Shown: piece after piece, positions 1-40,186 of the stretch
Layout of the letters: every line of letters starts with the position of its first letter
How positions within the stretch are numbered: position 1 is the first letter of the stretch
From: Alphaproteobacteria bacterium
GTDB lineage: Bacteria; Pseudomonadota; Alphaproteobacteria; UBA2136; JAPKEQ01
Direction of reading: 5' to 3'
Length of the DNA: 40,186 nucleotides
Assembly: GCA_028821995.1 (NCBI GenBank)
Contig: JAPKEQ010000005.1
Span: 1-40,186, forward strand
The notes under the pieces: generated by a model
Seen by the model: only the letters and a program-made list of their open reading frames with translations
What the model was told of the DNA's origin: nothing
The model's database searches: none
Made by a program: the position numbers and the translations under genes

Positions 1-1508
1 GTCATGGTGATTTCAGCCGTGTTAACAACGCTAATATACAGAACCACTGGGGCACCGTTTGTACTTGCGATGTAACCTTCAAGAGCTTCAATGCGTGCAC
101 CAGATGCAACGCTGGTCAGGTCAAGTTTAGCTTGGCCCTGAGCTTTAACACCGGTGATAACCATGCGCCCACTTGCGCTAACAGAAATTTTGACTGCGCG
201 TTTGCGGCCATTAATTTCATGCTGGGTGGGTGGCAGGTTTTTGGAGGATTCTTGCGGTTCCATGCCATGACGATGGGAAGGGCCCATCGCCATCACATCA
301 GTTACAGCAATACCACCGCGCTCAGTATCTTCTTCCAATGTCCAGCCCATCAGGCCTTCATAGGATTCAGATGCAGGTGCGGTGTAATCAGATTTCCAAA
401 CATTACGAACAGGAATCGTCATTTCCAGTGTTTCATAGGTGCCGTCAGCATGTTCACGCAAAATAAGTGCATGTGCACCAACTTCAGGATCAGCAGACCA
501 AACCTTCATGATAATGCGGTTTACGCTCGTTACGAGCGTGCCGTTTACATGAGTGATGATGTCACCTTTCTGGATACCAGCTTCATCAGCTGGAGTGTCT
601 TCCATAACGTTGCTAACAACCACGCCACCAGGAATATCCATAATGGCAGCTTCTGCTTTGGAGATACCACCAATTTGAACGCCGATCTGGTTGACCTGCA
701 TTTGACCGTAATGGTAGACGTTGTTGAGGAACAAACGCATCAAGTCACTACGGCCTGCAAAGGCAATGCCGTTGTTTTCTTTTTGGCGAGACAGAATTGA
801 CGTATTAATGCCAATCACATAGCCGTTCTGTTCAAACAATGGGCCACCAGAGTTACCGGGGTTAACCGATGCATCTGTTTGGATCATGGGCCAAACGCTC
901 AACCGGCCTGTGCGAGCCGTATGACTCACAGTGCCCGTGGTCACTGACCATGTTTGTCCCATGGGGTTACCCATAGCAATGGCTGTTTCACCAACTTTTA
1001 CATTGGTATGGTCCTTGATGATTGGAGCCCAAGCAGCGCCTTCACAGTGATCCATTTGAAGGAGTGTGAAGTCAAAATCTTGCTCGGAATCGCCCGGGTA
1101 GCCAACAATAGTTGCGCTGACATTTTCAACCAACGGAGTGCCATCGTCAAGCCAGCCGTTCACAAATGTCACGCTGAGAAAGTCAGCGTCATCAGTCACG
1201 TGTTGGTTGGTGATAGCCCAGCAGTTTTTGTTGTCAATGATAACGCCAGAACCCGTTGAGCCTTGTTCTGTTGTTGCGCTGCTGTTTTGGATGAAGACAG
1301 TCGCTTCTTCCATGCGACGAACGCGCTCCAAGTAACCCAGCGATGGGTCCGTGGTACTTTCCTCAACCAAAAGGTTGGGGCTAAGCCACATGGTGTAATC
1401 AAAGCGGGGGTCATCACCAGCAAGCGGGTGAGCCTCATTAGCAAAAGCAGCCGGAGCAAAAGCGCTCAGGGCCAGTGCAGCTGTTGCTGCAAACAGAGAG
1501 TGTTTCAT
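1..1508 (-). CDS. Secreted trypsin-like serine protease with PDZ domain, DegP/HtrA-like (3' end outside window)
   Basis: About 502 residues are visible and the C-terminus runs off the window edge. The start ATG at 1508 follows a strong GGAGG ribosome site. Residues 1-23 form a signal peptide ending around AFA, so the enzyme should act in the periplasm. The catalytic triad of a trypsin-fold protease is readable: His103 in TNQHV, Asp146 in DFDFTLL, and Ser220 in PGNSGGP. A PDZ domain follows at roughly 270-370 (IPGGVVVSNV, then AGIQKGDIITHVNG), which in the HtrA family binds substrate C-termini. Beyond it lie about 130 residues I do not recognise, including a small beta-rich segment near the edge. 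The family does envelope protein quality control. Calling it DegP specifically is not justified, because the visible part has one PDZ domain and the rest is unseen. Confidence 0.88.
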   Translation of the reverse strand, partial: MKHSLFAATAALALSAFAPAAFANEAHPLAGDDPRFDYTMWLSPNLLVEESTTDPSLGYLERVRRMEEATVFIQNSSATTEQGSTGSGVIIDNKNCWAITNQHVTDDADFLSVTFVNGWLDDGTPLVENVSATIVGYPGDSEQDFDFTLLQMDHCEGAAWAPIIKDHTNVKVGETAIAMGNPMGQTWSVTTGTVSHTARTGRLSVWPMIQTDASVNPGNSGGPLFEQNGYVIGINTSILSRQKENNGIAFAGRSDLMRLFLNNVYHYGQMQVNQIGVQIGGISKAEAAIMDIPGGVVVSNVMEDTPADEAGIQKGDIITHVNGTLVTSVNRIIMKVWSADPEVGAHALILREHADGTYETLEMTIPVRNVWKSDYTAPASESYEGLMGWTLEEDTERGGIAVTDVMAMGPSHRHGMEPQESSKNLPPTQHEINGRKRAVKISVSASGRMVITGVKAQGQAKLDLTSVASGARIEALEGYIASTNGAPVVLYISVVNTAEITM

Positions 1509-1603
1509 TGGAGAACCTCCAAGAGAAAGAGAAAAGGGGAAGTGTTAGAAAGCGAACGCCTCCTAGACTAACTTGTAAGACAGATTCTATTTGAATTAAT
1601 AAA

Positions 1604-1631
1604 AGTATAGCAACGAAAAGATTGTATGCAA
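1604..1631 (-). promoter_or_regulatory. Candidate sigma-70 promoter for the PDZ protease
   Basis: Read on the minus strand there is TTGCAT (1626-1631), a 16-base spacer and TATACT (1604-1609), about 95 bases upstream of the protease start. The -10 box matches 5 of 6 consensus positions and the -35 box is weak. It lies between the FkbM gene and the protease, so the protease can be transcribed on its own. Confidence 0.4.
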
Positions 1632-1654
1632 ATTAAAAAGTGAAAAAAGTGCGT

Positions 1655-2380
1655 TTATTTTGAAAAGAGGTAATCATGTCGGCTGAGTTGCTTTGCCACT
1701 TTATAGCCTTTTTCTTTAAGAAACTGGGTGATTCCATCTTTGTCCCAACACTCAATAAGCATGTATTTAAAATCATAAGTTTCAAAATCAATACCTTTAA
1801 GAACTTCAAGCTCTGCGCCTTCAACGTCTAGAGAAAGTAAATCAATGCTTTGGGGAGCCTTGGCTTCTTTTAGGAGGGATGTAAGAGTGTAAGCCTTAGC
1901 ACCAAATGTAAAATTTGTTTCGTGTGATTTCATCACATTTAGGCCTTTTTCGGCGTGCTCTTCAGCATCGTCTCTGCCAGAAAGCTCTTTAGATATTGTC
2001 ATAAGGTCGCTATAGATAAGTTCAACAAATTTTTCTTTGTAGTCAAAACCTACGCAAGCACCGCAAACAAAGTGGTTTTTATCGCTACGATTACGTACGC
2101 ACTCTAAAAATTTACTAGGAATAGGCTCAATAAGCAGGCCACTCCAGCCTTTGTGTTTTTCAAAGTGAGCGGTGTTTGCTTGCGTTATACCATCGTTTGC
2201 GCCAAGTTCTACAAAGTAGCCGTTTTCGTAATCTATAAATTCAAGAAGTTGCTGATCGAGCTTGTTGAGACTGTAAAATTTACCCTTACCAAGGCGCTTA
2301 AGATAAAAAGCAAGGCGAGGGGGGAAGAGATAATCTTCCATCCGTTTCATAAATATTTTAAAGCGCATCATCATGGACAT
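1655..2380 (-). CDS. FkbM-family SAM-dependent methyltransferase
   Basis: A 241-residue protein with the signature of the FkbM/Methyltransf_21 family: the SAM-binding glycine motif FVELGANDG (residues 56-64), LLIEPIPSKF (82-91), and the late DLLSLDVEGAELEVLKGI block near 180-197. Members O-methylate sugars or other small acceptors, often in surface polysaccharide or natural product pathways; the substrate cannot be told here. There is no signal peptide or membrane segment, so it is probably cytoplasmic. The start is ambiguous because four methionines lie within the first five residues and no good ribosome site precedes them. The gene stands alone between a tRNA gene on the opposite strand and the protease gene. 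AT content seems a little higher than in neighbouring housekeeping genes, so acquisition by transfer is possible but unproven. Confidence 0.85.
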   Translation of the reverse strand: MSMMMRFKIFMKRMEDYLFPPRLAFYLKRLGKGKFYSLNKLDQQLLEFIDYENGYFVELGANDGITQANTAHFEKHKGWSGLLIEPIPSKFLECVRNRSDKNHFVCGACVGFDYKEKFVELIYSDLMTISKELSGRDDAEEHAEKGLNVMKSHETNFTFGAKAYTLTSLLKEAKAPQSIDLLSLDVEGAELEVLKGIDFETYDFKYMLIECWDKDGITQFLKEKGYKVAKQLSRHDYLFSK

Positions 2381-2406
2381 TACTTTTACGGAAGTTCAGG
2401 CGAGGG

Positions 2407-2442
2407 GGCAAGAAATAATTTTTTCCTAAAAAAGGGCTTGCC
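2407..2442. repeat. Inverted repeat upstream of the FkbM gene
   Basis: GGCAAG (2407-2412) pairs with CTTGCC (2437-2442), and inside it six T (2419-2424) pair with six A (2428-2433) around a CCT loop. It sits in the divergent gap between the FkbM gene and the tRNA gene, close to the candidate tRNA -35 box. It could be an operator or an mRNA leader hairpin; no function is shown. Confidence 0.4.
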
Positions 2443-2464
2443 AGAACTACTAATTCATTATAAA
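2438..2464 (+). promoter_or_regulatory. Candidate promoter for the tRNA-Met gene
   Basis: TTGCCA (2438-2443), a short 15-base spacer, and TATAAA (2459-2464), ending 16 bases before the mature tRNA 5' end. The placement is sensible for a stable-RNA promoter, but the spacer is shorter than the usual 16-18. Confidence 0.4.
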
Positions 2465-2480
2465 AACATCATCACCCTGT

Positions 2481-2557
2481 GGCGGGGTAGCTCAGTTGGT
2501 TAGAGCAGCGGAATCATAATCCGAAGGTCGTGAGTTCAAGTCTCTCTCCCGCTACCA
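2481..2557 (+). tRNA. tRNA-Met (CAT), elongator type
   Basis: A 77-base cloverleaf: acceptor GGCGGGG/TCCCGCT, D arm GCTC...GAGC, anticodon loop ATCATAA with CAT at 2515-2517, five-base variable loop, T loop TTCAAGT, and an encoded CCA. The acceptor and D arm match the alphaproteobacterial elongator tRNA-Met as I remember it, which argues against initiator tRNA and against CAT-bearing tRNA-Ile2. Two stem positions do not pair: G27 against A43 in the anticodon stem, and T50 against T64 in the T stem. The acceptor stem has G-T pairs at 1-72 and 7-66. It is followed at once by a terminator and looks like a single-gene unit. Confidence 0.93.
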
Positions 2558-2560
2558 TGT

Positions 2561-2598
2561 GAAAGCCCCCTATGGTCAGGGGGCTTTCATTGTTTTTA
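2561..2598 (+). terminator. Rho-independent terminator after tRNA-Met
   Basis: A perfect 11-base stem (2561-2571 with 2578-2588, GAAAGCCCCCT/AGGGGGCTTTC) around a six-base loop, followed by a T-rich run to 2597. It starts three bases after the tRNA CCA. Confidence 0.92.
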
Positions 2599-2686
2599 GG
2601 GGGATGTTTTTCCTGCTTTTGGTGCGTTTGTTGCATCAATATTTTTCAGTGAGTTTTAAACAGGGCACAGATAAGGAAAACAAAGA

Positions 2687-3217
2687 ATGAGTATTTCAGG
2701 AGTATCCAATACATACTATCCTATGCAAAGCGCTCAAAGCACGTCTTCTGGTGGAATAAAGGTCTCAGAAGGAAAGCGAATTGATGATACAAAAGAGCTA
2801 CAGGACCTGAGAGGTCTTGTAGACCTGAGAGAACTTCCTTCGCCTATGAGCGTGGCAGATTACTCTGAACAGCTACAGAGCCAAGGTGAGATTAAGCAAG
2901 TGGCTGTTATTAAAGAAGGTAACGTCATCGTAGGAACGATAAGTGATAAGGGCGCTACATTTTTTAATAATAGTTTAGGCAGTAAGTTTAATGCTGCTGG
3001 TTTATCTGTAGACAGTAATATTGATGCAATTAAATCTGCTTTGGGCGGCCGTTACGACGTAGAAGTGTTTGCTCATGGAGAAGGGCCGACCTATGCTGAA
3101 GTTCATGATAGCCTTTATAGTGAATCTTATAATTCGCTTGTTTCGCGTCAGACAAGAGAGTATCAAAAAGAAATGGAGCTTTCTTCATTTGGTTCTTTAC
3201 TTGATATTGAAGTTTAA
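2687..3217 (+). CDS. Hypothetical protein, 176 aa
   Basis: I do not recognise this protein. It begins MSISGVSNTYYP after an AAGGAA ribosome site, has no signal peptide or membrane helix, and is Ser/Gly/Gln-rich in the first 25 residues, which suggests a flexible N-terminus. The centre (about 70-130) alternates short hydrophobic stretches such as VAVIKEGNVIVGTISDKGATFF and looks like a small alpha/beta domain. The C-terminal 40 residues are Tyr-, Ser- and Glu-rich. At 2804-2813 and 2822-2831 the ten bases GACCTGAGAG are repeated, giving the internal DLRGLVDLREL duplication. It is a single-gene unit between two terminators. The N-terminal style resembles some secreted or flagellum-associated proteins without signal peptides, but that is only an impression. 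Confidence 0.7.
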   Translation: MSISGVSNTYYPMQSAQSTSSGGIKVSEGKRIDDTKELQDLRGLVDLRELPSPMSVADYSEQLQSQGEIKQVAVIKEGNVIVGTISDKGATFFNNSLGSKFNAAGLSVDSNIDAIKSALGGRYDVEVFAHGEGPTYAEVHDSLYSESYNSLVSRQTREYQKEMELSSFGSLLDIEV

Positions 3218-3242
3218 TATTCTTTCCTCTCCACAAAAAAAA

Positions 3243-3270
3243 GAACCCCTGTTTCCAGGGGCCTTTTTTA
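3243..3270 (+). terminator. Rho-independent terminator after the hypothetical gene
   Basis: CCCCTG (3246-3251) pairs with CAGGGG (3256-3261) around a four-base loop, followed by seven T (3264-3270) and preceded by an A run. Confidence 0.85.
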
Positions 3271-3452
3271 ACAAATCGATGCGTGCGTGTTAAAGTAGAA
3301 TCAACTTCGTTTCATAGCGCTGTTTTCCTCTGGGTCATGTTAGGCCGTTGGACGCGTTTCCTCTGGGCCTAGGTGGCATTGAGAGGTGGGATTAAATCTC
3401 CTTCATGAATAGTTGCTGGGTGGGTGCGCAGGCGAACGGTGGGCGAACGGTA
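3271..3452. other. Intergenic stretch with short direct repeats
   Basis: No convincing gene on either strand. The 11-mer TTTCCTCTGGG occurs at 3324-3334 and again at 3357-3367, and GGCGAACGGT occurs twice in near tandem (3431-3440 and 3442-3451). The latter pair lies just beyond the stop of the small minus-strand gene. From about 3405 the sequence is clearly more GC-rich than its surroundings. Confidence 0.4.
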
Positions 3453-3590
3453 TTACTGCTTCGCCGCTTCGGCCTTGCGCGCTTCCTCCGCGACGGCGGC
3501 TTGATGAGCCACCATCGCCGCGGATGGAACTTTAACGAAGGGGCTGAGCAGACAGCTCGGCAACCTTTGTGGTTTTTGAGTTTGTGCCAT
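3453..3590 (-). CDS. Candidate small protein, 45 aa
   Basis: A short frame that begins at an ATG (3590) preceded by GGAGG at ideal spacing (six bases) and ends with TAA at 3453. The product begins MAQTQKPQRLPS; its second half is Ala/Glu/Lys-rich (VAEEARKAEAAKQ at the C-terminus) and should be helical. There is one cysteine and no membrane segment. Codons end mostly in G or C in the second half, unlike most genes in this window, which suggests a different origin or unusual selection. A plausible promoter lies 46 bases upstream on the same strand. I do not recognise a family. The ribosome site and promoter favour a real gene, but the short length keeps this tentative. Confidence 0.45.
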   Translation of the reverse strand: MAQTQKPQRLPSCLLSPFVKVPSAAMVAHQAAVAEEARKAEAAKQ

Positions 3591-3635
3591 GTGGCACCTC
3601 CGTTGAAAAAATGAACACTGTGTTTCTTGTAATTA

Positions 3636-3665
3636 AAGATATGGTGGCAAAAATCCTTTTTTCAA
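3636..3665 (-). promoter_or_regulatory. Candidate promoter for the 45-aa gene
   Basis: On the minus strand, TTGAAA (3660-3665), an 18-base spacer and TATCTT (3636-3641); the start codon lies 45 bases downstream. It overlaps the region that would also serve proS on the other strand. Confidence 0.4.
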
Positions 3666-3673
3666 GAGCTACC

Positions 3674-3702
3674 TTGCATTTTTTTAGGGGGAGGGATATT
3701 TT
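3674..3702 (+). promoter_or_regulatory. Candidate promoter for proS
   Basis: TTGCAT (3674-3679), a 17-base spacer and TATTTT (3697-3702), 38 bases before the proS start. Spacing is ideal but both boxes are imperfect. Confidence 0.35.
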
Positions 3703-3740
3703 AATAACAACATTAACCAAATTAAGAAATCCCGAGCCTT

Positions 3741-4997
3741 ATGAAACTCAGTCAATATTTTATGCCGACCTTACGTGAAAACCCAGCGGATGCGCAGGTT
3801 CCGAGCCACCGTCTTATGCTACGTGCGGGTATGCTTCGTCCTGTAGCAAGTGGGGTTTACACATGGCTTCCGTTTGGGCTGAAAGTGCGCGAGATTGTTG
3901 CAAAAGTTGTACGTGAGGAAATGGATGCATCTGGCGCAAACGAGATATTCATGCCAATGGTACAGCCAGCCTCTCTTTGGCAAGAAACTGGCCGCTGGGA
4001 TAAAATGGATGCTGAGCTTTGTCGCATCAAAGACCGTCATGACAATAATTTCTGCCTTGGGCCAACCCATGAGGAAGTTGTGACAGACGTTGTGCGCAAA
4101 AGCCTGAGCTCTTACAAACAACTTCCTGTGATGCTATACCAGATTCAAAGTAAGTTCCGTGATGAGGTTCGCCCTCGTTTTGGCGTGATGCGTGGCCGTG
4201 AGTTTATGATGAAAGATTGCTACAGCTTTGATGTAGATGAAGAAGCGGCAATGAATAGTTACAACACCATGAAGGACGCTTACCACCGTATCTTTAAGCG
4301 TCTTGGGCTTGATTACCGCGTGGTAAAAGCTGATAGCGGTGCGATTGGCGGAGACCTAAGTGAAGAGTTTCAGGTGATTGCAGAAACGGGCGAAGACGAG
4401 CTTGTGTTTGATAAAGAAGGTGATTACGCGGTAAACGTTGAAAAGCACGATGCTGAGACTTGCGGCGTGCCTGCAGAGCGTCTTGAAACAAAACGCGGTA
4501 TTGAAGTAGGTAACATCTTTTACCTTGGGGATACGTACTCTAAGCCAATGAAAGCTGTTGTGAAGCATAGCGATGGTACAGAGCGTCCTGCAATTATGGG
4601 CTGCTATGGTATTGGTATTTGCCGTACAGTTGCTGCTGCCATTGAGCAGAACCACGATGAGAACGGTATTATCTGGCCAGAAGAAATGGCGCCGTACCAA
4701 ATTGGCCTCATGAACCTGCGTGTAAGCGATGATACTTGCACAGAAATAGCAGACAAGCTTTACGATAGCTTCCGCGCTCTTGGATTTGATGTGCTTTATG
4801 ATGACCGCGACGAACCAGCTGGCGCTAAATTCACCAGTATGGACCTTGTGGGTCTGCCATGGCAGTGCACAATTGGCCCGCGCGGCGTAAAAGAAGGCAA
4901 AGCTGAGTGGAAAAACCGTAAAACTGATGAGCGCTTTGAGTTACCTATTGGTGAACTTCCAGACGCGCTACAGGCGAAAGCAAAAGCGGCAGCATAG
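3741..4997 (+). CDS. proS: Prolyl-tRNA synthetase, short form
   Basis: ProRS charges tRNA-Pro with proline in the cytoplasm. The 418-residue protein is a class II synthetase: class II motif 2 reads FRDEVRPRFGVMRGREFMMKD (split over residues 139-159), PTHEE at 108-112 is the conserved catalytic-domain block, and motif 3 is MGCYGIGICR (286-295). The C-terminal anticodon-binding domain covers about 315-415. It lacks the roughly 180-residue editing insertion found between motifs 2 and 3 in E. coli ProRS; this short form is the norm in alphaproteobacteria, so the length is not a truncation. The start at MKLSQYFMPTLREN matches the usual family N-terminus, though the ribosome site is weak. It ends in a terminator, so it forms its own unit ahead of the lol genes. 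Confidence 0.97.
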   Translation: MKLSQYFMPTLRENPADAQVPSHRLMLRAGMLRPVASGVYTWLPFGLKVREIVAKVVREEMDASGANEIFMPMVQPASLWQETGRWDKMDAELCRIKDRHDNNFCLGPTHEEVVTDVVRKSLSSYKQLPVMLYQIQSKFRDEVRPRFGVMRGREFMMKDCYSFDVDEEAAMNSYNTMKDAYHRIFKRLGLDYRVVKADSGAIGGDLSEEFQVIAETGEDELVFDKEGDYAVNVEKHDAETCGVPAERLETKRGIEVGNIFYLGDTYSKPMKAVVKHSDGTERPAIMGCYGIGICRTVAAAIEQNHDENGIIWPEEMAPYQIGLMNLRVSDDTCTEIADKLYDSFRALGFDVLYDDRDEPAGAKFTSMDLVGLPWQCTIGPRGVKEGKAEWKNRKTDERFELPIGELPDALQAKAKAAA

Positions 4998-5013
4998 CCA
5001 CACACACTTTATA

Positions 5014-5039
5014 AGAGGGCGCAAGAGCGCCCTTTTTTG
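5014..5039 (+). terminator. Rho-independent terminator after proS
   Basis: AGGGCGC (5016-5022) pairs with GCGCCCT (5027-5033) around an AAGA loop, followed by a run of T. Confidence 0.9.
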
Positions 5040-5056
5040 TTGCAATGGATGTAAGG

Positions 5057-5079
5057 CGATGCCTAAAATATAGGCATTG
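5057..5079 (+). promoter_or_regulatory. Leader hairpin before the 142-aa exported protein gene
   Basis: ATGCCTA (5059-5065) pairs with TAGGCAT (5071-5077) around a five-base loop, extended by a G-T and a C-G pair. It has no T run, so it is not a terminator. It ends a few bases before the ribosome site and could affect translation or mRNA stability. Confidence 0.4.
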
Positions 5080-5095
5080 GTAAAAGGGGCTCTCT

Positions 5096-5524
5096 GTGAA
5101 AACTCTATATTTAGCACTATCATTTACACTTTTAAGCACAGTGCCAGCCATGGCTGATAGGGTTGTGCCTGTGGGTATTTGGGACTGCGTTATTAATAAT
5201 GTAGGCGAACCTGAAGGGGCCGCTTACGCATATAGAGCGCAGAGCACGATTTACACAACAGGGCATGATATTCATTTTAAAGAGGTTGTGCCTTCTCTTG
5301 GATATACAGCATCTATTAAAAGCAGGCGAGAGGGTGAGGGGCAGAACTATTATGACATGTTGTTTAATGTAGAATGGATTGCACCTGAAGGCGTAGCCGC
5401 AGACCTTATGGGAGAAGCTGGCTATAATGTGATGGTTCCCAAAAATATAGAAAGCTTTGCGGTCAAACTTAAGAAGAGCTTCAATTACGGGCCTGAAAAA
5501 ATCGTCTGCTATAAATCTCAGTAA
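5096..5524 (+). CDS. Hypothetical exported protein, 142 aa
   Basis: I do not recognise this protein. It starts at a GTG preceded by AGGGG. Residues 1-20 are a clear signal peptide (MKTLYLALSFTLLSTVPAMA, cleavage before Asp), so the product is probably periplasmic. The mature part is about 120 residues, rich in beta-type alternation, with two cysteines near its ends (WDC at about residue 31 and VCYKSQ at the C-terminus) that could form a disulfide. There is no lipobox and no further membrane segment. It follows the proS terminator and precedes an unrelated membrane protein gene, so context gives no function. Confidence 0.75.
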   Translation: MKTLYLALSFTLLSTVPAMADRVVPVGIWDCVINNVGEPEGAAYAYRAQSTIYTTGHDIHFKEVVPSLGYTASIKSRREGEGQNYYDMLFNVEWIAPEGVAADLMGEAGYNVMVPKNIESFAVKLKKSFNYGPEKIVCYKSQ

Positions 5525-5614
5525 AGCTTTTCTACTTGCTTTTAAGCACCCTAAAAGATACTTTTGCCATGAAATCAACCTGATCTTCCGTTTTTAGTCA
5601 TGAGGAGACGCTTT

Positions 5615-6244
5615 ATGCGTTCATTTCTTCGTTTTATTAACCGTATTGCAGGGCCAATGCGCCTTGCGTTGCTTGCGGTATTTCTTGTTCAATTAATGGG
5701 GAAGCCTTCTATAGGCATCTCTGTCGTTCAACCTGTTTATGACTGGATTGCAGTTTTCATGACAGCAAATATTTTAGCTGTCAGTGTGATACTTTTAATT
5801 TGGATTTTGCTGGATGGCATTTCAGCAGGGCATGAAAAGTATTTGTACACGCCTGATAAACGCCCAGAAGGTAAGCGCAGTGAAATTAGCAACATGATGG
5901 GCATCGGTTATATGTTTATTGGCCTTTCGTTTGGCGCTTATGCCGGTGAAGAGAGTCTCATAAACCTTGGAATGCTTCTCGGTGGTCTTGTCTTTATTTT
6001 GCCTATGTATTACTTTCCGCGCAAGCCGCTTGCAAGCCTTAAGGCTGCTTACGGCGATGAACGCGTGGAAAGCTTGCGCGAAGAAGTTGCCTTGCAAAGC
6101 CAAGAGGGCTTGTTTGAAAAGGCTGATCTTTCTGGCAAAACTTATGATGAGCTGCTTGTCATTCGCTCTAATCTAAATGTGATTGAAGAGTCTGCTCAAA
6201 GCGCTGAAGAAAGCAAGAAAGCCATTCGCGACCTTGTCTCTTAA
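5615..6244 (+). CDS. Hypothetical integral membrane protein, 209 aa
   Basis: Unrecognised. I place the start at the ATG at 5615, because AGGAGA (5603-5608) is an excellent ribosome site for it; an in-frame ATG at 5600 would add MRRRF and put the ribosome site inside the gene. Four hydrophobic segments can be seen: LALLAVFLVQLMG, WIAVFMTANILAVSVILLIW, a weaker one around MFIGLSFGAYAG, and LGMLLGGLVFILPMYYF. A soluble C-terminal tail of about 70 residues is Glu/Lys/Ser-rich and predicted helical (SLREEVALQSQEGLFEKADL). The topology suggests an inner-membrane protein with a cytoplasmic tail. It lies just upstream of lolC but a terminator separates them, so a link to lipoprotein transport is not supported. 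Confidence 0.72.
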   Translation: MRSFLRFINRIAGPMRLALLAVFLVQLMGKPSIGISVVQPVYDWIAVFMTANILAVSVILLIWILLDGISAGHEKYLYTPDKRPEGKRSEISNMMGIGYMFIGLSFGAYAGEESLINLGMLLGGLVFILPMYYFPRKPLASLKAAYGDERVESLREEVALQSQEGLFEKADLSGKTYDELLVIRSNLNVIEESAQSAEESKKAIRDLVS

Positions 6245-6252
6245 TATCGAAA

Positions 6253-6287
6253 AGAAGCCACCCTGTGATTTGGGGTGGTTTTCTTTT
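6253..6287 (+). terminator. Rho-independent terminator before lolC
   Basis: CCACCC (6258-6263) pairs with GGGTGG (6273-6278), with flanking A-rich and T-rich arms that extend the stem. It ends the membrane-protein gene and lies 23 bases before the lolC start chosen here. Confidence 0.75.
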
Positions 6288-6309
6288 GTCAAAATTTAGG
6301 GTTTGTCCT

Positions 6310-7563
6310 ATGATGCCTCTTATGAAAAATTTAGCGCTCCAACCTCATGTTATTTCTCGTTACCTGACTGCCCGAAGAGGGTTTGTAAAGGTGGTGACAG
6401 GTTTTTCTCTGCTTGGTATTTTTTTAGGGGTAGCTGCCCTTATTGTTGTTATGAGCGTGATGGCTGGTTTTCGCGAGGAACTCTTAAACCGTATCCTGGG
6501 TATGACAGGCCATATTAATGTAAATGTACAAAACATGACCATTGCAGAAGGTAAAGCCGCACGCGCGGACCTTATGGCAGATGAGGGCATGACTTCTGTA
6601 CAAATGTACACGCAAGCGCAGGGTATGGTGGTACGCGGCGGAAATGCCTCTGGTATTTTGGTGCGCGGTATTGACCCATCATTCGTGCGTGGCCAGGAAT
6701 TACTGTTTGATTCAATTGTGGCTGGTGACCTGCATCACTTGGCAAAACCGAATACTGTATCTATTGGTGATTCTCTTGCTAAAAAGCTTGGTGTGGGTGT
6801 TGGCGATAGCGTAACGCTCATGTCTCCACGAGGAACGCCCACCATTGCAGGCTTTGTGCCGCGTATGCAGCGCATGGAAATTGCAGCCATTTTTGATGTT
6901 GGCTTTACGCTTTATAACAATGGTTGGATGCTTATGAGCCTTGAAACCGTGGGTAAGTTTTTTGGTGTGGGTAATAAAATTGGCGGTTTTGAAATTCGCG
7001 TAACCACGCCTGATGAACTGCTGCCATTTGATGAAAAAATCCGAGCAGTGACAGGTGAAAATGTCTTTATTTCTGGCTGGAATACAGTGAATAAGCAATT
7101 TTTTGAAGCGCTTCAGGTCGAAAAAGTTGTCATGTTTATCATTTTATCTCTGGTGATTGTTGTGGCGGCCTTTAATATTATTACAGGGCAAACAATGCTT
7201 GTGGGCAGTAAGCGCGGCGATATTGCTATTATGCGCACAATGGGCGCACCGCGCCGTAAAATTCTAGGTATCTTTTTCTGGAATGGCCTTCTGCTTGGGG
7301 GTGTTGGAACCCTGGCTGGCATTGGCGCAGGCCTTCTTATTTCCTTTAACTTGCAAGGCATTGTTGCTTTTCTTGAAAGTGTGACCGGTGTTTCTATTTT
7401 TAGCGGTGAGGCTTATTACTTAACTGAAATTCCTGTCGTTATTGTATGGGCAGATATTATTCGTGTGAGTCTTATGAGTATGGCTCTTACTGTTCTTGCA
7501 TGCCTTTACCCAGCGTGGCGTGCGGCTAAAACTGATCCGGTGGAGGTGCTGCGTAGCCTATGA
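6310..7563 (+). CDS. lolC: Lipoprotein-releasing ABC transporter permease LolC/LolE type
   Basis: Inner-membrane permease of the Lol system, which extracts outer-membrane lipoproteins from the inner membrane and hands them to LolA. The 417-residue protein has the family architecture: an N-terminal ARRGFVKVVTGFSLLGIFLG segment leading into TM1 (about 25-50), a large periplasmic domain (about 50-270), then three membrane helices with the FtsX-type cytoplasmic loop KRGDIAIMRTMGAPRRKI, ending in AWRAAKTDPVEVLRSL. A longer in-frame start at 6265 would lie inside the terminator hairpin, so I use the ATG at 6310, which has AGGG at good spacing. It overlaps lolD by four bases. Only one permease gene is visible, so it may act as a homodimer; LolC versus LolE cannot be separated. 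Confidence 0.93.
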   Translation: MMPLMKNLALQPHVISRYLTARRGFVKVVTGFSLLGIFLGVAALIVVMSVMAGFREELLNRILGMTGHINVNVQNMTIAEGKAARADLMADEGMTSVQMYTQAQGMVVRGGNASGILVRGIDPSFVRGQELLFDSIVAGDLHHLAKPNTVSIGDSLAKKLGVGVGDSVTLMSPRGTPTIAGFVPRMQRMEIAAIFDVGFTLYNNGWMLMSLETVGKFFGVGNKIGGFEIRVTTPDELLPFDEKIRAVTGENVFISGWNTVNKQFFEALQVEKVVMFIILSLVIVVAAFNIITGQTMLVGSKRGDIAIMRTMGAPRRKILGIFFWNGLLLGGVGTLAGIGAGLLISFNLQGIVAFLESVTGVSIFSGEAYYLTEIPVVIVWADIIRVSLMSMALTVLACLYPAWRAAKTDPVEVLRSL

Positions 7564-8234
7564 GTTTATTAGACATTAAATCAGTGAGTAAAACTTACGG
7601 CTTAGGAGAAGGGGCTCTTACTGTTCTTTCTGGCGCTGACCTTATTTTAAATAAGGGAGAGCGTGTGGCTATTGTTGGCCAAAGTGGTAGTGGGAAAAGC
7701 ACGCTTTTGCATATTGCTGGTCTTTTGGATAAGCCAACAGTAGGCGAGGTGCACCTGAATAATGTATCTGTTGATGATTTTTCAGACAGAAAGCGTAGCG
7801 CTGTGCGTAATAGCACTTTTGGGTTTATCTACCAAACGCATCACTTAATGCCAGATTTTACGGCGCTTGAAAATGTGATAATGCCCGCACGTATTGCAGG
7901 TATGAGCCAGAAAGATGCAGTGACGCGCGCTCATGAGCTCCTTGCAAAGGTTGGCCTTTCACATAGGTTAAGCCATCGCCCTAGTGAGCTAAGCGGCGGT
8001 GAAGGGCAACGCGTAGCAATTGCGCGTGCGCTTATGAATAAACCAGAAATTTTGCTTGCAGATGAGCCAACTGGTAGCCTTGATCCTGATAATGCAGATA
8101 GTGTATTTGACCTATTTGAAAGCCTTGTGAAGGATGAGGGGATGGCACTACTGATGGTGACCCATAACCCAGACCTTGCAAAGCGTTGTGACCGTGTGCT
8201 TCACCTTGATCATGGGCATTTAACCCAAAGCTGA
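7560..8234 (+). CDS. lolD: Lipoprotein-releasing ABC transporter ATPase LolD
   Basis: ATP-binding subunit that powers lipoprotein release with the LolC/E permease encoded just upstream (four-base ATGA overlap, so probably translationally coupled). All ABC motifs are intact in 224 residues: Walker A GQSGSGKST (40-48), Q-loop Gln92, signature LSGGE (144-148), Walker B ILLADE (164-169), and H-loop His202. The length and the sequence LADEPTGSLDPDNAD fit the LolD/MacB-type ATPase family. It is cytoplasmic and peripheral to the inner membrane. Confidence 0.96.
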   Translation: MSLLDIKSVSKTYGLGEGALTVLSGADLILNKGERVAIVGQSGSGKSTLLHIAGLLDKPTVGEVHLNNVSVDDFSDRKRSAVRNSTFGFIYQTHHLMPDFTALENVIMPARIAGMSQKDAVTRAHELLAKVGLSHRLSHRPSELSGGEGQRVAIARALMNKPEILLADEPTGSLDPDNADSVFDLFESLVKDEGMALLMVTHNPDLAKRCDRVLHLDHGHLTQS

Positions 8235-8242
8235 TAAAAACT

Positions 8243-8272
8243 TTGACAAGCGGAGCTCTTCCGCGGTATGAA
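8243..8272 (+). promoter_or_regulatory. Candidate promoter with operator-like palindrome for first Nudix gene
   Basis: TTGACA (8243-8248, perfect -35), an 18-base spacer and TATGAA (8267-8272). The spacer contains GCGGA (8250-8254) and TCCGC (8260-8264) around five bases: a 15-base inverted repeat exactly where a repressor could block polymerase. There is no T run, so it is a poor terminator for lolD. The promoter overlaps an upstream in-frame ATG (8268), which argues for the downstream start at 8328. Confidence 0.5.
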
Positions 8273-8327
8273 TCCTTTTCCAATTTTGGATCTATCATCC
8301 CTTTTATTTTTGCATGAGGAATCTTTC

Positions 8328-8813
8328 ATGAATAAAACGCCTATCGTTCTTGATGCGCAGTATAGCGCTGGAATTTGGATTGAAAATGATGCAGATGAAG
8401 TGCTTTTGCAGCTTCGCAGCAGTAACGAAACAAGTTTTCCTGGTAAATGGTGCCTGCCTGGCGGCCGTGTACCAAAAGGAATGGGTGCGCGCAGCGTAAT
8501 CATCCATCGTTTGATGCATGAGCTGGGACTTGGTACGGTTAATGTACCAAGCGAACCTTTCCGTAAGGATTGGGTAGCTGATGGCTATGGCAACTATGCT
8601 AGCTATACGCTGTTTGCTCCTCATTTTACTATGGAAATGAGCGACTTTATGCAGCGCGACCACTTTATGGTGCCATCAGTTGCTTTTTACAATAAGCAGC
8701 AGCTACTTGATCTTGCTAAGGAAGATGCGCTTCATCCTGCTACGGCTTACGCTGTTCGGCAGCTTGCAGCAGATGATATGCTGCCCCTTAACAGGGTGCT
8801 TGACCGCGACTGA
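8328..8813 (+). CDS. Nudix hydrolase with atypical, GDP-mannose-hydrolase-like Nudix box
   Basis: Nudix-fold protein of 161 residues if started at the ATG at 8328, which has GAGGA at seven-base spacing; an in-frame ATG at 8268 would add 20 residues but falls within the promoter. The Nudix box region reads CLPGGRVPKG then IIHRLMHELGLG. The usual first Glu (GE) is Met and the REXXEE core is HRLMHE, so only the last Glu remains. This pattern resembles GDP-mannose mannosyl hydrolase (Gmm), whose box also departs from consensus (GGRV..., RLTMAELG), so the protein may act on a nucleotide-sugar rather than a nucleoside triphosphate. It may equally be inactive. It is cytoplasmic. A second, canonical Nudix gene follows after a terminator. 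Confidence 0.82.
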   Translation: MNKTPIVLDAQYSAGIWIENDADEVLLQLRSSNETSFPGKWCLPGGRVPKGMGARSVIIHRLMHELGLGTVNVPSEPFRKDWVADGYGNYASYTLFAPHFTMEMSDFMQRDHFMVPSVAFYNKQQLLDLAKEDALHPATAYAVRQLAADDMLPLNRVLDRD

Positions 8814-8825
8814 ATAAACGAAAAC

Positions 8826-8855
8826 AAAGCACGCCATTTTGGCGTGCTTTTTTGT
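8826..8855 (+). terminator. Rho-independent terminator after first Nudix gene
   Basis: An 11-base perfect stem, AAAGCACGCCA (8826-8836) with TGGCGTGCTTT (8840-8850), a TTT loop and a T run. Confidence 0.92.
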
Positions 8856-8861
8856 ATCACC

Positions 8862-8890
8862 TTGACAATTTAAATCTTTATCCCTTACAT
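8862..8890 (+). promoter_or_regulatory. Candidate promoter for second Nudix gene
   Basis: A perfect TTGACA (8862-8867), a 17-base spacer and TTACAT (8885-8890), located between the preceding terminator and the gene start at 8937. The -10 box is a weak match. Confidence 0.5.
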
Positions 8891-8936
8891 TGAGGCATCT
8901 TCTTTATCTATATTTTTTTCTTATAGGAGGGCAGCT

Positions 8937-9365
8937 ATGCCTCTTTATCCTTACATGAGAGGGCAAAGGCCTGGAGCAGCTTTGTGGATTAAAAACCCTG
9001 AAGGGAAAGTGTTCTTTCAGCAAAGAGATTCTGGACCATCTATTGCTCCGCTTCAATATGCTTTGTGGGGCGGCGCTATTGATCCCGGTGAAACGCCTGA
9101 GGAGGCTGCTGCGCGGGAAATGTTTGAAGAACTGACCATGCAGGAAGTTCTTTACCCGTTTTCCCAAAGGCATGAAATGACCATAGAGAGCGAACATGGC
9201 GTGTTTAGCACGTATATGTTTGAAGTCTCAAAGCCAGTCACTTGGGCAAATTTCCGAATTCAGGAAGGTGCGGGAGGTTCATTTTTTACGCTTGAAGAAG
9301 CTATGAAAATGAATTTGGCCGATATGGCAGTTGAATGGGTTCAGCTTATGCAAGGCCTGAAATAA
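8937..9365 (+). CDS. Nudix hydrolase, canonical box
   Basis: A 142-residue Nudix hydrolase started at an ATG with AGGAGG upstream. The Nudix box GGAIDPGETPEEAAAREMFEEL spans residues 45-66 and keeps the catalytic Glu52 and the REXXEE core (Arg60, Glu61, Glu64, Glu65); only the Gly after EEL is replaced (EELTM). Such enzymes cleave nucleoside diphosphates linked to another moiety, using Mg2+. The N-terminal RPGAALWIKNPEGKVFFQQR strand pair is typical of the fold. The substrate cannot be told; the length and FFTLEEAMKMNL region fit small housekeeping Nudix proteins. It is a single-gene unit with its own promoter and terminator, next to a divergent paralogue-like Nudix gene of the same fold. Confidence 0.92.
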   Translation: MPLYPYMRGQRPGAALWIKNPEGKVFFQQRDSGPSIAPLQYALWGGAIDPGETPEEAAAREMFEELTMQEVLYPFSQRHEMTIESEHGVFSTYMFEVSKPVTWANFRIQEGAGGSFFTLEEAMKMNLADMAVEWVQLMQGLK

Positions 9366-9373
9366 ATCGAAAA

Positions 9374-9401
9374 GAAAAGCGCCCTGTGGGGCGCTTTTTT
9401 C
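9374..9401 (+). terminator. Rho-independent terminator after second Nudix gene
   Basis: AAAAGCGCCC (9375-9384) pairs with GGGCGCTTTT (9389-9398) around a TGTG loop, followed by further T. The facing stop codon of a decayed minus-strand gene begins at 9402. Confidence 0.9.
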
Positions 9402-9578
9402 TTATTCTGCCATGCGTATATCTTCGCCACTTGCTGTATCATTAATAAATACCATGCGTTTTTCAGCACAGGTTTCAAGCTTGTGAACGTGCCTTTAAAC
9501 GCCTTTATTTTGGTTGGTATTTTGTGCTGTTGCTGCTTGCGCAAATATAAGCGCATATAATGCTAAATAAGCTGCTTT
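9402..9578 (-). pseudogene. Remnant of a small secreted-protein gene
   Basis: Read on the minus strand, one frame gives a signal-peptide-like stretch (AAYLALYALIFAQAATAQ) followed by NTNQNKGV, a TAA stop at 9495-9497, then in the same frame HVHKLETCAEKRMVFIND and TASGEDIRMAE before the final TAA at 9402-9404. The two halves read as one protein of about 60 residues interrupted by a nonsense mutation. The start is also lost: a TAA at 9579-9581 sits directly upstream in frame, and the expected ATG-Lys-Lys appears decayed in an A-run behind an AGAGG ribosome-site-like sequence. I do not recognise the family. It faces the Nudix gene and shares its terminator region. Confidence 0.5.
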
Positions 9579-9581
9579 TTA

Positions 9582-9759
9582 TAAGTAAAATGAACCTCTA
9601 CTATTAACCCTTTTGCCTTATTGGTAAGCATCGCAAATTTGCACGCTTAAAAATAATGCATAATAAATGGGCATTATTACATGTGATCTATGGGAAACAA
9701 ACTTATAAAACATCCCTTTTTAATTCACAGAAGGTAGGGGCTGCGCTACACTGCTGCCC
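9582..9759 (+). promoter_or_regulatory. Upstream region of dnaE with two palindromes
   Basis: No gene is visible. Two symmetrical elements stand out: the 10-base perfect palindrome GCAAATTTGC (9633-9642), and AATAATGC (9652-9659) facing GCATTATT (9671-9678) across 11 bases. The stretch is AT-rich and probably contains the dnaE promoter, but I see no -35/-10 pair I would defend. No clear ribosome site precedes dnaE. Confidence 0.35.
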
Positions 9760-12700
9760 ATGAGTTTTAACCCTAAAAAGCCGTTCATCCACCTTAATGC
9801 GCATAGTACGTATTCATTGCTGGATGGTATGATGCCTATTAAGAAGCTTGCTGCATGGGCGCATGATAATAACATGCCAGCGCTTGGAGTAACTGACACC
9901 AATAATATGTTTGGTGCCATTGATATGAGCTTTGCTTTTAAGGCGGCAGGTATTCAGCCTATTTTTGGAACGCAGCTTGGTGTGAGAAGGCCTGACCAAG
10001 AGGGTTTTTTAAAGGACGCAGGTCGCCTCACTTTTCACGTACAAAACGAAGAAGGTTGGCGCAATATCTGTGTGCTGATTTCAAAAGCATATATTGATAA
10101 AGACCCAGCAGAGCTTGCTAATATTTCTCTGGATATGCTGAAAGCCCATGCAGGTGGCCTTATTTGTACAACAGGTGGCGCGCAAATTTCCCCGCTTACT
10201 GGTCTTATAGAAGGGGAGCAGTTTGATAAAGCAGAAAGCTTCCTTAAAGATTTACATGGTATTTTTGATGACCGCCTTTACGTTGAGCTTCAGCGCCACG
10301 GCCTTGCGCGCGAAGAACTGATGGAGCCGCACTTAAGCGAATGGGCGTACAAGCATGGCATTCCGCTGGTGGCCACAAACGATAGCCGTTTCTTTAAGGA
10401 GGAGCACGTAGACCCTTATGAGGTGATGCTTTCTATTGGTTCTGGTAGTGTGATGAGCGATCCAGAGCGCCCAAGAACAACGCCGCACCACCGCATGAAA
10501 TCTGCGGAGGAAATGTGCGCTTTATTTTCTGATGTGCCAGAAGCCATTGAGCAGACCTCTGTTATTGCCCAGCGCTGTGCTTACTGGATGCCTGTGGGCA
10601 CATACTATATGCCGGCTTGGCCGCGCAAAGACGATGACCCAAGCGTTGAAGATATTATGCGGGAAGAGTCTGAAAAAGGCTTCCGGTTCCGCATGGACGA
10701 ATACGTGCTTCCTGAACTCGAAACGCAGGAAGAAAAAGATAAAGCTGAGAAGTTTTATCGCGAACGTCTTGAGTTTGAAATTAAAACCATTAATCACATG
10801 GGGTACCCAGGGTACTTCCTGATTACATCAGACTTTATTCGCTGGAGTAAAGCGAATGACATTCCAGTAGGGCCGGGGCGTGGTTCTGGTGCGGGGTCTC
10901 TTGTGGCTTACTGCCTTGATATTACCGATGTTGACCCAATTCGTTGGGATTTATACTTTGAGCGCTTCCTCAATCCGGAGCGTGTCAGCCTGCCTGACTT
11001 TGATGTTGATTTTTGCCCAGAAGGGCGTGAGGACGTTATTTCTTATGTGCGGGATAAATACGGCGCTGAAAACGTATCTCAGATTATTACATTTGGTACG
11101 CTAAAGGCTAGGGCTTGTATCCGTGATGTGGGGCGTGTGCTTGAAATGGGCTTTGGTACCGTGAGCGGTATTGCTGGATTTATTCCAGAGGGGCCAGCAA
11201 GTATTCCGATTGATCAGGCGCTGCTTGAAGAAGAAAAACTGAGGGATCTGTACGATACAGATGAAGATGTGAAGCTTCTACTCGATATGGCTATGGACCT
11301 TGAAGGGGCTTATCGTCATGCCTCAACTCACGCCGCAGGTATTCACATTGCAGATAGACCTATTCATGCTATTGCACCACTGTTTAAAGACCCGCGCGCT
11401 GAAATGCAGGTAACAGCCTTTGATTGGGGCAAGGCGGAGGAGGCTGGCCTTGTAAAGTTTGATTTCCTTGGCCTAAAAACGCTTTCGGTGGTGAATTACG
11501 CCATTAAAGATATTAAGAGAATCCATAACATAGACATTGATCCTCTTAAAATTCCATTTGATGATGACCCAACCTTTAAACTGCTTCAGGACGGTTATAC
11601 TACAGGGGTTTTTCAGGTCGAGTCTCGCGGAATGACGGAGTATCTTAAAAAGATTTACCCTGATAAGTTCCAGTATCTTTCAGACATTATTGCACTATAC
11701 CGTCCGGGGCCACTGGCTAGCGGCATGGTGGAAGACTTTATTGAATGTCGTCACGGGCGCCAAAAAGCTGTATATCCGCACCCTGCGCTAGAGCCAGTGC
11801 TGAAAGAAACCTTTGGTGTGCCTGTGTACCAGGAGCAGATTATGAAAATGGCGCAGGTGATGGCGGGCTATACGCTTGGCGGCGCTGATATGTTGCGTCG
11901 TGCTATGGGTAAAAAGAAACCCGAAGAAATGGCCAAGCAAAAGGCGATTTTCCTAAAGGGTTGTAAAGACGTTCATAACGTTGATGAAAAGCATGCGTCT
12001 GAAATTTTTGCCCTTATGGAAGGTTTTGCGGCTTACGGTTTTAACAAAGCGCACACTATTGCTTATGCGCTTGTGAGCTGGCAAACGGCATATTTAAAAG
12101 CGAACTATCCGCTTGAGTTTATGGCAGCGTCTATGACGCTTGATCGTGGTAATAGCGAAAAGATTCTTAAGTTTAAGGCAGAACTTCAGCGTATGGATGT
12201 GACGCTCCAGCCCCCTTGCGTAAATCATAGTGAAGTTTTCTTTACGGTTGCTGCGCAAGCTGGCGCAAAAGATAGTAACGGCAAAGAGCATAAAAACGGC
12301 GCAATCCGCTTTGCTCTCGGCGCGATTAAAGGGGTAGGGGACGAGGCGATGACTGCGCTTGTAGAAGAGCGCAATGCAAATGGTCCTTACTTGGATGTTT
12401 ACGATTTTGTGGAGCGCCAAGATCCCGGTTTTTGTAATCGACGCATTGTTGAAGCGCTTGCTAAATCTGGCGCATTTGATGAAATTCACCCAAACCGCGC
12501 CGAGGTTGTCGCCAATGTTTCAGTGCTGCTTGGCCTTATGCAAAGCACGTTTGAACAAAAAAATAGCGATCAAATTGGTTTGTTTGGTCTTGGTGGTGAG
12601 GAAGAGGAGGCACCAACGCTTTCTCGTCCTGATCTTGCTTTTGCTAATCAATGGGATAAGTTTGAAAAATTAAAGCAAGAGCTTAGCTCGCTTGGTTTCT

Positions 12701-13260
12701 ATTTAAGTTCGCACCCTCTTGAAGCCTATGCGGATGTTTTAAAGGATGTGGATGGCCTCGTTGAGATCAATACACTGGAAGATAGAGCCACAGAGGGCGG
12801 TGTGATTGTTAAGGTGGCTGGCGTTATTGCGGCCAAGCGTATCCGTAAAACTAAAACGGGTAAGCGCATGGCGATACTGCATTTGTCTGATCGTTCTGGG
12901 CAAGATGAGATTGCAGTATTTCCTGAATCTTATGAGGCTTACGCTGATCTGATTGATGCAAATGTACCTCTGCTTGCACATTTAAGTGTATCTTTAGATG
13001 AAGATCGCCTTCGGGTTAGTGTTGAGCGCCTTGAGAACCTTGAAGATGTTGCGCAAGGGCCATCTGAAATTGAGCTTATTCTGCGCGATGTAGATGCTGC
13101 CAAAGTCCTTAAAGAGTACATGGAGCCGCTCACATCCGGCCGTACAAAGCCGCTGCTTAAAGTGCAAATTCCAGGCAGGGGGCAGGTGCATCTTAAGCTT
13201 AAAAAGGGCTTAAAGGTCACCAAGCCATTTCTTGCAAAGGCAGAGACACTTACGCAGTAA
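9760..13260 (+). CDS. dnaE: DNA polymerase III alpha subunit DnaE
   Basis: The replicative polymerase subunit that synthesises both strands at the fork. At 1166 residues it is close to the E. coli length. The order is: N-terminal PHP domain opening with FIHLNAHSTYSLLDG (9-23); palm with the catalytic aspartates in LPDFDVDF (Asp413 and Asp415, and conserved Asp417); fingers including YRPGPLASGM; a helix-hairpin-helix region around AYGFNKAHTIAYALVSWQTA; the beta-clamp-binding part of the tail around QIGLFGLGG; and an OB fold from about 1010 to 1085 (VKVAGVIAAKRIRKTKTGK). This is the DnaE1 type with no exonuclease domain. It lies between the proS-lol block and the nuo operon, a neighbourhood common in alphaproteobacteria. 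No terminator is evident before nuoA. Confidence 0.98.
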   Translation: MSFNPKKPFIHLNAHSTYSLLDGMMPIKKLAAWAHDNNMPALGVTDTNNMFGAIDMSFAFKAAGIQPIFGTQLGVRRPDQEGFLKDAGRLTFHVQNEEGWRNICVLISKAYIDKDPAELANISLDMLKAHAGGLICTTGGAQISPLTGLIEGEQFDKAESFLKDLHGIFDDRLYVELQRHGLAREELMEPHLSEWAYKHGIPLVATNDSRFFKEEHVDPYEVMLSIGSGSVMSDPERPRTTPHHRMKSAEEMCALFSDVPEAIEQTSVIAQRCAYWMPVGTYYMPAWPRKDDDPSVEDIMREESEKGFRFRMDEYVLPELETQEEKDKAEKFYRERLEFEIKTINHMGYPGYFLITSDFIRWSKANDIPVGPGRGSGAGSLVAYCLDITDVDPIRWDLYFERFLNPERVSLPDFDVDFCPEGREDVISYVRDKYGAENVSQIITFGTLKARACIRDVGRVLEMGFGTVSGIAGFIPEGPASIPIDQALLEEEKLRDLYDTDEDVKLLLDMAMDLEGAYRHASTHAAGIHIADRPIHAIAPLFKDPRAEMQVTAFDWGKAEEAGLVKFDFLGLKTLSVVNYAIKDIKRIHNIDIDPLKIPFDDDPTFKLLQDGYTTGVFQVESRGMTEYLKKIYPDKFQYLSDIIALYRPGPLASGMVEDFIECRHGRQKAVYPHPALEPVLKETFGVPVYQEQIMKMAQVMAGYTLGGADMLRRAMGKKKPEEMAKQKAIFLKGCKDVHNVDEKHASEIFALMEGFAAYGFNKAHTIAYALVSWQTAYLKANYPLEFMAASMTLDRGNSEKILKFKAELQRMDVTLQPPCVNHSEVFFTVAAQAGAKDSNGKEHKNGAIRFALGAIKGVGDEAMTALVEERNANGPYLDVYDFVERQDPGFCNRRIVEALAKSGAFDEIHPNRAEVVANVSVLLGLMQSTFEQKNSDQIGLFGLGGEEEEAPTLSRPDLAFANQWDKFEKLKQELSSLGFYLSSHPLEAYADVLKDVDGLVEINTLEDRATEGGVIVKVAGVIAAKRIRKTKTGKRMAILHLSDRSGQDEIAVFPESYEAYADLIDANVPLLAHLSVSLDEDRLRVSVERLENLEDVAQGPSEIELILRDVDAAKVLKEYMEPLTSGRTKPLLKVQIPGRGQVHLKLKKGLKVTKPFLAKAETLTQ

Positions 13261-13400
13261 ATGTGAATCTTTAATTCTTAAATGATGCAAAAATATCAGA
13301 GTGTTGTGTGCGACTGCTCAAGAATTAACCTGAATTACAAGGGGCAATCCTTGTGATGGGGAAGAAATTGGAGTATAAAAGATGCGTATAAAAATAAAAA
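13261..13400 (+). promoter_or_regulatory. Leader region of the nuo operon
   Basis: A 140-base gap with two inverted repeats: TTAATTCTT (13271-13279) with AAGAATTAA (13320-13328), and ACAAGG (13337-13342) with CCTTGT (13349-13354). Neither has a T run, so neither is a good dnaE terminator; they may be leader structures of the nuo mRNA. A GGAG at 13370-13373 precedes a 14-codon frame at 13382 that overlaps nuoA, probably by chance. I cannot point to a confident promoter. Confidence 0.35.
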
Positions 13401-13772
13401 ATGAAGCACCAGAGCATGATTGCTGAATATTTTCCAGTCCTGTTGTTTTTAATTCTCTCAACTGCGGTAGCCCTTATTATGCTGGCTATTCCCTTTGTTG
13501 CTGGGCCAAAACGCCCCTCTGATGAAAAAATGTCTCCCTATGAATGTGGTTTTGAAGCCTTTGATAGTGCGCGCAAGCGTTTTGACGTTCGCTTTTATCT
13601 TGTGGCCATCCTTTTTATTGTATTTGACCTTGAAGTCGCTTTTCTTTTCCCTTGGGCTATGAGTTTTGGAAATATTGGTCTTGTTGGGTTTTGGAGCATG
13701 ATGGCGTTTCTTACAGTGTTAACTGTAGGCTTTATTTATGAGTGGAAGAAAGGGGCTCTCGAATGGGAGTAA
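13401..13772 (+). CDS. nuoA: NADH-quinone oxidoreductase subunit A
   Basis: Small membrane subunit of respiratory complex I, located at the junction of the peripheral and membrane arms near the quinone channel. The 123 residues show three membrane helices (about 10-35, 65-85, 93-113) and the conserved loop [10 protein letters not shown] (45-54), whose Cys is part of the quinone-site environment, followed by [21 protein letters not shown]. The annotated start is at 13401; an in-frame ATG at 13416 (MIAEYF) is equally compatible with the family. First gene of the nuo operon, 24 bases ahead of nuoB. Confidence 0.96.
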
Positions 13773-13796
13773 GCCTTTTATTGAAGGAATTTAAAA

Positions 13797-14411
13797 ATGT
13801 CTAACATCATTACGAATGATCCTAAAGCTGTTGTAGAGCAAGGCATGGAGCAAATGCATGAAGGTTTGCAAAATGATGGTTTTTTGTTAACAAGTGTTGA
13901 AAGTGCAGTGAACTGGGCCCGTGCGGGCAGCCTTTGGCCAATGACATTTGGTCTTGCTTGTTGCGCTGTTGAAATGATGCAGGCCGGTGCATCTCGTTAT
14001 GATTTAGATCGTTACGGTGCGCTTTTCCGCCCAAGTCCACGTCAATCAGATCTTATGATTGTTGCAGGTACGCTTACAAATAAAATGGCACCAGCCATTC
14101 GTAAGCTTTATGACCAAATGCCAGAGCCACGCTACGTGATTAGCATGGGGTCTTGTGCAAATGGTGGCGGGTATTACCACCACTCTTACGCAGTTGTGCG
14201 CGGCTGTGACCGTATTATTCCAGTTGATATTTACGTACCGGGCTGCCCGCCAACAGCGGAAGCGCTTCTGTACGGCATTATGCAACTGAAGAAAAAGATT
14301 AAAGGTGAGCGTGTGTTTGATTACGCAGAGCGCGACGCCATGAAGCCGCAATACGCTTATGCGCATGGTGAAAAACGTCCTTATACAAAACTAGAAATGC
14401 ATAAAGGTTAA
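13797..14411 (+). CDS. nuoB: NADH-quinone oxidoreductase subunit B (cluster N2)
   Basis: Holds the [4Fe-4S] cluster N2 that passes electrons to quinone in complex I. The four ligand cysteines are intact: Cys55 and Cys56 (LACCAVEMM), Cys120 ([15 protein letters not shown]) and Cys150 ([14 protein letters not shown]). With 204 residues it is slightly longer than the family core, from about 30 extra residues at the N-terminus. It is cytoplasmic-side and peripheral, next to NuoD and NuoH. nuoC starts five bases after the stop. Confidence 0.97.
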
Positions 14412-14416
14412 CCGAT

Positions 14417-15121
14417 ATGACGGCGACAAAATTTGCACCACATCTTGAAAAGCATTTAGATCTTGAGGTTCTTACAGAGCTTAAAGACTACATTGTGGCA
14501 GGGTTGGGTGATGCAATTTATGAAGCGGAACTTGCTCATAGAGAGCTCACGCTTAACTGCAAAAAGAGTGGAATTCTTACAGTTTTAAAATTCCTTCGTG
14601 ATGACAAAAAGTGCCAATTTCGTATTCTTTTGGATGTTTGCGGTGTTGATTATCCAGAGCGTGAGGCACGTTTTGATGTTGTTTATCACATGCTTTCTGT
14701 TCAGCTAAATCAACGTGTTCGGGTGAAAGTGAAATGCGCAGACGGAGATGCTGTTCTTTCTGCTGTTCATGTTTTTCCAAGTGCTGGCTGGTATGAGCGC
14801 GAGGCTTATGACATGTTTGGCGTTAAATTTGAAGGGCACCCTGACCTACGCAGGCTTTTAACTGATTATGATTTTGATGGGCATCCATTACGTAAAGATT
14901 TTCCGGTTGAAGGAAATGTTGAAGTTTACTACGACGAAAAAGAAAAGCGCGTAGCTTATAAGCCCGTGGATATGCCGCAAGAATATCGCCACTTTGATCT
15001 GCAAAGCTCATGGAAGGGAATGACAGGCAATGCTTACCTTGGTGAGGAAGCGGCCGTTGACCGTAATACATTCGATGCTGATGAATTTAATGATGAGACA
15101 GAAGAGGAATCGCGCGCATGA
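14417..15121 (+). CDS. nuoC: NADH-quinone oxidoreductase subunit C
   Basis: The 30-kDa-type subunit of the complex I connecting module. Conserved family blocks are seen: [20 protein letters not shown] (125-144), RRLLTDYDF (145-153) and GHPLRKDFP (155-163). nuoC and nuoD are separate genes here, unlike the fused nuoCD of E. coli. The last 25 residues are strongly acidic ([15 protein letters not shown]). The stop overlaps nuoD by four bases, so translation is probably coupled. Confidence 0.96.
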
Positions 15122-16350
15122 GCGAACTCAGAAACACACCTCCAAAGAACCTGCCAAAAGGTAAGCATACTCAAGAAGTAAGTGTTGGAGACGGCTTTAC
15201 ATTTAACTTTGGTCCTCAGCACCCTGCGGCGCACGGTGTACTTCGTCTTGTGATGGAGCTGGACGGAGAAGTGATCACCCGTTCCGATCCTCATATTGGT
15301 CTGCTGCACCGCGGTACAGAAAAACTTATTGAAAACCGTACGTATATTCAAGCGCTTCCTTACTTTGACCGCTTGGATTACGTTTCTATGATGGCGCAGG
15401 AACATGTATGGTGCCTTGCTGTCGAAAAACTGCTTCGCGTGGAAGTGCCAAAACGTGCGCAATATATTCGTGTTCTTTTCTTAGAGCTTACACGTTTGCT
15501 TAATCATTTGTTGTGGTTAGGTTGTCATGGCCTTGATGTTGGTGCGATGACTGTATTCCTTTATGCCTTTAGAGACCGTGAAACACTTATGGACTTTTAT
15601 GAGGAAGTTTCTGGTGCACGTATGCATGCAAACTACTTCCGCCCAGGCGGTGTAAGTAAAGATATGCCAGAAGGTCTTGCAGATAAAATTCAAAAATTTG
15701 TAGACGGCATGTGGGCAAAAATTGATGAATATGAGGGACTTCTTTCTGAAAACCGCATTTGGAAACAGCGCCTTGTTGACGTGGGTACTGTGAGCGCAGA
15801 AGAAGCACAGGCTTGGGGCTTTACTGGCCCAATGCTACGCGGAAGCGGTGTGCCGTTTGATCTTCGTAAAGCACAACCTTATGAAATTTACGACGAGCTT
15901 GATTTTGATATTCCCGTTGGTAAAAACGGCGATAGTTACGATCGGTACCTGATTCGTATGGAAGAAATGCGCCAAAGTTTACGTCTCATTGAGCAATGCC
16001 TAAAACGTATGCCAGAAGGGCCTATTAAAGCGCAAAACTTTAAAGTATCGCCGCCAACTCGTGGTGATATGAAAAACAGTATGGAAGCGATGATTCACCA
16101 CTTTAAATACTACACGGAAGGTCTGCACGTTCCTGCAGGAGAAGTGTACGTGGCTGTGGAAGCACCAAAGGGTGAGATGGGCGTTTACCTGATTTCCGAC
16201 GGTAGCTCAAAACCTTATCGCTGTAAGATTCGTGCACCAGGGTTTGCGCACTTGCAAGGATTTGATTTTATGGCAAAAGGGCACATGCTCGCAGATGCGG
16301 TGACAATCATTGGAACGCAGGATGTTGTGTTCGGGGAGATTGACCGTTAA
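15118..16350 (+). CDS. nuoD: NADH-quinone oxidoreductase subunit D
   Basis: The 49-kDa-type subunit that forms much of the quinone-binding pocket with NuoB. The 410 residues contain GPQHPAAHG (32-40, whose His is expected near the quinone headgroup) and [10 protein letters not shown] (61-70). [10 protein letters not shown] and the closing [20 protein letters not shown] block with FGEIDR as C-terminus complete the family pattern. The start overlaps nuoC by four bases, and the stop shares one base (TAATG) with the next gene, a non-standard cysteine-rich gene. Confidence 0.98.
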
Positions 16351-16709
16351 TGAAACTTCTTTTGGGTATTGGTATTGCTGTAAGTTTAGCAGGGAGCGCA
16401 TTTGCATTTTCTCTAGATTTTGGTGAATCTTGCCCAGGCCTTACAGATGAAGAGTGTAGCGATGTGATTGCTGAAATTGAAATTGATGGTGTGTATTGTC
16501 AGGGGCAGTTTATTGGATCTGGTAAACCTTTATACAAACTCTGCCGTCAAAGAGAAGAATTTATGATTCAGCTGAGTAAAGCTGAGAAAAAACATTGCGC
16601 AGGAACAGATACACAAGGCCAAAAAATTTGCGCGTCTCTTAGAGAAGACATTATTAGCGAAGCGGTACGCCGCCTTAATTATTTAACTGATGACAATATG
16701 GAAAACTAA
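16350..16709 (+). CDS. Exported six-cysteine protein embedded in the nuo operon
   Basis: A 119-residue protein with no family I recognise. Residues 1-19 are a signal peptide ([19 protein letters not shown]), so the mature protein of about 100 residues should be periplasmic. It carries six cysteines (28, 36, 50, 65, 83, 94), enough for three disulfides; spacings are CX7C, CX13C, CX14C, CX17C and CX10C. The C-terminal half is helical and charged (EEFMIQLSKAEKKH). Its start codon overlaps the nuoD stop (TAATG) and nuoE follows four bases after its stop, so it is co-transcribed and probably co-translated with complex I genes. A role as an accessory or assembly factor on the periplasmic side is an inference from position only; it could also be a passenger gene. 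Confidence 0.8.
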   Translation: MKLLLGIGIAVSLAGSAFAFSLDFGESCPGLTDEECSDVIAEIEIDGVYCQGQFIGSGKPLYKLCRQREEFMIQLSKAEKKHCAGTDTQGQKICASLREDIISEAVRRLNYLTDDNMEN

Positions 16710-16713
16710 GCCT

Positions 16714-17301
16714 ATGGCAAAATCTTCTGCACAAAAAATCGAAGTTCATGAAGGCAAAGACCTTAAGTGGACAGCGTCTGCGAAGAAAAAGGTTGAGAAA
16801 ATTCTCGCCAAATACCCAGACGATCAAAGCCGCAGCGCGACAATTCCTCTTTTGTGGCTTGCACAAAAAGAGTTTGGCGGCTGGGTGAGTGTTGATGCTA
16901 TGCAGCTTGTGGCAGATACCCTTAGCCTTCCGTATATTCGCGTATATGAAGTGGCAACGTTTTACACAATGTTTAACCTAAAGCCTGTAGGTAAATACCA
17001 CGTACAGGTATGCACAAACTGCGCTTGCATGATTCGTGGCAGTGAGAAAATTGTTGATGTTGTGAAGGAAGCCACAGGTTTAAGCGGGCAGGGGACTATA
17101 AGTGATGATGGTCTGTTTACGCTTACAGAGGTTGAGTGCCTTGGGGCTTGCGTTGAAGCACCTATGATGCAAATTAATGACGGCTATCATGTGAAACTTA
17201 CACCTGAAAGCACGGTAGAAATTCTTGAAGGGCTTAAGGCTGGTAAAACAGTGAAAAGTACCACCCCAAGCAAAGGATTGGAGATTTTTGATGGCAAGTA
17301 A
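16714..17301 (+). CDS. nuoE: NADH-quinone oxidoreductase subunit E (2Fe-2S, N1a)
   Basis: The 24-kDa-type thioredoxin-fold subunit carrying the [2Fe-2S] cluster N1a in the NADH dehydrogenase module, next to NuoF. Counting from the ATG at 16714 (MAKSSAQ) the ligands are Cys100 and Cys105 ([12 protein letters not shown]) and Cys142 and Cys146 ([10 protein letters not shown]). A third cysteine (Cys103) lies inside the CX4C, where many homologues have Thr or Ser. An in-frame start at 16690 would add eight residues and overlap the preceding gene by 20 bases; I prefer 16714. The stop overlaps the nuoF start by 11 bases. Confidence 0.96.
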
Positions 17302-18601
17302 ATCTACGGCAACACACCTTATCCGTGCGGATAAAGTTTTTCAGAACCTAGATGGTGCTGAAGATTGGGGCATTAAGGGCTACGAAAAACGTGGCGGTTA
17401 CGGCAAAGAACTTAAAAAAATCCTTAAAACTGATCCTAAAGATATTATTGAGCTTGTGAAAGCTTCTGGCCAGCGTGGCCGCGGTGGTGCAGGTTTCCCC
17501 ACGGGTCTGAAGTGGAGCTTTATGCCCCGCCCAGATGGCGTGCGTCCTAACTATCTTGTGTGTAACGCAGATGAAGGCGAGCCAGGGACATGTAAAGACC
17601 GCGATATTCTGCGTTTTGATCCCCACACACTTGTAGAAGGTATGATTGTAGGTTGCCATGCTCTTGGCGCTGAAACAGGTTATATTTATGTGCGTGGTGA
17701 GTACTACGACGAAACTTCTCGCTTGCAACAAGCCATTGATGAAGCTTATGAAGCAGGACTCCTTGGTAAAAATATTATGGGCACAGGCGTGAACGTGGAT
17801 GTTTATACGCACCTCGGTGCTGGCGCATATATTTGCGGCGAAGAAACAGCGCTGCTTGAAAGCCTAGAAGGTAAAAAAGGCCAGCCGCGTCTTAAACCAC
17901 CGTTCCCTGCGCAGTTTGGCCTCTATGGCTGTCCAACAACCATTAACAACGTAGAAACTATTGCGCAAATTCCATCTATCCTTAAGCGCGGCGTTGATTG
18001 GTGGACGCAGTTTGGTCGCCCAAACAATCACGGGACTAAAATTTTCTGTATTTCTGGCGCTGTAAATAAGCCTTGCAACATTGAGGCACCCATGAGTATT
18101 TCACTGAAAGACCTTATTGAAGAGCACTGCGACGGTGTAATGGGCGGCTGGGATAACCTGCAAGCTATTATTCCAGGCGGATCTTCAACGCCGATGCTAA
18201 ACCCTGAGCAATCAGGCGAAGTGCTTATGGACTTTGATGCCCTGCGCGAGCTTGGCACAGGACTTGGTACTGCTGGCGTTATTGTTATGAATAAAGAAGT
18301 AGACGTGCTGGACGTTATGACACGTATTAGCGGCTTTTATAAGCATGAAAGCTGCGGACAGTGCACGCCATGCCGCGAAGGCGTTGGCTGGGTTTACCGC
18401 CTTATGGAGCGTTTGCGTGATGGCAACGGAACAGTTGAAGAGCTAGACCAGCTATTTGATGTAACCAAACGTATTGAAGGCCGTACAATTTGCGCCTTTG
18501 CAGATGGTGCGATGTGGCCAGTACAGGGCACGCTTAAGCACTTTAGAGGCGAATTTGAAAAGCGCATTGAAGCGCAAAGCAAGAAGCAGGGGGCTGCGTA
18601 A
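17291..18601 (+). CDS. nuoF: NADH-quinone oxidoreductase subunit F (NADH/FMN site)
   Basis: The 51-kDa-type subunit that binds NADH and FMN and begins electron transfer in complex I. The FMN/NADH-binding glycine-rich stretch [13 protein letters not shown] (63-75) and [15 protein letters not shown] (92-106) are intact. The N3 [4Fe-4S] ligands are Cys355, Cys358 and Cys361 ([12 protein letters not shown]) and Cys401 (TICAFADG). I start it at the ATG at 17291, which has TTGGAG upstream; a TTG just before would add one residue. The protein has 436 residues. Its stop overlaps nuoG by one base. Confidence 0.98.
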
Positions 18602-20694
18602 TGAGCGATAATTTAATTAACCTCACCATTGATGGTCATGAAGTCTCTGTTCCGCAGGGCAGCACCATCATGAAAGCCGCTGAAAAACTTTCTATTGAGA
18701 TTCCGCATTTTTGCTACCATGAGCGCCTCAGCGTGGCGGGTAACTGCCGCATGTGTCTTGTAAACATTGAAGGCGCACCCAAGCCTGTTACAAGTTGTTC
18801 TTGGCCGGTATCTGAGGGTATGAAAGTGACAACGGCCTGCGAAGAAACCAAAGAAGCGCGCAAAGGCGTAATGGAATTTCTACTTATTAACCACCCACTT
18901 GATTGCCCAATTTGTGACCAAGCTGGTGAGTGTGATTTGCAAGATGTTGCCGTATCTTACGGCTCAGACCGTAGCCACTACTGTGAAAGCAAACGTAGCG
19001 TGGACGACCTTGAAATCGGTTCTAAAATTAAAACAGTGATGACACGCTGTATCCACTGTACCCGTTGTATTCGTTTTGCCACAGAGGTTGCAGGCGTAGA
19101 AGAAATGGGCGCAACAGGGCGCGGTGAGAACATGCGTGTAGGTACGTATGTAGAGCAAGCGCTGCAAAGCGAGCTTGCTGGGAACATGATTGACCTTTGC
19201 CCGGTTGGCGCACTGACAAGTAAGCCTTATGCGTTTACAGCTCGCCCTTGGGAACTTGTGCGTACACCTTCTATTGATGTTATGGACGCTGTGGGAACTA
19301 ATATTCGTGTAGATAGCCGCGCGGATGAAGTGATGCGTATTGTACCGCGTGAAAACGCAGAGGTAAACGAAGAGTGGATGAGCGATACTGCCCGCTTTAG
19401 CTACGATGGGCTTGCACGAAACCGCCTCACAACGCCAATGCATAAGGTGAGCGGCAAATGGAAAAGTATTACATGGCCTAAAGCTTTTGAAGTAATTGCA
19501 AAAGCGCACAAAGGCGTTGACGCTGACCGTATTGCAGGCCTTGCTGGAGACATTCATAGCCTTGAAGATTTATATGCCTTCAATGATTTTATGAAAGATG
19601 TGATAGGTACAGACAACGTGGATGGGCGCATGGATGGTTACGCACTGAACCGCGAAGATGGTCTTGGGGCAAGCCTGATGAACACAGGTATTGCAGGCCT
19701 TGAAGATGCTGACGCTTTTGTGCTGATTGGAACAAACCCGCGCCATGAAGCGCCCCTTGTTAATACGCGTATTCGCAAGCAAGCTCTTAAAGGTGCACCT
19801 GTTCTTATGGTAGGGGAAGATGCTGATCTCACCTACACAAGCACCCATGCAGGCACAGATATTAAAACACTTGAAACACTTGCGAAGCCAACAACAAAGC
19901 TTGGAAAACTGCTTAAAGGTAAAGAAAATATTGCCGTGATTGTTGGTGCAAAAACAGTACTTACACGCGCTGATGCACGTGCTCAAATTCGTGAAATTCT
20001 TTCTTTTTGTGAAAAGATGAACGTGGCCCGTAAAGACTGGAATGGTTTTAATGTGCTTCACCAGCAAGCGGGGCGCGCAGGCGCACTTGCTTTGGGTGTA
20101 ACGCCAGAAGATAGCGGTATGGATGCCACGGCTATTTATAAAGCACTTAAGGGCGGTAAAATTGATGTTCTATGGCAATTTGGAGAAGGGGATACCAGTA
20201 ATAAATCCCTAAGTGGTGCCAAGTTTAGCGTCTATATGGGAACCCATAAAACGGATACTGCAAAAGAAGCAAACCTTATGCTTCCACTTGCAGCTTACAC
20301 AGAAAAAGATGGCCTTTGGATGAATACAGAAGGGCGTGTGCAGGAAGCGAAAGCTGCTGCAAAACCGCCCCTTAATGCTAAAGAAGACTGGAAAGTATTT
20401 AGAGCGTTGAGCGATGTGTTTAAGAGCACATTGCCATTTAACACTCTTAAAGCTCTGCGTGAGAACATGATGGAAGACTGGCCGATTCTGTCTGAGGAAT
20501 ACTGGGGGACAAAACAAGAATTTGACATTGCTTTTAAGGTTGGTAAAGCCACTGTTACGGATACAGCATACACAGCGCCTGTGGATTCTTTCTACCTCAG
20601 TAATGAGATTTTAAGAGCAAGCCCAGTGATGGCAGAGTGCGCCGCTGAAAATGGTGCTGCAAAGTTCAAGCCTAACATGAAAAAGGTTTCTTAA
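18601..20694 (+). CDS. nuoG: NADH-quinone oxidoreductase subunit G
   Basis: The 75-kDa-type iron-sulfur subunit that conducts electrons from NuoF/E towards NuoI. In 697 residues it has a ferredoxin-like [2Fe-2S] domain with Cys38, Cys49, Cys52 and Cys66; cluster N5 with His98, Cys102, Cys105 and Cys111 ([10 protein letters not shown]); and cluster N4 with Cys150, Cys153, Cys156 and Cys200 (CIHCTRC, then CPVGAL). The remainder is the molybdopterin-oxidoreductase-like domain, without the extra N7 cluster motif that E. coli has between N4 and that domain, as far as I can see. One base overlaps nuoF; nuoH begins one base after the stop. Confidence 0.97.
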
Positions 20695-20695
20695 G

Positions 20696-21712
20696 ATGTT
20701 TGATTATTTAGAACTTATTACCATGGATAACATAAAACACCTTGCTCTGATTGTGGCGCAAATTTTAGCAATTATGCTGCCGCTTTTTGGTGCTGTCGCT
20801 TATCTTACCCTTGCAGAACGTAAGGTTATTGGTTGGATGCAGTTGCGTGTTGGCCCCTCAACTGTTGGCCCTTGGGGGCTAGGACAGCCTATTGCAGATG
20901 CGGTGAAACTCATGTTTAAAGAAGCAATTGTTCCTGGCGTTTCTAGCAAGGCAACATATCTTATCGCACCCATTATGGTGTTTGTGCCCGCACTTATGGC
21001 ATGGGCCGTTATCCCGTTTGATGAAGGCATAGTGCTGAGCGACATTAACCTTGGCGTTATGTATCTGCTTGCTGTGAGCTCTCTTGGTATTTACGGTATT
21101 TTGCTTGCAGGTTGGGCAAGTAACTCTAAATATCCTTTCCTTGGTGCTGTGCGCTCTGGGGCGCAGATGGTTTCCTATGAAGTCTCTATGGGGCTTGTTG
21201 TGCTGAGCGTTATCCTTCTTTCAGGTTCTATGAATTTGACAGAAGTTATTGAGCATCAAAAAGGTATGTGGCATATGATTCCACTCTTCCCAATGTTTAT
21301 CGTCTTTATTATTTCTATTTTAGCAGAAACCAACCGCGCACCGTTTGACCTCCCGGAAGCAGAAGCTGAGCTTGTGGCAGGTTATAACGTTGAGTACGGC
21401 GCTATGGGCTTTGCGCTGTTCTTCCTTGGGGAATACGCCAATATGATCCTTATGAGCGCCATTACGGTGGTGCTGTTTATGGGTGGCTGGTTGCCTCCAT
21501 TTGATTTTGCGCCCTTTAACCTGATTCCTGGATTCTTGTGGTTCTTTGCAAAAATTGCATTGATTCTGTTTGTATTCCTTTGGACGCGTGCCACATTCCC
21601 GCGTTACCGCTATGACCAACTTATGCGCCTTGGCTGGAAAGTTTTCCTTCCATTTACGCTGCTTTGGCTTGTAGGTCAGGCAAGTTTCATGAAATTCGTG
21701 ATAGGAGTTTAA
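20696..21712 (+). CDS. nuoH: NADH-quinone oxidoreductase subunit H
   Basis: Membrane subunit at the heel of complex I that forms the quinone entry channel and the first part of the proton path. The 338 residues are largely hydrophobic with about eight helices. Typical blocks are [16 protein letters not shown] (conserved matrix-side loop) and the Glu-rich loop [19 protein letters not shown]. The C-terminus includes [17 protein letters not shown]. An internal ATG at 20724 (MDNIKHL) might be used instead, but the longer form starts directly after nuoG. Confidence 0.97.
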
Positions 21713-21718
21713 GTAACG

Positions 21719-22198
21719 ATGATCAAACTTTTAAAGCAGTTCCTGCTAATTGATATTACTCAGGGTATGAGCATTACCCTGCGTAACCTCTTTAAAAAGA
21801 AGCTCACAATGAAATACCCACAGGAGAGGGTGCCAACATCGCCTCGCTTTAGAGGGGAACATGCGTTGCGCCGTTATCCAAACGGAGAAGAGCGTTGCAT
21901 TGCTTGCAAACTTTGCGAAGCTGTTTGCCCTGCGCAAGCGATTACCATTGAGGCGGAGCCAAGAAAAGACGGATCTCGTCGTACAACGCGCTATGATATT
22001 GACATGGTCAAGTGCATTTACTGCGGCCTGTGTGAAGAAGCCTGCCCTGTAGATGCCATTGTGGAAGGGCCACATTTTGATTTAGCTTGCTCTGACCGCT
22101 CAAAGCTTGTTTACGATAAAGAAAAACTACTTCAAAACGGCGATATCTGGGAAGACAGCATTGCAGAACGCCTAAGAAAGGATGCACCGTACCGATGA
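21719..22198 (+). CDS. nuoI: NADH-quinone oxidoreductase subunit I (clusters N6a/N6b)
   Basis: The TYKY-type ferredoxin subunit linking NuoG to NuoB. Two complete CX2CX2CX3C motifs are seen in 159 residues: Cys60, 63, 66, 70 ([12 protein letters not shown]) and Cys99, 102, 105, 109 ([12 protein letters not shown]). The N-terminal 30 residues are amphipathic and anchor the subunit to the membrane arm. The stop overlaps by four bases the start of a MazG-like gene, instead of nuoJ. Confidence 0.97.
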
Positions 22199-22581
22199 GT
22201 AATTATAAAAAAGTATCTGAATTTCATGAAGTATTTGGTGGAATTCCCGACGATAAAAAAGACATGCTAACACTCCGTAAAAGACTCGTTTCTGAAGAGT
22301 GCGCTGAAGTGATTGAAGCTATTGAAATTTTGGAAAAAACAGGTATAGCTGGCCGTAAAGAAGCTGAAGCTCATGTACTTAAAGAGTGTATTGACTTGCT
22401 TTATGTTACTTATGGCACAATTAAAAGCCTTGGCTGGGATGCAGACTTAGCCTTCAATGAAGTTCATCGCTCAAACATGAGTAAAGTGGGCCATGATGGC
22501 AAACCTATTTACCGTGAGGATGGTAAAATTCTAAAAGGGCCCAACTTTAGCCCAGCAAATATGGAAGAATATGTATCATGA
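22195..22581 (+). CDS. MazG/PRA-PH-like nucleotide pyrophosphohydrolase inside the nuo operon
   Basis: A 128-residue all-alpha protein with the metal-binding pattern of MazG-type NTP pyrophosphohydrolases: EEXXE at 34-38 ([12 protein letters not shown]) and EXXXD-type acidic residues at 64-68 ([10 protein letters not shown]). The stretch after 90 ([19 protein letters not shown], then GKILKGPNF) is, from memory, characteristic of stand-alone PRA-PH/MazG-like proteins of bacteria and phages. These hydrolyse nucleoside triphosphates or related compounds to monophosphates plus pyrophosphate; the substrate here is unknown. It overlaps nuoI by four bases at its start and nuoJ by four bases at its end, so it is locked into the complex I transcript. 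HisE is an alternative name, but no other his gene is nearby. Confidence 0.85.
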
Positions 22582-23210
22582 TTGCTGATCTTGTCTTTTA
22601 TATGTGCGCCGCGCTGCTTATTATGGGTGGTATTGGCGTAGTTACAGCCAGAAATCCAATGATCGCTATTATTTTTATGGTGATGTCTTTCTTTAATGCA
22701 GCGGGGATTTTCTTGCTGTTGGGAGCTGAGTTTATTGCTTTGCTTACTGTTATGGTTTATGTGGGCGCGGTTGCGGTTATGTTCCTGTTTGTACTGATGA
22801 CCATTGATATTGACTTTGAAGTTTTAAAGGATACCAGTAAAAAGCATCTGCCATTGGGCGTGCTTGTCATTGCTATTATGCTTTCTCAAATTATACTTGG
22901 CGTGTTTAGCGGTGTATTTAAATCTGACGAAGCGGCCGCAACAGGCATGCCGATACCAGAAGGCGGCGAGAATATTACTCATATTGGAAATATTCTTTTT
23001 ACAGATTACTTGCTACCGTTTCAGGCCAGCGGCTTTATTCTGCTTACAGCCATGATTGGCGCAATTGTGCTTACTTACCGCAAGCGTCCAGATTCAAAGC
23101 GTCAAGTTATTGGCAAGCAAGTTTCCAGAACGCGCGAAGAAAGTATGGTTATTCTTGATGTGCCAAAGGCACGCGGTACAGCAGAAATGAAACCAGAGGA
23201 GGTTAAATAA
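22578..23210 (+). CDS. nuoJ: NADH-quinone oxidoreductase subunit J
   Basis: Membrane-arm subunit of complex I. The 210 residues show five helices, with the conserved third helix [19 protein letters not shown] that carries the flexible pi-bulge region in known structures. A polar C-terminal tail of about 45 residues ([17 protein letters not shown]) is longer than the core. It overlaps the MazG-like gene by four bases and nuoK by one base. Confidence 0.95.
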
Positions 23211-23533
23211 TGCACGCAGCATTTCACCATGTAGGGCTTACAGAGTTTCTTACGCTGTCATCTATTTTATTTATGATTGGCGTGTGCGGTATTGTTTTAA
23301 ACCGTAAAAATATCATTATTATTTTGATGAGTATTGAGCTGATGCTCATGAGCATTAATATTAATATGGTTGCTTTTTCAAGTTACCTTAATGATATGGG
23401 CGGCCAAATCTTTACGTTCTTTATTTTGACAATTGCAGCTGCTGAGCTTGCAATTGGCCTTGCGATTGTAACAGTGTTTTATAGAAACCGCGGCAACATT
23501 GATGTTGATGATGCGGATATGATGAAGGGTTAA
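23210..23533 (+). CDS. nuoK: NADH-quinone oxidoreductase subunit K
   Basis: Small antiporter-like membrane subunit. In 107 residues there are three helices with the two conserved buried glutamates Glu43 ([10 protein letters not shown]) and Glu79 ([10 protein letters not shown]) used in proton translocation. The sequence [16 protein letters not shown] is a family hallmark. It overlaps nuoJ by one base and nuoL begins three bases after its stop. Confidence 0.97.
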
Positions 23534-23536
23534 ACC

Positions 23537-25441
23537 ATGACAGAAATGCATATTTTTGCGATTGTTCTTCTGCCGCTTTTTGCAGCGCTTATTGGCGGTG
23601 TGTTTGGCAAACAGATAGGACATAAAGGCGTTATGACGCTCACTTGTTCAGCCGTTACAGTCAGTGCGGTTTTATCCTTTATTACCTTTGTTCAAGTGGC
23701 AATGATGGATGCTCATACCATTTCAGGTACGCTTTATACTTGGATGAAAACAGCAAACCTAAGCGTAGATTTTGGGGTGTATGTAGATAAGCTTACAGCC
23801 ACAATGTTACTTGTGGTGACATCTGTTTCTATGTGCGTGCACTTTTACTCGATTGGTTACATGAGCCATGACCCACATCGCGCGCGTTTCTTTAGCTATC
23901 TTAGCCTTTTTACTTTTACAATGCTTGTACTTGTAACAGCGCCTAACCTCCTACAAATGTTTGTAGGCTGGGAAGGCGTAGGCCTTGCCTCGTACCTTCT
24001 GATTGGTTTTTGGTTTAAAAAAGAGAGCGCAAATGCAGCTTCTATGAAGGCCTTTATTGTAAACCGCGTGGCGGATGCCTGCATGCTTGTAGGTCTTTTT
24101 ACGATCGTTGGTGTATTTGGTACATTAAATTACGCAGATATCTTTGCGGCAGCCCCTGCTGTATCAGGTAATAGCTTTAACCTTCTTGGATTAGAAATGC
24201 CTGTACTTAACTGGATTGCACTGTTGCTCTTTCTTGGTGCTATGGGTAAATCAGCTCAGTTTGGTTTCCATACATGGCTGCCAGACGCGATGGAAGGTCC
24301 AACGCCGGTATCAGCACTTATTCATGCTGCAACAATGGTAACGGCCGGCGTATTTCTTGTATGCCGTATGTCTCCGCTGTTTGAAATGGCAGAAGGTATC
24401 CTTCCATTTGTCGCTATTGTTGGTGCTGTAACAGCCCTGTTTGCGGCAACCATAGGTCTGGTACAAACAGATATTAAACGCGTGATTGCGTATTCAACAT
24501 GTTCTCAACTTGGTTACATGTTCTTCGCTTGTGGAGTAGGGGCTTACCATGCGGCTATGTTCCATCTCACAACGCACGCTTTCTTTAAAGCTCTTCTTTT
24601 CCTTGGTGCGGGTAGTGTGATTCACGCTATGCATGACGAACAAGATATGATGCGTATGGGCGCTCTTAAAAAAGTGATTCCGATTACCTACGGCCTGATG
24701 TGGATTGGCTCACTTGCACTTGCAGGTATTCCTCCATTTGCAGGATTTTTCAGTAAGGACCTTGTGCTTGAAGCAGCCTTTATGAGCGGCGGCACTTTGG
24801 GACCTGTGATTTACGCTGTTGGTACATTTGCTGCGCTTATTACAGCCTTTTACTGTTTCCGTGTTATTTACCTTTCATTCCACGGTAAAGCACATGACGC
24901 TAAAGCACTTAAAGCGGCGCATGAGTCTCCGTTTGTTATGCTTGCACCGATGTTCTTGCTTGCTATTGGCGCCGTTGTTGGTGGGTACCTGCTTAAGGAT
25001 ATGGCACATTTGCATTGGTGGCACGGAGCGATTGTTGGCTTTGATGTACATGCAACGCACATTCCTGCGCTTGTTAAATTTACGCCATTGGTGTTTGCAG
25101 TGACTGGTATTTTACTTGCTACCCTTGTGTACTTGAAGAAAAAGCACTGGGCGAAATCAGCGGCTAAAAATACAGGCCCTCTTTACCGTCTCTTTAAAAA
25201 TAAGTGGTACATAGATGAGCTGTACAATGCGCTTGTTGTTCAACCAACAAAGTCTCTTGCTCAAATATTATGGAAGCAGGGGGATGTAAATGGTATTGAT
25301 GCGGTTGGTCCTAATGGTGCAGCTAGCATCAGTAAGCTTTCGGCATCACTGCTTAGTAAATTACAAACAGGTTACATTTACCATTATGCCTTTGTCATTT
25401 TGGTGGGTGTGGTTGGCCTTATAACATTTTGGACACTTTAG
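23537..25441 (+). CDS. nuoL: NADH-quinone oxidoreductase subunit L
   Basis: Largest antiporter-like subunit of the complex I membrane arm, at the distal end, with the long lateral helix at its C-terminus. The 634 residues include the proton-channel blocks MFVGWEGVGLASYLLIGFW (conserved Glu), GAMGKSAQFGFHTWLPDAM (conserved Lys) and HAATMVTAGVFLVCR. The C-terminal part KNKWYIDELYNALVVQP precedes the last helix. A short hairpin overlaps its stop codon. Confidence 0.97.
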   Translation: MTEMHIFAIVLLPLFAALIGGVFGKQIGHKGVMTLTCSAVTVSAVLSFITFVQVAMMDAHTISGTLYTWMKTANLSVDFGVYVDKLTATMLLVVTSVSMCVHFYSIGYMSHDPHRARFFSYLSLFTFTMLVLVTAPNLLQMFVGWEGVGLASYLLIGFWFKKESANAASMKAFIVNRVADACMLVGLFTIVGVFGTLNYADIFAAAPAVSGNSFNLLGLEMPVLNWIALLLFLGAMGKSAQFGFHTWLPDAMEGPTPVSALIHAATMVTAGVFLVCRMSPLFEMAEGILPFVAIVGAVTALFAATIGLVQTDIKRVIAYSTCSQLGYMFFACGVGAYHAAMFHLTTHAFFKALLFLGAGSVIHAMHDEQDMMRMGALKKVIPITYGLMWIGSLALAGIPPFAGFFSKDLVLEAAFMSGGTLGPVIYAVGTFAALITAFYCFRVIYLSFHGKAHDAKALKAAHESPFVMLAPMFLLAIGAVVGGYLLKDMAHLHWWHGAIVGFDVHATHIPALVKFTPLVFAVTGILLATLVYLKKKHWAKSAAKNTGPLYRLFKNKWYIDELYNALVVQPTKSLAQILWKQGDVNGIDAVGPNGAASISKLSASLLSKLQTGYIYHYAFVILVGVVGLITFWTL

Positions 25442-25454
25442 AGACGGATGTCTC
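25441..25454 (+). other. Small hairpin in the nuoL-nuoM gap
   Basis: GAGAC (25441-25445) pairs with GTCTC (25450-25454) around GGAT, overlapping the last base of the nuoL stop. The stem is short and no T run follows, so it is at most an intercistronic mRNA structure. Confidence 0.3.
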
Positions 25455-25477
25455 ATAAATAAGAAAGACAAGAGAAC

Positions 25478-27040
25478 ATGGATTATCCAATTCTATCATT
25501 TCTAACATTTTTACCGATCTTCGGCGCATTGCTTGTGATGCTTGTGAAGGACGGAGATGAGGAAACTGAAAACCGTAATGCAAGAATGCTTGCTTTATGG
25601 ATTTCTGGTATTACTTTCCTGTTATCTCTTGTAATGCTTAGTAATTTTGATAGTGCTGTAGGCATGCAGTTTATTGAAGACCACCCTTGGATGAGTAACT
25701 TCGGTATTCGTTACACTATGGGCGTGGATGGTATTAGTGTTCTTTTTGTTCTTCTTACAACGCTTCTAACTCCTATATGTGTCCTCGTTAGCTGGGAAAG
25801 TATTACTAAAAATGTACGCGCCTTTATGGCTTGTTTCCTTGTGCTAGAAGGGGCAATTATTGGCGTGTTCTGTTCTCTTGATTTTGTACTTTTCTATATT
25901 TTTTGGGAAGCGATGCTGGTACCAATGTTCCTGATTATTGGTATCTGGGGCGGTGAAAACCGCGTCTATGCTTCACTTAAGTTTTTCCTTTATACGTTTG
26001 TCGGCTCGGTGCTCATGCTTATTGGTATGATGTACCTTTACTTTGCTAATGGCGGTAGTTTTGACATTCTTACAATGCAAACGCTGAACCTTTCAGATAC
26101 ATCTCAGTACTGGCTATTCCTTGCTTTCTTTGCAGCGTTTGCTGTAAAGGTGCCAATGTGGCCGTTTCATACATGGCTGCCAGACGCGCACGTACAAGCA
26201 CCAACAGCAGGTAGTGTTATTTTGGCGGGTGTACTTTTAAAGATGGGCGCTTATGGTTTTCTTCGCTTTAGCCTTCCAATGTTCCCAGAGGCTGTAGATC
26301 TTTTCCGCCCGGCAATGTATGCGCTAAGCGCTATTGCGATTGTGTACGGAGCACTTGTTGCTTTTGCACAAACAGATATTAAAAAGATGATTGCTTATTC
26401 TTCTGTTTCACATATGGGTTTTGTGACCCTTGGTATTTTTGCTGCCACGCCAGAAAGCATTCAAGGCGCACTGATGCAAATGCTGAACCACGGTATTGTG
26501 AGCGCCGCGCTCTTCATGCTCATTGGGGTAATTTATGACCGTATGCACACCCGTGAAATGGATCGCTTTGGCGGACTTGTAAATAGCATGCCTGTTTACG
26601 CGGCTGTGTTTATGGTGTTTACAATGGCATCGGTTGCGCTACCAGGTACAAATAGTTTTGTGGGTGAGTTTCTTATTCTTGCTGGCTCTTACCCTGTAGC
26701 ACAAGGCGCAACTGTTATTGCGGCAAGCGGCGTTGTGCTTGGGGCAGTCTATATGCTTTGGCTTTACCGTCGTATGGTATTTGGCGAAATGGGGTCTGAT
26801 GAAATTAAAAACCAAAAAGATATGACAGAGCGTGAACGTCTTATGTTTGTACCGCTTATTGTTTTGGTCTTTTATCTTGGTCTTATGCCAAACAGAACGC
26901 TTGATATTTTAGAAGCGCCAGCACACAAGCTTTCTCAAGTGACAACGCTTGAACCTGTGGCAAGCCTAACATTAGGCCCGCCTCTATATACGGATACTCA
27001 TTCTGATCATAAGGGCGTTGATGCCCATGGGGGACACTAA
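25478..27040 (+). CDS. nuoM: NADH-quinone oxidoreductase subunit M
   Basis: Antiporter-like membrane subunit between NuoL and NuoN. The 520 residues contain YIFWEAMLVPMFLIIGIWGG (conserved Glu), KVPMWPFHTWLPDAHVQAP (conserved Lys and His), and QTDIKKMIAYSSVSHMGFV. About 14 helices are expected. The C-terminal 40 residues are soluble and His/Asp-rich (DTHSDHKGVDAHGGH), which is longer than in most homologues I recall and might bind metal by chance. The start lies 36 bases after nuoL; nuoN follows two bases after the stop. Confidence 0.97.
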   Translation: MDYPILSFLTFLPIFGALLVMLVKDGDEETENRNARMLALWISGITFLLSLVMLSNFDSAVGMQFIEDHPWMSNFGIRYTMGVDGISVLFVLLTTLLTPICVLVSWESITKNVRAFMACFLVLEGAIIGVFCSLDFVLFYIFWEAMLVPMFLIIGIWGGENRVYASLKFFLYTFVGSVLMLIGMMYLYFANGGSFDILTMQTLNLSDTSQYWLFLAFFAAFAVKVPMWPFHTWLPDAHVQAPTAGSVILAGVLLKMGAYGFLRFSLPMFPEAVDLFRPAMYALSAIAIVYGALVAFAQTDIKKMIAYSSVSHMGFVTLGIFAATPESIQGALMQMLNHGIVSAALFMLIGVIYDRMHTREMDRFGGLVNSMPVYAAVFMVFTMASVALPGTNSFVGEFLILAGSYPVAQGATVIAASGVVLGAVYMLWLYRRMVFGEMGSDEIKNQKDMTERERLMFVPLIVLVFYLGLMPNRTLDILEAPAHKLSQVTTLEPVASLTLGPPLYTDTHSDHKGVDAHGGH

Positions 27041-27042
27041 AC

Positions 27043-28518
27043 ATGGATTATCTACTTTCAATTGCGCCAGCATTACCTGAACTGACTTTAGCGCTAAGCG
27101 TGCTTACACTCCTTATTGTTGGCGCTGTCATGAAGCCTGAAACTGCTGGCGTTGTGATTCCTGTATTTACGCGCTACATACTGCTTGGTACTCTTATTGT
27201 GCTCATGTTTGTGGCGACAAGCTCTTATACGGGCACAGCATTTATGCGTGGAAGCGGGGTTCCTATGTTTGAACTCAATGCTTTCAGCATTTTTATTAAA
27301 GCATCACTTTTAGTATTTGCAGCCATTTCCCTTGTGGGGGCAACGCCGTACCTTGCACGCCATAAGTTGCTGAGTTTTGAGTACTCTATTTTGCATATTC
27401 TGGCCGTTTTAGGCATGATGATTATGTTGAGCGCGCGCGATATGATTGTATTGTATGTGGGTATGGAAATGATGAGTTTCCCACTTTATATCTTGGCGGC
27501 TTACGCACGCGATAAGCAAAAATCTTCTGAGGCTGGCCTTAAGTACTTTGTGCTTGGTTCACTGGCTTCTTGCCTTATGGTTTATGGCATGAGCCTCTTT
27601 TATGGCCTTGCAGGGGATACTTCTTACACTGCTCTAGCAGGCGTGGTTGACCAGTTCTCTGGCCTAGAAAAACCATCTCTAATGCTTTCTCTCGCACTTG
27701 TATTTACGCTCTCTGGTTTTATTTTTAAAATTTCAGCTGTGCCGTTTCATATGTGGACACCAGATGTATATGAAGGTGCGCCTTCAACAGTAACGGCATT
27801 TATGGCTGTGCTTCCTAAAATTGCAGCGATTGCGCTTCTGATGTCTCTTCTTAATGGCCCGCTTGTGGGCGCCTTTGAGCAATGGCAAGTGATGTTTATG
27901 GGGCTGGCTGTACTTACTATGGTTGTGGGGAGTCTTGCTGCTACAGCTCAAAATAACCTTAAACGTATGCTTGCGTACTCCTCTATTGCAAATGTTGGCT
28001 TTATGCTTGTTGGTCTTGCTACTGGTATTACCTTTGGTATGGCTGCTGTGCTGGCTTACCTTATTATTTACGCTGTTATGACATTTGGTATTTTTGCAAT
28101 TATTAACGGACTGCATAAACGTGGCGGAAAGAATGTTGAGACATTTGATGATCTATCAGGCCTTGGCTTTACGCACCCTAAACTTGCTATTTGCCTAATG
28201 GTATTAGTGTTCTCACTTGCTGGGGTACCACCGCTTGCAGGTTTCTTTGCTAAGTTCTTTGTGTTTACAGCAGCTGTGCAAGCTGGGCTTATTCCGCTTG
28301 CTGTTATTGGCGTGCTTAGCAGTGTAATTGCTGCTTATTACTGCCTGCGCGTTGTAAAAACAATGTACTTTGATGAGCCTAAAGCTGAAATTATTGCACC
28401 AACATTTGGCGTAACAATACTTGTTTATATCCTTACAGGACTTGTATTATTTTACTTTGTAAATGTAGATAGCTTGCTTAACCTTGCAAACAAAGCTGCT
28501 ATTGCTCTCGTTCTATAG
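27043..28518 (+). CDS. nuoN: NADH-quinone oxidoreductase subunit N
   Basis: Antiporter-like membrane subunit closest to NuoK. The 491 residues include YVGMEMMSFPLYILAAYAR (conserved Glu), SGFIFKISAVPFHMWTPDVYEGAPS (in two overlapping blocks, conserved Lys) and NLKRMLAYSSIANVGFMLVG. About 14 helices. It is the last gene of complex I; birA follows 11 bases later without a terminator, so the transcript probably continues. Confidence 0.97.
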   Translation: MDYLLSIAPALPELTLALSVLTLLIVGAVMKPETAGVVIPVFTRYILLGTLIVLMFVATSSYTGTAFMRGSGVPMFELNAFSIFIKASLLVFAAISLVGATPYLARHKLLSFEYSILHILAVLGMMIMLSARDMIVLYVGMEMMSFPLYILAAYARDKQKSSEAGLKYFVLGSLASCLMVYGMSLFYGLAGDTSYTALAGVVDQFSGLEKPSLMLSLALVFTLSGFIFKISAVPFHMWTPDVYEGAPSTVTAFMAVLPKIAAIALLMSLLNGPLVGAFEQWQVMFMGLAVLTMVVGSLAATAQNNLKRMLAYSSIANVGFMLVGLATGITFGMAAVLAYLIIYAVMTFGIFAIINGLHKRGGKNVETFDDLSGLGFTHPKLAICLMVLVFSLAGVPPLAGFFAKFFVFTAAVQAGLIPLAVIGVLSSVIAAYYCLRVVKTMYFDEPKAEIIAPTFGVTILVYILTGLVLFYFVNVDSLLNLANKAAIALVL

Positions 28519-28529
28519 GAAAAAACTTT

Positions 28530-29231
28530 ATGGACTGGCTCACCCATCTCGAGACTGTAGGTTCCACAAACGATGTGGCTCTTGAAGGACTTCAAATGGG
28601 AGAGCTTTTTCATGGAGATGTGGTGCTTTCTGATAGGCAAACAACAGGGAGAGGGCGCCGCGGCAAACCCTGGAAAACTTTTTCTGGAGAGTTAGGTATC
28701 GCAATGACACTAGCACTTACGGAAAACCTTACCGAACATACACCTTTGCTTGTGAGCCTTGCTGTACATGATGTGCTCTCTAGTGTAGGAGAGGGGCTTG
28801 GTATTAAATGGCCCAATGATATTCTTTATAATGGTCAAAAAATTTGCGGTGTTTTAGTTGAGGCGGGAGTACTGGCTGGTAAACCCTATCAAATTGTGGG
28901 CTGCGGCATGAACCTGCTGGGATCTGAAGATGGCTGGCAAAGCATTGAAAGCCTAACAGGCTTTAAGTTTGATCGTATGGAAACAGTTTGCCGTATTAGA
29001 GAGCGAATCCTTAAGCTTCTATCAGAAGGGTGGGATGCTCATAAAGGGCGCTATATTAAGCACTGCGTGACGATTGGCCAGCCTATTATTTGGCGTCAGC
29101 CTGGCCATGAAGATACCTCTTGCACGGCTTTAGAGCTAACAAGCGATGGCGCTCTTGTTATGCAAGATGCATCCGGTAAAACAAAGATTATTCAAAGCGG
29201 TGAAATCATTAAACAAGGAGCAGCAGAGTGA
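28530..29231 (+). CDS. birA: Biotin--[acetyl-CoA-carboxylase] ligase (short form)
   Basis: Activates biotin with ATP and attaches it to the biotin carboxyl carrier protein. The 233 residues form the catalytic and C-terminal domains only: GSTN (11-14), the biotinyl-AMP loop TTGRGRRGKPW (38-48), KWPNDI (94-99), CGVLVEA (106-112) and GCGMN (124-128). There is no N-terminal helix-turn-helix, so unlike the E. coli protein it should not act as a repressor. It follows nuoN closely and overlaps coaX by four bases (GTGA), an arrangement common after nuoN in alphaproteobacteria. Confidence 0.94.
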   Translation: MDWLTHLETVGSTNDVALEGLQMGELFHGDVVLSDRQTTGRGRRGKPWKTFSGELGIAMTLALTENLTEHTPLLVSLAVHDVLSSVGEGLGIKWPNDILYNGQKICGVLVEAGVLAGKPYQIVGCGMNLLGSEDGWQSIESLTGFKFDRMETVCRIRERILKLLSEGWDAHKGRYIKHCVTIGQPIIWRQPGHEDTSCTALELTSDGALVMQDASGKTKIIQSGEIIKQGAAE

Positions 29232-30019
29232 CTGAGCCCTTACTTGTCATTAACGTAGGTTCTGTGAATACGGTTTTTGGCCTGTTTACAGAAGGCGAGT
29301 TAAGCCACACATGGCGTATTGAAACGCGTCCTATGCGTAGCGCTGACGAGTATTTAATTTGGCTTGAGCGCGTGCTCAAACGCGAGAAATTAGATGGAAG
29401 CTATGTGCAACACACTATCGTGTCTTGCTCACACGCAGAAATGCTGCGCTCCTTGCAGCACGCTATTTTACGCTTTTTTGGCCATGAGGCTCTTGTTATG
29501 AAGCCTGGCCTTAAAACAGGTATTCAGATTCAAACAGGCCGCCATGATGATTTTAATGCAGATCGCGTTGCAAACATGGTTGCAGCTTCTGGCATGGGCG
29601 TTACGCCGTGCCTTATTGTTGATCTGGGCTCTGTCACACGTATAGATATTTTGGCTGCCAATAAGAAACATCTTGGGAGTGTTGTCACGCTGGGCGTGCA
29701 AAAATCCCTCAATACTCTTACTGAAATGGGCCATGCCTACCCTGATGCGGCAATTGAAAAACCAGAGCGTGTTATTGGTAAATATGCCTTTGATGCGGTG
29801 CAGAGCGGAGCTTATTACGGCACGCTTTGTATGCTAGAAGGTTTGACAGAAAAGATATTATGTGAGATGAAGACCCTTGAAAGTAAAGGATGTGTACCCC
29901 AGGTAGTTGTTACGGGCGGGTATGCAAAAGCCCTTTCAGGACATACAAAGCTGTTTGACCATGTGGTTCCAAGTCTTACTTTAAAAGGACTTTATATGAT
30001 TGCCACTAAAAATTTATAA
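29228..30019 (+). CDS. coaX: Type III pantothenate kinase-like protein with altered active-site motifs
   Basis: Position (directly after birA), length (263 residues) and overall pattern identify it as CoaX, the type III pantothenate kinase that starts CoA synthesis. It starts at GTG with AAGGAG upstream. The conserved motifs are changed: the N-terminal DXGNT phosphate-binding motif is NVGSV (9-13), losing the catalytic-type Asp; GADR is NADR (110-113), keeping Asp112; DXGTATT is DLGSVTR (132-138), keeping Asp132; and the glycine/proline motif GGXIXPG is GSVVTLG (150-156). TGG (229-231) and SGAYYG (193-198) remain. The gene is intact with good codon flow, so it is expressed as a protein, but it may be catalytically weak, inactive or repurposed. 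If inactive, another pantothenate kinase should be encoded elsewhere. Confidence 0.82.
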   Translation: MTEPLLVINVGSVNTVFGLFTEGELSHTWRIETRPMRSADEYLIWLERVLKREKLDGSYVQHTIVSCSHAEMLRSLQHAILRFFGHEALVMKPGLKTGIQIQTGRHDDFNADRVANMVAASGMGVTPCLIVDLGSVTRIDILAANKKHLGSVVTLGVQKSLNTLTEMGHAYPDAAIEKPERVIGKYAFDAVQSGAYYGTLCMLEGLTEKILCEMKTLESKGCVPQVVVTGGYAKALSGHTKLFDHVVPSLTLKGLYMIATKNL

Positions 30020-30119
30020 ATGAGTGCAAAGGTTTAAATCTCATTTTGAAACAAGTTTTCGCTAAAAGAAGCCGGGCGACAAGAAAGGCTTCATCAATGA
30101 ATGAAGAAAGGCCAATATA

Positions 30120-31793
30120 ATGGCAAAAAAAATACAAGGGCTAAGTGCCCTTCCACTTGGTGGTGTTGGTGAAATTGGTATGAACATGATGGTTTACGAG
30201 TGTGATGGTAGCATGATTCTCGTGGATGTAGGTGTAAGCTTCCCTGATCATTTTGCACCAGGAACTGACCTGGTTCTCCCTGATATTTCTTATGTAAGAG
30301 ATAACATTAAAAAACTTAAAGCCATTTTTATTACACACGCACATGAAGACCATGTGGGCGCATTGCCTTACTTGTGGGATGATATGCCTGTGCCTGTGTA
30401 TGCCACACCGTTTACATCAAGTGTTATTGAGCACAAAAAGCGTGACCTTGGCCTTGGTAAAGAATTTAAACTTAAAACTGTGGATATGGGCGATACAATT
30501 GAAGTCGGTCCGTTTACTGTAGAGTATGTGCCTGTAACGCACTCTGTACCAGAAGCAAGCAGCCTGTTTATTAAAACGCCTCATGGTAATATTGTTCATA
30601 CAGGTGATTACCGCTTTGACGACCGTCCAGTATTTGGCGGAAAATCAGCAGAAGCCCGCTTTAAAGAAATTGGTGAAGAGGGCGTTCTCGCTATGTTTGG
30701 TGACTCAACAAACATCTTTACTGAAGGTGCACTTAAAACGGAAAGCGACGTTGCTGATAGCCTTGATAGCCTTCTTGGCGGCATGAAAAACCGTGTGTAC
30801 TTTTGTACATTTGCCAGTAACTTTGGCCGCGTGCTTAAAATGGCTGATATTGCCATGAACCATGGCCGTAAAGTATGCCTGATGGGACGCTCTATGCACC
30901 GCATGCTTGAGTGTGTACGTGAGAGTGGGCTTATTGATCAAAAAACAGTAAACATGTTTGTAAGCTCTGAAGAGGCTTCTGCTATGCCAGACCATAAAGT
31001 GCTTGTGATTCTAACTGGTACGCAGGGCGAAAGCCGTGCAGCACTTAACCGTATGAGCGGCGGGCAAACTGTTGGCGGCATGACAATGAAGCCAAAAGAC
31101 GTTGTGATTATGTCTTCTAAGATGATTCCTGGTAACGAGCGCCCGATTTTAAACATGATGAACCGCCTGACGAAACTTGGTGCGCGTGTGATTCATGAAA
31201 AGAGTGACTTTGTACACTGTAGTGGTCATGGCTCTCAAAAAGATATTGCTAAAATGTACAACCTTGTACGCCCGCAAGTGGCTATACCAGTGCACGGTGA
31301 ATACCAACACCTTAAAGCACATGCTGAATTTGCTAAAAAATGCGGCGTTTTTGAGCAGTTCATTATTATGAACGGTCAAAAAATTATTCTTGGCCCTGAT
31401 CAGCCAGAAGTGGATAAAACTGAGTACCGCTACGGCCGTAACTACGTTGATGGCATGAACATTTTAGATGATGATGTGTTTATTGTGGCAGAGCGCCGCC
31501 GTATGGCACAAGAAGGTATTTTATCACTTAGTCTTGTTGTGGATAAAGAAGATGGTAAAGTTATCTCTGGTCCACACTTAAAGAGTAAAGGCCTCATTGA
31601 TGAACGTCTGCAAGATGACCTCATCGACCAAGCTGAAAACGAGGTTCTTGATATATTATCTAAGCGTCTTAGCCGCGCAGACATGACGAACGCCAAACAA
31701 GTGGAAGATGTGATGAGCTCTTCTGTGCGTCGTACATTTATGCGTGAGCGTGGGAAGAAGCCTACGGTAATACCTCAGGTTATTCTTGTATAA
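30120..31793 (+). CDS. rnj: Ribonuclease J
   Basis: Metallo-beta-lactamase/beta-CASP ribonuclease with 5'-to-3' exonuclease and endonuclease activity in RNA decay and rRNA maturation. The 557 residues carry HAHEDH (73-78) as the zinc-binding core, VTHSVPEA and GDYRFD as further ligands, the beta-CASP domain, the closing motif VHGEYQHLKAH, and a C-terminal domain ending in KKPTVIPQVILV. It is cytoplasmic. The start has GAAAGG upstream. The 100-base gap after coaX contains GAAGCC (30068-30073) facing GGCTTC (30087-30092), a possible leader hairpin. Its place after birA-coaX follows alphaproteobacterial synteny. Confidence 0.95.
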   Translation: MAKKIQGLSALPLGGVGEIGMNMMVYECDGSMILVDVGVSFPDHFAPGTDLVLPDISYVRDNIKKLKAIFITHAHEDHVGALPYLWDDMPVPVYATPFTSSVIEHKKRDLGLGKEFKLKTVDMGDTIEVGPFTVEYVPVTHSVPEASSLFIKTPHGNIVHTGDYRFDDRPVFGGKSAEARFKEIGEEGVLAMFGDSTNIFTEGALKTESDVADSLDSLLGGMKNRVYFCTFASNFGRVLKMADIAMNHGRKVCLMGRSMHRMLECVRESGLIDQKTVNMFVSSEEASAMPDHKVLVILTGTQGESRAALNRMSGGQTVGGMTMKPKDVVIMSSKMIPGNERPILNMMNRLTKLGARVIHEKSDFVHCSGHGSQKDIAKMYNLVRPQVAIPVHGEYQHLKAHAEFAKKCGVFEQFIIMNGQKIILGPDQPEVDKTEYRYGRNYVDGMNILDDDVFIVAERRRMAQEGILSLSLVVDKEDGKVISGPHLKSKGLIDERLQDDLIDQAENEVLDILSKRLSRADMTNAKQVEDVMSSSVRRTFMRERGKKPTVIPQVILV

Positions 31794-31810
31794 AGAATAA
31801 CAAGGACATA

Positions 31811-31845
31811 AAAAGGGCAGGAGTTTATCCTGCCCTTTTTTATAA
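31811..31845. terminator. Bidirectional terminator between rnj and the sulfotransferase gene
   Basis: A perfect 12-base stem, AAAAGGGCAGGA (31811-31822) with TCCTGCCCTTTT (31828-31839), around a five-base loop, with T on the right and A on the left. It ends rnj and, on the minus strand, the convergent gene whose stop begins at 31847. Confidence 0.92.
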
Positions 31846-31846
31846 C

Positions 31847-33787
31847 TTATGGTTTAAGTGCTTCGATCAGCGGCTTTAGATGTTTTTCAACACGCTTCCA
31901 ACTTTGTTTTGAGCCGCTATGGATTGGCGCGCGGGCTTGTACAAAACTTGCGGTGAGAACTTTACCCGTATTTTTGTGGGGGCTAAGGCAGGCATCGTCC
32001 CAAGGCAGGCCTGCTGCGTCTACAAGGGCACGGGTGCAATCTTCTGGGGCTTCTACAAGCTTGTCGTAACTGCTTTCATACATATCAGGCATCTTTGGTG
32101 CCATTTCGCTCATGTAGTTTGCGTAGGCTTTATAGTACCTTCCAAGTGCCTTTAAGTTATAGCTGTAGTGGTGCTTGCGTGAGAACATTTGGCGGAAGCA
32201 TGAGAAGCATGTGGCCACGGCGTCTCTTGAGCAGTGAATAATTTTAGCTTCTGGGAAAGCCCGCTTAATAAGCCCTAGTATCATAAAGTTATGAGGCATT
32301 TTATCTACTACAAAAGGCTTATCTGTAAGCTCCGTCAATTTTTGCAGATAATACTCACGAAGTGCTTTGAGTTTTTCATCGTCCCTAAAGATTTTTCCAA
32401 GTTCGCTAAGATCAGCCACGCCGCCCATATCTTTTTCAATGAACTCTAATAGGTGAGGGAGCTCTCCTGCTGGGTAAACATCAGGGTGAGCGCCTAAAAT
32501 TTGCTCTGTGAGTGTTGTTCCGCTACGGGGCATTCCCACAAGAAATATTGGCGTTTGGCTGTGAGGCTTCACATCAAGTTGCGCATCTAGCTGGGCTGTA
32601 TCGTAAATCCCGTTTAGGCTATCCATGAACGTCGCGTCTTTACTTGCGTCGTAGTGCATATCCTCAAACATCATGGCATTGGCGCGCGCAAGGTGCACAA
32701 ATGATTTTTCGTCTTCTTTAATATCCCAGTACATTTTAGAAAGCGCAAATGAGAGACGAATTGTATCATCAATCATAGTATCAGAGCTCCAAGCAATTTT
32801 CTCGTAAAGGGCTGTGTTTGGATGCGCCTCAGTAAATTTATGTACGTTAGAGTAGGTGTAGAAGGAAATTGTTTCTTCTGGCGCCAGCTCAATGGCTTTC
32901 TCTGTGCATTCTTTTGCTTTGTCCATATCTCCTAAAATAGCGTGATACGTACCAAAATGAGCATAAGCAAGTGAGCAATCTGGATATTTCTTTAGCGCAA
33001 GCTCATACCACTCTTTGGCCTGAGTGAGGTCATCTTTCAGCTGGTAGCAGTAACCAATATTTGCATGGGCAAAACCAGTATTGTCAGCATCAAGGTTAAT
33101 CACTTTTTTAAGAGCAGGGATCGCGCGGCTATAATCTCGGCTTCGCAGTAAAAATGTACCGAAGGCTTTCCAGCATTTCTCAGGCTCTTCATCCATAGAG
33201 ACAGCCTTACTTAATACGGTTTTGGCTTTATCTTTTTGCCCCATTTTTTCAAAAAGTCTAGAGGATTCAATATACAGATCTACTTGAGGCACGCCGAGGC
33301 TGAGGCCTTTATCAAAGGCAGCAAGCGCTTCGTCTTCTTGTTTTAGCTCTCTATGCGCTGCCCCAAGGTAGGCAAACATTTTTGGGTTTTTGCTAATAGG
33401 TACAAGGCCGCTGAGGCACTCTACAGCATCTTCAAATTCAGAAATATTATAAGAGGCATAACCTTTATTTTCCTGCGCGCCAAGGTTCATTGGGTCAAGC
33501 AAAAGGGCTTTATCATACAGATCAAGTGCCTCTTTGTGGCGTTCTTGGCTTGAGTACAAATTAGCAAGGTTGTTGAGGATTTGACTATTATTAGGCGCAA
33601 GCTTAAAGGCTTTTTTCATACGCGCTGTGCCTTTATCAAAACTTTCGTGCTGTGCTTCAAGCAGGCCAAGTAGGTGCAGGGCATCAGGGTTTTTGGGCTG
33701 CGTTTTGAGCACGTCTTTATAAAGAGACATCGCTTGCTGCCAGCGGCCTTGCTGATGAAATTGTACTGCTTGTTGGAGTGCTTGCAT
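31847..33787 (-). CDS. TPR-repeat protein fused to a sulfotransferase domain
   Basis: A 646-residue fusion. Residues 1 to about 310 are tetratricopeptide repeats (for example PDALHLLGLLEAQHESFDKG, ILNNLANLYSSQERHKEALD, AYAHFGTYHAILGDMDKAKE), a protein-binding scaffold. Residues about 411-640 are a PAPS-dependent sulfotransferase: the 5'-phosphosulfate loop IFLVGMPRSGTTLTEQIL (414-431), the 3'-phosphate motif IIHCSRDAVATCF (516-528), and KMPHNF. Similar TPR-sulfotransferases occur in many alphaproteobacteria; the acceptor is unknown, and protein tyrosine or surface carbohydrate are both possible. No signal peptide, so cytoplasmic. The ribosome site is weak. A palindromic element lies 33 bases upstream of the start. 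Confidence 0.92.
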   Translation of the reverse strand: MQALQQAVQFHQQGRWQQAMSLYKDVLKTQPKNPDALHLLGLLEAQHESFDKGTARMKKAFKLAPNNSQILNNLANLYSSQERHKEALDLYDKALLLDPMNLGAQENKGYASYNISEFEDAVECLSGLVPISKNPKMFAYLGAAHRELKQEDEALAAFDKGLSLGVPQVDLYIESSRLFEKMGQKDKAKTVLSKAVSMDEEPEKCWKAFGTFLLRSRDYSRAIPALKKVINLDADNTGFAHANIGYCYQLKDDLTQAKEWYELALKKYPDCSLAYAHFGTYHAILGDMDKAKECTEKAIELAPEETISFYTYSNVHKFTEAHPNTALYEKIAWSSDTMIDDTIRLSFALSKMYWDIKEDEKSFVHLARANAMMFEDMHYDASKDATFMDSLNGIYDTAQLDAQLDVKPHSQTPIFLVGMPRSGTTLTEQILGAHPDVYPAGELPHLLEFIEKDMGGVADLSELGKIFRDDEKLKALREYYLQKLTELTDKPFVVDKMPHNFMILGLIKRAFPEAKIIHCSRDAVATCFSCFRQMFSRKHHYSYNLKALGRYYKAYANYMSEMAPKMPDMYESSYDKLVEAPEDCTRALVDAAGLPWDDACLSPHKNTGKVLTASFVQARAPIHSGSKQSWKRVEKHLKPLIEALKP

Positions 33788-33820
33788 ACCTTAAATACCT
33801 TTGTTATTTGCAAACAAATT

Positions 33821-33937
33821 CTACTAGATTCCTGCTGTAAATGCTCGCTTTTTGCGTTCCCACTGCTCATGTACAATCAAAGTACATTGTGCTGCGTTAC
33901 TCAAAAGCAAACATTATCACTAAATTCTAGCGAATTT
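33821..33937 (+). repeat. Palindromic element, copy A (117 bp), intergenic
   Basis: First of three related elements. It starts CTACTAGATT and ends CTAGCGAATTT, with the shared core CTCATGTAC, seven bases, GTACA near the middle (33846-33886 region) and GCTGTAAA near the left end. The left flank plus end (AAATTCTACTAGA) and the right end (TCTAGCGAATTT) are near-perfect inverted repeats. It fills most of the gap between the sulfotransferase and O-methyltransferase genes. In the frame used by the tolB copy it has stop codons near both ends, so this copy is non-coding. Confidence 0.8.
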
Positions 33938-33952
33938 ATGGTGCATCTATAT

Positions 33953-34624
33953 TTAGGTCTTTTTACGTGCAAGCGTCATGCCATCGCTAAATGGCAAAAT
34001 AGAGATATCTACGCGGGTATCTTCATGGATTTGTTTGTTGAAAAGTCTAAGTTTACGAATCATCTTTTTAGAAATATTAGGATCCACCACTTCGCCCCAC
34101 ATAAGGGTGTTATCCAGAATAATCAGCCCGCCCGGCTTGCAGAGCGCATAAGCAAGCTCGTAATGAGTAGCGGTTTCCTCTTTATTTGCATCTACAAAAA
34201 TCAGGTCGTAAACTTCTTTATTCAGTGTATTTAGCACATCAGTCGCATCGCCGTGATGCTGGGTGATTTTACTCTCCATACCCGCTTTTTGCCAAAAGGG
34301 AAGGGCGTGCTCATGCCACTGGGGATTAATATCAATGGTATCAATATGTGCGTCTTCATCGCTATTAAGTGCAAAACAGAGCGCGCCATAACCTGTATAT
34401 GTACCTACTTCTAAAATACGTTTAGGGCCAAGTAGGCCGCAAAGAAGCTTAAAGAACTGCCCTTGCTCTGGCGTAAGAATCATAGATTTACCACGCAATT
34501 TTTGCGTAGCTTGGCGAAGCTCCCACAAAATATGCGGCTCATGCACGCTATGCGCCACAAGGTACTTATACACCTCTGGCGTAATAAAAAATTTAAGCTT
34601 CTGTTTGATCATAGGTTCGCTCAT
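33953..34624 (-). CDS. SAM-dependent O-methyltransferase (CCoAOMT-like)
   Basis: A 223-residue class I methyltransferase of the Methyltransf_3 family, which methylates catechol-like or other hydroxyl groups with a divalent metal. Motifs: the SAM loop EVGTYTGYGAL (72-82), acidic DTIDINP (95-101), GDATDVL (125-131), and the metal ligands Asp145 (FVDANKEE), Asp171 and Asn172 (ILDNTLMWGEVVD). The C-terminus reads PFSDGMTLARKKT, as in the family. Cytoplasmic. The natural substrate is unknown. The start codon has only a weak ribosome site; Met5 is an alternative start. Confidence 0.93.
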   Translation of the reverse strand: MSEPMIKQKLKFFITPEVYKYLVAHSVHEPHILWELRQATQKLRGKSMILTPEQGQFFKLLCGLLGPKRILEVGTYTGYGALCFALNSDEDAHIDTIDINPQWHEHALPFWQKAGMESKITQHHGDATDVLNTLNKEVYDLIFVDANKEETATHYELAYALCKPGGLIILDNTLMWGEVVDPNISKKMIRKLRLFNKQIHEDTRVDISILPFSDGMTLARKKT

Positions 34625-34650
34625 GCCTGCTTTATATAGGATTTACCCAA

Positions 34651-34683
34651 AAAAAGAAAGCCCCCGGTATGGGGACTTTCTAA
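34651..34683 (-). terminator. Terminator of the 170-aa hypothetical gene (minus strand)
   Basis: On the minus strand GAAAGTCCCC (34671-34680) pairs with GGGGGCTTTC (34656-34665) through one T-G wobble, then a run of T follows. On the plus strand the same position would be a C-A mismatch, which indicates the minus-strand direction. Confidence 0.85.
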
Positions 34684-34688
34684 GCAGT

Positions 34689-35201
34689 TTAAGCTGTATG
34701 ATCGATTGTAGATTTGCCTGATGCAATACCTTTAATGCGTTGGTATGCTCTTTGAGCAAAGCTGGCATTAGGGTCTTGTTTTGGCGGAGGAGGGGCTTCC
34801 CAGCTGTCTAGCGTGGCCTGTGTGATATTAAAATCTTCAGGTTTTTTGTCGAGAACATCCAGGTGAGCTCGCACTTCTGTTACACGCATAAAGCGATTGC
34901 CGTAATCTGCAATGCCATTCTTCAGAGCCTGAATTTTCATTCGGGTTAGCTCTGTGGCCATGCGAATGAGTCCCTCATAGTTTTTGGGGGGGACGGTTTT
35001 AACCACAACTTTTGGCTTTGGCTCTGTGGCAGCTTGATAGAGCTGAGGCTCCACAACGTCTTGCAGTTTCCCTGTCAAAATTTTGTCGAGCTCTTCAGGG
35101 TATCTTTTGGCGATGAGGTTTTGGGTATTGCGCCTTGTCGCCTCGTCTGTTCTTGGGTCACATGCTTGTTCAAGCAATGACTGTAGTGCATCATGATCCA
35201 T
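34689..35201 (-). CDS. Hypothetical protein, 170 aa
   Basis: Unrecognised. It starts at ATG 35201 after an AAGGAA ribosome site. No signal peptide or membrane helix is present, so it is probably cytoplasmic. The first 65 residues are helical and charged (DALQSLLEQACDPRTDEATR). A Lys/Val/Pro segment (KPKVVVKTVPPK) links to a helical middle (LIRMATELTRMKIQALKNGI). The C-terminal third is Pro-rich (EAPPPPKQDPN) and ends in a basic helix. One cysteine (residue 14). It is divergent from tolQ and ends in its own terminator, so there is no operon context beyond adjacency to the Tol genes. Confidence 0.75.
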   Translation of the reverse strand: MDHDALQSLLEQACDPRTDEATRRNTQNLIAKRYPEELDKILTGKLQDVVEPQLYQAATEPKPKVVVKTVPPKNYEGLIRMATELTRMKIQALKNGIADYGNRFMRVTEVRAHLDVLDKKPEDFNITQATLDSWEAPPPPKQDPNASFAQRAYQRIKGIASGKSTIDHTA

Positions 35202-35314
35202 AATGGATTTCCTTTTAAGGGACGTAAAGATTGAGTTGTGCTTTGCACATGGGGAGGATTGATCAGTTTTTCAAGGGGAAAGCAATAGTTACTTAAAAAT
35301 ATATCACCCTCTCA

Positions 35315-35343
35315 TAGACAAATATTTCCAATCCGCGTATCTT
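35315..35343 (+). promoter_or_regulatory. Candidate promoter for tolQRAB
   Basis: TAGACA (35315-35320), a 17-base spacer and TATCTT (35338-35343), 35 bases before tolQ. The -35 box matches 5 of 6 consensus positions and the -10 box 4 of 6. Confidence 0.5.
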
Positions 35344-35378
35344 AGATCACGTCTTAAGTAAGAAAGAAAAGAACACTT

Positions 35379-36143
35379 ATGGAACCGACTCTCGCACAAG
35401 CTGCTTTGCATACAGATATGAGCCTTCTTGGCCTTTTTGCACAAGCTGGCCTTTTTGTAAAAATCATTATGTTTACACTTATTGGTATGTCTGTGATGAC
35501 ATGGGCAATTTTCATTGGAAAATGGACAATTTTAAAACACCTGCATAATAAGGCTGCTCGTTTTGAGGAAGCTTTTTGGAATGGTGAAGGGCTTGAAGAC
35601 CTTTATAAAGATACACGTCCTGAAGATACAGACCATATTATGGCAAAACTCTTTGTTGTTGGCCTAAAAGAATGGGGACGTAGCAAAGATAAAGACGGCG
35701 ATATTACAGGTATTGTTCAAATGGGTGCAATTGAGCGCGTACGCCAAATTCTATTTGCTAAAATGGGCCGTGAACTTGATCACCTTGAAAAAGGTCTTGG
35801 TTTCCTTGCGACAACAGGTTCCACAGCACCGTTTATCGGACTGCTTGGTACGGTTTGGGGTATTATGAGCGCTTTCCAAGGTATTGGTGCCTCTGGTAAT
35901 GCATCGCTTGCCGTTGTTGCACCTGGTATTGCAGAAGCTTTACTTGCAACAGCTATTGGCCTTTTTGCTGCGATTCCTGCGGTTATGGCTTATAACAAGC
36001 TTACGCTTGAGCTGGCACGTTACAGTGCACGCCTTGAAGGTTTTCTTGCTGAATTTACAACACTACTTGAGCGCCAACAGGCAGAAAAAGTTGTAAAATC
36101 TCGCAAGGTAAATAAAAAACGCCGCTCATCTGACGCAGCATAA
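35379..36143 (+). CDS. tolQ: Tol-Pal system proton channel protein TolQ
   Basis: Inner-membrane protein that, with TolR, uses the proton motive force to energise TolA and keep the outer membrane joined to the constricting cell. The 254 residues belong to the MotA/TolQ/ExbB family: a first helix at about 27-48, a cytoplasmic loop, and the two conserved late helices with TGSTAPFIGLLGTVWGIMSAF and APGIAEALLATAIGLFAAIPAV. TolQ rather than ExbB is favoured by the tolR-tolA-tolB neighbours. The C-terminus is basic. The ybgC gene that often precedes tolQ is absent here. Confidence 0.95.
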   Translation: MEPTLAQAALHTDMSLLGLFAQAGLFVKIIMFTLIGMSVMTWAIFIGKWTILKHLHNKAARFEEAFWNGEGLEDLYKDTRPEDTDHIMAKLFVVGLKEWGRSKDKDGDITGIVQMGAIERVRQILFAKMGRELDHLEKGLGFLATTGSTAPFIGLLGTVWGIMSAFQGIGASGNASLAVVAPGIAEALLATAIGLFAAIPAVMAYNKLTLELARYSARLEGFLAEFTTLLERQQAEKVVKSRKVNKKRRSSDAA

Positions 36144-36155
36144 GGAGAAAGAGCT

Positions 36156-36590
36156 ATGGCTGGATCTTTAATGCCCAAAGCGCAGCGCGGTGCTGGACGT
36201 TCTTACAGACGCCCACCTATGCAGGAAATTAACGTAACGCCCTTTGTGGATGTTATGCTCGTGCTGCTTATTATCTTTATGGTCACAGCGCCGCTGATTA
36301 CCCAGGGCGTAGATATCTCTCTCCCTGAAGTGCAAAGTAAAGCCATTAGCGAAAACAATGAGCCGATTCAGGTCGGTATTGCTAAAAATGGTAAAGTTTA
36401 CATGCAGGACACAGAAGTGTCTCTTCCTGATATTGCAGATAAAATTACAGCCATTAAAGCCACGCGCCCTGAAATTGCAGTGCTTCTGCGCGCGGATACT
36501 GAAGTGGATTATGGACAAGTGATGAAAGTTATGTCTGCGCTTCAAGGGGCTGGCATTGTAAACATTGGCCTTGAAACGCAAACCCCTTAA
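36156..36590 (+). CDS. tolR: Tol-Pal system protein TolR
   Basis: Partner of TolQ in the proton channel. The 144 residues have a short cytoplasmic N-terminus, one membrane helix (about 28-48) containing the essential Asp32 in NVTPFVDVMLVLLIIFMV, and a periplasmic ExbD/TolR domain (VDISLPEVQSKA, then PEIAVLLRADTEVDYGQVMKVM). An AAGGAG ribosome site lies upstream. tolA begins 20 bases after its stop if the ATG at 36610 is used. Confidence 0.96.
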   Translation: MAGSLMPKAQRGAGRSYRRPPMQEINVTPFVDVMLVLLIIFMVTAPLITQGVDISLPEVQSKAISENNEPIQVGIAKNGKVYMQDTEVSLPDIADKITAIKATRPEIAVLLRADTEVDYGQVMKVMSALQGAGIVNIGLETQTP

Positions 36591-36609
36591 TAAACGTAGG
36601 CTTAACCGA

Positions 36610-37437
36610 ATGATGAAACGTACAACTCATGACGATCAAATGCGCTTTGGCATTGTTTGGTCTGTTATTGTGCATGTCATCCTTTTAGGCGTTATTGCGA
36701 TTCAATGGCCCTCTATGTTGGATCTTGAGCAAGAAGAACCGCCAGCGATTCAGGTTAAAATTGTTTCTGTTAAAAAGGAAGATAGCTTTAAAACACCTAA
36801 GGAAATTAAAAAACCTGAACCTGTATTCACGCAGCAGTCTGCCGCGCCAGCAGAGCCGCCTAAACCTCAAAAGGCTAAAAAGGCTGATGCACCCAAAATG
36901 GCAAAGGTAGAGACTAAAGTACCTGAAAAACCTAAACCTGAACCCAAAAAACAGGTTCAGAAAGAGAAGCAGCAAAAGCGTCCAGAAAAGCTGGATAAAT
37001 CCAAAGACAAAAAGCCTGTGATTAAAGACCCTAAGGCCAAGCCAAAACCTAAGAAAAATGATGATTTCTTAAAGGCGTTAAGTTTTATTGAAAATCTTAA
37101 AGATGAAGATGATAAAGAAGATGATGCGCCAGCAGAGCAGGCGGGTGAGGATGATGCACCACTTCTTTTGGTTGATATTGAAGCGCAAAACCGTATTAAA
37201 AAACATATTTCAAATAACTGGCTTAAACCTTCAGGCACTGTTGGTACATTTGAAGTGATGCTTGAAATTAAAATTAACCGCGACGGAACGCTTAAGAGCG
37301 CGCGCGTTATTAAAAGTAGCGGAAAACCATTTTTTGATAACTCATTGCTGCGCGCTGTGAGAAAATCAGAACCGATTCCGTACCCAGCGGATAAATACAA
37401 TAAATTTAAAGTAATGGAGATTATTTGGAATGGCTAA
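36610..37437 (+). CDS. tolA: Tol-Pal system protein TolA
   Basis: Links the inner-membrane TolQR motor to Pal and TolB across the periplasm. From the ATG at 36610 (GTAGG nine bases upstream) it has 275 residues: a membrane helix at about 13-32 (FGIVWSVIVHVILLGVIAIQ), a long Lys/Pro/Glu-rich rod (about 60-165, for example KPKPEPKKQVQKEKQQKRPE), an acidic patch, and a C-terminal TonB/TolA-like domain (about 185-275, VDIEAQNRIKKHISNNWLKP, ending FKVMEIIWNG). An in-frame TTG at 36565 would overlap tolR by 26 bases and is less likely. Low overall identity is normal for TolA; the assignment rests on architecture and position. It overlaps tolB by eight bases. Confidence 0.92.
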   Translation: MMKRTTHDDQMRFGIVWSVIVHVILLGVIAIQWPSMLDLEQEEPPAIQVKIVSVKKEDSFKTPKEIKKPEPVFTQQSAAPAEPPKPQKAKKADAPKMAKVETKVPEKPKPEPKKQVQKEKQQKRPEKLDKSKDKKPVIKDPKAKPKPKKNDDFLKALSFIENLKDEDDKEDDAPAEQAGEDDAPLLLVDIEAQNRIKKHISNNWLKPSGTVGTFEVMLEIKINRDGTLKSARVIKSSGKPFFDNSLLRAVRKSEPIPYPADKYNKFKVMEIIWNG

Positions 37438-38860
37438 AAAATTCTACTTGTCGTGGCTGCAAACATGTCTTTCCCTGCTGAGCTTGGCTCATGTACATTT
37501 GGGTACACTTCGCCTGCGCGCATCGGTCAACCCAAGTTTTCGCTTACGACAAGCGAATTTTGCTCGTGTAGCACTGCTTGCTATAACACTTATTTTCACA
37601 TCTATGAGTGCGCAGGCACGCGTACGCATTTACCTTGATGAAGGGAATACTGCGCCCCTTCCAATTGCTCTTATTCCATTTGATGGCCCTGATAGCGAAA
37701 TGGACGAAATGGGCGAAAAAATGCGCGAAGTTATTATGAATAACTTAAATAACTCTGGCCTTTTTGAAGTCATTAAAAAGAAAGCTTACCTGCAAGATAA
37801 CGCATCTCTTGTACGCGAAGGCCCTAAGTTTGCAGAGTGGAAACTTATTAAGGCTGAAGGCCTTGTGATGGGATCCGTTGTAGAAGAAAATGATAAGGTG
37901 ACAGTTGAGTTTCGCCTTATGGACGTCTACGGAGAAAAGCAGCTTAGCGGCCGCCGCTATAGCGCAGATAAACAGTTTTGGCGTCACCTTGCGCACCGCG
38001 TATCAGATGATATCTACAGCACTATGACAGGTGAAAAAGGTTACTTTGCAACGCGTGTTGTACATATTTCAGAGCAAAAGCGCGCGAATGAAATTGTTAA
38101 AAAACTTTGTGTAATGGATCAAGACGGTGAAAACTACCAGTGTTTGACTGATGGCAGCCACCTTGTCCTTACGCCGCGTTTTTCACCAGAAGCACAGCAA
38201 CTTATTTATATGTCCTATGAAAACGGGCGTCCACGTTTGTACTTCCTTGATCTGCCAACAGGTAAGCAAACAATTGTTGGGGATTACGAAGGATTAAATA
38301 GCTCGCCACGTTTTAGCCCTGATGGCAAAAGCATTGTTATGACGCTTACAAAGGGGCACGAGGGTAATGCAGAAATTTATAGCATGAACCTGCGCAGTAA
38401 AAAGCTGAAACGCCTGACGAACCAGCGCGGCATTGATACTTCGCCAGACTTTAGCCCTGACGGAAAACAGATTGTATTTAACAGTGACCGTGGTGGTAAG
38501 GCCGCGCTTTATATTATGAAAAAAAATGGTAAAGGCGTACGCCGCCTTACATTTGGAGATGGACGTTACTACGCGCCAGTATGGTCTCCTCGCGGTGACC
38601 TTATTGCTTTTGTAAAAGAATATAAAGGCCGTTTTGGTATTGGTGTAATTGACGTAGATGGTAAAGAAGAGCGTATGCTTACAGATAGTTTTCTGGATGA
38701 GTCGCCAACATGGTCGCCAAACGGCCGTGTCATTGCTTTTGCGCGCCAAAAGGGTGACGTGACAAAGATGTACACCATTGACCTTACAGGACATAACGAG
38801 CGTCAAATGCCGACACCGCTTAACGCGAGTGATCCGGCATGGAGCCCGCTATTGCATTAA
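37430..38860 (+). CDS. tolB: Tol-Pal system periplasmic protein TolB, with palindromic element inserted in its signal peptide
   Basis: Periplasmic beta-propeller that interacts with Pal and TolA. Of 476 residues, the mature part begins about residue 64 (RVRIYLDEG) with the N-terminal domain, then propeller blades carrying FSPDGKSIV, FSPDGKQIVFNSDRGG and WSPNGRVIAFARQ. The export signal is odd: MAKKF is followed by 39 extra residues (from YLSWLQTC to RLRQANF) before ARVALLAITL, IFTSMSAQA. The extra stretch equals a 117-bp repeat found twice more nearby. Without it the signal peptide would be 24 residues and typical. The insert adds a second hydrophobic segment and several Arg residues, so export may use an altered or internal signal. 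The ATG at 37430 overlaps tolA; no downstream ATG precedes ARVALL. No pal gene follows. Confidence 0.95.
   Translation: MAKKFYLSWLQTCLSLLSLAHVHLGTLRLRASVNPSFRLRQANFARVALLAITLIFTSMSAQARVRIYLDEGNTAPLPIALIPFDGPDSEMDEMGEKMREVIMNNLNNSGLFEVIKKKAYLQDNASLVREGPKFAEWKLIKAEGLVMGSVVEENDKVTVEFRLMDVYGEKQLSGRRYSADKQFWRHLAHRVSDDIYSTMTGEKGYFATRVVHISEQKRANEIVKKLCVMDQDGENYQCLTDGSHLVLTPRFSPEAQQLIYMSYENGRPRLYFLDLPTGKQTIVGDYEGLNSSPRFSPDGKSIVMTLTKGHEGNAEIYSMNLRSKKLKRLTNQRGIDTSPDFSPDGKQIVFNSDRGGKAALYIMKKNGKGVRRLTFGDGRYYAPVWSPRGDLIAFVKEYKGRFGIGVIDVDGKEERMLTDSFLDESPTWSPNGRVIAFARQKGDVTKMYTIDLTGHNERQMPTPLNASDPAWSPLLH
37444..37560 (+). mobile_element. Palindromic element, copy B (117 bp), inside tolB
   Basis: Same orientation and length as copy A. 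Left end with flank AAAATTCTACTTGTCGT and right end ACGACAAGCGAATTTT form an inverted repeat with one small asymmetry. The core CTCATGTAC, six bases, GTACA and GCTGCAAA near the left are shared with the other copies. The Phe codon before the insert (37442-37444) and after it (37559-37561) are exactly 117 bases apart, so 39 codons were added and the frame is kept. Fusing the flanks would restore AAA AAA TTT GCT CGT. Confidence 0.82.
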
Positions 38861-38864
38861 AATG

Positions 38865-38980
38865 CTACTTAAGCAGAGCTGCAAATTCACCTGCTTTGCG
38901 CTTCCGTTTCTCATGTACTTATAAGTACACTGCGATACGGTTCTTAAGCAGGAGTATTTTCGCCACAGCTAAGCGCATTT
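38865..38980 (+). repeat. Palindromic element, copy C (116 bp), between tolB and icd
   Basis: Same orientation as copies A and B. It starts CTACTTAAGC, carries GCTGCAAATT, the core CTCATGTAC then GTACA (here with the perfect palindrome GTACTTATAAGTAC), and ends AAGCGCATTT. The ends with flanks read TTAAAATGCTACTTA and TAAGCGCATTTTAA, again inverted. Inside, CCTGCTT and CCGT on the left pair with ACGG and AAGCAGG on the right. In the frame used by the tolB copy this copy is open from end to end. Confidence 0.8.
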
Positions 38981-39080
38981 TAAAAGCAATAGAGAGAAGC
39001 TTTAAGGTTAAAAAAGAATAAGTTTTACTGCTGATAGGCAGAATAGAAATGGCGAGAGCCACAAAAAGGAGAGAAGATAG

Positions 39081-40186
39081 ATGACATATAACAAGATTAC
39101 AGTACCGACAGACGGCGAGAAAATTACAATGAGCGGCGGCGTTCTTCATGTGCCCAATAACCCTATTGTAGCCTTTATTGAAGGCGATGGCATTGGCCCT
39201 GATATCTGGAAAGCTTCTCAGCATGTATTAGATAGCGCAGTTGAAAAAGCTTATGGCGGTGAGAAGAAAATTTCTTGGATGGAAGTCTTTGCTGGGGAAA
39301 AAGCTAACGAAGTTTACGGTGAGGACCTTTGGCTACCAGAAGAAACTCTTGAAGCCTTTAGAGAATACCTTGTTGGGATTAAAGGCCCGCTTACAACGCC
39401 AGTTGGCGGCGGATTCCGTTCTCTTAACGTTGCGCTTCGTCAAGAACTTGACCTTTACACATGCCTGCGTCCTGTGCGTTACTTTGAAGGTGTACCTAGC
39501 CCCGTAAAACAACCAGAACTGACGAACATGGTTGTTTTCCGTGAGAACAGTGAAGATATTTATGCTGGCGTAGAGTTTGAAGCAGAAAGCGAAGGCGCTG
39601 TTAAGATGATTAACTTCCTGCAGGAAGAAATGGGTGTGAAGAAAATACGCTTCCCAGATACATCTGGCATTGGTATTAAGCCAATTTCTCGCGAAGGGAC
39701 AGAACGTATTGTGCGCGCCGCAATTGAGCACGCAATTGAACACAATCTGCCAAGTGTAACTGTTGTTCATAAAGGTAACATTATGAAGTTTACAGAAGGT
39801 GCTTTCAAAACGTGGGCGTATGAAATTGCACGTAAAGAGTACAGCGATAAGGTTGTTGTGGCAGAAGATGTAAACTGGAATATTCCGGCTGGTAAAATTG
39901 TAATGAAAGATGTGATTGCTGATGCCTTCCTTCAGCAAATCCTTACACGTCCTGCGGAGTACAGCGTTATTGTTACGATGAACTTAAACGGTGACTACGT
40001 ATCTGATGCCCTTGCAGCCACAGTTGGCGGTATCGGTATTGCACCAGGCGCAAACATTAATTATCTTACAGGTCACGCTATTTTTGAAGCGACTCACGGC
40101 ACAGCGCCTAAGTACGCTGGGCAGGATAAAGTAAACCCAAGCAGTGTGATTCTGTCTGGTGAAATGATGCTACGCCACATGGGCTG
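39081..40186 (+). CDS. icd: Isocitrate dehydrogenase [NADP+], E. coli type (3' end outside window)
   Basis: TCA-cycle enzyme that oxidises isocitrate to 2-oxoglutarate with NADP+. 368 residues are visible; the family length is about 416, so some 45 are cut off by the window edge. Features: EGDGIGPDI (34-42), the substrate loop [15 protein letters not shown] (107-121, with the Ser that is phosphorylated in E. coli and the isocitrate-binding Arg), [26 protein letters not shown], and [15 protein letters not shown], whose Lys-Tyr pair marks NADP+ preference. The ATG at 39081 is preceded by AAGGAGAG. A segment around residues 255-270 is shorter than in E. coli. Many alphaproteobacteria use a different (eukaryote-like) IDH, so this type is of some note. 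Confidence 0.95.

Follow-up and report, generated by a model that had tools for sequence, protein, structure and literature searches.

We found that tolB in this alphaproteobacterial genome (G000) carries 39 extra codons, which very probably are a copy of a dispersed palindromic repeat placed at the stop codon of the preceding gene, tolA, and read through by tolB in phase. In the window (the whole stretch analysed, 40,186 nucleotides, with all coordinates given on its plus strand), tolQ, tolR, tolA and tolB are consecutive at 35379-38860. The tolA gene (36565..37437) scores above the TIGR02794 cut-off, its true start perhaps lying 3' of the TTG at 36565, and ends in the TAA at 37435-37437 that anchors the insert. 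The tolB gene (37430..38860) encodes 476 residues including the 39 extra ones, was identified by profile search (TIGR02800, 441 bits, residues 56-472; TolB_N and PD40 repeats), and its start, ATGGCTAA, overlaps the tolA stop. The element extends from foot to foot (AAAATTC...GAATTTT) over 37438..37561, and perfect feet at 37438-37444 and 37555-37561 bound the insert; its covariance-model match (37434-37567) reaches 61.4 bits. The 117 nt in excess of an ordinary tolB can be assigned to 37443..37559, one among several equivalent placements. The preliminary description of this DNA had read 39 additional codons between MAKKF and ARVALLAITL, with flanking Phe codons 117 nt apart, and both readings hold: the frame is open all through, and the codons are TTC at 37442-37444 and TTT at 37559-37561.

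Within the element, a variable arm, CTTGTCGT (37447..37454), pairs at 8/8 positions with ACGACAAG (37546-37553). It is followed by an inner conserved motif, GCTGCAAAC (37456..37464), whose partner is GTTTTCGC (37536-37543); the family forms of these are GCTGCAAAT and ATTTTCGC, so that a T-A pair has changed to C-G and the change is compensated. A conserved apex, CTCATGTAC-N6-GTACACT, occupies 37488..37509. As RNA, the tolB palindrome gains only modestly in folding energy over shuffled sequences (z -1.6), and it is convincing because of the family match and not because of this energy.

The one genome of the same genus that was compared (G001) encodes an insert-free TolB 92% identical to that of G000. 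In the alignment, MAKVYSLILATFMTVFVALSAEA-RV in G001 stands against MAKKF, the 39 residues and ARVALLAITLIFTSMSAQA-RV in G000. The 33 nt 5' of ATGGCTAAA are identical or almost so in both genomes, tolB has the same overlap with tolA, the same start region and the same ATG position, and tolA ends in the same WNG-stop. The G001 protein is one codon shorter even than the G000 protein minus the insert, and the codons right after the junction have diverged, where neither the exact junction nor a target duplication can be read. This comparison, together with the family match, bears out the in-frame insertion of a palindromic repeat proposed earlier, as well as the claim that TolB minus the insert has an ordinary Sec signal. 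The alignment of relatives that had been suggested as a check agrees in part: the 39 residues are absent from G001, but the flanks do not match perfectly. An unrelated N-terminal extension of equal length, which would have spoken against insertion, is not what G001 has, its TolB being without any extension. Nor is the insert present in TolB from other families of the same order, and on these outgroups rests the polarity of the change, by which the copy would have been gained at the tolA stop in G000 and not lost in G001. The genus is sampled here by two draft assemblies, one of them an 85.6%-complete MAG.

In order to describe the family, an alignment was made of twelve copies of G000 and G001, leaving out the tolB copy, the structure annotation was set after inspection of RNAalifold output and of single copies, and a covariance model was built on these twelve. 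The tolB copy, unseen by the model, obtains its score with E 2e-13 within the window and 9e-12 in the genome. At a threshold of at least 40 bits there are 21 copies in G000 and 50 in G001 (71 in total), about 115-125 nt long, and at E<=0.01 matches occur in 20 of 41 genomes, among them G000 with 28, G001 with 58, G027 with 52 and G030 with 38. The feet AAATTC/GAATTT constitute terminal inverted repeats, as in the definition of MITEs. The inner half of the tolB copy has decayed relative to the family, and this copy may be old or shaped by coding. No Rfam family matched over the element, at gathering thresholds or at E<=10, and group I/II intron RNA was thus not found. The Y1/RAYT transposase domain (PF01797) had no match in G000 (incomplete), G001 or G027, which argues against it as the mobiliser in these genomes. 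A literature search retrieved no published description of the motif, of the palindromic repeat or of its placement at stop codons, a weak negative since subscription literature lay mostly outside its reach.

What distinguishes the family is where its copies lie. With every ORF of at least 80 codons taken as a gene, 32 of 47 copies in G000 and G001 have their 5' foot no more than 4 nt away from the stop of the upstream sense gene, against 7.3 expected (P 1.3e-20) under a null in which copies are spread evenly within the intergenic gap; selection for stop-adjacent positions could mimic this result. Stops that face the right end of the repeat are within 4 nt in 0/27 cases (3.9 expected), and the anchoring rule is therefore directional, even between convergent genes. 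TAA accounts for 30/32 anchoring stops, versus 72% of stops generally. About a third of the copies with a sense upstream gene, plus all those without one, are unanchored. In G027, which belongs to another family of the same class, 15/19 copies are anchored against 5.2 expected once the foot is moved outward by 12 nt, a shift picked post hoc, so that its P value is to be taken cautiously; the outer arms are longer there, and the stop lies just outside them. The position test thus shows the family to be tied to the stops of upstream genes in sense orientation.

The anchoring also explains why tolB was hit. The copy starts at 37438, the base directly after the tolA stop, while the tolB ATG (37430-37432) precedes that stop by five bases; a repeat placed after tolA therefore had to enter tolB, from the third codon. 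The preliminary description had taken the signal peptide as the host site, a view that must be given up, as the tolB copy sits at the tolA stop like the family at other upstream sense stops. In the mechanism that we propose, a repeat of about 115-125 nt, with its 5' foot anchored at the stop of the gene that it follows and in the same orientation, would have been placed at the tolA TAA and so would have entered tolB; being stop-free and phase-keeping, it could be read through. Among 33 stop-anchored copies, only three, counting the tolB copy, lack a stop in the tolB frame, and 20/99 forward frames are open, which denotes a family without coding tendency; the tolB copy owes its survival to an open frame and a kept phase. 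Another stop-anchored copy, G001:C6:37153-37285, is open into a downstream ORF of more than 200 codons, its G000 ortholog being closed, and is a possible second N-terminal extension.

A selfish repeat with coding sequence as its target and tolerated where it keeps the frame, in the manner of the Rickettsia palindromic elements (RPEs), would give the same outcome, namely a palindrome of about 100-150 bp that lies in frame within a conserved gene (PMC10969869, PMC2229807), and would make the tolA stop a coincidence. We consider this quite improbable: most copies are intergenic, the tolB copy is the only one of the 71 inside a long conserved gene, it begins right after a stop as 32/47 others do, and the open frames are as few as given above. 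An assembly artefact deserves mention because G000 is a MAG of 140 contigs and 85.6% completeness, but it would hardly keep the frame and the family structure intact at the feet, nor reproduce a stop-codon placement like that of dozens of copies in two independent assemblies, and we regard it as highly implausible.

With respect to the protein, the original signal appears to be kept (ARVALLAITLIFTSMSAQA, hydrophobic core and AQA signal-peptidase site at 37562..37618, judged by hydropathy and position). The hydrophobic stretch after the insert has a Kyte-Doolittle value of 2.4 over 12 residues (2.5 in G001), followed by AQA before RVRIY, and this core and cleavage site are now preceded by about 46 residues. 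Some known proteins have long n-regions that Sec tolerates. As the core and AQA are intact and such n-regions are tolerated, the predicted export is plausible, and TolB is likely exported via the extended signal, with translation still proceeding, we infer, from the old ATG. Alternatively, translation might start inside or after the element, at the TTG codons 37448, 37484 or 37499, and the 39 residues would then not be part of the protein. Those codons do occur in frame, and the RNA hairpin begins 8 nt past the ATG. Predicted pairing around the start changes when the insert is present but leaves the ribosome site not clearly hidden. Against an internal start, the ATG and the sequence upstream are kept as in G001, no Shine-Dalgarno-like sequence was seen by eye ahead of the TTG codons, and the frame stays open over 39 codons though most copies would close it. 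We therefore consider internal initiation unlikely.

The window holds two further copies and one informative empty site. The second copy (38856..38986; 114.3 bits, itself part of the training set) lies at the stop of tolB, TAA at 38858-38860, and the final two bases of this codon are inside the copy's foot AAAATGC (38859-38865; the other foot is GCATTTT, 38975-38981), and its site is empty in G001. Repeat copies thus flank tolB at both ends. The third copy (33811..33944; 74.3 bits, outside the training set) lies antisense between two minus-strand genes, without stop anchoring, and the G001 sequence there is unrelated. Conversely, the stop of the RNase J gene (31791..31793) is empty here, and G001 has a copy exactly at the same stop. 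Filled and empty sites are then seen in both directions between the sister genomes, and only 7 shared pairs were found among about 30 copies in G000 and 60 in G001; the empty sites have diverged too far from the filled ones for target-site duplications to be compared. The final residue of TolA, TolB and RNase J is the same whether or not the element is present, and this rules out for these three that the element supplies its own stop and truncates genes.

The structure of the repeat is well preserved. In the alignment of twelve copies, 81.5% of cells are paired versus 36-40% for sliding controls, and 73 cells show double changes versus 27 in shuffles. Six pairs of orthologous copies have between 1 and 9 double changes, the pairing being taken from the structure predicted on the same two sequences. 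One orthologous pair, G000:C15:15445-15576 and G001:C2:94203-94335, has a left flank identical over more than 30 nt, and its arms have changed at most positions on either side yet remain paired, as though both had been replaced jointly. Arms whose pairing is maintained through double changes suggest a structure that would act as a folded single strand, either as RNA beyond the ends of genes or as DNA while the repeat moves. The stem covers the stop codon and about nine bases and excludes the coding sequence; the stop foot pairs with the 3' foot, partly since AATTC/GAATT is family-wide. An origin of the 3' arm by copying of the gene's coding end is rejected, because pairing begins at the stop and matched coding ends show no advantage over swapped ones (125/2000 swaps were as good as the matched ends).

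Such a hairpin could also be a host RNA element of mRNA 3' ends, for stabilisation, processing or termination, selected after stops and not primarily mobile. Sense orientation and stop anchoring would fit this explanation, as would the compensatory changes between orthologous copies and a pairing that covers the stop plus about 9 nt and leaves out coding sequence. It accounts poorly for copies that are mostly unshared between the sister genomes (7 pairs, empty sites), for the patchiness across species and for the many copies without a sense upstream gene. Judged on these sequence data, a host 3'-end element is possible but doubtful, and our preferred reading is a structured repeat that is mobile and is either placed or retained at stops.

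The apex recurs across phyla. In its exact form, TGCTCATGTAC-N6-GTACACTGCGC, it was found in Alpha- and Gammaproteobacteria, Deltaproteobacteria, Deferribacteraceae, Balneolales, Spirochaeta and a Caenarcanales MAG. The copies in other groups have different outer arms (e.g. TAGCAGGCTGTTGAAAAA) and lie mostly beside stop codons. For apex-only copies of other classes and phyla, the left stop is at -62 to -48 from the apex, preceded by an ORF of 100 codons or longer, in about 34/43 cases, a count judged from a list without formal test in which some copies share a genome; on the mirror side the stop positions are scattered. In a sample over the phylum, 2/299 genomes have the exact apex, the genome of the window included, and the motif is therefore rare and patchy. 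Tentatively, and with rather less than even confidence, these copies may represent a so far undescribed superfamily of hairpin repeats, patchy over several phyla and placed sense-wise at stops via translation end or mRNA 3' ends and not by a plain DNA target, in which the apex would be the recognition site and the arms vary yet pair. A repeat of the stop-anchored kind appears, in any case, to exist in very different bacteria and to be seemingly undescribed.

In this sense, what seemed a repeat that had jumped into a signal peptide becomes a case of a rule that predicts placement, on stop codons and in sense, and TolB is the collateral damage of overlapping genes. The rule predicts that wherever a start overlaps the previous stop, a repeat will extend the downstream N-terminus if it is open in frame. 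Should the anchoring prove valid in the other phyla too, it becomes directly testable which factor recognises stop codons, as DNA or as RNA.

Several known systems resemble the present family. REP elements are structured repeats 3' of genes as well, but they are much shorter (20-40 bp) and moved by Y1 transposases, whose PF01797 is lacking in G000, G001 and G027. Integron attC sites are folded imperfect palindromes with variable arms, located after the stop of the cassette gene, whereas the copies described here lie behind housekeeping genes of the chromosome and have a different apex in common. RIME of rhizobia is a palindromic intergenic repeat, like Bru-RS within about 103-118 bp in length, and may be related to the present one. 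Bru-RS of Brucella, also palindromic and intergenic (PMC2267715), may well be related, because the apex occurs in Pseudochrobactrum, Phyllobacterium and Mesorhizobium; the comparison is one of descriptions, and stop anchoring is not mentioned in the parts of its accounts consulted. The CIR repeats of Caulobacter and Brucella are likewise long, intergenic, structured repeats of Alphaproteobacteria of similar length (about 110 bp), but are described as two arms joined by a linker, with GANTC conserved (PMC2229807), whereas the present repeat is one long hairpin with GANTC in only 11/111 copies. RPEs, finally, are dispersed alphaproteobacterial palindromes, about 95-150 bp long, which can come to lie in frame within conserved genes (PMC2229807, PMC10969869), and the tolB repeat shares the dispersal, the size range and that position. 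The parallel drawn earlier with RPEs holds for this outcome in tolB but is otherwise loose, since repeated in-frame insertion into many protein genes is not seen (1/71 copies). We do not class the repeat as an RPE because in-gene insertion is exceptional here; stop-anchored, sense-oriented and almost never in genes, the family is set apart by its placement.
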